DNA from: Allobosea sp.
GTDB lineage: Bacteria > Pseudomonadota > Alphaproteobacteria > Rhizobiales > Beijerinckiaceae
Direction of reading: 5' to 3'
Length of the DNA: 64,000 bases
Assembly (NCBI RefSeq): GCF_017308075.1
Contig: NZ_JAFKFX010000029.1
Coordinates: forward strand, 161,691-225,690
In this document: one piece after another, positions 1 through 64,000 of the stretch
How positions within the stretch are numbered: position 1 is the stretch's first letter
Layout of the letters: every line of letters starts with the position of its first letter
The notes under the pieces: generated by a model
What the model was told of the DNA's origin: nothing
Seen by the model: the letters and a program-made list of their open reading frames with translations, nothing else
The model's database searches: none
Position numbers and translations under genes: made by a program

Positions 1-274
1 CGTGGAGCTTCATTTCGAGCCCTTCGATGACGACGCACATCGGCTCGGCGAACGCCTCGCAGTCGTCGAGGTCGAGACAAGCTTCGTTGTATTCCTCCCG
101 GGTCAGCTCACGCACGCGATACTCAAAATCCCCAGCGGAATACATCGCGGCGATCTCAGCGTAGAGCGAGCGGCACTTTTCGGCTTCCGCCTTCGTACCC
201 AGCGCGAAGAAGGCCCTCTCCAGCACGCTGTCGTCGATATCGAAATACAAATCCTCTTCGTTCCGATCAAACAT
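1..274 (-). CDS. Hypothetical acidic protein, partial (3' end outside window)
   Basis: The reading frame runs leftward from an ATG at 274 and stays open to the window edge, giving 91 codons without a stop. The protein begins MFDRNEEDLYFDIDDSVLER and is strongly acidic. A good Shine-Dalgarno sequence (GGAGG) lies just upstream. No family was recognised. It is followed on the right by about 290 bases without a clear gene, then by the terminator of the paralog array. A small acidic protein beside this array could belong to the same mobile element, but that is inference. Confidence 0.6.
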   Translation of the reverse strand, partial: MFDRNEEDLYFDIDDSVLERAFFALGTKAEAEKCRSLYAEIAAMYSAGDFEYRVRELTREEYNEACLDLDDCEAFAEPMCVVIEGLEMKLH

Positions 275-562
275 TTCTCAGCCTCCATTTGAACATACAC
301 AACCGCTTCCTGGGAGCGTCGTGAGGCAATTTCCCTTATGGTTGCCGTATCCGCCTCAAATCCTTCTATTTTTCATGATGGCGACGAGACGATTTTGTTT
401 CAAGTTCTTTTTTTGTTCTCGTCGGAAAATTGCCTGACAGATGTTCAACTGGAATTAATTCAGAATTTTGAAGAAATGATCGCACATTGAATCCTGCCAG
501 CCGGAGTGGATAGCGTCCGCGGATCCAGTCTCCGGATTTTCCCTGCGGCAGGGTCAACACGA
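275..562. other. Intergenic, no gene seen
   Basis: This stretch is richer in A+T than its surroundings, with T-rich runs near 400-420. It probably holds the promoter for the leftward partial gene. A 64-codon minus-strand frame (366-560) has no recognisable family and no convincing ribosome site, so it is not called. Confidence 0.4.
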
Positions 563-588
563 AAGGCGGCGCCGGGGGACGCCGCCTT
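563..588 (-). terminator. GC-rich hairpin, likely terminator of the paralog array
   Basis: AAGGCGGC (563-570) pairs with GCCGCCTT (581-588) around a 10-base loop. On the minus strand it is followed by a short T run (TTTCG). It lies directly after the stop codon of the leftward gene at 615-1565. That position and shape fit an intrinsic terminator. Confidence 0.6.
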
Positions 589-614
589 GTGATGATCGCG
601 ATGAGACCGTGGGT

Positions 615-1565
615 TTACAGTTCGCCAGCCGCGGCGGACATGAAGCGGTCGCTCTGGCGCGCGATGAGATCGCCGGTGTCGAGAGCAAGCAAGACCAGAG
701 CCCGGAGATGGTCAGGATCGTTGCTGCGGAACGCAGCGAGAGATTTCACCATCGACTTCGTCTCCAGATCAGCCTCGCTCCGGGCTGGCCAGAGACCGAC
801 CCTGGCGAGGCGGGCATAGGCAAGCATGAGCGCAGCCCGACGGGCAGCGTCGACCATTTCGGCGGGATGATCTTCGTCCTGCGACCAGCGATCGCTCCGC
901 TGCAGGAGTCCGTGCGCCTGCGTCAGGAGATCCGTCAGGTCGGGCGGCGCGACGAAATACCCTTCGAGGCTGCGCGCGTTCTCCAGCCGGTAGGCACCGG
1001 GCTCCCCCGGCCGGACACTGCGATCGTCGGTGGGCTCGGGCAGGATGGCGCCGACATAGCGCGCCATGGCGGTGACGGAATCCGAGAGGGTGGCTGCGTC
1101 ATCAAGGCGGTATTCCTTGACGCGAGGCGGTGTCCCGCTGGCGAAACGCAACAGAAGATCGGCTTCACTCTTGTTCTTGCTGCGCCTTGCGGCACGTTTG
1201 TGCACGTGGGCGATCTCGGCCTGAGCCCAGCGGTCCTCCTCGGTCCGCGCCGGGGCGAGCATCTGTGCGAGATGGCCGGCACGTGCAAGGATCGTCAGCG
1301 CCCTCGCCGTATCCAGGCGGGCCTCAAGGCCCTCCGGGTCATCGCCCATCAGGATGATGAAGCGGTCCATCTGCCTCTCATGCGTCAGGGCGCGGCCGCG
1401 GATGTCGAGGATCGACGGCGTCTGGCCGCCGAGGATGGCGAAGCGTTCGATCTCGTCCGGCCCTTCGGGCAGGAGCCGTTCCAGCCCGGTCAGTTCATCG
1501 GTGATCGGGAAGGTGAGCGGATCGAGTTTCAGGTCGGACAGCGAGCTGGGCGTGCTGGAGGACAT
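615..1565 (-). CDS. Two-repeat hypothetical protein A of the paralog array
   Basis: 316 residues from the ATG at 1565; the frame is open further upstream, but the next gene's hairpin lies there. No known family was recognised. Two copies of a helical unit ending in a Pro-Ala-Arg motif can be seen: PARTEED at residues 105-111 and WPARSEADLETK at 259-270. The first 120 residues align with those of the gene at 2821-3762 (shared DL.L.P, TDEL.G, GRAL, RF, ALT.L). The motif also appears in the genes at 1708-2700 and 5286-5741, so all four look like divergent paralogs. No signal peptide or membrane segment is visible, so a cytoplasmic protein is likely. It is last in the leftward series and is followed by a terminator-like hairpin. 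Function unknown. Confidence 0.75.
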   Translation of the reverse strand: MSSSTPSSLSDLKLDPLTFPITDELTGLERLLPEGPDEIERFAILGGQTPSILDIRGRALTHERQMDRFIILMGDDPEGLEARLDTARALTILARAGHLAQMLAPARTEEDRWAQAEIAHVHKRAARRSKNKSEADLLLRFASGTPPRVKEYRLDDAATLSDSVTAMARYVGAILPEPTDDRSVRPGEPGAYRLENARSLEGYFVAPPDLTDLLTQAHGLLQRSDRWSQDEDHPAEMVDAARRAALMLAYARLARVGLWPARSEADLETKSMVKSLAAFRSNDPDHLRALVLLALDTGDLIARQSDRFMSAAAGEL

Positions 1566-1637
1566 GTTCGGTATTCTCTCGTTTCTCAGGGGTGAGCTGC
1601 TCCGGGCAGTCGCTTTCCTCCCTCTCCCCGCAACCAA

Positions 1638-1670
1638 ACGAGGCGACGCCCCGGGGGGACGCCGCCTCGT
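1638..1670. terminator. Intergenic GC-rich hairpin
   Basis: ACGAGGCG (1638-1645) is the perfect complement of CGCCTCGT (1663-1670), with a G/C-rich loop that can pair further. On the minus strand it is followed by TTTGG. It separates the genes ending at 1708 and starting at 1565. It may terminate or attenuate transcription, or protect a processed mRNA end. Confidence 0.5.
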
Positions 1671-1707
1671 GCGCGCTATGGTCCGCTATCGACAACGCGA
1701 ATGTGGT

Positions 1708-2700
1708 TCAGACGATCTCGATCCAGTCGGTCGTGAAGAGCGCCTGATCATGCAGTCCGAGCCGGCGATGGACCCAGATCGCCTCGTCGACCAGGTGGCG
1801 AACGATCGCCTGCTGGTGCAGCGGGTCCGGGCGGCAGGCACGATCGTTGACGATCCGCGCGACGGCGCGCTTCTCGGCCATGTCCGCCCTGGAGCGCGCC
1901 GGCCAGATCACCGCCTGGCAGGCGGCCAGGTAAGCCAGGATCTGAGCCCCCTCGGCGGCGAGCCGCAGGTCAAGGCTCTTGCCATCCTCATTCCTGCGCG
2001 CGAGATCGAACAGGCGTTCCGCGGTCGCGAACATCGCGACGACGCGCTCGCGCAAGCCGCCGAAGTCGGGGCCGCTGCGGGCGAACGCGATCCACATCTC
2101 CGGGGCGAGGTCGAGAACCGGCTGGCCGCCACGGATCGGCAGAAGGTCGCGCAGATCGTACCGCCGGCGCGGCCAGACCGCGAGGTTGCGGTCGTCGGGA
2201 CCGGGCGCCGGCGGCGCCGGCGGAACGGTCAGCTCGCCCACGTTGAACGCCGCCCGCATCACCCGGATGCGGCGTGCGGTCGTCGCGTCGAGCGACGCGA
2301 CATAGTCGGGCTCCTGGTCGGTGCCGTACGGACCCCGCCCGTCCGCGAGGGCGCGCTTGGCATCGACCTCGTCGAGGCTGTCGGCCGGCCAGGCGCAGAC
2401 CAGGCCGTCGCAGAGGAGCGCGGCGAGCTCCATGGCGGCCGCGATCGTTCCCGCCTCGCGATGCCGATCATCGGCATAGGCGACCCGATGGGCCTCGTGG
2501 TCGAGCTGCCGCGACACCCGCGCGGCCTCCTTGAGGTCGGGCCGGCTCCGGCGGAAGGCGATGAGATCTGCGAGCGTCGGATCCTCGCCGAAGCCGGAGG
2601 TCAGCACTTCGATCGGATCGCGGAAGCGCGTTCCCTCGCGAAGCGCGAGGCTGCTGGTCCTGGGCGGCGGCAGCCGGCCCTGATCGTTCTTCTTGGACAT
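1708..2700 (-). CDS. Two-repeat hypothetical protein B of the paralog array
   Basis: 330 residues from the ATG at 2700 (MSKKNDQGRL). It has no recognised family. Two copies of the array motif are clear: WPADSLDEVDAK at residues 104-115 and WPARSRADMAEK at 266-277. Each follows a hydrophobic Ala/Leu-rich helix. The C-terminal copy closely resembles that of the neighbour at 615-1565 (LAY, then WPARS.AD...K). A Pro-rich linker (residues 160-168) separates the halves, suggesting two repeat domains. No signal peptide or transmembrane segment is seen. The gene is flanked by hairpins on both sides, so each gene may be expressed or processed as its own unit. Confidence 0.75.
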   Translation of the reverse strand: MSKKNDQGRLPPPRTSSLALREGTRFRDPIEVLTSGFGEDPTLADLIAFRRSRPDLKEAARVSRQLDHEAHRVAYADDRHREAGTIAAAMELAALLCDGLVCAWPADSLDEVDAKRALADGRGPYGTDQEPDYVASLDATTARRIRVMRAAFNVGELTVPPAPPAPGPDDRNLAVWPRRRYDLRDLLPIRGGQPVLDLAPEMWIAFARSGPDFGGLRERVVAMFATAERLFDLARRNEDGKSLDLRLAAEGAQILAYLAACQAVIWPARSRADMAEKRAVARIVNDRACRPDPLHQQAIVRHLVDEAIWVHRRLGLHDQALFTTDWIEIV

Positions 2701-2765
2701 GATGGGATCTTTCCATGGGGGTGACAGCCATCTCGACTGCATCCCCGTCCCGGTCCCTGGAATCG

Positions 2766-2794
2766 CGAAGGGGCGCTCCGGGAGCGCCCCTTCG
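2766..2794. terminator. Perfect 14-bp inverted repeat hairpin
   Basis: CGAAGGGGCGCTCC (2766-2779) is followed by its exact reverse complement at 2781-2794. The stem is very stable and lies between the genes at 1708-2700 and 2821-3762. No long T run follows on either strand, so it may be an mRNA-end or attenuation structure rather than a classical terminator. Confidence 0.55.
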
Positions 2795-2820
2795 TCTTCT
2801 CCGGCTCCGTGCTCGAACGC

Positions 2821-3762
2821 TCAGTCCCCCCGGGCCGCAATGGCGAGATCACGCGCTGTATTGCTGAGCTCGCCGATGACGCCGCCGGTCAGGGCGGCGA
2901 AGGCGACGATGCTCTGCAGCCTCGCCTCGGGCAGGCGCGGCGCGAGTGCGAGCGCGCGCTCCTTCGCGGCCGCGCCTTCCACGACGAGGTCGGCATAGAG
3001 ACAGGCGCGGGCGAGATCGACCGTCGCCAGCAGGATGGCTCCGCTGCGAGCGCGCTCGAGCCGATCGCGCGCTTCATGGCCAGGGTCACCGTCGGCGATC
3101 GCACGCGCGATGCGGTCGGCATCGTCGAGCTGGAGCCCGGCGCGAGCGACGAGCGCCGCGACCTGTGGAAGGTCCTGCATGAAGGCGACCAGGCTCAAAC
3201 CCTGCTCCAGGCCGACCATGGCGGGCACGCCCTCGCGGATGAGCGTGGCAGCGGGCGGGACGGCCCCAGCCAGCACGAAGGTCCGGCGCTGCTGCTCGCC
3301 GATCGCAATCGACAGCAGGCGGATCCCGAACGCGAGCGCCGCCGCTTCGACCATGGCGAGATCGTCGGACTGGCGGAGCCTGGAATCGACGCTCCCGGCG
3401 ATGAACTCACGTGCCAGCAGATCGTCTGCGGTTCGCGGCGGCATGATCGCCACCGCGATGACCGAGGCGGCGTTGAGCAGCGTCAGCGCGGTGAGCATGT
3501 CGAGGCAGGCGATCGCCTGCGGCTTTGCCGAGGCCTGGGCGAGCGCGAGGAAGCGCTCGGTCTCCTGCCCGAAGCCGAGCGCACGACCCGCCACAGTGCT
3601 GATCGGGAAGCGCTCGCCTACGAAGGCGGCATAGGCGCCGTCGCGATCACCGGAGTGAAGAAGCCTGCGCGCGATGCCGTCGAGCTCGTCGGTGACGGGC
3701 CGGATCACGGGCTCGAGCACAAGGTCGGCAAAGGTGGTGGCGGTCGGGTTGTCGGTCTGCAT
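2821..3762 (-). CDS. Two-repeat hypothetical protein C of the paralog array
   Basis: 313 residues from the ATG at 3762. The N-terminal half aligns end to end with protein A at 615-1565: both have DL.L.P near residue 14, TDEL.G near 25, GRAL near 60, and a Pro-Arg-Thr motif at about 108 (PPRTADD here). The second half keeps the helical pattern, but its motif has decayed. The protein is rich in Ala and Leu and is predicted all-helical. No signal peptide is seen. It lies between hairpins and next to the exonuclease gene, read in the same direction. Its function is unknown, and no toxin, phage or transfer family was recognised. Confidence 0.75.
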   Translation of the reverse strand: MQTDNPTATTFADLVLEPVIRPVTDELDGIARRLLHSGDRDGAYAAFVGERFPISTVAGRALGFGQETERFLALAQASAKPQAIACLDMLTALTLLNAASVIAVAIMPPRTADDLLAREFIAGSVDSRLRQSDDLAMVEAAALAFGIRLLSIAIGEQQRRTFVLAGAVPPAATLIREGVPAMVGLEQGLSLVAFMQDLPQVAALVARAGLQLDDADRIARAIADGDPGHEARDRLERARSGAILLATVDLARACLYADLVVEGAAAKERALALAPRLPEARLQSIVAFAALTGGVIGELSNTARDLAIAARGD

Positions 3763-3828
3763 ATCGGATCCAGAGGTTTTTGGGGGTTACTGCCTCCGTG
3801 GCAGCGCCTCTGCGCTTTCCGTCCGAAC

Positions 3829-3851
3829 GGCCGGCGTCCGGGACGCCGGCC
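3829..3851. terminator. Perfect 11-bp inverted repeat hairpin
   Basis: GGCCGGCGTCC (3829-3839) and GGACGCCGGCC (3841-3851) form a perfect stem between the exonuclease gene and paralog C. It is the fourth hairpin in an intergenic space of this array. Confidence 0.55.
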
Positions 3852-3865
3852 TCTCTCTCTCTCCA

Positions 3866-5275
3866 TCATGCCGCCAATCGCTGGTGGTCGCTGCACTCGC
3901 GCAGCCAACGCTCGATCGCATCGAGATGGGCATGACGATCGGCATCCTGCGGATCGAGCGTGGCGCGCAGGTCCGCGACCTCGATGAGCGCCTTTGGCAG
4001 GGTCAGCCAGGGCACGTCCTCCTCGGTCGTCAGCCGCTCACGCAGCCAGTCGCGGCCCTTGCACCAGGCTTCGGGCGCGAGGCATTCCGGCGCCTCCAGA
4101 AACATCTGGCGGTTGGCGAAGGCCTGGAGGCGGACGTCCCCCATATGCTTCGTGAGCGCGCCCCTCTGATCCCAGGGCAGTTCGTGCCAGCGCTCGCAGA
4201 CGCGAACGTCGGCATCCGACAGGAACCCGCCCGAGTACAGCGTGGCTTCCGGGAAGGGCGACGGCTCACGGCCAGCGAAGCGGTTCTTCAGCGCCGCGGT
4301 GAGATGGTGCCGGAAGGCTGGATGCTGGCGGATCATGCGGGCCCGGTCGTGGTAGACCGCGTCATCGAGCCGCTCGGCTGGGAGCGCATGCTGCGCGTCG
4401 TCCCAGCCGAACAGGATCGGCTGCGAGTTCGCCTTCACCATCCGGATCGGCCGCGCGCCGGAGCGCGTCAGCAATGACGCGATCTCTTCCGCGGTACCGT
4501 CGAGATAGCTCGCAGGATCGATCGAAAGATCGGCGGTGGCCCAGGATGTCGCATTGTCGGGGTTCGGCATGATGCCGACGGCCGGCACCAGCGCCGAGTG
4601 ACCACCAAGGCAGATGAGATCACCACGTGCTAGCAGCCGGATCGGTCCCGATTTATGGGCATTGGCGAGCATGAGTTCGACCGTCCGCGGTGCGCGCGCC
4701 TTCAGCAACCGAAACAGCGCGAGCGTGGCGCGGGCATCGAACAGCGCGTCATGCGCCTCGTCCTCGCCGAGCTGGATTCCATTGGCCCGGCAGACGGCGC
4801 CGAGCTTGAGCGAGCGCTTGCCGCTGCCGTCGACGGGGATCGTGATCGCGCCAGGTTCCAGTATGATCGCCGCCCGCAGCATGACCAGAAGATCGGCCCG
4901 CTTCAGGCCTGCTCCTTGCGTCGCATAGGGCGGCAGGAGATGGCTGAAGAAGGAGTGCCGCAGCACCTCCTCGTCATATTGCAAGGTGTTGTAACCGAGG
5001 ATCGTCGCGGGCGACCACGCCCCGATCGCCCGGGCGATCTGGCCGAGCATGTCGAGGCTCGACATCGGCGCCTGCTCCAGCTGCTCCGGACGGACGCCGG
5101 TGGTCAGCAGCGCGCCGGGGCTCGGCACGATATGGGCCGGAAGGGCGCAGCGCAGCGAGAGCTCGCCGAGCGGGCGCAGTTCCTCATCCGTGTGGATGAG
5201 GGCGGCCTGCAAGGGCACGTTCCAGGCCGGATCGAGGCCGGTGGTCTCGAGATCGTAGATGATGAAGGCGGACAT
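3866..5275 (-). CDS. ExoI (SbcB)-like DEDDh 3'-5' exonuclease
   Basis: About 469 residues from the internal ATG (MSAFIIYDLETTGLD); a GTG further upstream would overlap the next gene. The DEDDh active site is complete. Asp8 and Glu10 are in YDLETTG, Asp101 is in GYNTLQYDEE, and His175 and Asp180 are in the EAHDALFDAR stretch. The segments around the first Asp/Glu pair and PSPGALLTTG near residue 52 resemble exodeoxyribonuclease I rather than DNA polymerase III epsilon. E. coli ExoI has about 475 residues, so the length fits. It probably degrades single-stranded DNA from the 3' end in the cytoplasm. Its place inside an array of unknown paralogs is unusual and suggests a DNA-processing role for the element. 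Confidence 0.85.
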   Translation of the reverse strand: MSAFIIYDLETTGLDPAWNVPLQAALIHTDEELRPLGELSLRCALPAHIVPSPGALLTTGVRPEQLEQAPMSSLDMLGQIARAIGAWSPATILGYNTLQYDEEVLRHSFFSHLLPPYATQGAGLKRADLLVMLRAAIILEPGAITIPVDGSGKRSLKLGAVCRANGIQLGEDEAHDALFDARATLALFRLLKARAPRTVELMLANAHKSGPIRLLARGDLICLGGHSALVPAVGIMPNPDNATSWATADLSIDPASYLDGTAEEIASLLTRSGARPIRMVKANSQPILFGWDDAQHALPAERLDDAVYHDRARMIRQHPAFRHHLTAALKNRFAGREPSPFPEATLYSGGFLSDADVRVCERWHELPWDQRGALTKHMGDVRLQAFANRQMFLEAPECLAPEAWCKGRDWLRERLTTEEDVPWLTLPKALIEVADLRATLDPQDADRHAHLDAIERWLRECSDHQRLAA

Positions 5276-5285
5276 GGCGGCGATC

Positions 5286-5741
5286 CTACTGCACGCCGCC
5301 GGGGCCGGCATCGTACCGCGCCTTGCGCAGTTCGATGCCGAGATCGACACCGTCGAAATGCATCGCCAACTCCACCATCGACGCCGTCCGCGAGCGCTCC
5401 ATCTCGCCCGGCAGGAAGCTCATCATCTCGTAGATCTGGATCTTCTGTTCGAGCTCGGCCTCGTCACGTGCCGGAGCCTCGGCGATCAGCAGCGCGAAGG
5501 TCCGCGCCATCGACCGCGCGCCCTCCGCCATCTGGCGGCCGCTCAGGCCACCGTGATCATCATGCGCGTGGTCGCCGTCATGATCGAGAAGCAGCGCATG
5601 GGCCAGCGCCGCCTGCCACATCGGAAACATCCGGGCGTGCTCGGTGCTGAGCCGATAGGCCCGCGCATAGCGTGCGAGGTCAGCGGCCGTCGGGCGCGCA
5701 TCGTCCTCCGCGGTCGCGGCGCCGTCGTTCATCATACTCAT
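5286..5741 (-). CDS. Short, His-rich member D of the paralog array
   Basis: 151 residues from the ATG at 5741 (MSMMNDGAAT); other ATGs lie one to three codons further in. It has one copy of the array motif, APARDEAELEQK at residues 89-100, preceded by an Ala/Leu-rich helix as in the larger paralogs. It therefore looks like a one-repeat version. A His/Asp-rich stretch (residues 52-63, DHDGDHAHDDHG) could bind metal, but that is only a suggestion. It lies about 10 bases upstream of the exonuclease start, so the two genes are probably co-transcribed and first in the leftward operon. Confidence 0.65.
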   Translation of the reverse strand: MSMMNDGAATAEDDARPTAADLARYARAYRLSTEHARMFPMWQAALAHALLLDHDGDHAHDDHGGLSGRQMAEGARSMARTFALLIAEAPARDEAELEQKIQIYEMMSFLPGEMERSRTASMVELAMHFDGVDLGIELRKARYDAGPGGVQ

Positions 5742-6181
5742 CGGTAGTCCGTTCCGGTTCCAGGACCCGGGACGGCTCACCTGCTCATTCCCGGGGGTTC
5801 CCGACACTGGGTTCCGGAATCCGCTCGCTTGCCTGACATCAGGCGAGGATCCGCCTCCGCCCGCTCCCGCTACGAAGGAGAAAGGGTGGCCCGTTGTTGA
5901 CGCCTAGGTGGTCCTGTGTGGATGGCTCCCGCGTTGCAAGGGGGTCTGTGACAGTTTGGCGTGCTGGTCGGGTGCAGTCTTGTGTCCGGCCTGTTCGCGC
6001 GGTCATCGACCGCTGGCCCTGATGGTTTCCGCGGATAAAGGTCCCATTCTGCTTTGCGGGCTTCGACGCCCTCGACATTCGGCGGGTTGTCCTCATCCCC
6101 GGTCAGACCGGTGCGCCATCATCTCACAGGGTCCTCGCAACCTCCTTCGCGCGGGTAGCGCGCTGATTGGGCTACTGATCC
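5742..6181. other. Intergenic stretch, probable promoter and IS110 end
   Basis: No convincing gene was found. It should contain the promoter of the leftward array and the outer end of the IS110-family element that begins near 6180. Frames on both strands lack a family match or ribosome site. Confidence 0.4.
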
Positions 6182-6478
6182 TCAGGTTGCTGCCAAGCTC
6201 GGCGCTGGCATGCGATAAATCTCGCCCCGAACCATGATGGCCCAGATCGCCCGCGCTGCCCGGTTCGCCAGGGCGACGGTGACGAGCCGGATCGGCTTGC
6301 GGCCGAGCAGCGGGTTCACGCGAGGATCCGCTGCATCGGGGTGATGCTTGTTGCGTCTGACGAGCGACGTCATGCCGGTGACCAGAAGCCGCCGCAGGTA
6401 CTGATCGCCCGTTTTGGAGATGCGACCGAGGCGCTCCTTGCCGCTACTGGAGTTGTTGAGCGGCGTCAGGCCCAGCTA

Positions 6479-7523
6479 GAGCCTCGGATTTGAAATCGGA
6501 ATCTGTGGGATTCCCTTGAGGGCGGCTTTGTGATTCACGGTTTTGGAGGTGGATCATGGGTCGCAGCTATTCGTCTGATCTTCGCGAACGGGTTGCCGGC
6601 TTCGTCGCGGCGGGGCATTCGCGTCGTGCGGCGGCGCGTCATTTCGGGGTGAGCGAGAGCTTTGCGGTAAAGCTGCTTCAGCGCGCGACCCGCCTGAAGA
6701 CGTTGCGGCCGGCGCGGCAGGGACGTCCGCCCGGCAGCAGGCTGGACGCGCACGGCGCCTTCCTGGTGGCCCAGGTCGAGGCCACGCCCGACATCACCAT
6801 GCCGGAGCTCGCCGCCCGGTTGGTCCAGGCGACGGGGGTGAGTGCGGCGCCGGCGGTTTTGTCGCGGTTCCTGTGCCGGCTGGGCTTCACATATAAAAAA
6901 AGCGCTGATGGCGTCGGAATGCGCACGCGCTGACATCGCTGAGCAGCGCACCCTCTGGATCACGCGCCGCCAGCCGCTGATGCGGCTCGAGCCTCATAGG
7001 CTCGTCTTCATCGACGAGACCGCGATCACCACCAAGATGGTCCGGCTGCGCGGCCGCAGCCAGCGCGGAGAGAGGCTGCCCGCCTCGGCGCCCTTCGGCC
7101 ATTGGCGCACCCAGAGCTTCATCGCGGCTCTGCGCTGCCACGGGCTGACCGCGCCGTGGATCGTCGACAAGGCCATGGATCGCGTCGCCTTCGATCTCTA
7201 CATCGAGACCCAGCTCGCGCCGACGCTCTCGAAGGGCGACATCGTCATCCTCGACAATCTCGCCGTCCACAAAAGCGACCGCGCCGCCCGATGCCTTGCC
7301 GAAAGAGGCGCCTGGTTCCTCTTCCTGCCGCCCTACAGCCCGGACCTGAACCCAATCGAGATGGCCTTCGCAAAGCTCAAGGCCCATCTCAGGCGCAGCG
7401 CCGCAAGAACATTCGACGCCCTCTGGAAGGCCGTCGGAGACATCTGCGAGATCGTCACACCAGCCGAATGCAGAAACCTCTTTAGACACGCAGGATATGC
7501 GTCAGATTAAACGTCCGACGCTC
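6479..7523 (+). mobile_element. Complete IS630-family insertion sequence
   Basis: A 1045-bp element is flanked by direct TA dinucleotides at 6477-6478 and 7524-7525. The terminal inverted repeats are GAGCCTCGGATTTG on the left and, reading inward from the right, GAGCGTCGGACGTT. The empty site reads CTAG, matching the known CTAG/TA preference of IS630. The element contains one transposase gene in two frames and looks intact. Confidence 0.85.
6556..7510 (+). CDS. IS630-family DDE transposase (two overlapping frames)
   Basis: Frame 1 (6556-6933, 125 residues) begins MGRSYSSDLRERVAGFVAAG and encodes the N-terminal helix-turn-helix. Frame 2 (to 7510) holds the catalytic domain, with Asp in FIDETAI, Asp in VILDNLAVHK and Glu in DLNPIEMAF. 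The two frames cross at a run of seven A residues after ACATAT near 6894-6901. Frame 2 is +1 relative to frame 1, so a +1 ribosomal shift, or loss of one A in the transcript, would give the full enzyme of about 318 residues. Two-frame transposases are common in this family. A sequencing error is the alternative. Confidence 0.8.
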
Positions 7524-8522
7524 TAGGCCGCGAACTGACGTCCGGAGCGGAACTGGGTCGGATCGGTGACGGTGGCCGCCAACGCGCTTGCTCCGAGCAG
7601 GCCCACGCCCGGCACGGTGGCGATGCGCTGCGCGAGATCGCTCGATCGGTACCAGGCCAGCAAGTCTCGTTCGAGCTGGCGGATGCGGTCCTGAGCCTCG
7701 ATTGCTTGCTCGGCCAAGGCGCTGATCACCTTGGCGGCGAGATCGGGAACCCCGAACGCGCCACCGGCCACAGCGCGTCGGGCGAAGGCCAAGGCGTGGG
7801 TGATGCCCTTCGGGATATCGATGCCAAACTCGGCCAGGAGCCCACGGATCATGTTGATGAGTTGCGTACGCTGACAAACGAGGAGGTCGCGGGTGCGATG
7901 AAGCGCGAGCGCGGCCTGCTGCTCGACCGACTTGATCGGAACAAAGCGCATGGTCGGGCGCGTGACCGACTCGCAGATCGCCTCCGCATCAGCGGCGTCG
8001 GTCTTGCCCCGCTTCACATATGGCTTGACGTAGGCCGTAGGCATCAATCGCACAGTATGACCCAGAGCGGTCAGTTCGCGCGCCCGTTGATGACTCGTGC
8101 CGCAAGCCTCCATGCCGATCAGGCAAGGCGCAAGCTTGCGGAAGAAGGGAATCACCTGAGCTCGCCTCAGCGCTCGTCGGGCGAGGACCTCTCCCGTTCC
8201 ACCGATAGCGTGCACCTGGAAGACATTCTTGGCCAGATCGATGCCGACAGTCGTGATCTCCATCGTGGTCGCTCCAAGCTCGTGCTGCGTGACAGCACCA
8301 CTGTGGCGCCGCAACGCCGGGAGCGGGAGCCATCCACCCCATCTGCTTTCGGACGGGTCGGCTTTTCTGGCTTCCTTTACCCTCGATGGATCGATGGAGC
8401 TAGATTGCTCACGCAGACTCAGCGGAACACGAGCAGACGCACACGGTGTCCGCCGTCGGCGATCGCATCCCTGGCTGGGGCCTGCATCCGTTGAAGGCCA
8501 TAATGTCTGATGCTCACTGCGC

Positions 8523-9320
8523 TTAAGCGAGAGCCTGATTCTTCGACGCGAGGATGCGCCCCATTTTATCGGCCACGGCCTGAAGGGGGGTGAGCAGGCG
8601 CGCCTCGGCTTGGGCCGGTGTCAACGCGCTCAGCAGATAGATCACGTTCATCGTTGCGAAGACACGCTCGTCGAACATGATCGGCACGCCGATGCTGTAG
8701 ATCTTTCCCTCGTACATGAGCCGCGAGTAGCTCTCATCCATTGTAGCGTAGCCAAGTCTTCGAACGCTTTCGATCTTGGCAGCCAGCTTCTCCGGAGAAC
8801 GAATGAGCTCGTTCGTTGCCTTGGGATCCGCCGCTACGCGCTTGAAGATCTCTGCCCGCTCGCCCTGGGGACAGAAAGCGACATAGGCCAGCCCCAGACT
8901 CGTTGCGAGCATCGGCGCCCGATAACCCGGTGGACGACTGAAGGTGATCGGTGCGCCCTCGCGCGAGGACTTGATCACCAGCATTGCGTCGTTGTCCAGA
9001 ATCGCGACGTCCGATGGCCAACCGATCTCGCGACGAAAAGCGGTCAGCTCGTCGGCGATCAGCGCAGCGACGACGGAGTGCCGATCGTAGCTGTTGGATA
9101 AGAGCAGGGTCTTGCCCGTGACTTGATAGACCGCGTTCGCCTCGTCGCGCATGACGTAGCCGGCGTGCTGCAGCGTCTCCAGCATCCGCACGATGGTAGC
9201 CTTGTCGATGCCGGTCAGGCGATGCGTCTCGCCTACAGTGGCCCGACCATTCGCCATGTTAACGGCCGCCAGAACGTCCAGAACACGTAGTGCGGCAGTA
9301 ACGGGCTTGTACGACGCCAT
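8523..9320 (-). CDS. IclR-family transcriptional regulator
   Basis: 265 residues from the ATG at 9320 (MASYKPVTAALRVLDVLAAV); a GTG at 9356 is a less likely start. The N-terminal winged helix-turn-helix covers roughly residues 5-70 (TVGETHRLTGIDKATIVRML). The effector-binding domain follows, with the family's SREGAPI and GYATMDESYS-like segments. IclR proteins usually sense a small organic acid and control a neighbouring catabolic operon. It is the last leftward gene of the CoA-transferase and transporter cluster, 51 bases after the CoA-transferase stop, so it probably controls this island. A perfect inverted repeat (9341-9356) just upstream could be its own operator. Confidence 0.9.
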   Translation of the reverse strand: MASYKPVTAALRVLDVLAAVNMANGRATVGETHRLTGIDKATIVRMLETLQHAGYVMRDEANAVYQVTGKTLLLSNSYDRHSVVAALIADELTAFRREIGWPSDVAILDNDAMLVIKSSREGAPITFSRPPGYRAPMLATSLGLAYVAFCPQGERAEIFKRVAADPKATNELIRSPEKLAAKIESVRRLGYATMDESYSRLMYEGKIYSIGVPIMFDERVFATMNVIYLLSALTPAQAEARLLTPLQAVADKMGRILASKNQALA

Positions 9321-9340
9321 GGACCGATCGTCTCCGATAT

Positions 9341-9356
9341 GTGCTCTCTGGAGCAC
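9341..9356. promoter_or_regulatory. Inverted repeat upstream of the IclR gene
   Basis: GTGCTC (9341-9346) and GAGCAC (9351-9356) form a perfect inverted repeat with a 4-base spacer, 21 bases upstream of the IclR start codon. It may be an operator for self-control or a small terminator after the CoA-transferase gene. Confidence 0.35.
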
Positions 9357-9371
9357 CTTGGCCCCGTATCA

Positions 9372-10616
9372 CTATATGACGCCCTGCGCGCGAAGACAGG
9401 CGAATGCTGAGCTGTCGAGCCCAAGCTCCTCGCCAAGTACGGCTTCCGTGTGCTGCCCGAGCAAGGGCGGCGCAGCGCGGAACGTCGCCGGCGTCGCGCT
9501 CAGGCGGGCTGGGAAGGCGACTCCGTTAACGCCTGTGCCGTCCGAACGCTCCAGCACGATCTCGAGGTTTCGAGCCTTCACATGGGGGTCGGCGAAGACG
9601 TCCGGCAGGGTGTTGATCGGCCCGCACGGCACTCCGGCCCGCTCCAGCCTCATGATCGCTTCGTCGCGCATCAACCCAGCCAACAATGTCGTCAGTTCAT
9701 CGTCGATTGCCGCGCGGTTGCGCACCCGCGCCTCGTTCGTCGCGTAGCGTGGATCGTCGGCGAGGCCGGGAGAGCCGAGTGCGGCGCTCAGTTTCCGGAA
9801 TTGTCCGTCATTGCCGCAGGCGACGATGACGTGGCCATCGACAACCGGGTAGACGCGATAAGGTACGACATTGGGGTGATTGTTGCCCATGCGTGTGGGA
9901 ACGGCACCGCCGGCCAACCAATTCGCCCCCTGATTGGCTAGCATCGCCACCTGACAATCGAGAAGGGCGCAGTCGATATGCTGGCCTTCACCCGTTCGGT
10001 CGCGATGGATCAAGGCGGCCAGAATGGCGGATACGGCATACATCCCGGTGAAAAGGTCGCTGACGGCGACCCCGACCTTCATCGGCGCCGCCCCGGGCAG
10101 GCCGTCTGCCTGGCCTGTGACGCTCATCAACCCACCCATGCCCTGAACCAGGAAGTCATAGCCGGCGCGATGAGCATAGGGGCCGGTCTGGCCGAAGCCC
10201 GTGATCGAGCAATAGATCAGACGGGGGTCGCCCGAGCGCAGGCTCTCATGGTCGAGACCGTATTTGACGAGGCCGCCGACCTTGAAGTTCTCGATCACGA
10301 CGTCGCAGCGCGCCGCGAGGCGTCTCACCAATGCGGCGCCTTCCGGCCGCGCGAAGTCGATGGTCACCGACCGCTTATTGCGGTTGCAGGCGGTAAAATA
10401 CGCCGCGTCGCGCGTGTTGTCCGGCCCATCGAGAAAGGGGGGGCCCCATTTGCGCGTATCGTCGCCCCCTTGCGGTGCCTCGACCTTGATGACATCCGCG
10501 CCCAGATCGCCGAGCGCCTGGCCGGCCCAGGGCCCGGCGAGCACGCGGCTTAGGTCCAGCACCTTGAGATGCGACAACGGGCCTGGAGTCACGGTTGCCT
10601 GTTCTACTCCGATCAT
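9372..10616 (-). CDS. CaiB/BaiF-family CoA-transferase
   Basis: 414 residues from the ATG at 10616, which overlaps the livM stop as ATGA and suggests coupled translation. The family N-terminus is plain: LKVLDLSRVLAGPWAGQALG, then DVIKVE and GDDTRKWGPPF. The conserved Asp for the acyl intermediate lies in the YDFLVQGMGGLMSVTG region, with family segments VGVAVSDLFTGMYA and GEGQHIDCALLD. Family III CoA-transferases move CoA from a donor such as succinyl-CoA to a carboxylic acid. In this operon it most likely activates the acid brought in by the neighbouring ABC transporter. The exact substrate cannot be read from sequence. Confidence 0.9.
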   Translation of the reverse strand: MIGVEQATVTPGPLSHLKVLDLSRVLAGPWAGQALGDLGADVIKVEAPQGGDDTRKWGPPFLDGPDNTRDAAYFTACNRNKRSVTIDFARPEGAALVRRLAARCDVVIENFKVGGLVKYGLDHESLRSGDPRLIYCSITGFGQTGPYAHRAGYDFLVQGMGGLMSVTGQADGLPGAAPMKVGVAVSDLFTGMYAVSAILAALIHRDRTGEGQHIDCALLDCQVAMLANQGANWLAGGAVPTRMGNNHPNVVPYRVYPVVDGHVIVACGNDGQFRKLSAALGSPGLADDPRYATNEARVRNRAAIDDELTTLLAGLMRDEAIMRLERAGVPCGPINTLPDVFADPHVKARNLEIVLERSDGTGVNGVAFPARLSATPATFRAAPPLLGQHTEAVLGEELGLDSSAFACLRAQGVI

Positions 10617-11632
10617 GCCGAACGCTTCCGGGCGAAGCGATCGAGCAGCGTGCCCAGAATGCCCTTCGGCATATAGATGATGAAGAGCACCAGCAGCACG
10701 CCATAGACCAGCATGTCGAGCGCCAGCGCACGCGTTCCGAACAGGGCGGAGAGCACCTGCGAACTCTGCATCGTCACGCGCAGGCCTTCGCTGAGCAATT
10801 GGGTGAAGACGGCGCCGACGGTGGGGCCGAGCAGGACACCCATGCCGCCCGCGATGGCCCCGAAGACGATGTTCAGCGAAATGCCGAGCCCGGCGATGGT
10901 CTCCGGCGAGACATACATCTGGTATTGCGCGAAGAGTGCGCCGCCCAAGGCGCACAGCGCCGCCGAAATGGCCGTGATCTTGAGCTTCTCGCGCGTTACG
11001 TCGACGCCCGCTGCGGCGGCAGCCTCTTCGTCCTGGCCCAAGGCATCGAGCGCGAGGCGGTCCATGCTACGGTCGACACGGCTCCAAACATAGAGCGTTC
11101 CCGCCCAGAGCGCGAGGACTATGAAATAGGACAGCACGCGATTGGGCTCGAACTGCACGGCGTAGAGGGACACCCCGTCGCCATGGCGCGTGGGCTGCGT
11201 TCCGAGCGAGCCGCCTGTGACGCCGCGCCAGCCGACGATGCACAGCCGCACGAACTCGACCATCGCCATGGTCATCAGCGCGAAATAATGCCCCTTGATC
11301 CGCTGGAGGAAGCAGGGATAGCCAACGAGAAGAGCCGCGACGACCGCGAGGGCAACGGCAATCGGAATGCCGAGAAGCGGCGTCAGGCCGAGCTGGTTCC
11401 ACAGCAGAACGGTCGCATACGCGCCGATACCGGTGAACGCGCCATGGCCAAGCGAAGTCAGGCCGAAGCGCCCCATGAGCGACCAGGCAGTGTAGATCTG
11501 CGCCCACAGCAGCATCTGGATGGCCAGATGCAGATAATAGCGCGAGCCACCGGGGTTGACCCAGCCGATGAGTACCGGAACGCAGGCGAGGACGACGAGG
11601 CCCAGCGTCGAAAGGAGAATCTTGCGGTTCAT
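10613..11632 (-). CDS. livM: Branched-chain amino acid-type ABC transporter permease (LivM-like)
   Basis: 339 residues from the ATG at 11632 (MNRKILLSTLGLVVLACVPV), whose A is also the last base of the livH stop codon. There are about nine hydrophobic segments. The LivM signature regions GRFGLTSLGHGAFTGIGAYA and GHYFALMTMAMVEFVRL are present, with the coupling region ending in GLGISLNIVFGAIAGGMGVL. It forms the inner-membrane channel together with LivH. Transporters of the HAAT class next to CoA-ligating enzymes often carry aromatic or dicarboxylic acids rather than leucine, so the gene symbol names the family, not the substrate. Confidence 0.9.
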   Translation of the reverse strand: MNRKILLSTLGLVVLACVPVLIGWVNPGGSRYYLHLAIQMLLWAQIYTAWSLMGRFGLTSLGHGAFTGIGAYATVLLWNQLGLTPLLGIPIAVALAVVAALLVGYPCFLQRIKGHYFALMTMAMVEFVRLCIVGWRGVTGGSLGTQPTRHGDGVSLYAVQFEPNRVLSYFIVLALWAGTLYVWSRVDRSMDRLALDALGQDEEAAAAAGVDVTREKLKITAISAALCALGGALFAQYQMYVSPETIAGLGISLNIVFGAIAGGMGVLLGPTVGAVFTQLLSEGLRVTMQSSQVLSALFGTRALALDMLVYGVLLVLFIIYMPKGILGTLLDRFARKRSA

Positions 11633-12501
11633 CAGCGCGCTCTCATGACGCCCTGCGGGCGAATGAACATCATGACCATGAAAAACAGGAAGGCGATCGC
11701 GTAGCCCCACTCACTGGCGAGGCAGGAGCCGCCAATGGTGATGAACTGCGCGATGATGACGGCTGCAACGAGCCCGCCGACGATGTTGCCGAGCCCGCCG
11801 AGCACGCAGACCATGAAGATCAGCGGGCCGAACTGCAGTCCAATCTGCGGATAGGTGTCGAACTGCATCGCCATCAGCGCGCCGGCCAGACCGGCAAGGC
11901 CGCCACCGATCGCGGATGTGATGGCATAGAGCCGCTTCGCGTCCGCTCCCATCAATGGCATCACGCGGCGGTCCTGGCTCAGCGCCAGGATGGCAAGGCC
12001 GAGCCAGCTGCGGCGCAGGAAAAAGCGCAGCGCGACGACGGCGACGATGGCGACCGCCAAGGTGACTACACGCGACCAGGAGAAGAACATATCGCCGGCG
12101 GAGAAGGAGCCGAGCTGGACGCCGAGGCTGCGGAACTCGACGCCGAACGCCATGGTCGCCAGCGCCTGCAGAACGAAGATCACGCCTCCCGTCGCGAGCA
12201 GCTGATTGATCGGAGGGGCGTCGAGAAGCGGGCTGATGACCAGCATATGCAACAGCACGCCGGCGCCTGCCGTGAACGCGACGCCGAGCGCGATCGCGAG
12301 TGGCAGGGGCAGGCCAAGCACGGCGAAAGCCCAGTAGACGCCGTACATACCCACCATCACCAGTTCGGCGTAGCAGATCCACACCACGTCCACGACGCCG
12401 AAGATGAGGTTGAGGCCGAGCGAGAGCAGCGCCAGCAAGCCGGCCAGCAGAAGCCCGTTCAGGATGGCCTCGAGGAAGAAGATATCGAGCGAGCAGCTCA
12501 T
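11632..12501 (-). CDS. livH: Branched-chain amino acid-type ABC transporter permease (LivH-like)
   Basis: 289 residues with about eight membrane segments. The LivH hallmark near the N-terminus is LLALLSLGLNLIFGVVDVVW, and the C-terminal coupling region includes GLQFGPLIFMVCVLGGLGNI. The start overlaps the livF stop by four bases, and its stop shares one base with the livM start, so the genes form a tightly packed operon. It partners LivM in the membrane. Confidence 0.9.
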   Translation of the reverse strand: MSCSLDIFFLEAILNGLLLAGLLALLSLGLNLIFGVVDVVWICYAELVMVGMYGVYWAFAVLGLPLPLAIALGVAFTAGAGVLLHMLVISPLLDAPPINQLLATGGVIFVLQALATMAFGVEFRSLGVQLGSFSAGDMFFSWSRVVTLAVAIVAVVALRFFLRRSWLGLAILALSQDRRVMPLMGADAKRLYAITSAIGGGLAGLAGALMAMQFDTYPQIGLQFGPLIFMVCVLGGLGNIVGGLVAAVIIAQFITIGGSCLASEWGYAIAFLFFMVMMFIRPQGVMRAR

Positions 12502-13214
12502 GCCGTAAGCCCCATGTAGGATTTGCGGACGACTTCGGAATGCAACATCTCACTCCCCGCCCCGCTCAGGCGTACCCGGCCGACCTCGAGCAGATATGCG
12601 CGATCGACGACCTGCAGGACCTGCCGGACGTTCTGCTCGACGATCAGCACCGTGTAGCCGTCCGCGCTGATGCGGCGCACCAGTTCGAACACCTGCTCGA
12701 CGACGACGGGAGCGAGGCCCGTCGAAGGTTCGTCGAGCAGGATGAGCTTGGGATCGCTCATCAGGGCACGACCGATGGCGCACATCTGCTGTTCGCCGCC
12801 AGACATGGTGCCGGCGAGCTGCGCACGGCGCTCTTTCAGGCGCGGGAACAGCGCGTAGACATAGTCGAGTCGTTCCTCGAACTTCGGCCGTGCCGAGCGG
12901 ATAAATGCGCCCATGCGCAGGTTCTGCTCGACGGAAAGTCCCGGGAACAGGCGTCGGTTTTCCGGCACATGCGCGATTCCGGTCTCGAGGATCCGGTGCG
13001 GCGGCAGGGCACGCAGGTCGCGCCCTGCCATCAGGATCGAGCCGCGCTGGGCCGGGAGCATACCGGAGATGACGCGAAGAAGCGTCGTCTTGCCCGCGCC
13101 GTTGGCGCCGATCACGGCGACGGATTCCCCGGGCTCGATGCGCATCCGCACATCCTTGATGGCGGGAAAGCCGCCATATCCTGCGTCGACGTCCTTCAGT
13201 TCGAGCAGGCTCAT
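12498..13214 (-). CDS. livF: ABC transporter ATPase (LivF-like)
   Basis: 238 residues. Walker A is GANGAGKTTLLRVISG, the signature is TMSGGEQQMCAIGRALM, Walker B is LILLDEPSTGLAPVVVEQVF, and the H-loop is near VLIVEQNVRQVL. It lacks the extra loop typical of LivG, and its length fits LivF. It powers import by the LivHM channel. It overlaps livG by four bases upstream and livH by four bases downstream. Confidence 0.92.
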   Translation of the reverse strand: MSLLELKDVDAGYGGFPAIKDVRMRIEPGESVAVIGANGAGKTTLLRVISGMLPAQRGSILMAGRDLRALPPHRILETGIAHVPENRRLFPGLSVEQNLRMGAFIRSARPKFEERLDYVYALFPRLKERRAQLAGTMSGGEQQMCAIGRALMSDPKLILLDEPSTGLAPVVVEQVFELVRRISADGYTVLIVEQNVRQVLQVVDRAYLLEVGRVRLSGAGSEMLHSEVVRKSYMGLTA

Positions 13215-13951
13215 TGCGCGGCCTCCTTCGCGGCCTCGCGGCCGAGATAGACCGCGATCACGTTCGGATCGGCCTGGGAGCCGGCTGGGTCTCCGTCATA
13301 GATGACCTCGCCATGGTCGAGCACCACGACCCGATCGACGACACGCATGAGCACACCCATGATGTGCTCGACCCAGATGATGGTGATGCCGCGCTCCTTG
13401 CGGATGGTGTCGAGCATAGCGGCGGCCTGGTTCATCTCGCTCGGGTCGAGCCCGTTCAGGCTTTCGTCGGCGAGCAGCAGGCGAGGCTGACTTGCGATCG
13501 CGCGGGCGAGTTCGAGCTTCTTCAGCGCGGCAGCGCCCATGCCTTCGGTGGTCGAATGCGGATCGGTGGGCAGGCCGACCAGTTCCAGGGCTTCGGCCGC
13601 CTGCCGCCAGCATTTGTCGCGGGACGTCTTGCGGTCCTGGCCGAACCAGGCGGCGAGAGCGACATTCTCCAGCACCGTTAGCTTGGCGAATGGGCGGGGG
13701 ATCTGGAAGGTCCGCCCGATGCCTGCGTGGCAGATGCTCTGCGCACCGAGGCCGGTGATGTCGCGTCCGTCGAAGGTCACGCTTCCGGCGGTCGGCGTGT
13801 AGAAGCCCGCGATGCAGCTGAAGGTGGTGCTCTTGCCTGAGCCGTTGGGCCCGATCAGGCCCATGATTTCGCCTTCGCGTACGTCGAAGGAAACATTCGA
13901 GACAGCAGCAAAGCCACCGAAACTCTTGGTTAGTCCACGCACTGCAAGCAT
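13211..13951 (-). CDS. livG: ABC transporter ATPase (LivG-like)
   Basis: 246 residues. Walker A is GPNGSGKSTTFSCIAGFYTP and the Walker B region is LLLADESLNGLDPSEMNQA, followed by ITIIWVEHIMGVLM (H-loop). The signature region reads GMGAAALKKLELARAIA, which departs from the usual LSYGxQRRLEIARAL and lacks the SGG core. LivG proteins often have a weak signature, but this one is weaker than most. It is the first ATPase gene after the binding-protein gene and is separated from it by a hairpin. Confidence 0.9.
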   Translation of the reverse strand: MLAVRGLTKSFGGFAAVSNVSFDVREGEIMGLIGPNGSGKSTTFSCIAGFYTPTAGSVTFDGRDITGLGAQSICHAGIGRTFQIPRPFAKLTVLENVALAAWFGQDRKTSRDKCWRQAAEALELVGLPTDPHSTTEGMGAAALKKLELARAIASQPRLLLADESLNGLDPSEMNQAAAMLDTIRKERGITIIWVEHIMGVLMRVVDRVVVLDHGEVIYDGDPAGSQADPNVIAVYLGREAAKEAAQ

Positions 13952-14009
13952 GAGGCCTCTCCGCGGCGCCTGCCACGTCAGCGGTTGTCCGAGGTTGAAA
14001 AGAGGTTAA

Positions 14010-14037
14010 CCGCTCGACTGCTGGCGCAGCCGAGCGG
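14010..14037 (-). terminator. Attenuator-like hairpin between binding-protein and livG genes
   Basis: CCGCTCG (14010-14016) pairs with CGAGCGG (14031-14037), and CTGC with GCAG inside, around a TGGC loop with one internal A/C mismatch. On the minus strand TTAACCTCTTTT follows. Hairpins at this place commonly let the binding protein be made in excess over the membrane parts. Confidence 0.6.
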
Positions 14038-14045
14038 CAGCGGCG

Positions 14046-15329
14046 TCACTGCGCGTAGGCGTGCCCCTTGGGGAGAGGCATCACCGGATCGGCCGTCTTG
14101 ATCGCGGTTGGCCAGACGACCTTCGTGCCTTGCGGCGTATGCTGCATGATGACCGGCGAGGAACGCTCGTTCTGGCCGGACATAGCAGCACCCGGCCCGA
14201 AGAACTTCACGCCATAACCCTGCACTGTTCCGCCGACCGGAATGTCGGACGCCAGAGCGGCCTTGCGCAGCGCTTCGGGATCCACGCCGCCGAACTGCTT
14301 GATGGCTCGGGGCAGCACGTCGGTGAAGAGGATCCAGCTCTGATTGAAGCCCATCCAGAAATTGGATTCAGGCTCGCTGCCCGTCTTCGCCTTGTAGCGC
14401 TTGACGGCTTCCTCGATCACGCCGCCAAGGCCTGGCGCTAAGGTCTTCGCATCCAGGAGCTGCGCGGACACCGGATCGACGTCCATGATGTATTGCACGT
14501 CGTCGCCCGCCGATTCACGGATCCGGTCAATGTTGGAATAGCCGGCACCGTGACCGATCAGCGCCTTCCACTTGAGGCCCTGCTCCTTGGCCTGGCGCAG
14601 GAAAAGCGCAATGTCGGGATTGTAGCCTGTATGGAGGATGACATCCGGCCGCGCGCGGCGAAGTTTGGAGATCATCGCCGAGAGGTCCGTCGCTGTGACG
14701 GCATAGCCCTCCTCGAGGACGATGTTCAGACCGAGCTTGCTGCAGGTGTCCTTGTTGCCCTTCGCGACGCCGGTCCCATAAGGGCCATCCTCGTGAATGA
14801 CGGCGATCTTCAGGTCTTTCGGCTCGACCCCGAAGCGCGCCTTCGCGTTCTCCTTCAGGAAGAGGCAGGACGCTTCGCCATACTGGTCGGAATGGACCTG
14901 GGAGCGGAAAACGTATTGCAGATTGCGATTGGCGAAGACTGCCGACGAGATGCAGACGTTCGCCCACATGAACCGCTTGGCGTTGTCGACCTTGGCAGCC
15001 ATGGGAACGCATTGCGCGCTTGAATAGACGCCCATTACGAGGTCCACTCGGTCCTCGTTCAGCAGTCGCTCGGCGGCGTTGATGGCGACGTCGACCTTCG
15101 ATTGCGCGTCGACGATGATCGGGGCGAGCTTGCGCCCCTCCACGCCGCCCTTCTCGTTGATCATGTCGATGGCGGTCTGAGTCCCGATCGAGGCGTTGAC
15201 CGAGCCCCCGCCGGCAAATGGGCCAGTCTGATCGTAGATGACGCCCAGCTTGATGTCTTGGGCCGAGGCAGCCGCGCCGATCGTAAGCCCGGCCGCGATC
15301 GCGGCGGCGCGCAGGTAAGTCATGGTCAT
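14046..15329 (-). CDS. ABC transporter periplasmic substrate-binding protein (LivJ/HAAT class)
   Basis: 427 residues from the ATG at 15329, preceded by a good ribosome site (GGGAGAG). A second ATG two codons later is possible. A signal peptide is clear: TYLRAAAIAAGLTIGAAASA, with cleavage before QDIKLG. The mature protein starts with the class motif IKLGVIYDQTGPFAGGG and continues with ASIGTQTAIDMINEKGG. It would capture the substrate in the periplasm and deliver it to LivHM. It is the first gene of the leftward operon and shares a regulatory region with the rightward operon starting at 15635. Confidence 0.92.
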   Translation of the reverse strand: MTMTYLRAAAIAAGLTIGAAASAQDIKLGVIYDQTGPFAGGGSVNASIGTQTAIDMINEKGGVEGRKLAPIIVDAQSKVDVAINAAERLLNEDRVDLVMGVYSSAQCVPMAAKVDNAKRFMWANVCISSAVFANRNLQYVFRSQVHSDQYGEASCLFLKENAKARFGVEPKDLKIAVIHEDGPYGTGVAKGNKDTCSKLGLNIVLEEGYAVTATDLSAMISKLRRARPDVILHTGYNPDIALFLRQAKEQGLKWKALIGHGAGYSNIDRIRESAGDDVQYIMDVDPVSAQLLDAKTLAPGLGGVIEEAVKRYKAKTGSEPESNFWMGFNQSWILFTDVLPRAIKQFGGVDPEALRKAALASDIPVGGTVQGYGVKFFGPGAAMSGQNERSSPVIMQHTPQGTKVVWPTAIKTADPVMPLPKGHAYAQ

Positions 15330-15634
15330 AGTCTCTCCCTGTGTTCCGTCCCGTGCGCCCGGTCCCTGAGCTTCTTCCGCCGCTAGGGGCGGGAGTCGTC
15401 GGCGGGCGCGTTTCTCTTGTCGCGGACCGAGCCGCTCTTTCGTCGCTGACCAGGGCCTCGCTCCGCCTGTCGCGCTTTTTCCGTCACGAAAGCAGGCTTG
15501 CGATTTCGCCTTGCCAACTGCCCGGCACGATGGCAAAGAATGGCTACGTTGTAAATGAAATTCTATTTCATCTAATGAAATACCGCAAGGAGCCATATGC
15601 GCTCCTCGTGGGGGAACGGTTCAGGGAGCTACGT
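15330..15634. promoter_or_regulatory. Divergent promoter region between the two catabolic operons
   Basis: About 305 bases separate the two divergent start codons. Most of it is high GC, but 15550-15600 is AT-rich and holds the triple half-site described separately. Promoters for both operons should lie here. Confidence 0.6.
15555..15581. promoter_or_regulatory. Triple half-site operator, probably for the IclR regulator
   Basis: ATGAAAT (15555-15561), ATTTCAT (15565-15571) and ATGAAAT (15575-15581) alternate in orientation with 3-base spacers. The half-sites therefore repeat every 10 bp, one helical turn. Two overlapping perfect palindromes result. The array ends 53 bases before the start codon at 15635. 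IclR-type regulators bind palindromes of this size; the link to the IclR gene at 8523-9320 is inference. Confidence 0.6.
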
Positions 15635-16534
15635 ATGACCCGCAAGATCGCCTTCATCGGCCTCGGCGCCATGGGTGGGCCGATGGCGTCGAACGCCATT
15701 CGCTCGCTCGGCCCGATCCATGTGTTCGATGTCGTCGAAGCCAATCTGGCGCGCGTCGTCGCGGCGGGAGGCGTGCGTTGCGCCAGCGTCGCGCAGGCGG
15801 CGCAGAATGCCGACATCGTCGTGACCATGCTGCCGGCGACGCCGCAGGTTCATGAAGTCGTGGCTGCGGCGCTGGCGGTGATGAAGCCGGGCGGAATCGT
15901 GCTGGACATGAGCACGATCTCTCCTGCCGGCACCGACGCGGCGGCGGCGATGTGCGAGGCGCGCGGCGTGCGCTTCCTCGATGCACCTGTGGGGCGCCTA
16001 GCTTCTCACGCAGCGGCCGGAAAATCGCTCTTCATGGTGGGGTGTGACGACGAGGCGGCCTTCGATGAGGTCAAGCCGCTTTTCGAAGCGATGGGCGACA
16101 CGATCATCCGCTGCGGCGGGCGCGGGACGGGAATCCGCGTCAAGATCGTCAACAACTTCCAGGTGCTGACGATCGCGCAGATCACCGCCGAGGCGCTGGT
16201 TCTGGCAGCCAAGCTCGGACTCGACGTCGAGACGGTGAAGGCGATCAATGCCGGTACCACCGCAACCAACGGCCAGATGCAGGTGAATTTCGCGACCAAG
16301 TCGCTCCTCGGCGATACGGAGCCGGGCTTCACGATCGATCTCGCTCACAAGGACCTCACGCTCGCCATGGAGGCGGCCAACGCCTGTCGGCTCGGCCTGC
16401 CCGGCGGCGCCGCGATCCATGCGGTCTATGGCGCCGCACGCTCCGGCCCCTACGCGCGCAAGGATTTCTCCTCCCTGCTCGACTATGCGGCCGAGCTCGC
16501 GGCGATCTCGCCGCCGCGCCTGCAGGCAAAGTGA
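15635..16534 (+). CDS. NAD(P)-dependent beta-hydroxyacid dehydrogenase (3-hydroxyisobutyrate dehydrogenase family)
   Basis: 299 residues from the ATG at 15635 (MTRKIAFIGLGAMGGPMASN), with GGGAG upstream. The N-terminal Rossmann fold carries GLGAMG. The substrate-binding segment is DAPVGRLASHAAAGKSLFMV, close to the family DAPVSGG motif but with Arg in place of the usual second Gly. The catalytic Lys and conserved Asn pair are in KIVNNFQ. The family oxidises 3-hydroxyacids such as 3-hydroxyisobutyrate, tartronate semialdehyde or serine. It is the first gene of the rightward catabolic operon. A second member of the family is encoded at 19603-20511. Confidence 0.88.
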   Translation: MTRKIAFIGLGAMGGPMASNAIRSLGPIHVFDVVEANLARVVAAGGVRCASVAQAAQNADIVVTMLPATPQVHEVVAAALAVMKPGGIVLDMSTISPAGTDAAAAMCEARGVRFLDAPVGRLASHAAAGKSLFMVGCDDEAAFDEVKPLFEAMGDTIIRCGGRGTGIRVKIVNNFQVLTIAQITAEALVLAAKLGLDVETVKAINAGTTATNGQMQVNFATKSLLGDTEPGFTIDLAHKDLTLAMEAANACRLGLPGGAAIHAVYGAARSGPYARKDFSSLLDYAAELAAISPPRLQAK

Positions 16535-16556
16535 CACCCGGTCGAAGGGGGCAGTG

Positions 16557-17603
16557 ATGGCCGAAGTCGACCTCATCGCAGAGACGGCCGAGCGATTGCT
16601 CGCCGATTTCGCGACGCCGCAAGCCGCCGACGCCGCAGAGAACGGCGTCTTCCCCGACGCGTTGTGGCGTGCGGTCGAGGAAGCCGGCTTCTTGCTGGCA
16701 CTGATTCCCGAGGAGGCCGGCGGCCTCGGCGTCGATCCGGAATCGGCCGCGGGCCTCCTGCGCCGGTCGGCGTATCACGCTGCGCCGATCCCCCTGGCCG
16801 AAACCATGCTTGCCGCACGCCTGCTGGCCCAGGCCGGCATCAATCTGCCTGCCGGGCCGCTGTCACTGGCCTGCGGGGACGTCGAACTGACGCCGGTCCC
16901 CTCTGGCTGGCGGGTCCAGGGCAAGGCAACGCGCGTCGCCTGGGGCGCGCAATCCGCCGCACTGGTCGTCGTCACGGCGCAGGATGGCCGCGCCCATATC
17001 GCACTCGTCCCGCGCGACGGCTACGCAGCGACGGCGGGGCGCAACCTGGCCGACGAGCCTCGTGACGATCTGTCGATCGCGGCCGACATTCCGCCTGCAA
17101 GCGTTGCCGCTTCGCCCGTCGACGCTGAGGGGTTGCTCTGGCGCCTTGCTGCGCTTCGCGCAATCCAGATGGCTGGGGCAATGGAGCGGGCCCTCGATCT
17201 GTCGGTTGCCTATGCCGGCGAGCGTAGCCAGTTCGGCAAGCCGATCGGCCGCTTCCAGGCAATCCAGCAGGCTTTGGCTTCCGCCGCCGGCCAGGTCGCG
17301 GCAGCCGTGAGCGCCGCATCGCTCGCGGCCGAAGCCGTGGTGAATGACGGCGAGAATGCAAGCCTGCGAGCCGCCGTGGCTAAAGCCCGCTGCGGTGAGG
17401 CAGCGGGGAGCGTCGCCGGCATAGCCCACCAGATCCACGGCGCGATCGGCTTCTCGCACGAGCATCCATTGCGGCTGGTCACCCGCCGCCTCTGGGCTTG
17501 GCGCGACGAACACGGCCCGGAAGCCTTCTGGAACCGCCGCCTCGGCGAGGCCGCGCTCGCGGCGCCGGGCGGCTCGCTCTGGCATCTCATCACCGCGGCC
17601 TGA
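16557..17603 (+). CDS. Acyl-CoA dehydrogenase, subunit 1 (short form)
   Basis: 348 residues from the ATG at 16557. The N-terminal helical domain (EAGFLLALIPEEAGGLGVDP), a reduced middle beta domain, and the C-terminal helical domain with RSQFGKPIGRFQAIQ and IHGAIGFSHEHPLRL mark the family. It oxidises an acyl-CoA to the enoyl-CoA with FAD. The middle domain is shorter than in FadE, and the next gene encodes a second acyl-CoA dehydrogenase 14 bases away. The pair may form a heteromeric enzyme like PimC/PimD. The substrate is unknown, but it is probably the CoA ester made by the CoA-transferase at 9372-10616. Confidence 0.88.
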   Translation: MAEVDLIAETAERLLADFATPQAADAAENGVFPDALWRAVEEAGFLLALIPEEAGGLGVDPESAAGLLRRSAYHAAPIPLAETMLAARLLAQAGINLPAGPLSLACGDVELTPVPSGWRVQGKATRVAWGAQSAALVVVTAQDGRAHIALVPRDGYAATAGRNLADEPRDDLSIAADIPPASVAASPVDAEGLLWRLAALRAIQMAGAMERALDLSVAYAGERSQFGKPIGRFQAIQQALASAAGQVAAAVSAASLAAEAVVNDGENASLRAAVAKARCGEAAGSVAGIAHQIHGAIGFSHEHPLRLVTRRLWAWRDEHGPEAFWNRRLGEAALAAPGGSLWHLITAA

Positions 17604-17617
17604 AGGAGCGCTCGATC

Positions 17618-18763
17618 ATGACGCGTTTCGACTTTCCCGCGCCCTCGCGCAGCGAGGCCGAAGAGGCTTTGCGCGCCGAGGTGCGCTCCTTCCTCGCGAC
17701 CGAGCTCACGAATGCCCGCGCGATCGACCGGGCGCCGTCGTGGAGCGGCTTCGACGCCTCGTTCTCCCGCAAGCTCGGCGCGCGAGGCTGGATCGGGATG
17801 ACCTGGCCCCGGCGCTATGGCGGCCGCGAGGCGAGCTTTCTTGAGCGATATGTGGTGCTCGAGGAACTGCTCGCCGCCGGCGCGCCGGTCGCGGCGCACT
17901 GGATAGCGGATCGCCAGAGCGGTCCGCTCCTGCTGCGCTACGGAACCGAGGCGCAGCGCGAGGCGATCCTACCGAGGATCGCAGCTGGAGAGTGCTTCTT
18001 CTGCATCGGCATGAGCGAACCGGATTCCGGCTCCGACCTCGCCGCGACGCGCACGCGCGCCCGGCCGGTCGAAGGAGGCTGGCGCGTCTCGGGTGCCAAG
18101 CTGTGGACGACCTACGCGCATAAATCGCACTACATGATCCTGTTCTGCCGCACCTCCGACGAGGGCGAGCGGAACAAGGGCCTCAGCCAGTTCCTCGTCG
18201 AGATGACGACTCCGGGCGTGACGGTGCGGCCCGTGTGCGACATCTCGGGAGCGCACCACTTCAACGAGGTGCATTTCGACGACGTGTTCCTCCCCGCCGA
18301 CACGCTGCTCGGCACGCCCGGTCAGGGCTGGGCACAGGTGATGAACGAGTTGGCCTTCGAGCGCAGCGGACCAGAGCGCTTCCTGTCCTCCTTCACCTTG
18401 ATGGACGAATTTTCCAAGGTCGTGCGCGCCGAGCCCACGTCCGGTGGAACCGAGGCGGTCGGCCGCTTCGTCGCGCATCTCGTGACCCTGCGTCGGCTTT
18501 CGCGATCTGTCGCGACCCGGTTGCAGGCGGGTGCCGATCCCACGCTCGAGGCCGCCCTGGTGAAGGATCTGGGCGCACTGCTGGAGCAGGACACCCCTGA
18601 AATCGTCCGCCGACATGTCGCCGCCGAGCCCTCCGCCGAAGCGCCTGACGACTTCGCGCAGGCTCTCGCCTGGACGATCCAGAACGCCCCCGCCTTCTCC
18701 CTGCGCGGGGGGACCCGCGAAATCCTGCGCGGGATCATCGCGCGCGGCCTCGGCCTGCGCTGA
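17618..18763 (+). CDS. Acyl-CoA dehydrogenase, subunit 2
   Basis: 381 residues from the ATG at 17618 (MTRFDFPAPSRSEAEEAL), with GAAGGAG upstream. FAD and substrate motifs include CFFCIGMSEPDSGSDLA and WRVSGAKLWTTYAHKSHYMI. The C-terminus reads FSLRGGTREILRGIIARGLG. Where medium-chain enzymes have the catalytic Glu before GTS, this protein has Gly, so the base may sit elsewhere or in the partner subunit. It is adjacent to subunit 1, which supports a heteromeric enzyme acting on the same CoA ester. Confidence 0.9.
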   Translation: MTRFDFPAPSRSEAEEALRAEVRSFLATELTNARAIDRAPSWSGFDASFSRKLGARGWIGMTWPRRYGGREASFLERYVVLEELLAAGAPVAAHWIADRQSGPLLLRYGTEAQREAILPRIAAGECFFCIGMSEPDSGSDLAATRTRARPVEGGWRVSGAKLWTTYAHKSHYMILFCRTSDEGERNKGLSQFLVEMTTPGVTVRPVCDISGAHHFNEVHFDDVFLPADTLLGTPGQGWAQVMNELAFERSGPERFLSSFTLMDEFSKVVRAEPTSGGTEAVGRFVAHLVTLRRLSRSVATRLQAGADPTLEAALVKDLGALLEQDTPEIVRRHVAAEPSAEAPDDFAQALAWTIQNAPAFSLRGGTREILRGIIARGLGLR

Positions 18764-18781
18764 CCATCCGGAGACGAGACC

Positions 18782-19585
18782 ATGTCCGATCCAGTTCTCT
18801 ACGAAAAGGACGATGCCGGGATCGTCACCTTGACGCTCAACCGGCCGGAGACGCGCAATCCGATCTCGGACGATGACATGCTCGAGGCGATGCACGCGGC
18901 GCTCGACCGCCTCGAACGCGACCGCGATGTGCGCGTCGCCATCCTCACCGGCGCCGGCTCGGCGTTCTCCTCCGGCGGCAATCTGAAGAAGATGGGCGCC
19001 GAGGGCGGGCTGAACGACCCGCTGCCCGCGCGCACCCGGCTCAACTACCGGCGTGGCATCCAGAAGCTGCCGCTCGCCTTCGAGGCCTTGGAGGTTCCGG
19101 TCATTGCCGCGGTCAACGGCCCTGCCGTTGGAGCTGGCTGCGATCTGACGCTGATGTGCGATCTGCGCGTCGCCTCCGAGGAGGCCCGCTTCGCTGAGAG
19201 CTTCGTCAAGGTCGGCATCGTGCCGGGCGATGGGGGAGCCTGGCTGCTGCCACGCGTTGTTGGCTTCTCGAAGGCCTGCGAAATGGCACTGACCGGCGAG
19301 GCCGTCGACGCGCATGAGGCGAAGGCGATCGGCCTCGTCAGCGCCGTCGTATCCCGGGCGGATTTGCTTCCGACCGCACGAAAGCTCGCGCTGCGCATCG
19401 CGGCGAACCCACCGCATGCGGTGCGCATGACCAAGCGCCTGCTGCGCGAGGCATGGACCTCGCGGCTGGAGCCGCTGCTCGAGTTATCGGCCGCGATGCA
19501 GGCGCTCGCGCATGAGACGAAGGATCATCGCGAGGCGGTCGCCGCGATGCTCGAAAAGCGCACGCCGAGGTTCGTCGGCGAATGA
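18782..19585 (+). CDS. Crotonase / enoyl-CoA hydratase family protein
   Basis: 267 residues. The oxyanion-hole motif lies in ILTGAGSAFSSGGNLKKMG, and the second in GPAVGAGCDLTLMCDLRVA. At the catalytic region the sequence is FAESFVKVGIVPGDGGAWLL. The position of rat crotonase Glu144 is not Glu here, while an Asp (GDGG) takes the place of the following Ala. That pattern occurs in crotonases other than classical hydratases, so the reaction could be hydration, hydrolysis or isomerisation. It probably acts on the enoyl-CoA made by the two dehydrogenases upstream, 18 bases away. Confidence 0.88.
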   Translation: MSDPVLYEKDDAGIVTLTLNRPETRNPISDDDMLEAMHAALDRLERDRDVRVAILTGAGSAFSSGGNLKKMGAEGGLNDPLPARTRLNYRRGIQKLPLAFEALEVPVIAAVNGPAVGAGCDLTLMCDLRVASEEARFAESFVKVGIVPGDGGAWLLPRVVGFSKACEMALTGEAVDAHEAKAIGLVSAVVSRADLLPTARKLALRIAANPPHAVRMTKRLLREAWTSRLEPLLELSAAMQALAHETKDHREAVAAMLEKRTPRFVGE

Positions 19586-19602
19586 AGGATCGGGAAAACG
19601 CC

Positions 19603-20511
19603 ATGCGCGTCGGTTTCATCGGGTTGGGCGTCATGGGATTGCCCATGTTGGAGAATCTTGCCGGAAGGCCGGATCTCGACCTGGTCGCCTTTGACCGCGC
19701 CGCCGAGCCCCTGAAGCAGCTCGAAGGGCATCCGTCTTTCAGCACTTCGCTGCGCATCGCCTCGGCGCCCGCTGAGTTCGCCGATCGCGAGATCGTCGTC
19801 ACCATACTGCCCGACAGTACGATCACCAACGCCGTCATTCTCGGAAGCAACGGAGAAGCCGGTCTGCTCAACTGCCTGCAACCCGGCGCAATGATCATCG
19901 ACATGGGCTCGTCCAACCCGGTGGAAACCGGCAAGCTGGCGCAGGCGGCGACGGCAAAAGGCATCGCACTGATCGACGCGCCGGTCTCCGGCGCGGTCGT
20001 CAAGGCGAGATCCGGCACGTTGGCCATCCTCGTCGGCGGAGACGACGCTGAATTCCAACGCGCCCGCCCGGTTCTCGAGGCGATGGGGACCGCCATCATC
20101 CGTTCGGGACGGGTGGGTTCCGCGCATGCGATGAAGGCGCTGAACAACTACGTCTATGCCGCCGGCCTGCTCGCCGTATCCGAGACACTGGCGATGGCTC
20201 GCGCGCTCGATCTCGACGTCGAGGTCTTCGCCGATGTGCTCAACGCTTCGAGCGGCCGCAACGTCGCCAGCGAGACCAAGCTCAAGCAGTTCATGATCCC
20301 CGAGACCTTCGCCGGCGGGTTCGCATTGCGGCTGATGGAGAAGGATCTGCGCGTCGCGCGCTCCCTTCAGGAGACGACGGGACTTCATGCGCCGGAGCTC
20401 GAGCTCTGCGCCTCCATCTGGCGCGACGCGCTCGCCGAGCTTGGCCCTCGCGCCGACAACACCGAAGTCTACCGCCATGTCGCGGCGCTTCGCGGAACCA
20501 GGGAAGGATGA
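19603..20511 (+). CDS. Second beta-hydroxyacid dehydrogenase (3-hydroxyisobutyrate dehydrogenase family)
   Basis: 302 residues from the ATG at 19603 (MRVGFIGLGVMGLPMLENLA). An in-frame ATG at 19582 overlaps the crotonase stop as ATGA and would add seven residues. The Rossmann motif GLGVMG, the substrate motif DAPVSGAVVKARSGTL and the catalytic Lys/Asn segment MKALNNYVYAAG are all present. It keeps the standard DAPVSG motif, unlike the operon's first gene. The two enzymes may therefore oxidise different hydroxyacids or successive intermediates. The aldehyde dehydrogenase downstream could use the semialdehyde product. Confidence 0.88.
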   Translation: MRVGFIGLGVMGLPMLENLAGRPDLDLVAFDRAAEPLKQLEGHPSFSTSLRIASAPAEFADREIVVTILPDSTITNAVILGSNGEAGLLNCLQPGAMIIDMGSSNPVETGKLAQAATAKGIALIDAPVSGAVVKARSGTLAILVGGDDAEFQRARPVLEAMGTAIIRSGRVGSAHAMKALNNYVYAAGLLAVSETLAMARALDLDVEVFADVLNASSGRNVASETKLKQFMIPETFAGGFALRLMEKDLRVARSLQETTGLHAPELELCASIWRDALAELGPRADNTEVYRHVAALRGTREG

Positions 20512-20516
20512 CAGCG

Positions 20517-21092
20517 ATGAAGATCGATATCCGCAAGCGCGTGCTGACCATCGAAACCAGCTTTCACGATTTCGGTCCCCCGCCCGAGACGCCGCTGAAG
20601 CTCGCAGCCGCGTCAGCCGTGATCCGCAACCCCTTCGCCGGGCGCTACGAGCCCGATTTGATGCCTTTCATGGCTGCGCTGCGACCGCTCGGTCGGGAGC
20701 TCGCCGAAGAGCTCGTCGCCACGCTCGGCAAGGATAATGTCGAGGTCTATTCGAAGGCCGCGATCGTCGGCCTCAATGGCGAGATGGAGCACGGCGCCGT
20801 CTGGCACGAGGCCGGCGGCTGGGCGATGCGCTCGGTGCTCGGCGAGCCCAAGGCGATGGTGCCTGCGGTCAAGGCAGTCGCAAGCGCCGGCTACCGGGTG
20901 ATGGTGCCCGTGCACTACATCCACGCTTCTTATGTGCGCAGCCACTTCAACAGCATCGAGGTCGGCGTACAGGACGCGCCCCGGCCGGATGAGATCTTGT
21001 TCACGCTCGTCATGGGCACGGGTGGGCGCCTGCATTCCCGGCTCGGCGGACTGCTGAAGGAGAATGTCAGCGTCCATGACGGGCAGCGTTGA
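20517..21092 (+). CDS. DUF1185 ("amino acid synthesis") family protein
   Basis: 191 residues from the ATG at 20517 (MKIDIRKRVLTIETSF). An ATG at 20508 overlaps the previous stop but sits too close to the GGAAGG ribosome site. Family segments seen are ASAVIRNPFAGRYEPDL, SKAAIVGLNGEMEHGAVWHE and a long stretch ending VRSHFNSIEVGVQDAPRPDE. The family's biochemical role is not established; the database name is not backed by the context here. Its place between a hydroxyacid dehydrogenase and an aldehyde dehydrogenase suggests a step of small-acid catabolism, possibly a hydrolase or a lactone/ring-opening enzyme. Confidence 0.8.
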   Translation: MKIDIRKRVLTIETSFHDFGPPPETPLKLAAASAVIRNPFAGRYEPDLMPFMAALRPLGRELAEELVATLGKDNVEVYSKAAIVGLNGEMEHGAVWHEAGGWAMRSVLGEPKAMVPAVKAVASAGYRVMVPVHYIHASYVRSHFNSIEVGVQDAPRPDEILFTLVMGTGGRLHSRLGGLLKENVSVHDGQR

Positions 21093-21166
21093 GACAGCCT
21101 GTTCGCCGGTCGACGCATAAGCGATGCGCCGACCGGCGCGCGCCCCCGCCCGCGACCTCGGCCGAC

Positions 21167-21235
21167 ATGACCAAATACACCTGGTTCGACGACGCCCCCC
21201 GCCTGCCTTCATGGCAGGCAAAGGCCCGCGCATGA
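21167..21235 (+). CDS. Possible 22-codon leader ORF upstream of the aldehyde dehydrogenase gene
   Basis: ATG at 21167 opens a frame reading MTKYTWFDDAPRLPSWQAKA and ending in TGA at 21233-21235. That stop overlaps an in-frame ATG (21232) of the dehydrogenase gene. It may be a translated leader coupled to the next gene, the surviving start of a deleted gene, or chance. No strong ribosome site precedes it. Confidence 0.25.
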   Translation: MTKYTWFDDAPRLPSWQAKARA

Positions 21236-21252
21236 TGACGGAAGAAGCGAAC

Positions 21253-22692
21253 ATGACCGCAGAGCAAACCTGCTTCCTGATCGATGGAAAGCGGATCGAT
21301 ACCGGGTCCCTCGGCGTTTACGACCTGATCGACCCGGCAACCGAGGAGAAGATCGCGAGCGTGCCCCGCGGTGGCCGCGTGGAGGCCGAGGATGCGGCGC
21401 GCCTCGCTGCGATCGGCTTTCGCGAATGGTCGGCGGTCGCGCCGATCGAGCGCGGCCGGATCCTGCGAGCCGCTGCGACGCGGATGCGCGACGAGATCGA
21501 GGACGCGGCATGGGAGATAACGCGCGAGCAAGGCAAGCCGCTCGCACAGGCACGCGCCGAGTGGCTCGGCGCTGCCGATGCGTTCGACTGGTTCGCGGAA
21601 GAGGCGCGCCGCGCCTATGGCCGCATCATCCCCTCGCGGGCGGCGGACATGGATTGGTGCGTGCGCAAGCGCCCCGTCGGCCCCGTGGCGGCCTTCACGC
21701 CCTGGAATTTTCCGGCCTTCACGGTCGCGCAGAAGCTGGCGCCCGCTCTCGCGGCGGGATGCTCGGTGGTGCTGAAGCCCGCGGAAGAAACCCCCTCCGC
21801 TGCGTGGCGCATCTGCCGCTCCTTGCTTGAGGTCGGTTTGCCGCCCAAGGCGCTCGCGCTAATTTGGGGAGCTCCGGCAGAGATCTCCGCTGCGCTGGTT
21901 GCAGCGCCACAGATCGCCAAGATCACGCTCACGGGCTCGACGCGCGTTGGTCGCCTCCTGGCAAGCGCGGCCGGAGAGCGGCTCAAGAAGACGACCATGG
22001 AACTCGGCGGCCACAACCCGGTTATCGTCGCGCGCGACGCCGACCTCGGTCACGCGATACAGGCGACGGCGCAATGGAAGTTCCGCAACGCCGGGCAGGT
22101 CTGCATCTCGCCGACGCGCTTCCTGGTCGATCGCTCCCTCTATCCCGATTTCGTGCATGGTGTTGCGCAGGCGGCACGGGAGATCGTCGTGGGCAAAGGC
22201 ACGGAGCCTGCGACCCAGATGGGGCCGATGGCGACGGCCGGCCAACGCGACAAGGTCGAACGCTTAGTTGAGGACGCCGTGCAGAGGGGCGCGAGGATTG
22301 AGGCTGGCGGAACGCGCATCGGAAACTGCGGTTACTTCTTCGCGCCGACCGTGCTCGCCGACGTCACACCCCAGATGCAGGTGATGAACGAGGAGCCATT
22401 CGGACCACTCGCGCTCGTCGCGCCGGTTGATGATCTGGACGAGGCGCTGGAGGAGGCGAACCGCCTGCCATACGGGCTCGCCGCCTATGCCTTCACAACC
22501 TGCAGGGAGACTGAACGGAGGATTGCTGGGTCGATCGAGGCCGGTATGCTTGGGATCAACCATTTCGGACTGGCCGTGCCCGAGACGCCCTTCGGTGGTG
22601 TTCACGACAGCGGGATGGGCTCGGAAGGAGGAATCGAAGGAATGGACGCCTATTTGACGCCGTTCCTTATTTCTTCCAGATCGCCGGCATGA
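21253..22692 (+). CDS. NAD(P)-dependent aldehyde dehydrogenase (succinate-semialdehyde dehydrogenase type)
   Basis: 479 residues from the ATG at 21253, chosen for its ribosome site (GGAAG); in-frame ATGs at 21232 and 21235 are possible. The catalytic Glu is in MELGGHNPVIV and the nucleophilic Cys in NAGQVCISPTR. The cofactor site contains FTPWNFPAF, KPAEETPSA and TGSTRVGR. The closest family looks like the GabD type, which oxidises small semialdehydes to acids. As the last gene of the rightward operon it would finish the pathway by feeding a C3-C5 acid into central metabolism. Confidence 0.9.
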   Translation: MTAEQTCFLIDGKRIDTGSLGVYDLIDPATEEKIASVPRGGRVEAEDAARLAAIGFREWSAVAPIERGRILRAAATRMRDEIEDAAWEITREQGKPLAQARAEWLGAADAFDWFAEEARRAYGRIIPSRAADMDWCVRKRPVGPVAAFTPWNFPAFTVAQKLAPALAAGCSVVLKPAEETPSAAWRICRSLLEVGLPPKALALIWGAPAEISAALVAAPQIAKITLTGSTRVGRLLASAAGERLKKTTMELGGHNPVIVARDADLGHAIQATAQWKFRNAGQVCISPTRFLVDRSLYPDFVHGVAQAAREIVVGKGTEPATQMGPMATAGQRDKVERLVEDAVQRGARIEAGGTRIGNCGYFFAPTVLADVTPQMQVMNEEPFGPLALVAPVDDLDEALEEANRLPYGLAAYAFTTCRETERRIAGSIEAGMLGINHFGLAVPETPFGGVHDSGMGSEGGIEGMDAYLTPFLISSRSPA

Positions 22693-22735
22693 GCCTGATT
22701 TTCCGCGGATAATTCTGCATCTCAGCGCGCAATTA

Positions 22736-22843
22736 ACCGCTCGGATATTGGCCATAGCGACGCGGTAGGTATAGCGGGCGAGATAGGCCAGCATGGCCTC
22801 AGGGCCGCCGACGGGCCGCTTGGCGTAGACGACCCAGTTGTCA
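22736..22843 (-). pseudogene. Fragment of an IS91/IS801-family transposase
   Basis: The minus strand reads NWVVYAKRPVGGPEAM and then AYLARYTYRVAMANIR, a core segment of IS91-type Y2 transposases (YLARYTYRVAIAN). Nothing of the rest is present. It lies right after the catabolic operon and probably marks the boundary where accessory DNA resumes. Confidence 0.75.
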
Positions 22844-22863
22844 GACGGGTGCGTCCCTCTTTG

Positions 22864-23217
22864 CTACTTCACACAGTTCGCGCCGGCGCGCGCGCCCGAT
22901 GCACGAATCCATACATCGAAACCGGGAACCGCCTCGTGATCGATCACATGGCCTTTGACGAGGTTGGCGAGGCCGCCGGGCTGCGCTGAAGCGCCCCGGA
23001 TGCGCAGAAACTTGTCGGCTTCCGAATCGTCACTATCCCAGAGAATAGCGCCATAATTCCGGCCAAAGTCGCGCAACTCGTTGAAGCTGCTGGCACCGAG
23101 GCCACGCGCCATCGCTTCGAGAGCCTGGGCATGACATACCCCGGGGAAGACGACGCGCGCATCGCGCTTCATCCGCTTGAGCGTCGCCCTGTCGAGCCTG
23201 ACGAGCATATCGTGCAT
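22864..23217 (-). CDS. Hypothetical protein with an AQALEAMA-type N-terminal helix pair
   Basis: 117 residues; ATGs at 23217 and 23208 are both possible starts. The segment HAQALEAMARGLGASSFNEL resembles the small N-terminal module of proteins labelled glyoxalase-superfamily on plasmids (QA.ELVA..LGY.SF..L). The rest was not recognised. It lies next to a small DNA-binding protein and the relaxase in accessory DNA, and is probably an element-borne gene of unknown function. Confidence 0.6.
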   Translation of the reverse strand: MHDMLVRLDRATLKRMKRDARVVFPGVCHAQALEAMARGLGASSFNELRDFGRNYGAILWDSDDSEADKFLRIRGASAQPGGLANLVKGHVIDHEAVPGFDVWIRASGARAGANCVK

Positions 23218-23364
23218 GACGCCTCCGATTGCCGGCTATCCTTCAGGCGTCAATCGTAGGACCGAAAGGCCAGATCGCAACCGGAGCGGCCTCCGGAATC
23301 GTGGGTATTCGCGCGAGTGTTCCACATTTTCACACTTTGACCGTCCGAAAGGGCTTGCTGTGTC

Positions 23365-23380
23365 AATAATCGCGGTTATT
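23365..23380. promoter_or_regulatory. 16-bp palindrome upstream of a helix-turn-helix gene
   Basis: AATAATCGCGGTTATT is a near-perfect palindrome (one mismatched pair) lying 113 bases before the gene at 23493, in an AT-rich pocket. It is a candidate operator for that DNA-binding protein. Confidence 0.35.
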
Positions 23381-23492
23381 CGTCGATGTTGGGCGACGCA
23401 TTCGGCCCGCCGATTTCCCTCGCGAGCGGCAAACTCGAGCGAGCAAGGCCGTACCGACCCGATCGGATGGCAAACGCGATGGAAATCGCTTG

Positions 23493-23738
23493 ATGACCTA
23501 CATTGAAAAGGTGTTGCAGCGCCTGGAGCGCGCGCCGGAATTCCTGACCTCCGGAATGGTCGCCCAGATCCTCGAGATCCCGCCAACTGCTTTCAACAAG
23601 CGCCGCGGACGCGGCGGCGGACCTCCCTTCGAACAGTTGCCCGGCTGCCGCCCGACCTACAGCCGGGGCGCGCTCATCGCCTGGGTGAAACGCGGCAAGG
23701 TCTATAATGCTCCCGGCGCAGGCGGCATGGAACTATAG
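23493..23738 (+). CDS. Small AlpA/excisionase-like helix-turn-helix protein
   Basis: 82 residues from the ATG at 23493; a TTG one codon earlier is possible. The core EFLTSGMVAQILEIPPTAFN is a MerR/AlpA-type helix-turn-helix, followed by the basic stretch KRRGRGGG and a C-terminal SRGALIAWVKRG strand-helix pair. Proteins of this size control excision or transcription of integrative elements. It converges on the relaxase gene, which fits a role in control of element mobility. No integrase is seen in the window. Confidence 0.6.
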   Translation: MTYIEKVLQRLERAPEFLTSGMVAQILEIPPTAFNKRRGRGGGPPFEQLPGCRPTYSRGALIAWVKRGKVYNAPGAGGMEL

Positions 23739-23747
23739 CTGGGTCGT

Positions 23748-26267
23748 TCATCCTCCTACCCTGTCCCAACCGGGATCGCCCGCTCTCGCATTGCTGCGAC
23801 GGCCGATCTGCTCGAGCGAGGCGGCTGCGGCCGGCTCGCCCGCCCGACGCAGCGCCGATGCCGCCGCGAAGATGTGTCGCTGGGTGTTCGAGGCCCAACC
23901 GGTTACGGCTGCCTTCTGCTTCTCCGACCCGGTCTCATGGAGCGTACGCAAGCCGTCCATGATATCCGGCCCCAGGGCTCGCGCGACCGCCGCCGTGAGA
24001 TCCGTGCTCCACCCTTGCGACATGTGTCGCAGGGCGATGCCGGCGAGGACGCGGCTCTCCTTCGGAACGGTGTTGAAGTCGAACGTCGCCAGCCTTTCGG
24101 AGGGCCGAGCGCCTCGCGCTTTCCGCGTCCTCTCGCTCTTCCCCTTGCGTTCATCGATGAGCGCGTGCGCATCGGCCCGGTGCGCCTTCGCCTGATCCCT
24201 CAGGATTGCCACGACCATGAAGCCCGCACCGATCGCGATCGGAAAGCTCGCCCCGGCGAGAAGCCCACCCGATATCGCCAGGGCGAAGGCGGCCTTTTGC
24301 AGGGCTGTGGTCTGCAAGATGCGCGCAGCGCGGAAGGCACGGTCGATCCGTCTTTGCAGGAGACGTTGAGCCTCCTGCTCCGCAGCGCGGATCGCTGCGC
24401 GCCGTGCCTTCCGCGACATGTCGCCGTCGCGACGCGGCTCCTGCGCGCGTTTGCGGCGCACCTCGGAGAAGACGTGATCATGCTCGCCGTCGATCGCCGC
24501 CTCGAACAGGCCGCAACGGACTTCGCGATCGACCTGCGCCTCGGCGCGGCGATGGGCCGCGATCAAGCCATCTCGGATGACGTCCTCCAGGGGACGTGCC
24601 TGTGCCCTCAGGAGGGCGAGGTCGTCAGGAGTGATGGCCATCGCCCCAGGGGCGGTCGGCGTGAGTTGCGACTGAAGATCATGGGCCATGCCGGTCGCCA
24701 GGTGAACTGCCATCAGAATGCCTGGCTTGTCCCCAAGCGCGATCTCGAAGCCGGCTTCGGCGAAGGCGCGAGGGAGCGGTAGGGATGAACTCATCGAGGC
24801 CATGGCAGAAGCGAGAAGCTGTTGGGACGCCGCAGGCCGCATGGTTGTCCGGTCCGCATGCCGGCGGTTCGGCGGTGGAAGGCCGGCCATCCTCGACGCG
24901 ACATCGCCATCGAACATCACCTGGCCGACCGCCGACCGAAAATTCCTTCCCGCGCCCTGGCCGGTTCTATGTTTCTGCTCGCGACTATCCAGCAAGGTGC
25001 GTGTAAGGGATTGCCGTTGGCTGGCCTCGATGGCGGCCGGCAGGAGAACTCCTCCCCCCATCCGCATGGCGAAGTCAGGGCCTGCCAGGAGAGTACCGGA
25101 GGCCGCCAGACCAGCGACCTCCTTGCGCCGAGCTGGCGTCGGCAAGATTCGAGCAGCGCGTAGTGCGCGATTGGCCCTTCGTTCCTGAAGGATACTGGCT
25201 GTCTGTTCTGCGGCACGGATCGCGATGCGCCGGGCCTGTTGCGACATCTCTTCGTCGCCGCGCGGGCTTTTCGCGCGCCTGCGGCGCTGCTCGGCGAAAA
25301 ACGGGTCGAGGTCGCCGTCGACGGCGGCCTCGAACAGGCCCCTGCAGATCTCGCGATCGACATTGGCCTCAGCACGGCGGTGAGAGGCAACCAGGCCGCT
25401 GCGGACGACCTCAGCCAGTCGACGGGCCTGCGATCGGAGGATGCCAAGATCCTCGTCGCTGATGACCATTGGTTCTGGGACGATCTTCTTGAGCGACCGC
25501 GCCAGCGAATAGGCAGCCCCGGAAGACATGTGGACAGCCATCAGCACCTCCCGCCTGTCGCCGAGTGCGATCGCAAAACCCGCACGGGAGAGGGCACGAG
25601 GAACTGGCAAGGCAGGGCCGGACGAGGCTAGCGCAGCCGCGAGCAGACGTCGGAACTCGACCGGCCGCATTTTCGTCCGCGCGCCCTGCTGCCTGTCTGC
25701 CTCGGTATCGCGATCTCGATTCCGGACCGGTTCGTATTGAGCGAGCACCTCGGCCATGGCGATCTCGCCGCGCGCATGGAGGGCTTCCGCGTTCTTCTGG
25801 ATCCGCGGTCCGGGCACGATCTGCTCGCCGAACTCGAGCTCGAGGATGCGGCCGGCCAGTTCGTCGGCCCTGTAGTTCAGCTTCGACGACAGGACCCGCC
25901 CGGTCGCCGGATTCACGGCCGCATAGAGCAGGTGAACATGGGAGGGGCGCCTGCCCTTCTTGTGGACGATCACCTTTCGCGGCTGATCGGCCGGGATCCC
26001 GTGCTCGCGCTCGACGACCTCGATCATCCTGAGCAATCCCACCTCGTCGAGCGCCAGGAACGGCGAGCATTTGATGTGCGCGACCGTGATCCTCGCCCGC
26101 ACGTTCGACGCGCTCAGCGCGGAGAACATCTGCAACGCCCGATCGAGATCGGCTGGGCAGTCCCGGTCCAGATCGGTCCGGTCCACGACGCGCTCGTTAT
26201 TCTCGGCGTCGAGAAGGTGCCGGACCCGGTCCGGGTCGTCGCCGACGAAGCTGGAGCGGATGATCAC
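23748..26267 (-). CDS. Relaxase (MOBP-like) with an internally duplicated C-terminal region
   Basis: 839 residues from a GTG at 26267, which overlaps the upstream stop as GTGA (MIIRSSFVGDDPDRVRHLL). Residues 1-160 are the relaxase domain; the metal-binding motif is PSHVHLLYAAVNP at about 108-120. The position where many MOBP enzymes have the catalytic Tyr reads RHLLDAENNERV here, so the Tyr is not visible. Residues 200-409 and 476-686 are two diverged copies of the same unit (MRP..., LP.PRA...AGF.IALGD, SHRRAEA.VDRE, RRAIRAAEQ-like). Each ends in a hydrophobic stretch that may touch the membrane. It would nick at oriT and lead the strand during conjugative transfer. The partner gene is the MobC/TraJ-like gene upstream. 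Confidence 0.85.
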   Translation of the reverse strand: MIIRSSFVGDDPDRVRHLLDAENNERVVDRTDLDRDCPADLDRALQMFSALSASNVRARITVAHIKCSPFLALDEVGLLRMIEVVEREHGIPADQPRKVIVHKKGRRPSHVHLLYAAVNPATGRVLSSKLNYRADELAGRILELEFGEQIVPGPRIQKNAEALHARGEIAMAEVLAQYEPVRNRDRDTEADRQQGARTKMRPVEFRRLLAAALASSGPALPVPRALSRAGFAIALGDRREVLMAVHMSSGAAYSLARSLKKIVPEPMVISDEDLGILRSQARRLAEVVRSGLVASHRRAEANVDREICRGLFEAAVDGDLDPFFAEQRRRRAKSPRGDEEMSQQARRIAIRAAEQTASILQERRANRALRAARILPTPARRKEVAGLAASGTLLAGPDFAMRMGGGVLLPAAIEASQRQSLTRTLLDSREQKHRTGQGAGRNFRSAVGQVMFDGDVASRMAGLPPPNRRHADRTTMRPAASQQLLASAMASMSSSLPLPRAFAEAGFEIALGDKPGILMAVHLATGMAHDLQSQLTPTAPGAMAITPDDLALLRAQARPLEDVIRDGLIAAHRRAEAQVDREVRCGLFEAAIDGEHDHVFSEVRRKRAQEPRRDGDMSRKARRAAIRAAEQEAQRLLQRRIDRAFRAARILQTTALQKAAFALAISGGLLAGASFPIAIGAGFMVVAILRDQAKAHRADAHALIDERKGKSERTRKARGARPSERLATFDFNTVPKESRVLAGIALRHMSQGWSTDLTAAVARALGPDIMDGLRTLHETGSEKQKAAVTGWASNTQRHIFAAASALRRAGEPAAAASLEQIGRRSNARAGDPGWDRVGG

Positions 26268-26647
26268 GACCGGCGCCGCTTCAGCGTCGCGATCACGCAC
26301 GCGAGCGCCGCCTCGAGAACGCTCTGCAGGCGGTCAAGATCCGGAATCGCATCCGCATGCCTTCCGTCGGCATTGAGGCGTGCCGCAATCTGGTTCAGCT
26401 TGTTTTCTAGGCGCCCGAGGTCGCCGAGGAGCTGTCGCAGGATCGCGGCGTTCGCGACGGCACGGCGCACGTGGTTCAGCTTTGCCACCATGCCCAGGTC
26501 GCGGGCGACGATCCTGCGCGCGAACTGGCCGGCGGTGAGCCCCTGCGCGGCCGCCACTTCCATCAACCTGGCCCGATCGGCTGGCGGCAGCCTGAAGCTG
26601 ACCGGTCGCATAAGGCCCTTGTCTTTCTCTTCATGTTGGATCGCCAT
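26264..26647 (-). CDS. MobC/TraJ-like relaxosome accessory protein
   Basis: 127 residues from the ATG at 26647 (MAIQHEEKDKGLMRPVSFRL). The ribbon-helix-helix region is RPVSFRLPPADRARLMEVAA, followed by GLTAGQFARRIVA. The MobC-type segment ILRQLLGDLGRLENKLNQIA follows at about residues 70-90. Such proteins bind oriT and help the relaxase open the DNA. It overlaps the relaxase start by four bases (GTGA), so the two are translated together, as with traJ-traI of RP4. Confidence 0.82.
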   Translation of the reverse strand: MAIQHEEKDKGLMRPVSFRLPPADRARLMEVAAAQGLTAGQFARRIVARDLGMVAKLNHVRRAVANAAILRQLLGDLGRLENKLNQIAARLNADGRHADAIPDLDRLQSVLEAALACVIATLKRRRS

Positions 26648-27008
26648 GCGAACCTTCCGTGCATAGCGCGGACAGAACCCGGCTCGTCCCACGAGGCGGC
26701 GGGGGTCCACGGGGGCAGCGCCCTCTGGCCAGCAGACTTGGAGCATCGCCTGCGATGTCTACAAGTCGTCACTGGCCTAACGTCGCACTAAAGGGCCTCG
26801 CTTAAAATCACCGCGATCTCACCTGATTATAATCCGGTGAATGATCATCGATCATAAATTCAAAAGACCCGTCCATAAATTTGAGATCAACTATCCATGA
26901 GCCAGATATAAGCGGCTCATTTTTCGCTAATGTCTCATTTGTCACGCATGTCTACTGGATCGCGCGCCGGCCATTTGCGATCACTCTCCTGGCGAAAGGA
27001 GGTGGCAC
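26648..27008. other. Candidate origin of transfer (oriT) region
   Basis: This 361-base gap lies between divergent TraJ-like and TraK-like genes, the position of oriT in RP4. From 26800 to 26940 it is far more AT-rich than its neighbours. It contains several repeats: TGATCATCGATCA (26842-26854) and the ATGAGCC/GGCTCAT hairpin (26897-26920). CTATCCATGA at 26891-26900 resembles P-type nic sites (core TATCCTG) with an extra base. The strand and nick position are not settled. Confidence 0.55.
26897..26924 (+). repeat. Hairpin with T run inside the candidate oriT
   Basis: ATGAGCC (26897-26903) and GGCTCAT (26914-26920) form a 7-bp stem with a 10-base loop, followed by TTTT. It could be an intrinsic terminator or a relaxosome-binding inverted repeat next to the nic-like sequence. 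Confidence 0.45.
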
Positions 27009-27524
27009 ATGTCGGCGGACAACGAGGTCGAGATGGCGGTCGCACGCCTCGCTCGGATTGCCCCGGGCTCTTCGCGGCGCCGAACCCTCAAGGACCGCAT
27101 TCGGGCGCTGATGCCCGCGATCGAAGAGGCGCGAGCCAAGGGTCTTAGCTGGAAAGAGATCCACGCAGAGATCCTAGCCGCGGGCATCGCGATCGAGCCG
27201 CCGATCCTGGCCAACTATGTCTGTGAGCATCGTCGTCAAGGCCGTCTCGCCTGCGCCCACGATGGGCATGGCCGGGACGAGACGTCGCAGGACCCGGTTG
27301 TCGTCGCTCTCCCCCGCCGCGGCAAAGCAGGAACCTCCCGGGTTCCGCTTCAAGTCCATCAGGGACGGGCAGATGAAACCTCACCCTCCCCGAGCGACGG
27401 CGCCCGAGCCTCTGCGCCTGCGGACAACAGTTCGCACCCGGCTCCGGGCCCGGGTCAGGTGGCGGATCAATACGTCGAAGCCCTCCACAGCGACCGACCG
27501 ACCAAGGTCAGCCGGCCCAGGTGA
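27009..27524 (+). CDS. TraK-like oriT-binding protein (inferred)
   Basis: 171 residues from an ATG with a strong ribosome site (AAAGGAGGTGGCAC). Residues 25-80 read LKDRIRALMPAIEEARAKGL followed by SWKEIHAEILAAGI and then LANYVCEHRRQ. This matches the layout of RP4 TraK (long helix, GWP-type turn, IWE.L.E.G, YQ.F..YV). The C-terminal half is basic and Pro/Ser-rich, probably disordered. TraK of RP4 binds beside oriT and shapes the relaxosome. The position, divergent from the TraJ-like gene and upstream of a ParA-type gene, supports the assignment, though overall similarity is weak. Confidence 0.6.
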   Translation: MSADNEVEMAVARLARIAPGSSRRRTLKDRIRALMPAIEEARAKGLSWKEIHAEILAAGIAIEPPILANYVCEHRRQGRLACAHDGHGRDETSQDPVVVALPRRGKAGTSRVPLQVHQGRADETSPSPSDGARASAPADNSSHPAPGPGQVADQYVEALHSDRPTKVSRPR

Positions 27525-27549
27525 ACCTCAGCAGCGCAAGGAGCACATC

Positions 27550-28392
27550 GTGAACCGAAACGGCAACAGGACTGGTAGCAAGCCGCTCGAAAGCGGCTTC
27601 CCGCCCCTGCTCCTCATCGTCCTCGAAGGCAAAGGCGGCGTCGCCAAGAGCGTCACCGCCGATGCCGCGCACTACTGCTTCAGCAGCCTGGGCTACGTCA
27701 CCCTGGCCGCAGAGAGCGATACGACGAACTCGATCATGAGCTCGACCCATGACGACGTCGTGTTCGTCAGCGCGGGCAAGGCGGGCTGGCACACGACGAT
27801 CGGCGTCCACCTGCAGCGCATGGGTCATCCCGGCGGCGCCGACGTGATCGTTTTCGACACCGGCGCGCGTGACGAGGTCCACGTCCGCGCGAAGCTCGAC
27901 TATTTCGCCCGGACCATGGCGGCGGTCGGCGGCCAGGTTCTCGTCATCCGCCCGATCACGACCTCTGGCTCGGCCCAGCGCAATGCGATCGACTTCGCAA
28001 TGTCGACCGCCGGGAGCGCCATCGCGACCGTCTTCATGCAGGTCCGGGCCCAGGGCCGCACGGAAGAGCATTTCACGAGGTGGGAGGCGACCGGGAGCCT
28101 GCGGGACGCGAAGCAGGTCGGCGCCGTCGACACCTGGATCGACGATCTCGGCGTCGAGGAGGCGGACGAGGCTGTCGCGCTTGGACTGAGCTTCGCCGAC
28201 GTCGCTGCGGAAAACTTCGCCAGGGCCGGAGAAGACGAGAGCGAGGCCAGGTCGTATTTCGACGAGGCGAAGGTCCTCTGGTTCCAGGACTGGCTGGAAG
28301 AGCAGAAGGCCCGGTGGCTGCCGGCCTTCCGGCAGGCGCTCGCCAACCGGCGGGTCGATGGTACGCCGCTGGCGCCGGAGGCCGCTCCGTGA
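27550..28392 (+). CDS. ParA/TraL-like P-loop ATPase of the transfer region
   Basis: 280 residues from a GTG at 27550, chosen for its ribosome site (AAGGAG, 7-base spacing). The deviant Walker A is LEGKGGVAKSVTAD, compare GKGGVGKS of RP4 TraL. Asp in VIVFDTGARDE serves as Walker B. The remaining domain is compact and lacks a DNA-binding extension. ParA-type proteins of transfer systems (TraL, VirC1) place the relaxosome at the cell pole or coupling protein. The stop overlaps the next gene as GTGA. Confidence 0.7.
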   Translation: MNRNGNRTGSKPLESGFPPLLLIVLEGKGGVAKSVTADAAHYCFSSLGYVTLAAESDTTNSIMSSTHDDVVFVSAGKAGWHTTIGVHLQRMGHPGGADVIVFDTGARDEVHVRAKLDYFARTMAAVGGQVLVIRPITTSGSAQRNAIDFAMSTAGSAIATVFMQVRAQGRTEEHFTRWEATGSLRDAKQVGAVDTWIDDLGVEEADEAVALGLSFADVAAENFARAGEDESEARSYFDEAKVLWFQDWLEEQKARWLPAFRQALANRRVDGTPLAPEAAP

Positions 28393-29240
28393 TCGACCCG
28401 ACCCGTCGCAAGGAGTTGATCCTTAGGGTCGGTCTCGGGCGCATTACCCGCGCCCGGGACCTCGAAGACACCTGGAGCCGCCGGCTCGCCGCGATGGCGA
28501 AGCCGGCGGTGGTCCTGCGCACCGTCCTTATCGCTTCGGTTTCGGTCGTTGTCGCCGGCGCCGCGACCGTCTGCGCCGGTGTGGTGGGGGGCTACAGCAT
28601 CGTGCCTCGCGACAGCGTGCGACTCGCCCGTCTTGTCGCCGACCTCGTGCCCGACGCTGCCGCTCTCACCGCGGCTGATCTTCGGATCAGGTTCCGGTCG
28701 GCCGCCCGCGCCGTCGCCATCGTCGATCAGACGATCACGGCAAGACCAGTCGACCCTGCGAGCCTGACCTGGTTCGAGCGCGTCTTCGGCACGCCGGCGC
28801 CACAGGTCGATCCCGGCCGCGAGGCGGCCCTGCTCGGCGTCGTCGACCACCTCGCCGCGCTGCCGATCGATCAGCGTGCCGACGCCATCGACGACATGAT
28901 GCAGTGGGCTCTCCTTGGCCGAAACCGGCATGTCTGGACGGTGATGAAACACATCGGCGAGCAGCCTTCCGAGGTTCGGCAGGTACTCCTGGGCAGCGAG
29001 GCGAAGGGGCTGATAGGCGTCCTCGCCTGGCTGAGGGAGCGGCAGGGTCGCGGCCCGGAGATCACCAATCTCACGAAGGCCATTGAGATGCACCGCCGTG
29101 AACTCGCCGATGAGATCGCGCGCATGAACCAGCAGAACCAATCCCTTTTGCGCGAGACGGAGGGCCTCCGCGGGCGCCGCATCGCCTGCGGGAAGCAGGC
29201 TGCGGAATTCGCCGCATGTCTGAAACAGAGGCCTCTCTGA
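28389..29240 (+). CDS. Membrane protein of the transfer operon (TraM position)
   Basis: 283 residues from a GTG at 28389, coupled to the upstream gene by a GTGA overlap. One strong membrane segment lies near residues 40-65 (VVLRTVLIASVSVVVAGAAT, then VCAGVVGGY). The C-terminus is a long helix rich in Arg/Glu (about 215-270), likely a coiled coil. No domain family was recognised. RP4 also has a membrane-linked TraM after TraL, but this protein is longer and no sequence similarity was seen. The assignment therefore rests on order alone. Confidence 0.55.
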   Translation: MIDPTRRKELILRVGLGRITRARDLEDTWSRRLAAMAKPAVVLRTVLIASVSVVVAGAATVCAGVVGGYSIVPRDSVRLARLVADLVPDAAALTAADLRIRFRSAARAVAIVDQTITARPVDPASLTWFERVFGTPAPQVDPGREAALLGVVDHLAALPIDQRADAIDDMMQWALLGRNRHVWTVMKHIGEQPSEVRQVLLGSEAKGLIGVLAWLRERQGRGPEITNLTKAIEMHRRELADEIARMNQQNQSLLRETEGLRGRRIACGKQAAEFAACLKQRPL

Positions 29241-29275
29241 GGCTGTGAGCCCAGGATTCACAACGGAGACGAACG

Positions 29276-29461
29276 ATGGATGAGAATCTGAAGACGGACT
29301 ACCGCATGCTGGTCTACCAGCACGCCATGGCGCTCACGACCTATGCCAAGATGTCGAACACCGACGCAAAGGCTCGAGCAATCGACCTCGCGCGCAGCAT
29401 CTTCGGCAACGATCCGGAGTTCAACGCGGCCTTCCGCTCGCCGGAGGACGAGGAAGACTAA
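29276..29461 (+). CDS. Small hypothetical protein
   Basis: 61 residues from an ATG with CGGAGACG upstream. It begins MDENLKTDYRMLVYQHAMAL, is probably all-helical, and ends in an acidic tail. It lies 35 bases after the membrane protein in the same direction, so it belongs to the transfer operon. No family was recognised. Confidence 0.6.
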   Translation: MDENLKTDYRMLVYQHAMALTTYAKMSNTDAKARAIDLARSIFGNDPEFNAAFRSPEDEED

Positions 29462-29647
29462 CGCGTCGTTCTACTCCGGCCACTTGAACGTGCCAGCGCG
29501 CCATCCAGCGGAGGAGATCCGGCGTATCCCGCCGATCGAGCTCATCCGCGTCGACGGCACCTACGGCGACCAGACAACGAGACGCGGCGGCCCGGCAAGA
29601 GTGCGCGAGGAAGGGATGGCCGCGTCAACAGACGCCAGAGCGCCACA

Positions 29648-29668
29648 AAAGGGCCGCCGGGACCCTTT
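29648..29668 (+). terminator. Hairpin between the transfer operon and the helicase gene
   Basis: AAAGGG (29648-29653) pairs with CCCTTT (29663-29668) and is followed by a CTCTC-rich tract. It may terminate the upstream operon before the helicase gene at 29702. The rest of the 29462-29701 gap shows no gene. Confidence 0.4.
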
Positions 29669-29701
29669 CTCTCAATCGGAGAACCGCCGAATATAGCCGC
29701 C

Positions 29702-31891
29702 ATGAAATCCCGTCCGGCTGAATCCGCGACCGAAGTCCTGGCGGGCCTCGTCGAGCGCGTGACGTTCCACAATGACGAGAACGGCTTCGCGGTCCTGCGT
29801 GTGAAGGCGCGCGGCAAGCGTGATCTCGTCACCGTCGTCGGACACGCCGCCGTCATCTCCGCGGGCGAGTTCATCCAGGCGAGCGGCGAATGGGCGAACG
29901 ATCGCCAGCACGGCCTTCAGTTCCGGGCGCGCTTCCTCAAGGCGACGCCGCCGACCACTGTCGAGGGCATCGAGAAGTACCTCGGTTCCGGCATGATCCG
30001 CGGCATCGGACCGGTCTATGCCAGGAAGTTGGTGCGCGCGTTCGGCGAGACGGTCTTCGATGTCATCGAGGCCGAGCCGGAGCGGTTGCGCGAGGTGACG
30101 GGCATCGGACCGAAACGGGCAGAGCGGATTGTCGCCGGCTGGGCCGAGCAGCGCGTCATCCGCGAGATCATGATCTTCCTGCATGCGAATGGCGTCGGCA
30201 CCTCGCGGGCGGTCCGCATCTACAAGACCTATGGCAATGACGCGATCCAGCTCATCTCGGAGGATCCGTACCGGCTAGCGCGGGATATTCGCGGCATCGG
30301 CTTCCGCACCGCCGACGCCGTGGCGATGAAGCTCGGTATCGAGAAGACCGCGATGATCCGCGCTCGCGCCGGCATTTCCTATGTGCTGACCGTGGCTCTC
30401 GACGACGGGCATTGCGGCCTACCGAGCGACAAGCTGCGACCTCTCGCCATGGAGCTCCTGGATATTCCGGAAGCCGTGATCATCGACGCGTTGAGACTCG
30501 AGCTCGAAGCCGGCGCCGTCATCACCGACACGGTCGAGGACCATCCTTGTGTGTTCCTCGCCGGGCTCTACCGGGCCGAGCAGTCGATCGTGTCGCGTCT
30601 CACAGCCCTGAAATCCGGCCCCACACCCTGGCCCGAGATCGACGCGGGGAAAGCGATCCCCTGGGTCGAGGAGAAGACCGGACTGATGTTGGCCGAAAGC
30701 CAGAAGGCGGCGGTGCGCACCGCGCTCGCCTCCAAGCTCATGGTGATCACAGGCGGGCCCGGCGTCGGCAAGACGACGCTGGTCAACTCTGTCCTGAAGA
30801 TCCTCGCCGCCAAGCGCATAGACCTGCTGCTTTGCGCACCCACCGGCCGCGCCGCGAAGCGCATGACGGAGACCACAGGCCGGGAGGCGAAGACCATCCA
30901 CCGGCTGCTGGAGGTCGATCCCAGGACCGGCGGCTTCAAGCGCAACGACGAGAACCCGCTTTCCTGCGAGCTGCTCGTCGTCGACGAGACCTCCATGGTC
31001 GACGTCGTACTGATGAACGCGCTGCTGAAGGCCGTGCCGGACGATGCGGCGGTGATCTTCGTCGGCGACGTCGACCAGCTGCCGCCCGTGGGGCCGGGCC
31101 AGGCGCTCGCCGACATCATCGCAAGCGGGGCCGTACCCGTCGTCCATCTGACCGAGGTGTTCCGGCAGGCTGCGCAGAGCCAGATCATCCAGAGCGCCCA
31201 TCGGATCAATACCGGCCTACTTCCCGATCTCGCGAAGCCGGAAGGCGAGACCGATTTCTATTTCGTGCCGGCAGACAGTCCCGAGGTCGCCGTGCCGCGG
31301 CTGATCGAGATCGTCCGGGAGCGCATTCCGCGCCGCTTCGGCGTCGACCCGGTCCGCGACATCCAGGTGCTCTGCCCCATGAACCGGGGCGGCGTCGGGG
31401 CTCGCTCGCTCAACATCGAGCTGCAGGAGGCGCTCAACTCGGGTACCGAGCCGCGCGTTGAGAAGTTCGGCACCACCTTCGCCATCGGCGACAAGGTCAT
31501 GCAGATCGAGAACGACTACGACAAGGAGGTCTATAACGGCGATGTCGGCTTCGTCGAGGCGATCGATCTCGACACGGGTGAGATGGCGATCGGCTTCGAC
31601 GGCCGCTCGGTCTCCTTCCAGTTCGGAGAACTCGACCAGGTGGTGCTCGCCTACGCCACCACGATCCACAAATCGCAGGGCTCTGAATATCCGGTCGTGG
31701 TCATCCCGGTCCTGACCCAGCACTACGCCATGCTGCAGCGGAATCTGCTCTACACCGGCGTCACACGCGGCAGGCGCCTCGTCGTCCTGCTCGGCCAGAA
31801 AAAGGCCATCGCCATAGCCGCGAAGAATACGTCGGGCAGGCGGCGATGGTCGAAGCTAAGGGAGTGGCTGGCGCCGGGTGATCGCACTTGA
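29702..31891 (+). CDS. RecD2-type SF1B DNA helicase
   Basis: 729 residues. The RecD2 N-terminal OB-like region and helix-hairpin-helix motifs (MIRGIGPVYARKL near 98-110; VTGIGPKRAERIV near 132-144; RGIGFRTAD near 197) come first. Walker A is ITGGPGVGKTTLV at about 349-361 and Walker B LLVVDETSMVD. The C-terminal motif VI region has TTIHKSQGSEYPVV and NLLYTGVTRGRR. RecD2 helicases unwind DNA 5' to 3' without RecBC. On a mobile element it may serve transfer, replication or repair. A nearly identical fragment of the 3' end of another copy lies at 51000-51198. Confidence 0.92.
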   Translation: MKSRPAESATEVLAGLVERVTFHNDENGFAVLRVKARGKRDLVTVVGHAAVISAGEFIQASGEWANDRQHGLQFRARFLKATPPTTVEGIEKYLGSGMIRGIGPVYARKLVRAFGETVFDVIEAEPERLREVTGIGPKRAERIVAGWAEQRVIREIMIFLHANGVGTSRAVRIYKTYGNDAIQLISEDPYRLARDIRGIGFRTADAVAMKLGIEKTAMIRARAGISYVLTVALDDGHCGLPSDKLRPLAMELLDIPEAVIIDALRLELEAGAVITDTVEDHPCVFLAGLYRAEQSIVSRLTALKSGPTPWPEIDAGKAIPWVEEKTGLMLAESQKAAVRTALASKLMVITGGPGVGKTTLVNSVLKILAAKRIDLLLCAPTGRAAKRMTETTGREAKTIHRLLEVDPRTGGFKRNDENPLSCELLVVDETSMVDVVLMNALLKAVPDDAAVIFVGDVDQLPPVGPGQALADIIASGAVPVVHLTEVFRQAAQSQIIQSAHRINTGLLPDLAKPEGETDFYFVPADSPEVAVPRLIEIVRERIPRRFGVDPVRDIQVLCPMNRGGVGARSLNIELQEALNSGTEPRVEKFGTTFAIGDKVMQIENDYDKEVYNGDVGFVEAIDLDTGEMAIGFDGRSVSFQFGELDQVVLAYATTIHKSQGSEYPVVVIPVLTQHYAMLQRNLLYTGVTRGRRLVVLLGQKKAIAIAAKNTSGRRRWSKLREWLAPGDRT

Positions 31892-31999
31892 CAGCCAAGC
31901 GCCAGCTACGTGCCGCGCCCATGTATCTATGGCTTGGAGCCAATCGTCACGGCGTGAAGACGATCCGGGCGATCGTTTCCGACGCGCCGGAACCGGCTA

Positions 32000-32971
32000 T
32001 CAGTTCGGATTGGCGGCGGAGAGCGAGACCGGCACAGCGGCGCGCGCGACCTTCGCAGTCTTGGTGTCCTCAGCGATCGGCGCAGAGACACGCGGCTCGG
32101 TCGGGTCGGCCATTGCAGCGACATGGGCCGCGAGTTCGGTGTGTCCGGACATGAGGAGGTTCAGGAGAATCTTGCCGAGACGCCGCCCAGGATTCGCGAG
32201 CAGCCTGATGCTCTTCTGCTTCAACTCCTCTTGCGAAGGGTTATACAGCCGCGCAACCCAGGTCGTGGACAGGGAGAGCGGGCGAAAGGTTGCCCAACTA
32301 CCGCGCGTCCCGCGCGTCGCCAGCATGAGCATGAGGATAGCGTTGGCAGTCGACTCATGCACGGCAACCGCGACTCCGTCCCGATCACAGATCTTGAACC
32401 CGACCTCGCGGTAGGGTCGCTCGAGACCGTGCGGCTGACGGAGCACGTCGACATTCGCACTCCAGCGGACGGTCAGGGTCCGGTCCTGGCGCAGCACGCG
32501 GTGAACCTCGGGGTCAAGCGTCAGGAGCCACGTCGTCATGTGTCTGATCTGGTCGGTGATCTTGTAATCGACGCGATCGGGCTTGAACATCGGCCGGGTG
32601 GCTGCGAGGCAAAACTGCTCTTCGGCACCGCCTGGTTGGATGAACGGCGCCCCAGCGACGCTCAGCGCATGGGCGAGGTCGTTACGTCCGGCGTATCCCT
32701 CCGGCAAGGCTTCGACCCGCAACGCTGACACCGGGACGGGCGCGGCTCCGGCCGGCGGACGCTGGTCGAGCGCATCGAAGGCGCGAAGCGTGAACTCGGA
32801 CGCCCTCATCGCTTTGGCGATAGCGTCGCTCTCGCTATGAGCGAACCCGCGCCAAGTGAAGGGGGACGGCAGCGGATAGCCGCCGGCCGCATCGTTGTCG
32901 ATATAGGCGAGCCACCGGGTCTGCTGGCCGGGGTCCTTGGGCTTGTTGCGCATGGGCTGCTCGATAGGCAT
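32000..32971 (-). CDS. Hypothetical accessory protein
   Basis: 323 residues from an ATG with CAGGAG upstream. It begins MPIEQPMRNKPKDPGQQTRW. No signal peptide or membrane segment is clear, and no family was recognised. The middle contains basic and hydrophobic stretches (LLTLDPEVHRVLRQDRTLTV). It converges with the helicase gene and belongs to the accessory block by position. Its good ribosome site and clear coding character support it as a real gene. Confidence 0.65.
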   Translation of the reverse strand: MPIEQPMRNKPKDPGQQTRWLAYIDNDAAGGYPLPSPFTWRGFAHSESDAIAKAMRASEFTLRAFDALDQRPPAGAAPVPVSALRVEALPEGYAGRNDLAHALSVAGAPFIQPGGAEEQFCLAATRPMFKPDRVDYKITDQIRHMTTWLLTLDPEVHRVLRQDRTLTVRWSANVDVLRQPHGLERPYREVGFKICDRDGVAVAVHESTANAILMLMLATRGTRGSWATFRPLSLSTTWVARLYNPSQEELKQKSIRLLANPGRRLGKILLNLLMSGHTELAAHVAAMADPTEPRVSAPIAEDTKTAKVARAAVPVSLSAANPN

Positions 32972-33015
32972 TGGGCACTCCTGGAACGGAAGAAGGTGAT
33001 GGCGCGGCAGGTCGC

Positions 33016-33246
33016 TTAACTGATGGCTCCGGATCGGCCCGTCACCGCAAAGCAGCGACGCGCAGACGCGGCATAGAGACCGCCCTGCCGCGGAAAGGTC
33101 GGGGGCTTCTCGAAGAGCCGGACACTGCGGGCATGCCGACCAGCAGCAGGCCGAACAAAATCGGGGACAGGAAGAAAAGCTGAGGCGGGATCGAAGGCAT
33201 CAAGCAGGCCCACGGCTGGCCAACCCGCCTTTCGGCAGGTGGTCAT
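33016..33246 (-). CDS. Possible small protein upstream of the 32000-32971 gene
   Basis: 76 codons from an ATG with GAGGCG upstream, ending 45 bases before the next gene in the same direction. It begins MTTCRKAGWPAVGLLDAFDP. No family was recognised. It could be a small operon member or chance. Confidence 0.3.
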   Translation of the reverse strand: MTTCRKAGWPAVGLLDAFDPASAFLPVPDFVRPAAGRHARSVRLFEKPPTFPRQGGLYAASARRCFAVTGRSGAIS

Positions 33247-33818
33247 CCGCGCCTCACTCGGACGTACCCGGGCACGGCACTGAAAGGCCCGGCGTAGTGT
33301 AGGTAGCGAAGTTCCGGCGCCCCTACACGGATTCGATGCGTCGACCCCAGTCCGTGCTCAATCCCCCACCTCCGCAGGGACATCCCCGCGGATAGAACCT
33401 GGAAACGGCCCGGTCCTGCGCGGCCGCCCTCTCTATCCGCTGAGGCTCGGCAGGACGACGCTCACAAGCCCGCCGTGTCGAGCGGATCTCTGAATTCGTC
33501 GCCCCGCGGATCCGAATCACACGGGCAGGACACAACGAACGTATCATGAACAGATAACCAATCAAGACCCACCCGCCCCCTCGAGGCAGAAGCCCGGGAC
33601 ATGGCTGATCGCAACGGCAAGGGAGAGCGCGAGAGGGGCCGCAAGCAGGGCGACTGCTCTGCATCCTTCTCCTCACCATGTTGGGCGGGCCTCGGAGGCA
33701 CGAGGCGGACCATGATGACGATAGAGGCAGCGGTCGAAGGCGAGCGGGAAGAATGCCGACGGCCTGACCTCGAACGGCGGCATGGGTCTGCCGACCCAAG
33801 CAAGCCAGCGGGACACGA
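33247..33818. other. Gap without a recognised gene
   Basis: 572 bases in which no frame on either strand gave a recognisable protein or convincing ribosome site. It separates the element's hypothetical genes from the ParDE module. Confidence 0.4.
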
Positions 33819-34139
33819 TCAGGGATCTGTTGCTTTCAGAATCGAGCCCCAGTCCTGGCGGCCGCCCAACAGACGCAGGATCACGACATGATCCGCGGCG
33901 ATGGTATAGACGATCACATGAGCTTCATGCGCGAGAATCCGCACGGGCGGCGTGAATTCGGCACGCTCCCGCGCCAATGTCGGCATGGTGGCGATCGTTT
34001 CGAACAACTGGGCCAACGCGTCGACATAGCGGTCGGCCTGCGCGGCCGACCAAGTCTCCGCGGAGAAACGCCAGATTTCGTCGAGATCGTCCAGCGCCCG
34101 AGGCGTGAGCCTATAGCGGGCTCCGCTACCTAACGGCAT
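33819..34139 (-). CDS. parE: ParE/RelE-superfamily toxin
   Basis: 106 residues from the ATG at 34139 (MPLGSGARYRLTPRALDDLD). The ParE fold is visible: YRLTPRALDDLDEIWRFSAE, then AQADRYVDALAQLFETIATM and the C-terminal strand motif ILRLLGGRQDW. ParE toxins block DNA gyrase. The start overlaps the antitoxin gene by 14 bases, the normal antitoxin-first arrangement. The pair would stabilise the mobile element. Confidence 0.85.
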   Translation of the reverse strand: MPLGSGARYRLTPRALDDLDEIWRFSAETWSAAQADRYVDALAQLFETIATMPTLARERAEFTPPVRILAHEAHVIVYTIAADHVVILRLLGGRQDWGSILKATDP

Positions 34140-34371
34140 GACGCTCGCGCATGCGCAATTTGAATGCGTCAACGTCGAGGAACTGCGGCTCTCCGCTTTC
34201 GACCCCTTCGGTGATAGCGGCCTGCAGTGCCGCGATTGCTTCCGCTCGCTGCTGATCCTTGCGGATCAGATCGCGGACATAGTCGCTCGCGTTGCCGTAT
34301 CGGCCACCTGCCGCCTGGCGTTCGACCCAGGCCTTCATCGGCTCAGGCAGGGACACGTTCATCGTTGCCAT
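34126..34371 (-). CDS. parD: ParD-type antitoxin
   Basis: 81 residues from the ATG at 34371 (MATMNVSLPEPMKAWVERQA), with GGAGGAG upstream. An ATG four codons earlier is less likely. The N-terminal ribbon-helix-helix (MNVSLPEPMKAWVERQAAGG) and GNASDYVRDLIRKDQQR are classic ParD. The C-terminal part would wrap around the ParE toxin. It leads the toxin gene and probably represses the operon. Confidence 0.88.
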   Translation of the reverse strand: MATMNVSLPEPMKAWVERQAAGGRYGNASDYVRDLIRKDQQRAEAIAALQAAITEGVESGEPQFLDVDAFKLRMRERHAVR

Positions 34372-34969
34372 GGGCTCCTCCATTCCCGGGGGACGCTACC
34401 ACAGATGACAATCTTTGCTAAATCGTTCATCTTGGCCATCGGACTCGTTTGTCGCTGGAGGACCTCCCCGCAAGCCCCTTCCTATGACGACGAGCGCGAG
34501 GAAAGGATAAAGGGGCTCTCGCTGCTCCGCCTGTATCACCCTCTCCTCGCGCCCTCCTTCACGGGCAGGGTTTTTCTTGCGGACTTTGGTACGGAAAGCG
34601 CGAGGGGAGAATGGGGATCTCCTTCGCCAGCAGATGGTACCGGTCCAGACGTTGCTCTCACCGCCGCCCTGCGCGACCTCGACAGCCAAGCCCCACCCTT
34701 CCGCGCCAGCTCGAGATCTTTCTTCTCCTGTTCGAAGCTAGCTCAGGGCGCCTTTTTTCCGTCCAGAGCGAACTGCTTGAGGAAGGCTGTCAGGTCCTTG
34801 ACCTCCTGCTCGTTCTTGATTCCGATCTCGGAGGCCGACTACGCCGTGCTCCTGCCGGGAACGCCGACCTTAGGGCGCAAGAATTAGCGCCTCTCGGATG
34901 GAAGCTTGATCGATACACAGGCGCGGGAGATCCTCTGCGCCCTGGCGGCGGCGATCACGCCGACTCTGA
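34372..34969. other. Mostly gene-free gap with one decayed fragment
   Basis: About 600 bases between ParD and PurU. Apart from the cytochrome-like remnant at 34743-34838 no coding sequence was recognised. It probably marks the right edge of the accessory block. Confidence 0.4.
34743..34838 (-). pseudogene. C-terminal remnant of a c-type cytochrome-like gene
   Basis: The minus strand reads IKNEQEVKDLTAFLKQFALD and then GKKAP and a stop, like the end of small cytochrome c proteins (G.K..QE..DLIAFLK). The frame is closed upstream by a stop at 34839-34841, and no haem motif is present. It is a short decayed fragment. Confidence 0.45.
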
Positions 34970-35833
34970 TCAGTCGGTGAAGACCACTGCCTTTTTGCCG
35001 TTGAGCAGCAAGCGGTCTTCCAAATGATAGCGTACGGCGCGAGCCAGTACTCGCCGCTCAATGTCGCGGCCCTTGCGGACCAGGTCCTCGGGTGTGTCGC
35101 GGTGGGAAATTCGCTCGACGTCCTGTTCGATGATCGGCCCCTCGTCCAGATCTGACGTAACATAATGTGCTGTCGCTCCGATGAGCTTGACCCCGCGTTC
35201 GTGGGCCTGGTGATAGGGCTTGGCGCCTTTGAAGCCGGGCAGGAAGGAATGGTGGATATTGATGCAGCGCCCCGAGAGCTTGGCCGAAAGTCCATCGGAC
35301 AAGATCTGCATGTATCGTGCAAGCACGACGAAATCGGTCTGCGTCTCCTGGATCAAGCGCCAGAGCTCCGCCTCCTGTTCCATCTTGGTCTGCCGATTGA
35401 CCGGCATATGGTGAAACGGCAAATCGCCGAGATCCGTGGATGCGATGTGCTCGCGGCCATGGTTCGAGACGATGCCGGTGATATCCATCGCCAGTTCGCC
35501 GATGCGCCAGCGATAGATGAGATCCGCGAGGCAGTGGTCGAATTTCGAGACCAGCAGCATGACCCGCTTTCGCGCTGTTGCGTCACGCAGCGAGACCGTC
35601 ATCTTAAAGCGTAGCGCCATCTCGTCGACGAGGCTGCGGATCTCGGCGACGCTGCGGGCTCCGTCCAGGCGGTCGAAGACGACACGCATGAAGAAGCGTC
35701 CGGTTTCGGCGTCATCGAATTGCTGGGCGTCGCGGATATTGCAACCTGCCTCGGCCAGCAGGGTCGATACGGCGGCAACAATGCCGGGGCGGTCCAGACA
35801 GGACAGGGCAAGGATCAGCGGAGCGTTGGACAT
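34970..35833 (-). CDS. purU: Formyltetrahydrofolate deformylase
   Basis: 287 residues, the usual PurU length. The N-terminal ACT domain (residues 1-85) begins [20 protein letters not shown]. The formyltransferase-fold domain contains the loop [12 protein letters not shown], the catalytic His in [17 protein letters not shown], and the conserved Asp in [15 protein letters not shown]. It hydrolyses 10-formyl-tetrahydrofolate to formate and tetrahydrofolate. It lies after the sarcosine oxidase operon, which makes one-carbon folate, so it may prevent trapping of the folate pool. Confidence 0.95.
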
Positions 35834-35915
35834 GGATCATCGGCCCGCCGGTGCGGGTCCCTGAAAGAAGGTTGACGGGAGAACAGGCGGGTAGGCAGCG
35901 CGCAACGCGCTGCCG

Positions 35916-36536
35916 TCAACCTCGGCCCGAGGCCACGCGACAACCGAATTCGCTCGCTGAGGCGACGAACCAGGACCAGAAGCTGCCCGCCATGCTGCGC
36001 GGAACCGCAATCTCGAAGACCGGCCCTTCGGGGGTGTCTTCCAGCCGCCAAAGATGGACGCCGACATAGGCGATGCTGGTCAGCGCCGTGTCGCCCACGG
36101 CAAAGGCGGCCGGATGCAGATCGAGCATCACGCCCTTCGCCAGGACGTCGCGAACCCGCGGCCCTGCGAGCCTGATCGCTGCGCGCGCATCGCTCTGGTC
36201 ACTCACCGCGGCATGGGCCGAGAGTTCGTCGAGAAGCCCGGCGAAGCCATCACGCGAGGCGGCACGCAGCAGCCACTGATCCGGGCCGGCCCAGATGAGG
36301 TCGTGAGCCGGGCCCCGGGCGATCCGCGGCGCCGATGGCGGAGCGAGGCCAAGTCTCGTCTCGACGATCCGCGACAATGCCGCCGTGCCATCCGGCCCCG
36401 CGATCACGCTCGCCAGACCGGAGCCCTCCAGCGCGGTGACGAAGATGCCGGCCTCGCCCTCCGCGCCGAGCGAGCCAGGCTGCGCGATGCTGGCCCAGGC
36501 GCCGCGCGGTTTCCACGAGGTCGCGGTCTCAGCCAT
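35916..36536 (-). CDS. soxG: Sarcosine oxidase gamma subunit
   Basis: 206 residues from the ATG at 36536 (MAETATSWKPRGAWASIAQP). It overlaps the alpha-subunit stop by eight bases. Family segments include PAHDLIWAGPDQWLLRAASR and DVLAKGVMLDLHPAAFAVGD, followed by WRLEDTPEGPVFEIAVPRS. The gamma subunit has an aminomethyltransferase-like fold and completes the alpha-beta-gamma-delta heterotetramer. Confidence 0.9.
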   Translation of the reverse strand: MAETATSWKPRGAWASIAQPGSLGAEGEAGIFVTALEGSGLASVIAGPDGTAALSRIVETRLGLAPPSAPRIARGPAHDLIWAGPDQWLLRAASRDGFAGLLDELSAHAAVSDQSDARAAIRLAGPRVRDVLAKGVMLDLHPAAFAVGDTALTSIAYVGVHLWRLEDTPEGPVFEIAVPRSMAGSFWSWFVASASEFGCRVASGRG

Positions 36537-39513
36537 GGAGATGGGTCCCTTCGGGATCGACGAAGACGGGCGAGCAGATCTCGACGACGATGTCGCCGTT
36601 GCGGACGGGGTCATAGGCGCGGACGCGATCGCCGATGCGGCCGGCGCCGCCCCGGATCAGGCCGAGGCCCATCCAGTGGTTGAGATGCGGCGAATAGGCG
36701 ACCGAGGTCATGTAGCCCTCGTCATTTTCCATCGCCGTCGCCTTGCCGATGCCGATGAAATGCGCGCCGGCGCGCAGGCGCTGCGACGGGTCGACCGGCT
36801 TGAACCCGACGAAGGACGGCCGATCCTTCTCGACGAGGGCCTGACGGCCGGCCATCAGGCGGCCGACGAAATCCTTTTTCGTCGACATCATCTTGCCGAG
36901 GCCGAGATCGCGGGCCGTGGTCTGGCCATTGAGTTCGTTGCCGGCGACATGGCCCTTCTCAATGCGCATCACGCCGAGCGCTTCGGTGCCGTAGGGCGTG
37001 ATGCTGAAGCGTTCGCCCGCCTGCATCAGCGCGCGCACCATCGCGTCGCCGTAATCGGCGGGAACGGCCAGCTCGTAAGCCAGCTCGCCCGAGAAGGAGA
37101 TGCGGAACAGCCGCGCCGGGATGCCGCCGCCCACAGTCACGGCCTGTGCGGCGAGATAGGGGAAGGCTTCGTTCGAGATGTCGTGCGCGGGGTCGACGAC
37201 CCAGCGCAGCGTCTCGCGCGCCTTCGGGCCGGCGATCGAAACCTGCGCCCACTGCTCGGAAACCGAAACCATCCGCACGTCGAGTTCCGGCCAGAGCACC
37301 TGATGGCAGAATTCCAGATGCTGCATCACCTTGCCGGCATTGGCGGTGGTGGTGGTCATCAGGAAATGCTGCTCGCCGAGGCGGGAGGTCGTACCGTCAT
37401 CCATGACGAAGCCGTCCTCGCGCAGCATCAGGCCATAGCGCGCCTTGCCGACCGGCAGGGCCTTCCAGCCATTGATGTACACGCGCTCGAGGAACTCGGC
37501 CGCGTCGGCGCCCTGGATGTCGATCTTGCCCAGCGTCGAGACATCGCAGATGCCGACACTTGCGCGAACCGCCAGGACCTCGCGGTTGACGGTGGTCAAC
37601 CAGTCATTCTCGCCGGGCTTCGGGTAATACTGCGCGCGCAGCCATTGACCGGCCTCGACGAAGACGGCGCCTTGCTCGCGCGACCAGTCATGGGTCGGCG
37701 CAAGACGGGCGGGCTTGAAATCCTTGCCGCGGTGATGGCCGGCGAGCGCGCCGATCGCGACCGGCGTATAGGGCGGCCGGAACGTCGTCGTTCCCGTCTG
37801 CGGGATCGTCTTGCCGGTCTGCTCGGCCATGATGGCGAGGCCGGAGAGGTTCGAGGTCTTGCCCTGGTCGGTCGCCATGCCGAGCGTGGTATAGCGCTTG
37901 AGATGCTCGACCGGCCGGAAGCCCTCGCGGGCCGCAAGCTCGACATCCTTGTCGGTCACGTCGTTCTGGTAGTCGACGAAGGCCTTGCCCTTCGAGCCCT
38001 TCACCCGCCAGACCGGCTGGAGCCTGGTCGTCTCGGGATCGGTCGCGGGAATGGGTTCGACGCCGGCAGGCGTCAGTCCTGCCTCGGCGGCAGCCTCCCG
38101 GCCGAGCCGTGCGCCATCGTCCAGCGCCTGCGCCAGGGTGAAACGCCCGGCTGCGCTGCCGGCGACGGCGAGACCTGCCGGCAAGGCGCCCGGCACGAAG
38201 CATTGCAGAGCCTCGTCCCAGGCTGGCTTGCCGTTCTGATGCGAGGTCAGGTGCAGGGTCGGGTTCCAGCCGTTGGAGACCGCCAGCAGATCGCAGCCGA
38301 GCGTCGTCGTCGCGCCGGAGGCATCGCGGATGGTGACGGCGTCGAGCTTGCGGCCGCCGCGCGCATCCTCGACCACGCCGCCTGCGAACAGCCGTGCACC
38401 GAGCTTCTCGGCCATTGATTTGCGTGCCGGGTCGACACCCCCGCGGGTATCGACGATCGCCGCCACCTTGCCGCCGGCAGCGGCAATGTCGCGCGCCGTG
38501 GCCCAGCCATCGTCGCCGGCCGTGAACAGCACCGTCTCGCGCCCCGGCAGAACGCCGTAGCGATTGACATAGGCGCGCGCTGCGCCGGCGAGCATGACGC
38601 CGGGCGTGTCGTTGCCGGGGAAGACGATCGGCCGCTCCAGCGCGCCCGCGGCCAGGATCGCGCGCCTGGCATAGATCCGCCAGCCACGCTGGCGCGGCTG
38701 ATGAGCCGCCGGCTCCGGCAGATGATCACCGACGCGCTCGACCGCGCCATAGATACCGTGGTCGTAAAGCCCGAAAATGGTGGTGCGGGGCATGATCCGC
38801 ACCTCGGGCAGGCTTTCGAGCTCGGCCAGCGTCGCGGCCAGCCATTCGCCGGCCGGCTTGCCGGCGATTTCGCGCTTCTCGGCGAGCAGGCGCCCGCCGA
38901 GGCGGAAATCTTCGTCGCAGAGAATGACGCGGGTACCGCTGCGGCCGGCCGCGAGCGCGGCAGCGAGCCCCGCCGGGCCGCCGCCGATGACCAGCAGGTC
39001 GCAGAAGGCAAAGGCCTTCTCGTAATGGTCGGGGTCCTCGGCTCCTGCCGCACGACCCAGGCCCGCGGCCCGGCGGATCAGCGGCTCGTAGAGCTTCTCC
39101 CAGAAGGCCGCCGGCCACATGAAGGTCTTGTAGTAGAAGCCGGCGACGAGCGCCGGTGAGAACAGCCCGTTGATCGAGAGCAGGTCGAAGGCGAGCGAGG
39201 GCCAGCGGTTCTGGCTCGCGGCGTCGAGCCCATCGAACAGCTCGACCACGGTGGCGCGTGTGTTGGGCTCGCGGCGGGCGCCCGAGCGCAGCTCGACCAG
39301 CGCATTGGGCTCCTCCGGCCCGGCCGAGAGAACGCCGCGCGGCCGGTGATATTTGAAGGAGCGGCCGACCAGGCGGACGCCGTTAGCGAGCAGGGCGGAG
39401 GCCAGCGTATCGCCGGCATGGCCCCGGTACAGCTTGCCGTCGAAGCTGAAGCTCAGTGCGCGGCTGCGATCGATCAGTCCGCCGGAGGCAAGGCGGAGAG
39501 GCTGCCCGCTCAT
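36529..39513 (-). CDS. soxA: Sarcosine oxidase alpha subunit
   Basis: 994 residues from the ATG at 39513 (MSGQPLRLASGGLIDRSRAL), the expected size. The N-terminal Fer2_4-like domain (FDGKLYRGHAGDTLASALLA, SFKYHRPRGV) is followed by an NAD-binding fold (LLVIGGGPAGLAAALAAG near 175). The C-terminal third is a folate-binding aminomethyltransferase domain. It binds NAD and tetrahydrofolate and turns the methyl group of sarcosine into 5,10-methylene-tetrahydrofolate. A four-base overlap joins it to the delta subunit. Confidence 0.95.
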   Translation of the reverse strand: MSGQPLRLASGGLIDRSRALSFSFDGKLYRGHAGDTLASALLANGVRLVGRSFKYHRPRGVLSAGPEEPNALVELRSGARREPNTRATVVELFDGLDAASQNRWPSLAFDLLSINGLFSPALVAGFYYKTFMWPAAFWEKLYEPLIRRAAGLGRAAGAEDPDHYEKAFAFCDLLVIGGGPAGLAAALAAGRSGTRVILCDEDFRLGGRLLAEKREIAGKPAGEWLAATLAELESLPEVRIMPRTTIFGLYDHGIYGAVERVGDHLPEPAAHQPRQRGWRIYARRAILAAGALERPIVFPGNDTPGVMLAGAARAYVNRYGVLPGRETVLFTAGDDGWATARDIAAAGGKVAAIVDTRGGVDPARKSMAEKLGARLFAGGVVEDARGGRKLDAVTIRDASGATTTLGCDLLAVSNGWNPTLHLTSHQNGKPAWDEALQCFVPGALPAGLAVAGSAAGRFTLAQALDDGARLGREAAAEAGLTPAGVEPIPATDPETTRLQPVWRVKGSKGKAFVDYQNDVTDKDVELAAREGFRPVEHLKRYTTLGMATDQGKTSNLSGLAIMAEQTGKTIPQTGTTTFRPPYTPVAIGALAGHHRGKDFKPARLAPTHDWSREQGAVFVEAGQWLRAQYYPKPGENDWLTTVNREVLAVRASVGICDVSTLGKIDIQGADAAEFLERVYINGWKALPVGKARYGLMLREDGFVMDDGTTSRLGEQHFLMTTTTANAGKVMQHLEFCHQVLWPELDVRMVSVSEQWAQVSIAGPKARETLRWVVDPAHDISNEAFPYLAAQAVTVGGGIPARLFRISFSGELAYELAVPADYGDAMVRALMQAGERFSITPYGTEALGVMRIEKGHVAGNELNGQTTARDLGLGKMMSTKKDFVGRLMAGRQALVEKDRPSFVGFKPVDPSQRLRAGAHFIGIGKATAMENDEGYMTSVAYSPHLNHWMGLGLIRGGAGRIGDRVRAYDPVRNGDIVVEICSPVFVDPEGTHLHG

Positions 39514-39785
39514 GCTGCTGCTCCTGCCTTGCGGGCCTTTGCCGGTTCTACCGCTGTGATCGCATGGGTGCGGGTATCGCGGGTCACGACCAGCCAGGAA
39601 TGGCAGCCGGCGCCATGATACCAAAGCTCGCGATTCACGCCGGCCGGATTGTCGCGGAGATAGACGTAATCCGTCATGGCCGCCTGCGTCGCCCTAAGGC
39701 CGTTCGGGCGTTGCGGGTCGGCCGCGCCGAGATAGGAGAATTCCTGGGCGTCGCGCGCGCCGCAATGGGGGCAATCAATGCGCAT
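39510..39785 (-). CDS. soxD: Sarcosine oxidase delta subunit
   Basis: 91 residues. The zinc-binding N-terminus MRIDCPHCGARDAQEFSYLG supplies two Cys, with His and Cys further on in WYHGAGCHSWL. The family segment YVYLRDNPAGVNRELWYH is intact. The stop overlaps the alpha-subunit start. The delta subunit is structural and binds zinc in the heterotetramer. Confidence 0.93.
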   Translation of the reverse strand: MRIDCPHCGARDAQEFSYLGAADPQRPNGLRATQAAMTDYVYLRDNPAGVNRELWYHGAGCHSWLVVTRDTRTHAITAVEPAKARKAGAAA

Positions 39786-39809
39786 GGGAAGGTCCTCGGC
39801 AGCGCGCGG

Positions 39810-41060
39810 TCAGTGCAGGTTGGGCTGGGCGCCGGCGCCCTTCTCGTCGATCACTCGCCCGGTGGCGAAGCGATCGAGCCGATAGGCGGTCGCGACCGGG
39901 TGCGGCTGTCCCGTCGCGATCAGATGGGCGAAGCAGAAGCCCGAGGCCGGCGTCGCCTTGAACCCGCCATAGCACCAGCCGGAATTGAGATAGAGTCCGT
40001 CGACCGGCGTGAAATCGATGATCGGGGAGCCGTCCATCGACATGTCCATGACGCCGCCCCAATGGCGCAGCATCCGCACCCGGCCGAGGCCGGGCCAGAG
40101 CGCCATCGCCGATTCCATCACGTCCTCGATCACGGGGAGGTTTCCGCGCTGGGCGTAGGAGTTGTAGCCGTCGATGTCGCCGCCGAAGACGAGCCCGCCT
40201 TTGTCCGACTGGCTGATGTAGAAATGTCCGGCGCCGAAGGTGACGACGGTATCGATCAGCGGCTTCAATCCCTCCGACACGAAGGCCTGAAGCACGTGGG
40301 TCTCGATCGGCAGGCGCAGACCGGCCATCGCGGCTACCCGCCCGGAGTTGCCGGCGACCGCCATGGCGATCTTCTTGGCGCGGATTGGCCCGCGCGAAGT
40401 CTCGACGCCAACGGCCCGTCCACCCGAGATGGTGATGCCGGTGACCTCGCAATTCTGGATCATGTCGACGCCGCGACTGTCGGCGGCGCGTGCATAGCCC
40501 CAGGCAACGGCGTCGTGCCGGGCCGAGCCGCCGCGGCGTTGCAGCAGGCCACCATGGATCGGGAAGCGGGCATTGTCGTGATCGAGATAGGGCAGCATCG
40601 CCCTGACCTGTTCGCGGCCGAGCAGCTCGGAATCGACGCCGGCGAGCCGCATCGCGTTGCCGCGCCGGGCGAAGGCGTCGCGCTGCGCATCGGAATGGTA
40701 GAGATTGATTACGCCGCGCTGGCTGACCATGGCGTTGTAGTTCAGGTCTTCCTCGAGCCCTTCCCAGAGCTTCATCGAGAGTTCGTAGAAGGGGGTGTTG
40801 CCGGGCAGGAGGTAGTTCGACCGGATGATCGTGGTATTGCGCCCGACATTGCCGGAGCCGAGATAGCCCTTCTCCAGCACTGCGACATTGGTGATGTCGT
40901 GCCGGCTGGCGAGGTAATGCGCCGTGGCAAGGCCATGCCCGCCACCGCCGATGATAATGACATCGTATTCCGGCTTCGGCACGGGATCACGCCAAGCCGG
41001 CGTCCAGCCCTTGTGCCCTTGCAGGGCCTGAGCGAGCAGCGAGAAGACTGAATAGCGCAT
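39810..41060 (-). CDS. soxB: Sarcosine oxidase beta subunit
   Basis: 416 residues. The FAD-binding Rossmann motif lies in VIIIGGGGHGLATAHYLASR, and the His that carries covalent FMN in the family is in GGSARHDAVAWGYA. The substrate-side segment is AGHFYISQSDKGGLVFGGDI. It demethylates sarcosine oxidatively to glycine. It is the first gene of the leftward sox operon. Its start codon overlaps, in CATG, an ATG on the opposite strand that could start the divergent regulator gene. Confidence 0.95.
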   Translation of the reverse strand: MRYSVFSLLAQALQGHKGWTPAWRDPVPKPEYDVIIIGGGGHGLATAHYLASRHDITNVAVLEKGYLGSGNVGRNTTIIRSNYLLPGNTPFYELSMKLWEGLEEDLNYNAMVSQRGVINLYHSDAQRDAFARRGNAMRLAGVDSELLGREQVRAMLPYLDHDNARFPIHGGLLQRRGGSARHDAVAWGYARAADSRGVDMIQNCEVTGITISGGRAVGVETSRGPIRAKKIAMAVAGNSGRVAAMAGLRLPIETHVLQAFVSEGLKPLIDTVVTFGAGHFYISQSDKGGLVFGGDIDGYNSYAQRGNLPVIEDVMESAMALWPGLGRVRMLRHWGGVMDMSMDGSPIIDFTPVDGLYLNSGWCYGGFKATPASGFCFAHLIATGQPHPVATAYRLDRFATGRVIDEKGAGAQPNLH

Positions 41061-41115
41061 GGAACGATCCGGACAGGCTTGTCATCTGGAGATTGACCGA
41101 CATAGGCTCCGCGAC

Positions 41116-42117
41116 ATGCTCGACAGCGACATTCGATTGCCTGCCAGCGACGACAGCACACCGGCCCATGTCGGCTTCCTGCTGATCCCGGATTTTGCGC
41201 TGCTGCCCTATGCCTCGGCGATCGAACCCTTGCGCGCTGCCAATCGGCTTTCCGGCCGGTCGCTCTATCGCTGGAGCCATGTTTCGATCGACGGAGCCCC
41301 GGCTTCGGCCTCGAACGGCGTCGCCATCGCCGCCGATGCGAGCGTGGGCGCCGATCTGCGGCTCGACTATCTGTTCGTCTGCGCGGGCGGCAACCCCGCG
41401 CTGTTCCACCATCAGCTGACCTTTGCCTGGCTGCGACAACTCGCGCGGCGTGGCGTGCGGATCGGTGGCGTTTCGGGCGGCCCCTATCTGCTCGCCCGCG
41501 CGAACGTGCTGAGCGGCTATCGCTTCACGCTCCACTGGGAACATGCGCCGGCCTTTCTGGAGGAGTATCCGGACCTCGATCTGCGCCGCTCGCTCTACGA
41601 GATCGACCGCGACCGCCTGACCTGCAGCGGCGGCACGGCCCCGCTCGACATGCTGCATGCCGTGATCGCGCGCGAGCATGGCAGCGAGCTCGCGCTCGCC
41701 GTCAGCGAATGGTTCCTCCAGACCCATGTCCGCGAGGGTGCCGGCCCGCAGCGCATGCCGTTGCGCGAGCGGCTGGGCATCGCGCACGCACCGTTGCTGC
41801 GCGTCATCGGGCGCATGGAGCAGACCATCGAGCATCCCGAGGCGCGCGAGGACCTGGCCAGGCTCGCCAATGTTTCGCTGCGGCAGCTCGAACGCCTGTT
41901 CCGCCAGCATCTCGGGCGGTCGCTGGGCGAACATTACATGGTTCTGCGCGTCGACCGCGCGCGCGACCTGCTGCGGCAGACCAGTCTTTCGATCATGGAG
42001 GTTGCGCTGGCCTGCGGCTTCGCCAGCGCCAGCCATTTCTCGCGCAGCTACAGTGGGCGTTTCGGCCATCCCCCAAGGTCCGAGCGGCTGATGCAGCCCC
42101 CGATTACTCGACGCTAA
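41116..42117 (+). CDS. GlxA/GbdR-like AraC-family regulator
   Basis: 333 residues from the ATG at 41116 (MLDSDIRLPASDDSTPAHVG). An in-frame ATG at 41059 would add 19 residues but would overlap the soxB start codon. The N-terminal two thirds is a DJ-1/PfpI-type domain (VGFLLIPDFALLPYASAIEP, IGGVSGGPYLLARAN). The C-terminus holds two AraC helix-turn-helices (LARLANVSLRQLERLFRQHL; VALACGFASASHFSRSYSGR). Relatives such as GbdR and SouR sense glycine betaine, dimethylglycine or sarcosine and activate sox genes. Its divergent position supports that role here. Confidence 0.85.
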   Translation: MLDSDIRLPASDDSTPAHVGFLLIPDFALLPYASAIEPLRAANRLSGRSLYRWSHVSIDGAPASASNGVAIAADASVGADLRLDYLFVCAGGNPALFHHQLTFAWLRQLARRGVRIGGVSGGPYLLARANVLSGYRFTLHWEHAPAFLEEYPDLDLRRSLYEIDRDRLTCSGGTAPLDMLHAVIAREHGSELALAVSEWFLQTHVREGAGPQRMPLRERLGIAHAPLLRVIGRMEQTIEHPEAREDLARLANVSLRQLERLFRQHLGRSLGEHYMVLRVDRARDLLRQTSLSIMEVALACGFASASHFSRSYSGRFGHPPRSERLMQPPITRR

Positions 42118-42206
42118 ATGTCAAGAACGCGTCGCATGGGGGCAATTCCGCAGGCCGATCCACCGGAAGTCTAGAGCTTCAAATAAAAGACAGGGGATCG
42201 CGACCG

Positions 42207-43028
42207 ATGAAGAAGCTCACCGCTCTCGCTTTGGCATTCGCCGCCACGCTCGCCGCCGCGCCGGCCTTCGCTCAAGACACCCTGGCCAAGATCAAGGAGA
42301 AGGGTGTCCTCACCGTCGGCGTCAAGAACGACTACAAGCCGTGGGGCTTCCTCGATCCGTCGGGCAAGATCGTCGGCCTCGAAATCGATCTCGCCCAGGA
42401 GGTCGCCAACAAGATCGGCGTCAAGCTCGAGATGGTCCCGGTCATCGCCGCCAACCGCATCGAGTTCCTGCGCCAGGGCCGCATCGACCTGATGATCGCG
42501 ACGCTCGGTGACACCGCCGAGCGGCGCAAGCAGATCGGCATGATCGAGCCGAACTACTATGCCGGCGCGACCAATGTGCTCGCGCCGAAGAGCGCCGGCC
42601 TCAAGAAATGGGAAGACCTGAAGGGCCGCAAGGTCTGTGCCGTCCAGGGCGCCTATTACAACCGCCGCGTCTCGCAGGTGTATTCGCCGGAGCTCGTCGT
42701 GTTCCCCTCGGTGCCGGACGGTCTCAACGCGCTGCGGGGCAATAACTGCGTCGCCTTCCTCTTCGACGACACGCTCATCGTTTCGACGCTTTCGAGCGGC
42801 GATCCGAAATGGGCCAATTACGAGATGCCGCTCAACTCGGAGGACCCGCAGCTCTGGGCCGTGGCCGTTCGGCTCGACGATCTCGATGGAGCTTTCGGCA
42901 AGCTGCTGAAGGACATGTCGGTCGAATGGCACAAGAGCGGTAAGCTGCTAGCGCTCGAGACCAAATGGGGGATCAAGCAGAGCCCCTACCTGATCGAGAC
43001 CAACAAGAAGCTGAAGAGCGGTTCGTAA
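42207..43028 (+). CDS. Amino-acid ABC transporter periplasmic binding protein
   Basis: 273 residues from the ATG at 42207. The signal peptide is KKLTALALAFAATLAAAPAF with cleavage after AFA. The family 3 binding-protein start follows: LTVGVKNDYKPWGFLDPSGK, then IVGLEIDLAQEVANKIGV. Such proteins bind polar amino acids or related quaternary and N-methyl compounds. It heads the operon for two permeases and an ATPase. Its neighbours suggest sarcosine, a betaine or an opine-like ligand. Confidence 0.92.
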   Translation: MKKLTALALAFAATLAAAPAFAQDTLAKIKEKGVLTVGVKNDYKPWGFLDPSGKIVGLEIDLAQEVANKIGVKLEMVPVIAANRIEFLRQGRIDLMIATLGDTAERRKQIGMIEPNYYAGATNVLAPKSAGLKKWEDLKGRKVCAVQGAYYNRRVSQVYSPELVVFPSVPDGLNALRGNNCVAFLFDDTLIVSTLSSGDPKWANYEMPLNSEDPQLWAVAVRLDDLDGAFGKLLKDMSVEWHKSGKLLALETKWGIKQSPYLIETNKKLKSGS

Positions 43029-43036
43029 CCTCGGGG

Positions 43037-43077
43037 CGTCATTCCCCGGCAGCGTTTGCGCGAGCCGAGGAATGACG
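43037..43077 (+). terminator. Attenuator-like hairpin after the binding-protein gene
   Basis: CGTCATTCC (43037-43045) pairs exactly with GGAATGACG (43069-43077), and an inner CGGC with GCCG. It lies just after the binding-protein stop and before the permease genes, so it may reduce read-through and raise the ratio of binding protein to channel. It also has the look of a dispersed REP-type repeat. Confidence 0.55.
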
Positions 43078-43153
43078 CGACCTGATCGCTGGCGGCTGGA
43101 ATGGCCAGGCTTCGCCCGATCATGACACGCCAGCCATACCCGAGATTTCGGAC

Positions 43154-43894
43154 ATGATCGCAGCCTTCTTCGAGCGCCTGAACGACACGCAGGGGCTCAA
43201 TTTCTCGATCTTCTACGATGCGTTCGATCGCTCGCGCTTCCTGACGGGACTGTGGACGACGACCTATATCTGCGTCCTGTCGATCCTGGCTTCGCTCGTG
43301 ATCGGGCTTCTTGGCGTCTGGGTCGCGGGCAGCGGCTCCCGGTTCGGCCGGCTTCTCGTGCGGATCTACGTCCAGTTCTTCCGCAACACGCCGCCGCTGG
43401 TGCAGCTTTCCTTCTTCTACTTCGCCGTCGGCGGCCTGCTGCCGACGGTCTCGGACGGCTTCGGCGGCCAATCCCCGCTCGTCAGCGGCACGGGCTGGGC
43501 GATCATCGCCTTCTCGCTCTTCGCCGGCGCTTTCAATGTCGAGATTTTTCGTGCCGGCATCGAGGCCGTCCCCGAGACGATGGTCGAGGCGGCCGAATCA
43601 CTCGGCTATACCCGCTTTCAACTCTGGCGCCAGATCGTGCTGCCGCTCGCCTTCCGCATCTGCCTGCCGGCGCTGAACAACAACCTCGTCAACCTCGTGA
43701 AGACCACCACGCTCGCCTATGCGATCGGGGTGCCCGAACTGCTCTATGCGGCGTCGCAGATCTGGTCGGAGATGTTCAACGTCCGCGAGATGATGAATGT
43801 CCTGCTCGTCGTCTATGTACTGCTCGTCGCGGTGCTGGTCTGGGTGATGCACCGTTGGGAAAAGGCCATGCGCATTCCGGGCTATATGCCATGA
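43154..43894 (+). CDS. Polar amino-acid ABC transporter permease 1
   Basis: 246 residues with about five membrane segments. The HisMQ-type signature is visible in [20 protein letters not shown] and in the EAA loop region [20 protein letters not shown] with [11 protein letters not shown]. It pairs with the next permease. The stop overlaps the next start as ATGA. Confidence 0.92.
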
Positions 43895-44742
43895 GGACCG
43901 GCGCCACCGACCTTCCGGTCCTGAAGCCGTTTCGCGCGGGGCCGATCGCGCCGAGCGGGCTCGCGGCACCGATGCTGCTGAGCGCCGGTCTCGTTGCGGG
44001 CGTTGCCCTCGTCTTCGCCGCTTCGCTCGCCGTGGCGCAGTCGACCGGGCCGGCGGCTCGCGACAGCGCCATGACGATCCTGTGGCGCTGGGCGCCCTTG
44101 ATCTTCCAGGGCTTCCTGTTCAATCTTCTGATCAGCTTCCTGTCGATGGCGCTGGGGACAGCGGTCGGCGTGCTCTTCGGCATCGGCCAGGTTTCGCCAT
44201 CCGCCGCCCTACGGAGGCCGGCTTGGGCTGCGACACAGTTCTTCCGCAATGCCCCCTGGCTCGTCCTGCTGTTCTACGCGATGTTCCTGCTGCCCTTCGA
44301 ACTGAAGCTGGGGCCGGTCACCATCGCGTTTCCGGCCTGGATCAAGGCGATCATCGGGCTGGCGCTCCCGGTCGCGGCGAACGTCTCCGAGATCGTGCGC
44401 GGCGGCATCCGCTCGATCCCCTCGGGCCAGTGGGAATCCGCCGAGTCCCTGGCCTTCAACCGCCGCCAGACGATGTGGATGATCATCCTGCCGCAAGCCT
44501 TCAAGCGGATGATCCCGCCCTGGATGAACCTCTACGCCATCCTGACCATGGCGACGACGCTGATCTCGGTGGTCGGCATCCAGGACGGGCTGACGGTGAC
44601 GCGCGCCGCCCTCGCCGCCGAAAGCAGGCCGGAGCTGATGCTGCCGATGTACCTGCTGCTCCTGCTGATGTTCTTCGCCTACTGCTATCCGATCGCGCGT
44701 CTCACCATCGCGCTCGAACGCCGCTTCAACGTGAAGGGATGA
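43891..44742 (+). CDS. Polar amino-acid ABC transporter permease 2
   Basis: 283 residues from the ATG at 43891. It has an N-terminal extension with one extra hydrophobic segment ([20 protein letters not shown]). The permease core then contains [20 protein letters not shown] and the EAA-type loop [20 protein letters not shown], followed by [16 protein letters not shown]. It forms the channel with permease 1. Confidence 0.92.
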
Positions 44743-44744
44743 TC

Positions 44745-45497
44745 ATGGCCGCCAAGCATCAACTCGGCGAGCCCGTCGTCGTCGTCGAAGGCGTCGAGAA
44801 GGCGTTCGGCGCCTTCCCGGTCCTGAAGGATGTCAGTCTAACTATCCGCCGCGGCGAAACCGTCTGCATCATCGGCCCGTCGGGCTCGGGCAAGTCGACG
44901 CTGTTGCGCTGCATCAACGCGCTGGTGCCGATCGGCAAGGGCTCGATCACCGTCGCCGGCCGGCAGGTCAACGACCCCGCGCTCGACAAGCTGGCCCTGC
45001 GCCGGGACGTCGGCATCGTCTTCCAGCAATACAACCTGTTCCCGCACAAGACCGCCCTGCAGAACGTGATGATGGCGCCGATCCACGTCCTGAAGCAGGA
45101 CCGGGGCGAGGTCGAGGAGCGGGCCAAGCAGCTGCTCGCCAAGGTCGGCCTGTCACACAAGCATGACGCCTATCCGGGCGAGCTTTCGGGAGGGCAGCAG
45201 CAGCGCGTCGCGATCGCGCGCTCGCTGGCGATGAACCCGAAGGTGATGCTGTTCGACGAGGTCACCGCGGCGCTCGACCCCGAGACCAAGAAGGAGGTGC
45301 TCGTCGCCATCCGCGATCTCGCCGCCGAAGGTATGACCTGCATCCTCGTCACCCATGAGATGGGCTTTGCCCGCGAGGTCGCGGATCGCGTCTATTTCAC
45401 CGATGGAGGCGTCATCGTCGAGCATGCGCCGCCAGCCGAGTTCTTCGGCGCGCCGCGCGAGGCCCGCACCCGCGCCTTTCTCGACCAGGTGCTTTGA
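44745..45497 (+). CDS. Polar amino-acid ABC transporter ATPase
   Basis: 250 residues from the ATG at 44745. An ATG at 44739 overlaps the previous stop but is too close to the GAAGGG ribosome site. Walker A is [15 protein letters not shown], the Q-loop [20 protein letters not shown], the signature [20 protein letters not shown], Walker [14 protein letters not shown], and the H-loop VTHEMGF. It closely resembles GlnQ/HisP-type ATPases. Confidence 0.94.
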
Positions 45498-45574
45498 CGC
45501 GAGATGCCGCAAGCCGGCCGGCCGATGCGGCCCGCCAGCCCAAGAATGCCAGCCGTCATTCGAGATCGAATCCC

Positions 45575-47185
45575 ATGAACGTTCCCGCTTCAGATCCGAA
45601 ATCCGTGACCGGCAAGCCGCTGGTCATCGACGAGAGAGTCGATGTTCTGGTGATCGGCGGAGGAGCGGCCGGGCTCGAAGCTGCGATCGGGGCGGCAGCG
45701 CGCGGATTCGGCGTCCTTCTGGTGGACGAGAACCCTGTGCCCATCAGGACGATGGGCGACGACGTGCCGCTGCATTTCGGGCAGGGCATGGCTGCCAATG
45801 CCCGCAACCGCAACGCGATGATGGAAGCGTTCGTCGCCTCCGAGCCGCGGATCGAAGAAGCCTTCGAGGCCGGCATCGACGTTCGCCTCGGCACGGCCTG
45901 CTGGGGGCTCTACGCCAACGGCGCCTCGCTCGGCTGGATGCCGGGGCTCGTCGTGGGGCTTGCCGACGAGGAGCGCAGCCTCCTGGTCGAGGCGCAGCAT
46001 GTGATCTTCGCCTGCGGCAGGCGCGACATGGGGCTCGGCTTTCCCGGTTGGGAGAAGCCGGGCGTGATGGGTGCCACCGCGGCGCTCAATCTCGCGACCC
46101 GATATGGCGCCCTCGGGCCGCAACGGGTCGTCGTTCTCGGCTCCAGCACTGAGGCGCTGACGACGGCGTTGGCCCTGCGCGAGACCGGGGTCGCGATCGT
46201 CGCGATCGTCGAGCAGGCGCACGGTGGCGTTGGCGATGCGGCCTTGCTGGCGAATCTGCGTAACGGCGGGACCGAAATCCTGACGGGCCATGTCGTGCGC
46301 GCGGCTGTCGGACACGACGGCGTCGAAGCGGCCAGCGTTGGTCCCCTCGACGACACGGGGCATCCGGTCGGCGAGGAGCGCACCCTGGCCTGCGATGGCA
46401 TCGTGCTCGCGGTCGGAGCCACGCCCGTCATCGATCTCATCGATGCCGGCGGCTGCAAGGTGGCGTTCCAGCCCGAGCGCGGCGGCTATGCGCCGATCCT
46501 CGACGCCAGCCAGCAAACCAGCATCGCCAATGTCTATGCGGTCGGTGACTGCGCCGGCATCTGGGCGGCCAAGACACGCGACCGCGCGATTGCCGAGGCG
46601 GAGGCTGTGCGCGCCGTCGCCGCGCTCGGTGCCGCTGCAACCGATGTCCGGACCGAGCTGCCGCCGGCTCCAGAATATGACATCTCAGCCTATCGTCTGG
46701 CCTGGGTCCGCGCGAGCGTCGTCGAGGCGCGCGCCGAATTCCATGTCTGCCAGTGCGAGGAGGTGACGGCACGCGAGATCCTCGAGATCCGGCCGCCGCG
46801 TTATCTTGACTGGCGGGACGAACGCCGCAACGACCGTTCGCTGTCGGCGCTGCTCGGCGAGGGGCCGCCCAATCCCGATCAGGTGAAACGGCTGACACGC
46901 GCCGGTATGGGCCCGTGCCAAGGCCGGCGCTGCCGGGAGCAGGTCGCGGCCCTGCTGGCGCTCGGCGCCGCGCAGCCCCTGTCCGCCATCCCGCTCGCCA
47001 GCTACCGCGCACCGGCGCGGCCGATGCCGCTGTCGATGACGGCTCATGTGCCCGAAGCGCCGGAGCAGGCGGAACATTGGGACACCTGGTTCGGCATGCA
47101 CGCGCAATGGGTCCCGTTCTGGGAGGTCCCGGAGCGCTACACCGTCGCGACCAATGACGCGACCGGCCCTGTCGCGAGCGAGTGA
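45575..47185 (+). CDS. HcnB/OoxA-like FAD oxidoreductase alpha subunit with C-terminal [2Fe-2S]-type Cys motif
   Basis: 536 residues from the ATG at 45575. The FAD motif is VLVIGGGAAGLEAAIGAAAR, with a second nucleotide-binding region VVVLGSSTEALTTALALRET. The C-terminus carries a BFD-like cluster motif, FHVCQCEEVTAREIL and later GMGPCQGRRCREQV. This is the layout of the alpha subunits of hydrogen cyanide synthase, opine oxidase and proline or hydroxyproline dehydrogenases. It would pass electrons from the beta subunit encoded next. The small [2Fe-2S] gamma subunit seen in some relatives is not found nearby. Confidence 0.85.
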   Translation: MNVPASDPKSVTGKPLVIDERVDVLVIGGGAAGLEAAIGAAARGFGVLLVDENPVPIRTMGDDVPLHFGQGMAANARNRNAMMEAFVASEPRIEEAFEAGIDVRLGTACWGLYANGASLGWMPGLVVGLADEERSLLVEAQHVIFACGRRDMGLGFPGWEKPGVMGATAALNLATRYGALGPQRVVVLGSSTEALTTALALRETGVAIVAIVEQAHGGVGDAALLANLRNGGTEILTGHVVRAAVGHDGVEAASVGPLDDTGHPVGEERTLACDGIVLAVGATPVIDLIDAGGCKVAFQPERGGYAPILDASQQTSIANVYAVGDCAGIWAAKTRDRAIAEAEAVRAVAALGAAATDVRTELPPAPEYDISAYRLAWVRASVVEARAEFHVCQCEEVTAREILEIRPPRYLDWRDERRNDRSLSALLGEGPPNPDQVKRLTRAGMGPCQGRRCREQVAALLALGAAQPLSAIPLASYRAPARPMPLSMTAHVPEAPEQAEHWDTWFGMHAQWVPFWEVPERYTVATNDATGPVASE

Positions 47186-47193
47186 GAGCCATC

Positions 47194-48360
47194 ATGAGCG
47201 AGATCAAGGGAGCATCCGTCGTCATCGTGGGGGGCGGCGTTACGGGCCTCTCGGCCGGTTGGTGGCTGGCGCGCGACGGCGTCGACGTGCTGGTCATCGA
47301 GAAGGGCATGATCGGCTGGGAGGCGTCCGGCCGTAACGGTGGTGGCTGTTCTCACCATCACTCCCCACTCTTCGCCGAGGAGCAGCGGCTGTGGCCGATC
47401 ATGGACGAATTGCTCGGCTACCCGACCGAGTTTAGCGGTGGGCGCATCCGGCTCGCCGCCAGCGAGCACCAGATGATGCTCTATGGGCGCGCCCTGCGAA
47501 ACGCGGAGCGCCAGGGCTTTGCCTCCGAGGTGCTGGACGTGCAGCAGGCCAAGGCGATGGTGCCTCTAGCGGGGGACACCATCGTCGGCGGCTATCACTA
47601 CAAGTTCGGCGGTCACGCCAACCCGCATCGCACGCTGCAGGGCTACGCCTGGGCGATGCAGGATCATGGTGGGCGCTTGCTCCAGCATACGACTGTCACC
47701 GGCTTCCGCTGCGAGGGTGGTCGGGTGACGGCTGTCGAGACCGATCGCGGCCCGATCGGCTGCGATAGCCTCGTCCTGGCCGCAGGCCCGCAGACCGGGC
47801 GCCTTTCGGCCATGCTTGGGCAGGAAGTGCCCGTGCAGTCGGCCCGCTGCGAGATGATCGTCACCGAACCGCTGCCGCTGATGCCGCTCGGCGGGGTCGA
47901 CGGCTGCGGCCTCTACGGCCGCCAGACGTTGCGAGGCAACCTAGCCTATGGCGGCGGGCCGCATGAGTGGTTGACCATGGCCGAGCAGGGCTCCCCTGCC
48001 AAGCCCACGACGCCACTAATGCTGCACATGGGCCGGCGTCTCGCTGAGTTGCTGCCGAAGGCGGCCCACGCCCGCATCATCCGCTCCTGGGCCGGCGTAA
48101 TCGAGAATACGCCGGACGGGCGCCCGGTGATCGACAGACTCGACTCGCAGGCGAATGTCGTGGTCGCGACACTCTCGAGCGTCGGCTTCGGCCTGTCTCC
48201 GGCGAGCGGCCATGCGATCCGCGATCTCGTGCTCGACGGGACCTGCAGCTTCGCCGAAATCTCGACCTTCAAGCTGTCGCGCTTCGCGGAGCTGGAGCCG
48301 AACTGGCGGGAGTTGCAAGGCTGGCAGGTGACGGCGGCGGCAGAGGCGCTGGCGGCGTAG
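47194..48360 (+). CDS. DAO-family FAD oxidoreductase, HcnC/OoxB-like beta subunit
   Basis: 388 residues from the ATG at 47194. The FAD site begins ASVVIVGGGVTGLSAGWWLA, and the flavin-contact segment is WEASGRNGGGCSHHHSPLF, where one more Cys/His group is present than usual. The C-terminal flavin loop includes IRSWAGVIENTPDGRPVIDR. The family oxidises amines or imino acids such as sarcosine, D-amino acids, proline or opines. With the alpha subunit 9 bases upstream it probably forms a membrane-linked dehydrogenase that feeds electrons to the respiratory chain. Confidence 0.85.
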   Translation: MSEIKGASVVIVGGGVTGLSAGWWLARDGVDVLVIEKGMIGWEASGRNGGGCSHHHSPLFAEEQRLWPIMDELLGYPTEFSGGRIRLAASEHQMMLYGRALRNAERQGFASEVLDVQQAKAMVPLAGDTIVGGYHYKFGGHANPHRTLQGYAWAMQDHGGRLLQHTTVTGFRCEGGRVTAVETDRGPIGCDSLVLAAGPQTGRLSAMLGQEVPVQSARCEMIVTEPLPLMPLGGVDGCGLYGRQTLRGNLAYGGGPHEWLTMAEQGSPAKPTTPLMLHMGRRLAELLPKAAHARIIRSWAGVIENTPDGRPVIDRLDSQANVVVATLSSVGFGLSPASGHAIRDLVLDGTCSFAEISTFKLSRFAELEPNWRELQGWQVTAAAEALAA

Positions 48361-48493
48361 GGGCCGTCAGGCCCGCATCGCTACGCGCTTTTCGGTAGGG
48401 GCCTGAGCCTGATCGACCTCTCTCTCCCTACCGGATACCATCCTTCCAGCAAGGCCTGCGCCTTCGTCGCCGTTCTGGAAGAGACCTTCGCTA

Positions 48494-50395
48494 TCAGGCT
48501 GCGGCGGACAGTCGAGTAGGTATGGGCGGTTTCCCGGGTCCCGTGAGAAGCGCACCTCCTCGTGGGGACGGGCCGTTTGAACCTCGCTGGGGCGGCGCAG
48601 TTGTCGTGTATAAGTGCGTCATAAGTCCCTTATAGGCGGAGCTGGCCGCAGCCCCGACGAGCTTCTTCTCGGCCGGAACGTCAAATACGTACACGCGTCC
48701 ACCAATGCATTCCGAGCGGTACGCGGCGCCATCGCTCGCCATCCACGTCCCGCTGGTCATGCAGCCAACCCGATGGCCGTCGATGACAAGCGCCCGCGCG
48801 ATCAGCTCGGGTGCTATCGCCACGCGCTCGCTGGGCGCGCACCGCGCGTTCCAGAGGGCCGCCCCTTTCAAGTGATCTTGCACAAGGTTCTTCATCTTGA
48901 GCAGGGCAAGGGGACTGCACTCCGAGCGGAACGCGACCAGGATCGCAGGGGCCATCCGTCGTGTTTCCCGAGGGGCCGCGGTCGCGTGGTGGACGACGAC
49001 GTCTTTCATGGTCGTCTTGAAAGCTTCGAACCGAACGGGCCTGGGCCTCGACGGGGCGAAGCGGACGGCCACTTCGCGGCCCGTGTCCTCTTTCAGGGTT
49101 ACGACCCGCTCAGCCGTCTTCACCGATCTCGTCCGCGGCTTTTCGATGAGGCGTCCGTGTATCAGACGGGCGAGCCGGAGCAGGATCGCCAGTCGTCGAC
49201 GGGGCCTGCCGATCGCGGACCCCACACCTTGCATCCGGGTCAGGCGGATCGCGCATCGCGTCATCTCTTTGAGTGACGGCTCGTCCAGGCGAGCGCCAAG
49301 CGCTTCCATCAACATGCGGTTCCGTGTCTCGCGCCCCACGTTCCCGGTTGCCGCATCATAACGCGACGCAGCCCGTCGTGCGTTCCGCAGGATCTCGAGA
49401 ATGTCCTTCCGACAGCCATTTCCGAGATCGGCGACGACAGGGGCGCGGCGCGGCCGTTCCCTGACATTTCCGTCTTCATCGAAGGAGAACCGATGAATGT
49501 CCGCGGGATTCGGGATAACGAACATGGCCTTCGTGATCGGTCTGAACTGCCGGCGCCAGACCTTGAATCCGCCCAGTGGTCTATAGAATTTCTTGCCGCG
49601 CACGACCTCGGCGAGCGCGAGCGCCTCGCAATCGGTCATCCCTACGTTGATGAACAGCTCGGGAGCGATGCAGTATCGGACGAGTGACTGTGCCGTGTCC
49701 CCAGCCTTGAAGGGATCGACGCGCGCGTAGTGCGATGGCGCCCGCTGCTTGATGTCCTCGACAAGGGCGGCAAAGCGCGACGAAGGAAGCCGGTTGTGGT
49801 CAATGATGACGTGACAATGCACATGGAAGGCCAGTTTCCCGGAGGCGGTCCGGTGGGCTTTCACCTCGGTGTTCGCGAAGATCACATCGACCTTGAACTT
49901 CGATGCTATGTGATCCGCGATGCGGGAGATGGTCCGGGACATGCTCGCGATAATCCGGTCCAGATCCTCCATAGCGTGGAGACCACAGCCGAGAACGACG
50001 GTGGAGCCAGAAACCTGATGCTCCGAGACGTATACACCCAGTTCCTGTCGGACGTGACGCGTGTTCAGCATCATGACGGCCGGTATGAAGTTATTGTTGC
50101 GGAAGCCCCGAGGAACCGCACGCTCCTTCAACGTCACCAGGTTGATCTCGGTCAGTTCGGGCGCACGCCGAAACGCCGTGCCGCCGGCCCGCTCGATGGC
50201 CGCGGCCACGTCAGCCGATCGAGCCAGGATTTCCTGCCGGGAGGCCTGGGCAAGTTCCCAGGCCTCCTCGCTCATCGCCTCTTGTCCGGTCCTCGCGCGG
50301 TCGACGGCACCCCGGCTGGTGCTCGCGAGCCGCTTCAGGCGGCGACCGCTGCTGGTTGTTCCAAGCGCGGGCAGGCTAGTCATATGGGTTGGCAT
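48494..50395 (-). CDS. HUH-type replication initiator-like protein
   Basis: 633 residues from an ATG at 50395; the ATG at 50383 is equally possible, and neither has a clear ribosome site. The HUH motif is in KLAFHVHCHVIIDHNRL (near residues 168-184). A downstream Tyr lies in SLVRYCIAPELF, the place of the catalytic Tyr in rolling-circle Rep and IS91-type proteins. The C-terminal 350 residues are basic (RKDILEILRNARRAASRYD and similar) and were not recognised. The protein probably nicks DNA to start plasmid-type replication. It is adjacent to fragments of transferred genes, so this stretch is likely a relic of a second mobile element. Confidence 0.7.
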   Translation of the reverse strand: MPTHMTSLPALGTTSSGRRLKRLASTSRGAVDRARTGQEAMSEEAWELAQASRQEILARSADVAAAIERAGGTAFRRAPELTEINLVTLKERAVPRGFRNNNFIPAVMMLNTRHVRQELGVYVSEHQVSGSTVVLGCGLHAMEDLDRIIASMSRTISRIADHIASKFKVDVIFANTEVKAHRTASGKLAFHVHCHVIIDHNRLPSSRFAALVEDIKQRAPSHYARVDPFKAGDTAQSLVRYCIAPELFINVGMTDCEALALAEVVRGKKFYRPLGGFKVWRRQFRPITKAMFVIPNPADIHRFSFDEDGNVRERPRRAPVVADLGNGCRKDILEILRNARRAASRYDAATGNVGRETRNRMLMEALGARLDEPSLKEMTRCAIRLTRMQGVGSAIGRPRRRLAILLRLARLIHGRLIEKPRTRSVKTAERVVTLKEDTGREVAVRFAPSRPRPVRFEAFKTTMKDVVVHHATAAPRETRRMAPAILVAFRSECSPLALLKMKNLVQDHLKGAALWNARCAPSERVAIAPELIARALVIDGHRVGCMTSGTWMASDGAAYRSECIGGRVYVFDVPAEKKLVGAAASSAYKGLMTHLYTTTAPPQRGSNGPSPRGGALLTGPGKPPIPTRLSAAA

Positions 50396-50762
50396 CGAGG
50401 ACGTCCGGCGAAGGTGGAGGAGCGTTTCCGCTCGCCGACGTTCTTCGCCCCCGCAGCGCGGTGATTAGCCCCCTCAAGAGGGGCGGGCGTCACGGCACGA
50501 CCCGGTGACCTTCTCCGATAGCCACCGCGACCACTCTCACCGGCTCGAGCGGCAGGCCTGCATCGGGGTGAACCGGCCCGAATCGATGCTGTCTACATTC
50601 TGATCTCGCAGCCGATCGGAGTCCACGGGGCTCCATCTTGGCTCGGCGGAATCGGACCGGCGAGTCAAGCATTGCTAGATGGCGGCCATCTGCCGCCAAA
50701 GCCTTGTTGTCAACGGCATACCGCTGCCTATGCATCCTTCGTCTTCAAGCGGAGCTGGGTGC
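50396..50762. other. Gap without a recognised gene
   Basis: 367 bases. A GC-rich hairpin follows the Rep gene start near 50465-50490 (CCCCTC/GAGGGG). A minus-strand frame at 50490-50735 ends in a plausible coding-like tail but matches no family. No gene is called. Confidence 0.35.
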
Positions 50763-50999
50763 TCAGGGGATGACCGGCGCCCGGTAGGTGAAGGTGTGCA
50801 TCAGGGCGACCGCGAGCAGCATGACCACCGGGAAGTGGATGAAGAACTGCATCGAGGTGTAGCCGATCAGGTCCTTGAGCTTCAGCTTGAGCACGCCGAG
50901 CAGCGGCAGCATTCATAACGGGTTGATGAAATTCGGCAGGGTTTCGGCGATGTTGTAGACCATCACGGTCCAGCCAAGATGCGCGCCGATCGCGGCACA
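50763..50999 (-). pseudogene. C-terminal fragment of an AtoE-like short-chain fatty-acid transporter gene
   Basis: The minus strand reads AIGAHLGWTVMVYNIAETLP, then NFINPL, a stop, and MLPLLGVLKLKLKDLIGYTS to the end. Family members have Trp at the stop (PFWMLPLLG), so a TGG to TGA change broke it. The upstream part ends abruptly at 51000, where a fragment of a recD2 gene begins on the other strand. It is a decayed relic at a recombination junction. Confidence 0.75.
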
Positions 51000-51198
51000 G
51001 GTCGTGGTCATCCCGGTCCTGACCCAGCACTACGTCATGCTGCAGCGGAATCTGCTCTACACCGGCGTCACACGCGGCAAGCGCCTCGTCATCCTGCTCG
51101 GCCAGAAAAAGGCCATCGCCATGGCCGCGAAGAATCCGTCGGGCAGGCGGCGATGGTCGAAGCTGAGGGAGCGGCTGGCGCCGAGTGATGGCGCTTGA
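51000..51198 (+). pseudogene. 3' fragment of a second recD2 gene
   Basis: The frame reads VVIPVLTQHYVMLQRNLLYT and continues to KLRERLAPSDGA, matching the last 66 residues of the helicase at 29702-31891. About ten base differences occur over 195 bases. The similarity continues roughly 40 bases past the stop into the spacer. It begins sharply at 51000. The fragment lacks the ATP-binding parts and cannot be functional. Confidence 0.85.
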
Positions 51199-51390
51199 CG
51201 GGTCAAGCGCAGCTGCATGCCGCACCCATGTACTTGTGCTTGACGGTCGGCAGGCTCGTGCCGGTTCATCTACACGGTCTGCTGCCGAGCCGACGTCAAC
51301 GTGATGGTGTGGACGGCCCCTGCGTCCGGCGTCGAGTGCGCCATAGTGTGGTCGTTGTCGAAACGGTCACAGTGGCAGGAGCCGTCCACC

Positions 51391-52414
51391 TTGAAGACTA
51401 CCACCATAGGCTTGGATCTGGCCAAGAGCGTGTTTCAGGCCCACGGCGTCGATGACGCCGGCACTGTTACTGTCCGCAAGAAGCTGCGCCGGTCGGAGGT
51501 GCTGGCGTTCTTTCGGGATCTGCCGGCCTGCCTGATCGGCATGGAAGCGTGCGCGACCGCGCACCACTGGGCCCGGGAGCTGGCGGCGCTGGGGCATGAG
51601 ATCCGGTTGATGCCGCCGAACTATGTGAAGCCCTATGTCCGTCGCCAGAAGAACGACGCCGCCGACGCCGAGGCGATCTGCGAGGCAGTCACGCGGCCGA
51701 CGATGCGGTTCGTGCCGGTCAAGAGCGTGGAGCGGCAAGGCGTGCTGACGCTGCACCGGACCCGGGAGCTTCTGGTGCGCCAGCGCACCATGCTGATCAA
51801 CGCCATCCGCAGCCACTGCGCGGAGTTCGGCCTGATCGGGCCGCAGGGCGCCCGGCAGGTGACGAAATTGATCGACCAGATCCGATCGGCAGGAGACGAC
51901 GTGCTGCCCGAACTGGCGCGATCGATGCTGCTGATGCTGGCGGATCAGCTTCTGCTCCTCGCCGACCGGATTCATCAGCTTGAACGCCAGCTGCTGGCCT
52001 GGCATCGGCAGGATCAGGTCAGTCAGAGGCTGGCGACCATCCCGGGGTCGGGATCATCAGCGCCACGGCCCTGTCGGCCAGCGTCAGCGATCCGTCCCTG
52101 TTCCGATCCGGTCGGGAATTCGCCGCCTTCCTGGGCCTGGTCCCCAGACAGAACTCCTCGGGAGGCAAGGATCGGCTGGGCGCATCTCCAAGATGGGCGA
52201 TAGCTATCTGCGCAAACTGCTGGTGGTCGGGGCCACCTCCGTCATCCGACGGGTGCGAACGGGCGCTTCACTCGCCTCGGCTGACTGGGTTCGAACCCTG
52301 CTCGAGCGCCGCCCGGCCCGCGTGGTCACCGTAGCCATGGCCGACAAGACCGCGCGCATCGTCTGGGCCGTCATGACACGAGGAGAGAGCTACAGGCCAC
52401 AGGCCGTGGCCTGA
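51391..52414 (+). pseudogene. IS110-family transposase with two frameshifts
   Basis: Translation starts at a TTG (51391) after AGGAG: LKTTTIGLDLAKSVFQAHGV. The N-terminal domain is intact to about LATIPG (52045). One missing G there, and one missing C near 52182 before ISKMGDSYLRKLLVV, shift the frame twice. The three pieces together give a full-length protein of about 342 residues ending MTRGESYRPQAVA. This is a different member of the same subfamily as the copy at 6182-8263. It is inactive unless the gaps are sequencing errors. Confidence 0.8.
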
Positions 52415-52654
52415 TCGAAATCGCGGCGGCCATCGGGGCGCCCGCTCTGAACTGCAGAGGGACGACAGGGAATGACGGAGACGATCTGAACGCGGCCGCA
52501 GGCCGGGACAACCCGAGGCGTTGTCGGAGCTTCGTGCTCGCTAATGTGAACGGGACCCGACCGGCGGACTCCATCCGGGCCAGCGGCTATCAAAGCCGCA
52601 CCAACAGGCCGGACAGATGTCCGCACCCCGCAGATCTCCCCCGCCAAACCGAAC
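52415..52654. other. IS110 3' flank, no gene
   Basis: 240 bases between the broken IS110 transposase and the DUF924 gene. It resembles the non-coding end that follows IS110 transposases; no frame was recognised. Confidence 0.4.
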
Positions 52655-53359
52655 TTACCTCTTGCAGATCAGGGGCCGTCCACAGATGACAACGCCACGA
52701 CCGCCGCCGACATTGTCAAACGCCTTCACATGCGGAAACTCGCCCCTGGCGATATACCTCTCTTCGTCAGCGGTCGATGTGCGGTCGAGCACCGCATTGC
52801 GATGCGGGTGCCGACCGAATTCGGCAATGACCTTGCGAACAGCGCGAGCTTGGTCGAGCAGGGATGCATAGATCGGCCGTATCGGGATCGGCGCTTCTGC
52901 TGCGATCTCCGCGCGCAGGCCGATCAGGAGATCGAGGCGCCGCAAATGGTCCGGGCCTTCGCAATGCCCCAGTGGCAGACCATACACGACTTTAAAGTAC
53001 GGCGTTTCCAGAGACGAATAGTGACCGTTCGAAAAGCCCTCGGTCACCAGCGCCAGCGCGTGAACATCCTGTGCATAGGCGCGTGCGCTATCTCGCCAGA
53101 CGGAGCGGGAAAACTGATCGAGGACGACGATCAGCGCCAGTCGTCCAAGCGGATTCAGCGCCCAGTGATTGCGTGCGCCTTTGGCCGCTTGCTCGGTAAG
53201 ACTGGAAAAGCGCGCCACGATCTCGCCATGGGCACCGCCCCGCATTCTCCAGAACCAATGTGCGCTGTGCATCTGCGCATCGACATGCGGCAAGCGCCCC
53301 TCGGGAAACCAGAAGTCGAGAACATCGCCCCATTCCCGGCGATCCTTGATAAGCTTCAT
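52655..53359 (-). CDS. DUF924-family protein
   Basis: 234 residues from the ATG at 53359 (MKLIKDRREWGDVLDFWFPE), with GGAG seven bases upstream; a GTG two codons earlier is less likely. Family features are VLDFWF near the start, LALIVVLDQFSRSVWRDSAR, and HALALVTEGF. DUF924 proteins have a TPR-like helical fold and no settled function. The C-terminus (GGGRGVVICGRPLICKR) is beyond the usual domain. It lies between an IS110 relic and the metal ATPase. Confidence 0.85.
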   Translation of the reverse strand: MKLIKDRREWGDVLDFWFPEGRLPHVDAQMHSAHWFWRMRGGAHGEIVARFSSLTEQAAKGARNHWALNPLGRLALIVVLDQFSRSVWRDSARAYAQDVHALALVTEGFSNGHYSSLETPYFKVVYGLPLGHCEGPDHLRRLDLLIGLRAEIAAEAPIPIRPIYASLLDQARAVRKVIAEFGRHPHRNAVLDRTSTADEERYIARGEFPHVKAFDNVGGGRGVVICGRPLICKR

Positions 53360-53585
53360 ATCCACTCCGCTTCCAAAGTTCCGGACAGGCCTTCATTTCC
53401 ATCGCACGCCCTCACCGGGGCGGCAGCGCAGCTTCCTGTCCCGGTGACACGCTTCATGACCCGGAACCCGCTCCGACGAGGCGCGGGTTCCGCGGCCTGG
53501 ACCGGCCCCGCTATAACCGGCTCCGTCTCTAAACTTAAGATAAGAGACCGTTTGCCGGGAACCGCATGCCGTTTTTCGGGCCGAT
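53360..53585. other. Intergenic, no gene seen
   Basis: No frame here has a recognised family. It probably carries the DUF924 promoter. The repeat at 53586-53690 follows. Confidence 0.35.
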
Positions 53586-53690
53586 GCTCTAGAGCAGGTT
53601 CGCGGTTCTCCGAATCGCCGATCTGCTCCAAGCTTTTGTTTTATCGCACTTTCTTCACGCGAACCGGCGTCCACTTCGCTCGAAACGGAT
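53586..53690. repeat. Dispersed alphaproteobacterial intergenic repeat
   Basis: The segment runs from CTCTAGAGCAGG to near GGATCTAG and includes CACGCGAACCGG, CCACTTCGCTCGAAA and TTTTGTTTTATCGCA. Elements of this kind are scattered in intergenic spaces of many Hyphomicrobiales genomes. It abuts the stop codon of the metal ATPase. Recognition is from memory, so a genome-wide match is needed to confirm it. Confidence 0.55.
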
Positions 53691-55613
53691 CTAGGCGGCA
53701 ACTCGTTCGGTCGTCTGCGCGATGGCTGCCCTCGCCTTGTCGGCAGCGGGAACGCGCAGCAGGCGCATGCCGTTGAGGATGACGATCAGCACCGACAACT
53801 GGTGAACCAGCATGCCGCCCGCCATGTGGATGGAGCCCGTATAGACGCCGGCCAGCAGGCCGAGCACCGTCAGCACGGCGATAACCAGGTTCTGGCGCAT
53901 ATTGGTCAGCGTCGCGCGCGAAATCTCCATAGCCTCGGCGATCTTGCCCAGATCGTCGGTCATCAACGCAATGTCCGCCGTCTCGATGGCGATGTCGCTG
54001 CCGCTGGCGCCCATGGCGATGCTGATATCGGCGGCGGCCAGCGCCGGGGCGTCATTGATGCCATCGCCAACCATCGCCACGCGGAAGCCTTCGGCGCGCA
54101 TGACCCGGATCTGGTCGAGCTTGTGATCGGGCATCATGGCGGCATGCACCTCGTCCACCCCGACCGTGGCGGCGATCGCCTCGGCTGCGGGGCGCTGGTC
54201 GCCGGTCAGCATCACCACACGGTTCACACCGAGCGCGTGCAGCCGGTCGATCATCGGCCTTGCGCTGGCGCGCGGCATGTCGGCCAGCCCCAGCAGGCCC
54301 ACGACCTCGCCATTATGCGCCACGATGACCACCGTGTGGCCAAGCTCATGCAGGCGAGCAATGCCGTCCTTGACCTCGGCACTGAATGCAATGCCGAGAT
54401 GGTCGAACAACCGGTGACTGCCGACCGCGATCTGAGCGCCGCCATGGCGGGCGATCAGACCCATGCCGGCGATTTCCTCCAGCGCCTCGGCGGTGGGCAG
54501 GTGGCCTTCCGCCCGCGCCGCTTCGATGATCGGGCGGCCGAGCGGGTGGTTCGAGCCGGTTTCGGCAATCGCCGCCCACAGCAGCACGTCTTGCCTGCTG
54601 CGGCCCGCCAGCGCCACGATTTCGGCCAGACGCGGCTGGCCTTCGGTCAGCGTACCGGTCTTGTCAAGCGCCAGCGCGGTGATGCGTCCGGCATTTTCCA
54701 GATGTTCGCCGCCCTTGATCAGGATACCTGCGCGTGCTGCCCGTCCGATGCCGGCCACCACTGAAACAGGCGTCGAGATCACCAGCGCACCGGGGCAACT
54801 GACCACGAGCAGCGTCAGGGCCAGTTCGATGTCGCGTGTGACAAGGTAGCTGACGACCGCCATCACGAACACGCCGGGCGTATACCAGCGCCCGAAGCTT
54901 TCGATCATCCGCTGGGCCGGAGCCTTGGCCTCCTGCGCCTCCTCGACGCGGCTGATGATGCGCGCGAGCGTGGTGTCGGCCCCGACACCGATGGCGCGCA
55001 GATATAGCAATCCGTTCTCGGCCAGCGTTCCGGCGAAGACGCGCGAGCCGGGCGCCTTTTCTGCCGGGATCGGCTCGCCGGTGATCGCGGCCTCGTTGAC
55101 GGCGGCCGTGCCTTCGATCACCGCGCCATCGACCGGCAGCCGCTGGCCGGCCCTCACCAGCACAGTTTCGCCAAGCACGACCTCATGGGCGGCAATCTCG
55201 ACCGGCTGGCCATCGCGCAGCACGGTTGCGGTGACGGGGGTCGCGTCGAGCAAGGCCTTCAGCGCGCCGCGGGTGCGGCTCATGGTGCGCGCTTCCAGCC
55301 AGGCTCCCAGCATGAACAGGAAGGTGACGGCGGCCGATTCCCAGTGATTGTCGATGAACAGCGCGCCGATGGCGGCGACGATGACCAGCAATTCAATGCT
55401 TAAGTGCCGCAACCGCAGCGAGGCCCAGGCCCGCAGCGCAATGTCATAGCCGGCCAGTATCGCGGCAATCGTCATCAGCGGCGCCCAGGGGGCGGCCTGC
55501 CCGAAACCGTAAAAGGCGACCAGCGCTGCGGTGATGAACATCCCACTGGCAACGGTCAGCCATTTGCGCCGGCTGGCGGGGTTTGCGTAGATGGCGATTG
55601 ACCGGGAAAACAT
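53691..55613 (-). CDS. P1B-type heavy-metal ATPase with a CPG motif
   Basis: 640 residues, with GGAG before the ATG at 55613. It has no N-terminal metal-binding domain. The transmembrane metal motif is SCPGALVISTP (Cys-Pro-Gly at residues 273-275), where most zinc, cadmium or copper pumps have CPC. The phosphorylation site is DKTGTLT at 317-323, and GDGINDAPALA closes the ATP domain. The actuator motif is ITGEPIP. It exports or imports a transition metal. The HMA-domain protein encoded upstream would supply or sense the ion. The altered motif makes the metal uncertain. Confidence 0.88.
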   Translation of the reverse strand: MFSRSIAIYANPASRRKWLTVASGMFITAALVAFYGFGQAAPWAPLMTIAAILAGYDIALRAWASLRLRHLSIELLVIVAAIGALFIDNHWESAAVTFLFMLGAWLEARTMSRTRGALKALLDATPVTATVLRDGQPVEIAAHEVVLGETVLVRAGQRLPVDGAVIEGTAAVNEAAITGEPIPAEKAPGSRVFAGTLAENGLLYLRAIGVGADTTLARIISRVEEAQEAKAPAQRMIESFGRWYTPGVFVMAVVSYLVTRDIELALTLLVVSCPGALVISTPVSVVAGIGRAARAGILIKGGEHLENAGRITALALDKTGTLTEGQPRLAEIVALAGRSRQDVLLWAAIAETGSNHPLGRPIIEAARAEGHLPTAEALEEIAGMGLIARHGGAQIAVGSHRLFDHLGIAFSAEVKDGIARLHELGHTVVIVAHNGEVVGLLGLADMPRASARPMIDRLHALGVNRVVMLTGDQRPAAEAIAATVGVDEVHAAMMPDHKLDQIRVMRAEGFRVAMVGDGINDAPALAAADISIAMGASGSDIAIETADIALMTDDLGKIAEAMEISRATLTNMRQNLVIAVLTVLGLLAGVYTGSIHMAGGMLVHQLSVLIVILNGMRLLRVPAADKARAAIAQTTERVAA

Positions 55614-55632
55614 GGGCTGTCTCCTTCACAGA

Positions 55633-55662
55633 CGAGCCCTGCCGCTAAAACGACAGGGCTCG
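55633..55662 (-). terminator. Hairpin between the HMA gene and the metal ATPase gene
   Basis: CGAGCCCTG (55633-55641) is exactly complementary to CAGGGCTCG (55654-55662), with a 12-base loop. It lies in the short gap of the leftward operon and may attenuate read-through so that the small metal protein is made in excess. Confidence 0.55.
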
Positions 55663-55728
55663 GAAGCATCGGGCGAGGAGTGGAGCGCGGCTTTCGCGCC
55701 GCGGCTCGTTCAGGGGGGGCGGTCAGGA

Positions 55729-55959
55729 TCAGAATGCTGATGGCTTGGCGGCATAGCCGGTCTTGGCGATGGAGTTGACCAGGGCGGCCGCGTCGCTGAG
55801 CGCCGGATCATGCTCGACCTCGATGCGGCCGCTGGAGAACTTCACCTCGGCCTTGGTGACGCCGGGCAGCGCCAACAGCGCCTTTTCGATCTTCGGCACA
55901 CAGCTTGGGCAGGACAGTTCGTCGCTGCGCAGCAGGGTGCGGATATTCTTCGTGGTCAT
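55729..55959 (-). CDS. Heavy-metal-associated (HMA) domain protein
   Basis: 76 residues. The single ferredoxin-like HMA domain has the metal site ELSCPSCVPKIEKAL (Cys-Pro-Ser-Cys), then ALPGVTKAEVKFSSGRIEVE. It resembles MerP, CopZ and detached N-terminal domains of P1B ATPases. It is the first gene of the leftward operon and probably hands metal to the ATPase, which lacks its own HMA domain. Confidence 0.88.
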   Translation of the reverse strand: MTTKNIRTLLRSDELSCPSCVPKIEKALLALPGVTKAEVKFSSGRIEVEHDPALSDAAALVNSIAKTGYAAKPSAF

Positions 55960-56055
55960 GGCTTGATCCTTTCAATTGATCGGCATTGCCTGTGACCTGG
56001 AGATAACTATGCCATCCGCGCACAGGGATTAGCGAAAGCCGAAAGGTAAGCTTGC

Positions 56056-56940
56056 ATGAACGCACAGGTTGCGAACTGGGATGATCTGCGGGTCTTTCTT
56101 GCGGTTGCGCGAACCGGAAGCCTGTCGGGCGCGGCGCGCAATCTTGGCGTCAATCACTCCACGGTGTTTCGTCGGATTGCCGGCTTCGAGGCGACATTGG
56201 GAGTGCGATTATTCGAACGGTTGCCGAATGGTTACGCGCTGACCCTGGCGGGTGAGGAAGCGCTGGGCATTGTCGAACGCATCGAAGCCGACGTTGCGAC
56301 GCTCGACCGCACCGTGACCGGTCAGGACCTGCGGCTGAGCGGCACGGTGCGCATCACTGCCATCGACATGCTCGCCTTCTGGCTGCTGCCCGATCATCTG
56401 GCGCGGTTCCGCGCCGCCTATCCGGGCATCGAGATCGAAATGGTGGTTGGCAACGAAGCGCTCAACCTGTCGCGGCGCGAAACCGACATCGCCTTGCGGA
56501 TCGGCAACACGCCGCCCGAAACACTGGTGGGGCGGCGGGTGGGGCGACTGGATTTCGCGATCTACGGCGCGCCGGTCTATTGCGCGGCCCGCACCGACCT
56601 GGAACTGGCGGAACATGACTGGATCGGCCTCGACAGTGCCCACGCGCCTCTGGTCCGCCGCTTTGAGCAGTTCCTGCCCAGCGTTCGGCCGGTGATCCGC
56701 TCGGATTCGGTCGCTTGCACCGTGCGGCTCGCCAAGGCAGGGCTTGGCCTGGCAGTGTTGCCCTGCGCCATTGCCGACCGGAAGCCCGACCTGATCCGCC
56801 TCGCCGAGGTACCCGACACGTTTGGTCTCGATCTGTGGCTGCTGACGCATGAGGATTTGCGCCATACTGCCCGCATCCGTGCCGTGCTCGATTTCCTGGC
56901 GACAGCTCTTGCCGGAGTACTGGACAGTGCCGGCGCGTAA
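56056..56940 (+). CDS. LysR-family transcriptional regulator
   Basis: 294 residues. The N-terminal winged helix reads NWDDLRVFLAVARTGSLSGA, then ARNLGVNHSTVFRRIAGFEA and LFERLPNGYALTLAGEE. The C-terminal domain has the substrate-binding fold. It is divergent from the HMA and ATPase operon with 96 bases between start codons, the classic LysR arrangement, so it may control that operon. LysR control of metal ATPases is uncommon; it may instead be an unrelated regulator. Confidence 0.88.
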   Translation: MNAQVANWDDLRVFLAVARTGSLSGAARNLGVNHSTVFRRIAGFEATLGVRLFERLPNGYALTLAGEEALGIVERIEADVATLDRTVTGQDLRLSGTVRITAIDMLAFWLLPDHLARFRAAYPGIEIEMVVGNEALNLSRRETDIALRIGNTPPETLVGRRVGRLDFAIYGAPVYCAARTDLELAEHDWIGLDSAHAPLVRRFEQFLPSVRPVIRSDSVACTVRLAKAGLGLAVLPCAIADRKPDLIRLAEVPDTFGLDLWLLTHEDLRHTARIRAVLDFLATALAGVLDSAGA

Positions 56941-57474
56941 CCGCCTCGGCTATCGATCATTTTTCGATCTCGGCCACCCTGCTGGTTGGGTAGAGGAGGC
57001 GATTTTGGGGCAGGCTTTGTCCCATCTCAATCCTCGATTGAGGCCGATCGCTCGGACCTCGTTCAAACACCATCGTTCTGAGGGACAGCCACCCAACTGA
57101 CATAGCCAGGTGGCGCCGGCCCATTACGGCATCTAGATCTTCTGCGGCAGCACGGGCGACGAAGCGAGCTGCTGCTTTACGATCCGGAGGCTTTCGACGG
57201 TCATGGCCACAAGCGTGATCCGATCTGCCCGCAAAGGTGCCGGAGACAGGCTCGGTGCAGGCCTGCGAACCTCCTGAATGGCCTCGCTGGAGCAGAATGC
57301 CGGAACCTTGACACAGCACAAATCCGCCGGCCCTTGTTTGTTTTAGAATTGCTCTAGATTTATCTCTGTTGGGCACCCTGTTTGTCGGGCGAAGGGCGGA
57401 TTGTTCTGGAACAACGTCTTCCCCGAGGAGACAAGGTCGTTCAATCCCGCAATGCCTGCTTGGAAGCTGTGTCC
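56941..57474. other. Gap without a recognised gene, with iron-control-like box
   Basis: 534 bases. A minus-strand frame at 57133-57321 (ends VKQQLASSPVLPQKI) and a plus-strand frame (56941-57100) have weak coding character but no family. An Irr-like box lies at 57342-57358. The region may hold decayed genes and the promoter of the transporter at 57475. Confidence 0.35.
57342..57358 (+). promoter_or_regulatory. Likely Irr (iron control element) box
   Basis: TTTAGAATTGCTCTAGA matches the iron control element consensus TTTAGAA-N3-TTCTAAA of Irr in Hyphomicrobiales in 14 of 17 positions when compared with a perfect box. It lies about 115 bases before the start of the VIT/CCC1-type transporter, a gene class known to be under Irr control in related bacteria. 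Confidence 0.55.
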
Positions 57475-58170
57475 GTGCGTGCCCTTCACAAGGAAAATCA
57501 TCTCATCGAGCGCATAGGCTGGCTTCGGGCGGCTGTGCTCGGCGCCAATGATGGACTGATCTCGACGTCGAGCTTGATCGTCGGTGTCGCCGCCGCGACC
57601 GCAGCTTCGCACGAAATCCTGGTTGCAGGCGTGGCGGGGCTCGTCGCGGGAGCAATGTCGATGGCCGCGGGCGAATATGTCTCGGTCAGCTCGCAGGCCG
57701 ACACCGAAGAAGCCGATATAGCGCGCGAACGTCATGAACTGGCGACGCAGCCCGAGGCTGAACTGGCTGAGCTCGCCGCGATCTATGAGCAGCGCGGCGT
57801 GACCCCGGAACTTGCCCGGAAAGTCGCCGAACAGATGATGGCAAAGGATGCCTTCCAAGCCCATGCACGGGACGAACTAGGGCTCGCGAGCCATGTGATG
57901 GCGAGGCCCGTCCAGGCCGCCTTCACCTCGGCGGTGACGTTCGCAACCGGCGCCGCCCTGCCGCTGCTCGTTGCTCTGCTTGCGCCGGCTGGAACGGCCG
58001 CATGGAGCGTATCCATCGCCTGCCTCTTCGGCCTTGCCGTGCTTGGCGCGGTCGGGGCCCGGGCTGGCGGCGCCAGCACCTGGAAACCCACTGTCAGGGT
58101 GGTGTTCTGGGGAGCGGTTGCGATGGCTTCAACCGCGATGATCGGTTCTCTCATCGGCCGGGCGGTGTGA
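57475..58170 (+). CDS. VIT/CCC1-family Fe2+/Mn2+ transporter
   Basis: 231 residues from a GTG at 57475, chosen for GGAAG eight bases upstream; a GTG at 57469 is too close. The family start is IGWLRAAVLGANDGLISTSS, followed by the second helix with AGAMSMAAGEYVSVSSQADT. The middle metal-binding loop is rich in Glu/His (EEADIARERHELATQPEAEL). Three more membrane helices end the protein. It moves ferrous iron or manganese out of the cytoplasm or into storage. The Irr-like box upstream supports an iron role. The next gene, a P-type ATPase, starts only two bases later. Confidence 0.85.
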   Translation: MRALHKENHLIERIGWLRAAVLGANDGLISTSSLIVGVAAATAASHEILVAGVAGLVAGAMSMAAGEYVSVSSQADTEEADIARERHELATQPEAELAELAAIYEQRGVTPELARKVAEQMMAKDAFQAHARDELGLASHVMARPVQAAFTSAVTFATGAALPLLVALLAPAGTAAWSVSIACLFGLAVLGAVGARAGGASTWKPTVRVVFWGAVAMASTAMIGSLIGRAV

Positions 58171-58172
58171 CG

Positions 58173-60152
58173 ATGAAGCGCGTATCGTTTGATTTTCAGA
58201 CCGTCATGTCTGGCCTGGCGGTCCTGGGGATGATGCTGGCGATCATTGGGACCTGGCCGCCAGCGGAAGGGCTCGCCGCTCTCAGATGGCCCGGCCTGGC
58301 ATTGGTTTATGCTGCCGGCGGGCTTCCCGCCGGCTGGAGCGCTCTTTCGGCGCTGTGGCGCGAGCACATCCTCGACATCGATCTCCTGATGGTCATTGCT
58401 GCCGTGGCCGCTGCTGCCGTCGGAGCGCCGTTCGAAGGTGCCGTGCTGCTGACGCTTTTCAGCGTTTCGACCACGCTTGAACACCAGGCTCTGGGGCGCG
58501 CACGCCGTGCCGTCGAGGCGCTGATGGCGCTGCGCCCGGAAACGGCTTTCCGCAAGGGCGAGGACGGCACGGTCGCCGAGGTTCCCGCTTCCGATCTTGT
58601 CGTCGGCGACGTCGTGGTGCTGCGCCCGGGCGCCCGCGTGCCGACCGACGGCGTGATCCTGCATGGCCGCGGCGGCATCGACGAGGCTAACATCACCGGC
58701 GAGTCCATGCCGGTCTCCAAGGAGCCTGGGCAGCAGGTCTTCGAGGCCACGGTCAATCTCGACGGGGTTCTGGACGTGACTGTCACCAGGACGGTCGGCG
58801 ACAGCACGATCGCGCGCATGATCCAACTCGTGACCGAGGCTCAGGAAGCGAAGGCGCCCTCCGAGCGCTTCAGCGCCTGGTTCGGCCAGCGTTATACCGT
58901 CGGCGTCCTGCTGGGAGCCGGCCTCGCCTTCGCGGTCTTCTATTGGCTTGGCGCTGATTGGGAGCAGGCCCTCTACAAGGCTGCGACGCTCCTGGTTGCG
59001 GCCAGTCCCTGCGCGATCGTCATATCTGTGCCCGCCGCGATCCTGTCGGCGCTCTCCGCTGCGGCACGTGGCGGCGTGCTGTTCAAAGGGGGCGGCGCGC
59101 TCGAAACGCTCGCTGCTGTCGATACCTTCGCTTTCGACAAGACCGGGACCCTAACCAACGGTCGTGCGGCAGTGACGCTCGTCGTTGCACTAGAGGGAGA
59201 CGAACATCGCTTCCTGTCTCTCCTGGCGGGGCTCGAAGCTCATTCCGAGCATCATGTCGCGGCAGCCATCCGCCGGGAGGCCTTTGCCAACGGCATCGAG
59301 CCGGCAAAAGTCGTCGACGTCAGCTCCCGGCCAAGCGCCGGCATCATTGGCTACGACGTGTTTGGCCCGATATGGGCAGGGAACGCTCACCTCGTCGCAG
59401 AGATGGGTGCCGCCGTCGATCACGCTGCATTTCAGGGACTCGCCGACAGCGCGCAGACTGTGGTCTATCTCGGGCGTGGCGCAACGGTCCTGGGCGCCGT
59501 CAGTGTGGCGGATGAGGCGCGAGCCAGTTCCGCTCCGGCGCTGGCCGCGCTTCGCGCCGGTGGCGTGAGCCGCATCGTCATGATGACGGGCGACCGCAGG
59601 CCGGTTGCGCTGCGCATCGGCGCGGAACTCGGCCTTGCTCCCGACGAGATTCATGCCGAGATGCTCCCGCACGACAAGGTGCGCCAGGTCGGTGATCTCT
59701 CGCGCGTTGGCAAGGTCGCTTTCGTCGGCGACGGCGTCAACGATGCCGCCGCGCTGGCTCGCGCCGATGTCGGCATCGCGATGGGAGCAGCCGGATCGGA
59801 CGTCGCGCTTCAAGCAGCCGATGTCGCCTTGCTATCGGAAGACATGACGAAGCTGGCCGATGCGCACCGTCTGGCGCGCCGAACGGCTACGATCATCCGG
59901 CAGAATCTCATCGTCGCGATCGGCGCCATGGGAATACTGGTCATCGGCGGCCTGTTCTTCGACCTGCCGCTTCCGCTCGCCGTGATCGGACATGAGGGCG
60001 GCACGGTATTGGTCGTGCTGAATGGGCTGCGCCTCCTATCGGACAGGATTCGCAGTGGTGATGGGAACGTACCCGCTCATCGCCAACCCAACTCGTCGGC
60101 TCCCGTTAGCAGCGTGCTTCGATCGCAGACGACATCGCCCACTGCATCATGA
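58173..60152 (+). CDS. P1B-4-like (SPC-motif) heavy-metal ATPase
   Basis: 659 residues from the ATG at 58173. It has no N-terminal HMA domain. The metal motif is AASPCAIVISVPAAI (Ser-Pro-Cys at 278-280), typical of the P1B-4 group that exports cobalt, iron or zinc. The phosphorylation site is FDKTGTLTNG (322-331). ITGESMP and GDGVNDAAALA complete the ATPase core. It is probably co-transcribed with the VIT transporter, so ferrous iron is a reasonable substrate guess. Confidence 0.88.
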   Translation: MKRVSFDFQTVMSGLAVLGMMLAIIGTWPPAEGLAALRWPGLALVYAAGGLPAGWSALSALWREHILDIDLLMVIAAVAAAAVGAPFEGAVLLTLFSVSTTLEHQALGRARRAVEALMALRPETAFRKGEDGTVAEVPASDLVVGDVVVLRPGARVPTDGVILHGRGGIDEANITGESMPVSKEPGQQVFEATVNLDGVLDVTVTRTVGDSTIARMIQLVTEAQEAKAPSERFSAWFGQRYTVGVLLGAGLAFAVFYWLGADWEQALYKAATLLVAASPCAIVISVPAAILSALSAAARGGVLFKGGGALETLAAVDTFAFDKTGTLTNGRAAVTLVVALEGDEHRFLSLLAGLEAHSEHHVAAAIRREAFANGIEPAKVVDVSSRPSAGIIGYDVFGPIWAGNAHLVAEMGAAVDHAAFQGLADSAQTVVYLGRGATVLGAVSVADEARASSAPALAALRAGGVSRIVMMTGDRRPVALRIGAELGLAPDEIHAEMLPHDKVRQVGDLSRVGKVAFVGDGVNDAAALARADVGIAMGAAGSDVALQAADVALLSEDMTKLADAHRLARRTATIIRQNLIVAIGAMGILVIGGLFFDLPLPLAVIGHEGGTVLVVLNGLRLLSDRIRSGDGNVPAHRQPNSSAPVSSVLRSQTTSPTAS

Positions 60153-60217
60153 CCGGCCTGGCGCCAAATGCGCGGCGCCAGCTCATCTCTTGTCGCAAGA
60201 ACTGCGAGAGGTCGCAT

Positions 60218-61576
60218 ATGCTTACATTGACATCGCTCGGCGCGGCCGGAACCGTCACAGGATCAAAGCACCTCCTCACCTGTGACGGCCACCATATCCT
60301 CATCGATTGCGGTCTGTTCCAGGGGCTCAAGAACCTGCGCGAATTAAACTGGGAGAAGCTCCCGGTTCAACCGCACGCCATCGACGCCGTCATCCTGACA
60401 CATGCCCATCTCGACCATTGCGGATACCTGCCCCGGCTCGTCCGGGATGGTTTCCGCGGCAAGATCTACGCGACGGAAGCGACGCGGGATGTGGCTGAAC
60501 TGATCTTGATGGACAGTGCTTTCCTGCAGGAGAAGGATGCCGAGTTCCTTAACCGGCACCATTTGTCGAAGCACACCCCCGCTCTACCCCTCTATGGCGT
60601 GCACGACGCGCGGCGAGCTCTCGAACAGTTCTCGACCGTACCGTTCGACAAGACGATTTCGCTATCCAATGGCCTGACGCTGCGTTTCCGGCACGCCGGC
60701 CATATTCTGGGCGCCGCGCATGCCGAGATCCACTGGGGCGGCCAGAGCCTGGTGTTTTCAGGCGATATCGGGCGCTACGACGACCCACTGTTTCCAGATC
60801 CCGTATCGGGTGAGGAACCTGACTATATCGTGGTCGAGTCGACCTATGGCGACCGGGTCCATCCGTCCGAGGATCCCGCCGAGGCGCTCGGCACAATCGC
60901 GGAACGCACCGTGAAGCGCGGCGGCACGCTCGTCATACCAGCCTTTGCCGTCGGCCGGGCGCAGCAGCTTCTCTACTATTTCTGGGCACTGAAGCGAGCC
61001 GGGCGCCTCGCCTCCATCCCGATCTTCCTCGACAGCCCGATGGCCACCGACGCAACCGATATGATGTGCCGCCATCCGCACGACCATAAACTGGACCACG
61101 CGACCTGCCGTGAAGCCTTCGGCATCGCCCAATACACCAACGATGTCGAAGCCTCGAAGGCGATCACGGCGAGCCGGTATCCGAAGATCGTCATCGCAGC
61201 GTCCGGCATGGCAACGGGAGGGCGCGTGCTGCACCATCTCAAGACGTTCGGCCCCGATCCGAGGTCCACGATCCTGCTTTCGGGTTTCCAGGCTCCCGGA
61301 ACACGCGGGCGTACGCTGCAACAGGGTGCGAAGGATCTCAAAATCCATGGGGATTGGGTGCCGATCAACGCGGAGGTCGCACAGTTGGACATGCTGTCGG
61401 CTCATGCCGACAGCGACGAACTGATGCGCTGGCTTTCGGGATTCAAGCGAGCGCCGCGGCGCGTGTTCATCGTCCATGGTGAGCCGGAAGCGTCCGAGGC
61501 GCTCCGCGTCCGGATCGAGCGTGAACTAGGCTGGCAGGGTGTCGTGCCACGGCAGGATCAGGAGTTCCGCCTGTGA
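60218..61576 (+). CDS. Metallo-beta-lactamase / beta-CASP RNase-like protein
   Basis: 452 residues from the ATG at 60218, with GAGAGG upstream. The metal site is VILTHAHLDHCGYLPRLV (HxHxDH), and further His residues are in GHILGAAHAEIHWG and FSGDIGRYDDP. The beta-CASP and C-terminal RMMBL parts follow (PIFLDSPMATDATDMM; SGMATGGRVLHHLKTF; SAHADSDELMRWLSG, RRVFIVHGEPEASEAL). Members cut RNA or, more rarely, DNA. It is a stand-alone member not preceded by ribosomal or RNA genes. Confidence 0.9.
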   Translation: MLTLTSLGAAGTVTGSKHLLTCDGHHILIDCGLFQGLKNLRELNWEKLPVQPHAIDAVILTHAHLDHCGYLPRLVRDGFRGKIYATEATRDVAELILMDSAFLQEKDAEFLNRHHLSKHTPALPLYGVHDARRALEQFSTVPFDKTISLSNGLTLRFRHAGHILGAAHAEIHWGGQSLVFSGDIGRYDDPLFPDPVSGEEPDYIVVESTYGDRVHPSEDPAEALGTIAERTVKRGGTLVIPAFAVGRAQQLLYYFWALKRAGRLASIPIFLDSPMATDATDMMCRHPHDHKLDHATCREAFGIAQYTNDVEASKAITASRYPKIVIAASGMATGGRVLHHLKTFGPDPRSTILLSGFQAPGTRGRTLQQGAKDLKIHGDWVPINAEVAQLDMLSAHADSDELMRWLSGFKRAPRRVFIVHGEPEASEALRVRIERELGWQGVVPRQDQEFRL

Positions 61577-61727
61577 GTAGGGGCATCCGTGGTCGCCTGC
61601 CGTCACCTCGGTTGCGCCAGATCAAGAAGAATGCGGCACGAATAGCGTAAGAGGAACGGGAGGCTCTCGCAAAACCCGCCGAAACCCCTCCGGCTTCGGT
61701 GAAACGCTGGAATGGAGGAAATGGATT

Positions 61728-62114
61728 TTGGTCGAAACCAGGGAACTTGCCCCGGCCTTCCGCCATGTGCGGTTGCTTCTCGCTCGCGGCAAAGGGCATC
61801 CGGACGGAGATCGTGAGGAGGGCTACGATCTTCTGTTGCCGCTCGACCGGGAAGGCTTCCTCGATCCTCACGAATGGAAGAAATCCCAGGAATCCTGTCG
61901 CGTCCGGTATTTCCGGAAGGGCGAGACGGTCAGGATCGGCCGGTTGCGGCGCAAGCCCGGCGGCCAATGGTACTTCGATTATGAGGAGGGTGACCGGGAC
62001 GACGAGATCGGTTTCCGCCTGGGCGAGGAATGCTTCCGCCTTGGTGAATATGTCTCAGTCGGGCGGGGACACGAGTTTCACACCTATCAGGTCGCGCGCG
62101 TCGAAAAGCCCTGA
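61728..62114 (+). CDS. Conserved hypothetical protein
   Basis: 128 residues from a TTG at 61728 preceded by GGAGG at good spacing. It begins VETRELAPAFRHVRLLLARG and has the motif RKPGGQWYFDYEEGDRDDE. Similar small proteins are common in Hyphomicrobiales and have no known role. The strong charge and WYFDY motif are typical. It is close to the next gene and may form an operon with it. Confidence 0.65.
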   Translation: MVETRELAPAFRHVRLLLARGKGHPDGDREEGYDLLLPLDREGFLDPHEWKKSQESCRVRYFRKGETVRIGRLRRKPGGQWYFDYEEGDRDDEIGFRLGEECFRLGEYVSVGRGHEFHTYQVARVEKP

Positions 62115-62149
62115 CGCCGGGCCGCTACCGCACAAAGGAGAGTAGAACC

Positions 62150-62389
62150 TTGTCCAATACCCCGCATACGCTTGGCGATGAGTTCCCGGAACAGATGGAC
62201 GCTATTCATGCTCTGAAGGCGAAAAGTCCGGAATTTGCGCATATTCTGACGGAGTACGATGAGGTTAATGACAGAATTCATCGGGCCGAGGCGCGTCTCG
62301 ACGCCATTTCCGAAGAAGCCGAGGCGGCGCTGCGCCGTCAGCGCCTGGCGCTGAAGGACCGGATTGTGGCTGCCCTCGAAAAAAAGTGA
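62150..62389 (+). CDS. DUF465 (YdcH-like) small protein
   Basis: 79 residues from a TTG with AAAGGAGAG upstream. The predicted helical hairpin contains FAHILTEYDEVNDRIHRAEA and ends LRRQRLALKDRIVAALEKK, the DUF465 pattern. The function is unknown. A strong hairpin terminator follows. Confidence 0.8.
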   Translation: MSNTPHTLGDEFPEQMDAIHALKAKSPEFAHILTEYDEVNDRIHRAEARLDAISEEAEAALRRQRLALKDRIVAALEKK

Positions 62390-62408
62390 CCGCAATTGTG
62401 ATCGCAAT

Positions 62409-62435
62409 GAAGTGGCCGCCCGTTGCGGCCACTTC
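62409..62435 (+). terminator. Strong hairpin after the DUF465 gene
   Basis: GAAGTGGCCGC (62409-62419) pairs exactly with GCGGCCACTTC (62425-62435) around a five-base loop. It lies 20 bases after the DUF465 stop. No T run follows, so it may be a weak or Rho-assisted terminator. Confidence 0.55.
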
Positions 62436-62589
62436 CGCTCACGAGCGGCTCTTGAGACGGTGACTATGCCATTCGCCTGAGAGAAGCGATCCGGACTCGA
62501 CGGACGGCAGCTCCGACCGGCCGACCGATGTGCGCGGCGACATGCAGGATGAGGCGTTACACCCCGCCCAGCAATATGCCGGCTTCCGC

Positions 62590-62796
62590 TCACTTGCTGA
62601 TGTTCCGGAGCGGACAAGTGTTGAGCCCAAACACCGAATAAAGCGGGCAGGTCTGGAAAAGACCGGTCAACAGCGGGACGAGTCCAACCAATCCCCACCA
62701 GCGCACTCCACCTTCGACGACAAAGATCAGCGATATCAGGACCAGCCCCACGACGATTCGCAACAGGCGATCGATCCCTCCTACATTCCTGATCAT
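62590..62796 (-). CDS. DUF2892 (YgaP-like) small membrane protein
   Basis: 68 residues from the ATG at 62796. The family start is MIRNVGGIDRLLRIVVGLVL, followed by two membrane helices and the C-terminal segment LFQTCPLYSVFGLNTCPLRN with two conserved Cys. Such proteins are often beside rhodanese, heavy-metal or redox genes. A role in sulfur or metal stress is likely but unproven. Confidence 0.82.
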   Translation of the reverse strand: MIRNVGGIDRLLRIVVGLVLISLIFVVEGGVRWWGLVGLVPLLTGLFQTCPLYSVFGLNTCPLRNISK

Positions 62797-62970
62797 GGTC
62801 CATTCCCCTCTGGCCTGTGGCCGCTTCGAGTTGGAGTTGGGTTGTCTCTTTGAGGCAGAGATCCGCCTATCAACGCGTGGGATGACGATCCCGCCCTCTG
62901 ATCTGAAGCAAGCAGGGGACGGACGAGGCCCAACCGCGGCGGAGCCGAACACACCCTCCAGCCGGTTGAT

Positions 62971-63324
62971 CTACCCTGCCGTAGGCTCGTTGAACTGATC
63001 GAAGGCTCGCAAGGCGTCGGCGGCGTACATCAGCGCCGGACCGCCACCCATGTAGATCGACATCGAGGCGATCTCGGCCACTTCCTGCCGCGTCGCGCCA
63101 AGGCCGACCAGTGCCTTGCTGTGGAATCCGATGCAGCCGTCGCAGCGCTGCGTGATGCCGATTGCGAGTGCCACCAGTTCCTTGGTCTTCCTGTCGAGGG
63201 CGCCATCAGCACCGGCGGCCTTCGACAAGGCATAAAAGGCCTGCATAGCATCAGGTTGTAGCTTCCTGATCTCGCTGGTGTAGGCCGAGATATCCCTGGT
63301 GATGGCGCGATAATCCTTGCTCAC
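62971..63324 (-). CDS. Carboxymuconolactone decarboxylase (AhpD-like) family protein
   Basis: 117 residues from a GTG at 63324 with TAGGAG upstream. The redox site is RCDGCIGFHSKALVGLGATR (Cys-Asp-Gly-Cys), with the family His three residues after the second Cys. It is likely a small alkylhydroperoxidase or thiol reductase. It diverges from the ArsR-type regulator gene, whose product probably controls it. Confidence 0.85.
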   Translation of the reverse strand: MSKDYRAITRDISAYTSEIRKLQPDAMQAFYALSKAAGADGALDRKTKELVALAIGITQRCDGCIGFHSKALVGLGATRQEVAEIASMSIYMGGGPALMYAADALRAFDQFNEPTAG

Positions 63325-63349
63325 AACCCACTCCTAGCTGGCTCGCTTA

Positions 63350-63396
63350 CCACTTCATGTTCTGATGATATAAGGAGAATATGAAATGTGAAGTGG
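63350..63396. promoter_or_regulatory. Widely spaced inverted repeat over the ArsR-type gene start
   Basis: CCACTTCA (63350-63357) and TGAAGTGG (63389-63396) are exact inverted repeats 31 bases apart, spanning the promoter and the first codons of the regulator gene. The space between is AT-rich with AAGGAG at 63373-63378. A regulator bound here could control both divergent genes. Confidence 0.45.
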
Positions 63397-63710
63397 GGCT
63401 CGCAATGGATTTGATGCAGATCATGCCTGACAAAGCCGAGGTGGCGGCCGGCTTCCTCAAGGGGTTGGCCAATCCGAGCCGGCTTTTGATTCTCTGCGCG
63501 CTATCCCAGGGCGAAAGGAGCGTTACGGAGCTGATAGCAGCGACCGGTGTGCCCCAAACCTCGATGTCCCAGCACCTCTCCAAGCTGAAGACCGAGGGTA
63601 TCGTCGAATTCCGCCGCGATCACCGGACCCTGTATTATTTCATTAGCCACCCGGTCGTGACTGAGATCATGACAGTGCTTTACGGGCATTTTTGCGCCAG
63701 CGAGACTTGA
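63381..63710 (+). CDS. ArsR-family transcriptional regulator
   Basis: 109 residues from an ATG with AAGGAG upstream. The winged helix reads LANPSRLLILCALSQGERSV, then GVPQTSMSQHLSKLKTEGIV. It has Cys only near the start (Cys3), in the core (ILCAL) and close to the end (GHFCAS). The usual ArsR metal motif is not evident, so it may be a redox- or sulfide-sensing member like BigR or SqrR. It is divergent from the AhpD-like gene. Confidence 0.85.
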   Translation: MKCEVGLAMDLMQIMPDKAEVAAGFLKGLANPSRLLILCALSQGERSVTELIAATGVPQTSMSQHLSKLKTEGIVEFRRDHRTLYYFISHPVVTEIMTVLYGHFCASET

Positions 63711-63822
63711 GAAGCCGGGCAGCACTGCCGGCATGTTCTGATCCGCTGCTGACCACACTCGGCAAACAACGCGCTTGCGGAGATCCGATCGCCCCCGACG
63801 ATGCTTGGTTTTCCCGTAGATC

Positions 63823-64000
63823 CTACGCAAGGCGACCGTCGCGCAAGGTGAATTTGCGGTCGAACCAGTCGAATATCTTCTCGTCATGGGTGACGACGAT
63901 GATCGCGGCCTCCTGCTCGACAGCGACCTTGCGCAGCAGGTCCATGACGATCCCGGCGCGTTTCGAGTCGAGTGCTGCGGTCGGCTCGTCGGCGAGAATG
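63823..64000 (-). CDS. ABC transporter ATP-binding protein, C-terminal part
   Basis: The frame enters from the right window edge and ends at a stop at 63823-63825. Walker B is ILADEPTAALD, and the H-loop is in IIVVTHDEKIFDWFDRKFTL. This resembles MacB/LolD/DevA-type ATPases that work with FtsX-like permeases. The N-terminal part lies beyond the window. Confidence 0.82.
   Translation of the reverse strand, partial: ILADEPTAALDSKRAGIVMDLLRKVAVEQEAAIIVVTHDEKIFDWFDRKFTLRDGRLA

Follow-up and report, generated by a model that had tools for sequence, protein, structure and literature searches.

A conserved operon of two-unit helical proteins, an ExoI-like exonuclease and a Lon-type AAA+ ATPase at the integrase end of Bosea islands

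Exonuclease I (SbcB) is best known from E. coli repair. The ExoI-like protein described here has the same PF08411 domain and the same DEDDh residues, but it represents an island-borne subfamily that lies under the cut-off of the NCBIfam equivalog model (NF008746; 180.8 vs 260 bits). It also matches the model for the SbcB associated with DRT systems (RTasSbcB, 253.6 bits); unlike in DRT with SbcB, however, no reverse transcriptase family is matched by the scanned operon genes, and ExoI proteins at large are probably what this model picks up. Two further genes of the operon invite comparison with described proteins: the ATPase (AAA) has its AAA+ module in common with Lon protease, whereas the protease domain is Lon's and is unmatched here, and the RW protein keeps the motif order of T5orf172/GIY-YIG proteins, albeit with weak likeness. 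As to genomic position, the closest case is the hotspot of P4-like satellites between psu and int, where, according to the accessible text (PMC9122126), the content beside int varies. Both lie on the integrase side of a mobile element and have defence genes in the neighbourhood; in P4-like satellites, as far as that text goes, the variable part lies beside int, whereas the Bosea operon is constant at the integrase and the variable genes lie across it. A literature search, with subscription papers mostly outside its reach, returned no description of this operon, and the accessible portions of PMC13174585 and PMC9122126 contain none. To judge from sequence comparison, most protein families of the operon match nothing described.

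The DNA analysed, referred to as the window, is the final 64 kb of a contig of 225,690 bases in a genome of 5.55 Mb. An earlier note on it had described an array of four paralogs around an ExoI-like nuclease; minus-strand frames for A, B, C and D are indeed open where it had placed them, and an open ExoI frame ends at 3866. The features are as follows:

2..274, minus strand: N-terminal 91 aa of a 141-aa ORF, located between A and the next A-family gene (outside the window)
615-1565, minus strand: A, 316 aa, two-unit protein, predicted all-helical (profile comparison and AlphaFold2)
1708-2700, minus strand: B, 330 aa, two-unit helical protein of the B family
2821-3762, minus strand: C, 313 aa, two-unit helical protein of the A family, second motif degenerate by eye
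3866..5272, minus strand: ExoI-like DEDDh exonuclease of the island-borne subfamily, start near 5272-5275
5286-5741, minus strand: D, 151 aa, first gene of the operon, orphan family
5749..5775, minus strand: leader inverted repeat CCGTCCCGG..CCGGAACGG with GGAAC half-sites, immediately before the D start (alignment and folds)
5792..5815, minus strand: operator/promoter-like element GGAACCC-N6-GGGAACCCCCG, 50 bases before the D ATG at 5741

The run extends to the left of the window, where the 141-aa ORF (no Pfam family above cut-off), two further A-family genes, the Lon-type ATPase (AAA) and an altered RW copy are found; the locus thus holds four A, one B and one D. Further left, the ORFs read as chemotaxis and insertion-sequence genes, beyond which an intact RW, a tyrosine integrase and a tRNA-Leu(CAG) gene are found. 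Constraint is seen on the operon families. Between cassettes that are more than 45% identical, all six operon families give dN/dS ratios of 0.10-0.45, including window D, ExoI, C and B against locus L019 (0.20-0.36); window A had no relative above 45% identity among the pairs tried, and the A family in other pairs gives 0.21-0.45 (nine pairs), the highest values on the whole, against 0.20-0.26 for ExoI (four pairs). These ratios indicate genes rather than artefacts of a G+C-rich sequence that is rich in antisense frames, so that the frames of A, B and C can be taken as real genes, with constraint seen on the A family and on window B and C.

The exonuclease provides the entry point to related loci. 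A scan of genome contigs with ExoI yielded 215 relatives, of which 80 were kept; 13 loci in 11 genomes are at least 49% identical to the window protein, identity drops to at most 35% in the next relatives, and these 13 loci were studied in detail. They are labelled as Bosea (10 loci), a Rhizobiales isolate, a Beijerinckiaceae MAG and a Hyphomicrobiales MAG. The window protein passes the curated cut-off of PF08411 (61.9 bits, cut-off 27), scores slightly below that of PF00929 (22.6 bits, cut-off 24) and matches ExoI structures in the PDB (1fxx and 4rg8; 5.7e-46 to 4rg8). The D, E, D, H and D of the DEDDh motif are kept in all 13 aligned sequences (the window and 12 relatives, L019-L030; L031, where the ExoI gene is split, was excluded), which bears out that an intact enzyme lies inside the leftward run.

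Around this exonuclease a constant gene set is found: all 13 loci of the subfamily contain D, ExoI, one to four A genes, AAA and RW, and 12 of them contain B, the exception being L027. The A/B paralogues number one to six per locus, and D was found in all 14 loci compared (that of the window and L019-L031). The usual order is D-ExoI-(A/B)-AAA-RW, with variations: AAA follows ExoI in L026, L029, L030 and G000b, additional A and B genes lie beyond RW in G544a, G544b and G538b, and D and ExoI do not adjoin the cassette in three cases (G528a, G528b and G538d), the two D-ExoI pairs of G528 lying ~2 Mb away from the remaining cassette genes. AAA matches the Lon AAA domain profile (E 2.7e-36, ~160 of 391 positions covered) and PF00004 (43.7 bits, cut-off 21.2); no protease domain is matched, the Lon matches ending in the AAA region (lon equivalog 66/608 bits). 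For RW, the motif order G-x-Y, K-x-S-x-T, R-x-x-L, E-x-x-LH was recognised by eye and partly reproduced by hhalign, and a Pfam scan of 14 members returned no GIY-YIG-type family, only BAT (0.023) and DUF1707 (0.22) in one member each; by its sequence RW is an orphan family, weakly GIY-YIG-like.

The four smaller window proteins had been proposed to share a repeated unit, the larger ones carrying two copies and D one. With composition correction, BLAST within a set of 32 proteins gives an A-C alignment of 217 residues (E 7e-11) and joins members of A and B with E down to 4.6e-10. The likeness of A and C, previously placed in the first 120 residues, is therefore homologous but reaches further, to ~310 residues when the composition correction is omitted. 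Profiles built from the 14 loci (with L008 supplying the left flank of the window) covered 25 sequences of the A family, 18 of the B family and 14 of D. Their comparison matches the halves within one protein (A_N-A_C, E 3.2e-6; B_N-B_C, 2.4e-7) as well as the halves of A with those of B (A_C-B_C, 6.9e-14; A_N-B_C, 2.0e-6; A_N-B_N, 2.6e-4; A_C-B_N, 1.8e-4); of 26 control pairs involving AAA, RW or ExoI segments, 25 lie at 0.042-0.93 and one at 0.0023. On these profile values, A and B are two-unit proteins of a single superfamily, as had been supposed for the larger proteins. D is a different matter: its best E-value to an A or B half is 0.0066 (B_C; others 0.067-0.29), which beats 25 of the 26 controls and loses to one, its values to the whole profiles are 0.021 and 0.11, and it matches A at 1.65e-4 in BLAST without composition correction but nothing at 1e-3 with it in the set of 32 proteins. 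A common unit thus holds for A, B and C, while D, with scores within the control range, is not established as a one-unit paralogue. A is predicted to be all-helical (AlphaFold2, mean pLDDT 90.7), and the predicted fold found no convincing relative among solved structures. The view that the family is undescribed stands: window A, B, C and D match no family in Pfam, NCBIfam or PADLOC and none in PHROGs better than E 0.15; A has no relative in the plasmid collection.

The element upstream of D recurs with the operon. In 13 of the 14 loci, D is preceded by a copy with at most two substitutions and a spacer of 5-8; within the same limits, none is seen in L029. Across 67 genomes of the genus Bosea, 44 matches with at most two mismatches compare with 14 for the pattern read backwards. 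Perfect copies number 28, of which 26 stand ~0.5 kb before a cassette ExoI on the same strand, and the other two (G132 and G551) precede cassette remnants. Among 397 genomes sampled from the order, only the window's own genome has the element. For 24 distinct perfect sites, no column exceeds 1 bit in the 60 bases upstream. Many D leaders additionally contain an inverted repeat with GGAAC half-sites next to the start codon; 19 of 24 distinct leaders were picked for a CCGT(T/C)(T/C) core and 18 of these aligned, and because of this choice the repeat is not to be taken as general. Since the element is found before one operon only, it suggests autoregulation by an operon product. As separate observations, the element of L025 falls inside a D frame that was called too long, L030 has an additional weak match inside RW, and the remnants behind the elements of G132 and G551 comprise D in two frames and short D, ExoI and B pieces.

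The operon occupies a defined place in integrated islands. Among 25 cassette-bearing loci, 20 have a recombinase on the side opposite D, no more than ~3.5 kb from the end of the operon's last gene (that of L031 has a Pfam score of 21.4, under the cut-off of 27.1), and G538b has a recombinase candidate that Pfam does not recognise; in G000b, L021, L023 and L028 no recombinase is seen, each reaching the end of the contig or locus within 4.2 kb. A tRNA gene is present on the side away from D in 18 of the 25, with Leu(CAG), Glu, Gln, Arg, Gly, Met, Asp and Ser represented. The recombinases comprise DUF6538-type tyrosine integrases, other tyrosine integrases and one serine recombinase, so that the module does not depend on a single kind of integrase. 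Repeats of the tRNA end suggest island limits: (i) in G544, repeats of the tRNA-Leu end at 878381, 975008 and 1126463 suggest two tandem islands of ~97 and 151 kb, both having an integrase and a cassette of their own at the left end; (ii) in G571, repeats at 73788 and 214669 suggest an island of ~141 kb; (iii) in G528, a second copy with one mismatch lies 2.2 Mb away; (iv) in the window's own genome, the tRNA gene lies 15.5 kb beyond the window's left edge and contig C29 carries another perfect copy, which probably places the window inside the island. The suggestion that the genes are carried by a mobile element is supported, in that they sit on an integrated element, with an integrase at a tRNA gene and the tRNA 3' end repeated.

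Some islands with the operon hold a relaxase: PF03432 is matched near D with 64.0 bits in L027 and with 25.6 bits (cut-off 24.6) in L030, and the window protein at 23751-26300, which has no Pfam match, shares 45% identity with the L030 protein over 422 residues. An integrative and conjugative element was rejected on a single test: a VirD4-type coupling protein (PF02534) was not found in G000, G544 and G538 and was found in G571 only outside the island. With none borne by the islands of the four genomes searched, the islands look mobilisable rather than self-transmissible.

Within the 67 Bosea genomes, RW is present in 27, ExoI in 26, A in 25 and all three in 24; 24 of the 25 A-positive genomes also carry the ExoI subfamily and RW, and A co-occurs with ExoI at a Fisher probability of 8e-15. 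An A gene lies within 10 kb at 40 of 46 ExoI places, a count that excludes three ExoI rows at 28-40 bits and A rows below ~174 bits (B genes, fragments and some diverged copies) and merges two pieces in G585; the other six are the two D-ExoI pairs of G528, G148:C12 (760 bits) and three weaker places (G587, G560 and G539:C1). ExoI without A occurs in G560 and G587, with weaker matches only (228 and 266 bits), and RW alone in G550 and G561. The array therefore travels with the exonuclease, as the earlier note had asked, in all 13 subfamily loci and in 24 of 25 A-positive genomes; two outcomes that had been named beforehand as speaking against a common system, units belonging to separate known families and a failure of the genes to occur together in other genomes, were looked for and neither was found. 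In the order and class samples the cassette is nearly absent: RW is present in two of 397 order-sample genomes (the own genome and another in which a stop interrupts the match) and A in one of 385 class-sample genomes (the own genome), figures in which distant relatives could be missed, since at most six (RW) and five (A) candidates were scored per genome. With the single protein A as query, matches came from four of 149 family genomes, three belonging to the genus.

Taken together, a conserved operon D-ExoI-(A/B)n-AAA-RW with a specific upstream element is present in the integrase-proximal part of tRNA-integrated Bosea islands. The explanation favoured here, although tentatively and at somewhat less than even chances, is that the operon is a core module of these islands rather than ordinary cargo, encoding a nuclease/ATPase machine that would act on island or competing DNA at transfer. 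The linkage of the genes, their place near a recombinase, the element, the constraint on all six families and the relaxases near D speak for it; the three cassettes with D and ExoI elsewhere, the six ExoI places lacking a nearby A gene, the defence genes beyond D and the weak GIY-YIG likeness of RW speak against it. Substrate, complex, regulation and timing of such a machine may be pictured in the following manner: D, A and B would form an all-helical scaffold that holds ExoI and a Lon-type AAA+ ring, the latter without a protease, in position on DNA. The ring would remodel a nucleoprotein substrate, 3' single strands would be stripped by ExoI, and RW, with its weak GIY-YIG likeness, may nick DNA. 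One of the operon products may hold the operon in check via the GGAAC half-sites until it switches on at island excision or upon entry into a new cell. As a result, either the island DNA would be processed and established, or the DNA of a competing element would be cleared.

Close behind ranks a reading in terms of defence, which is plausible but somewhat less probable: the operon would be a new island-borne anti-phage or anti-plasmid system, in which A and B sense DNA or protein of the invader, the Lon-type AAA+ ATPase drives assembly, and ExoI, perhaps with RW, degrades. An operon of nuclease and ATPase with up to six diverged A/B paralogues per locus, the comparatively high dN/dS of A and its patchy presence (25 of 67 genomes) would fit such a role, as would the neighbourhood. 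The genes on the far side of D vary between loci, and in a scan of 79 frames from 10 loci with a D-side flank (nine of the 79 scanned singly), at least four of the 10 have described defence genes beside D among the families listed, the best 25 of 129 and the best 25 of 64: GajA-like genes in L025 and L030, QatA and QatC in L025, a CBASS-type cyclase with TRIP13 in L031, and E1-like and UvrD-like genes in L020. Against this, A, B, C, D, AAA and RW match no PADLOC family and ExoI matches only RTasSbcB, DEDDh and PDC-S48; the operon stays at the integrase end while the genes across D vary; and no complete long-flanked copy lacks a recombinase or a candidate (four copies have at most 4.2 kb of flank).

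A more specific proposal, which must be regarded as doubtful, is that of a new multi-subunit DNA machine with two-unit helical adaptors around ExoI and a protease-less Lon-type AAA+ ring, in which RW would be a highly changed GIY-YIG nuclease, the whole being autoregulated and kept by integrase-swapping islands for policing or processing DNA at transfer. It is improbable that the operon is a passenger module, placed by recombination at the integrase end, that serves host DNA repair by supplying ExoI to a genus mostly without it: only two of 42 A-negative genomes have the weaker matches noted above, so that most show no ExoI of this profile, but up to four ExoI copies occur per genome (G574), 42 of 67 genomes manage without an A gene, and a repair role would not require conserved partner genes. 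That A-D are unrelated and alike only through their Ala/Leu composition is conceivable for D, given its profile scores, but is refuted for A, B and C by half-to-half E-values that lie far outside those of 25 of the 26 controls and clearly outside that of the remaining one, and by the composition-corrected BLAST between A and B members.

The recurring gene set, with its own element, is a marker for a family of large islands within a single genus and puts ExoI together with orphan protein families in an operon. If the operon is an island module, as is favoured here, it would offer a handle on the movement of these islands, although no coupling protein was found in three of the genomes searched; as a defence system, it would be a new one.

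The window's own genome holds a second cassette, on contig C40 (locus L010, 4227-11211), with the families RW, B, A, AAA, ExoI and D; no recombinase was seen in the 4.2 kb stretch between its RW gene and the contig end. In genome G544, a single tRNA-Leu carries two tandem islands, each with an integrase and a cassette:

G544:C1:870000-909999 and 965000-1004999 (loci L135-L138), tandem islands

Two further genes of the window probably belong to the same island as the operon:

23751-26300, relaxase-like protein, 45% to a PF03432 protein of locus L030, itself without a Pfam match
29702-31888, RecD2-type helicase

Upstream of the operon, at 6556-8314, lie two transposase genes, IS630-like and IS110-like, which are 88% and 92% identical, respectively, to Bosea plasmid DNA.

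Plasmid pNBC550 of Bosea sp. NBC_00550 encodes an RW relative with 34% identity near repABC (L134:15794-16657), and the 32.6-kb stretch around it yielded no match to the other operon families. A contig from a viral collection (L105:1-2700; 5.3 of 17.4 kb examined) carries the RW end and an integrase in its first bases and may therefore represent an island end rather than a virus.

In the window's left flank (L008), an A-gene fragment (7622-7828) adjoins the intact RW gene, and a second, changed RW copy (15283-16257) lies next to AAA; together, these are signs of recombination between two cassettes. In Bosea vaviloviae SD260 (L031:9998-11411), the ExoI frame is in two pieces, the frames of the other operon families being whole. 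Genome G528 carries D-ExoI pairs with the perfect GGAACCC-N6 element at two loci (L152, L153), ~2 Mb from its A-AAA-RW-integrase parts; these distant pairs reflect either a rearrangement or a separate two-gene form.
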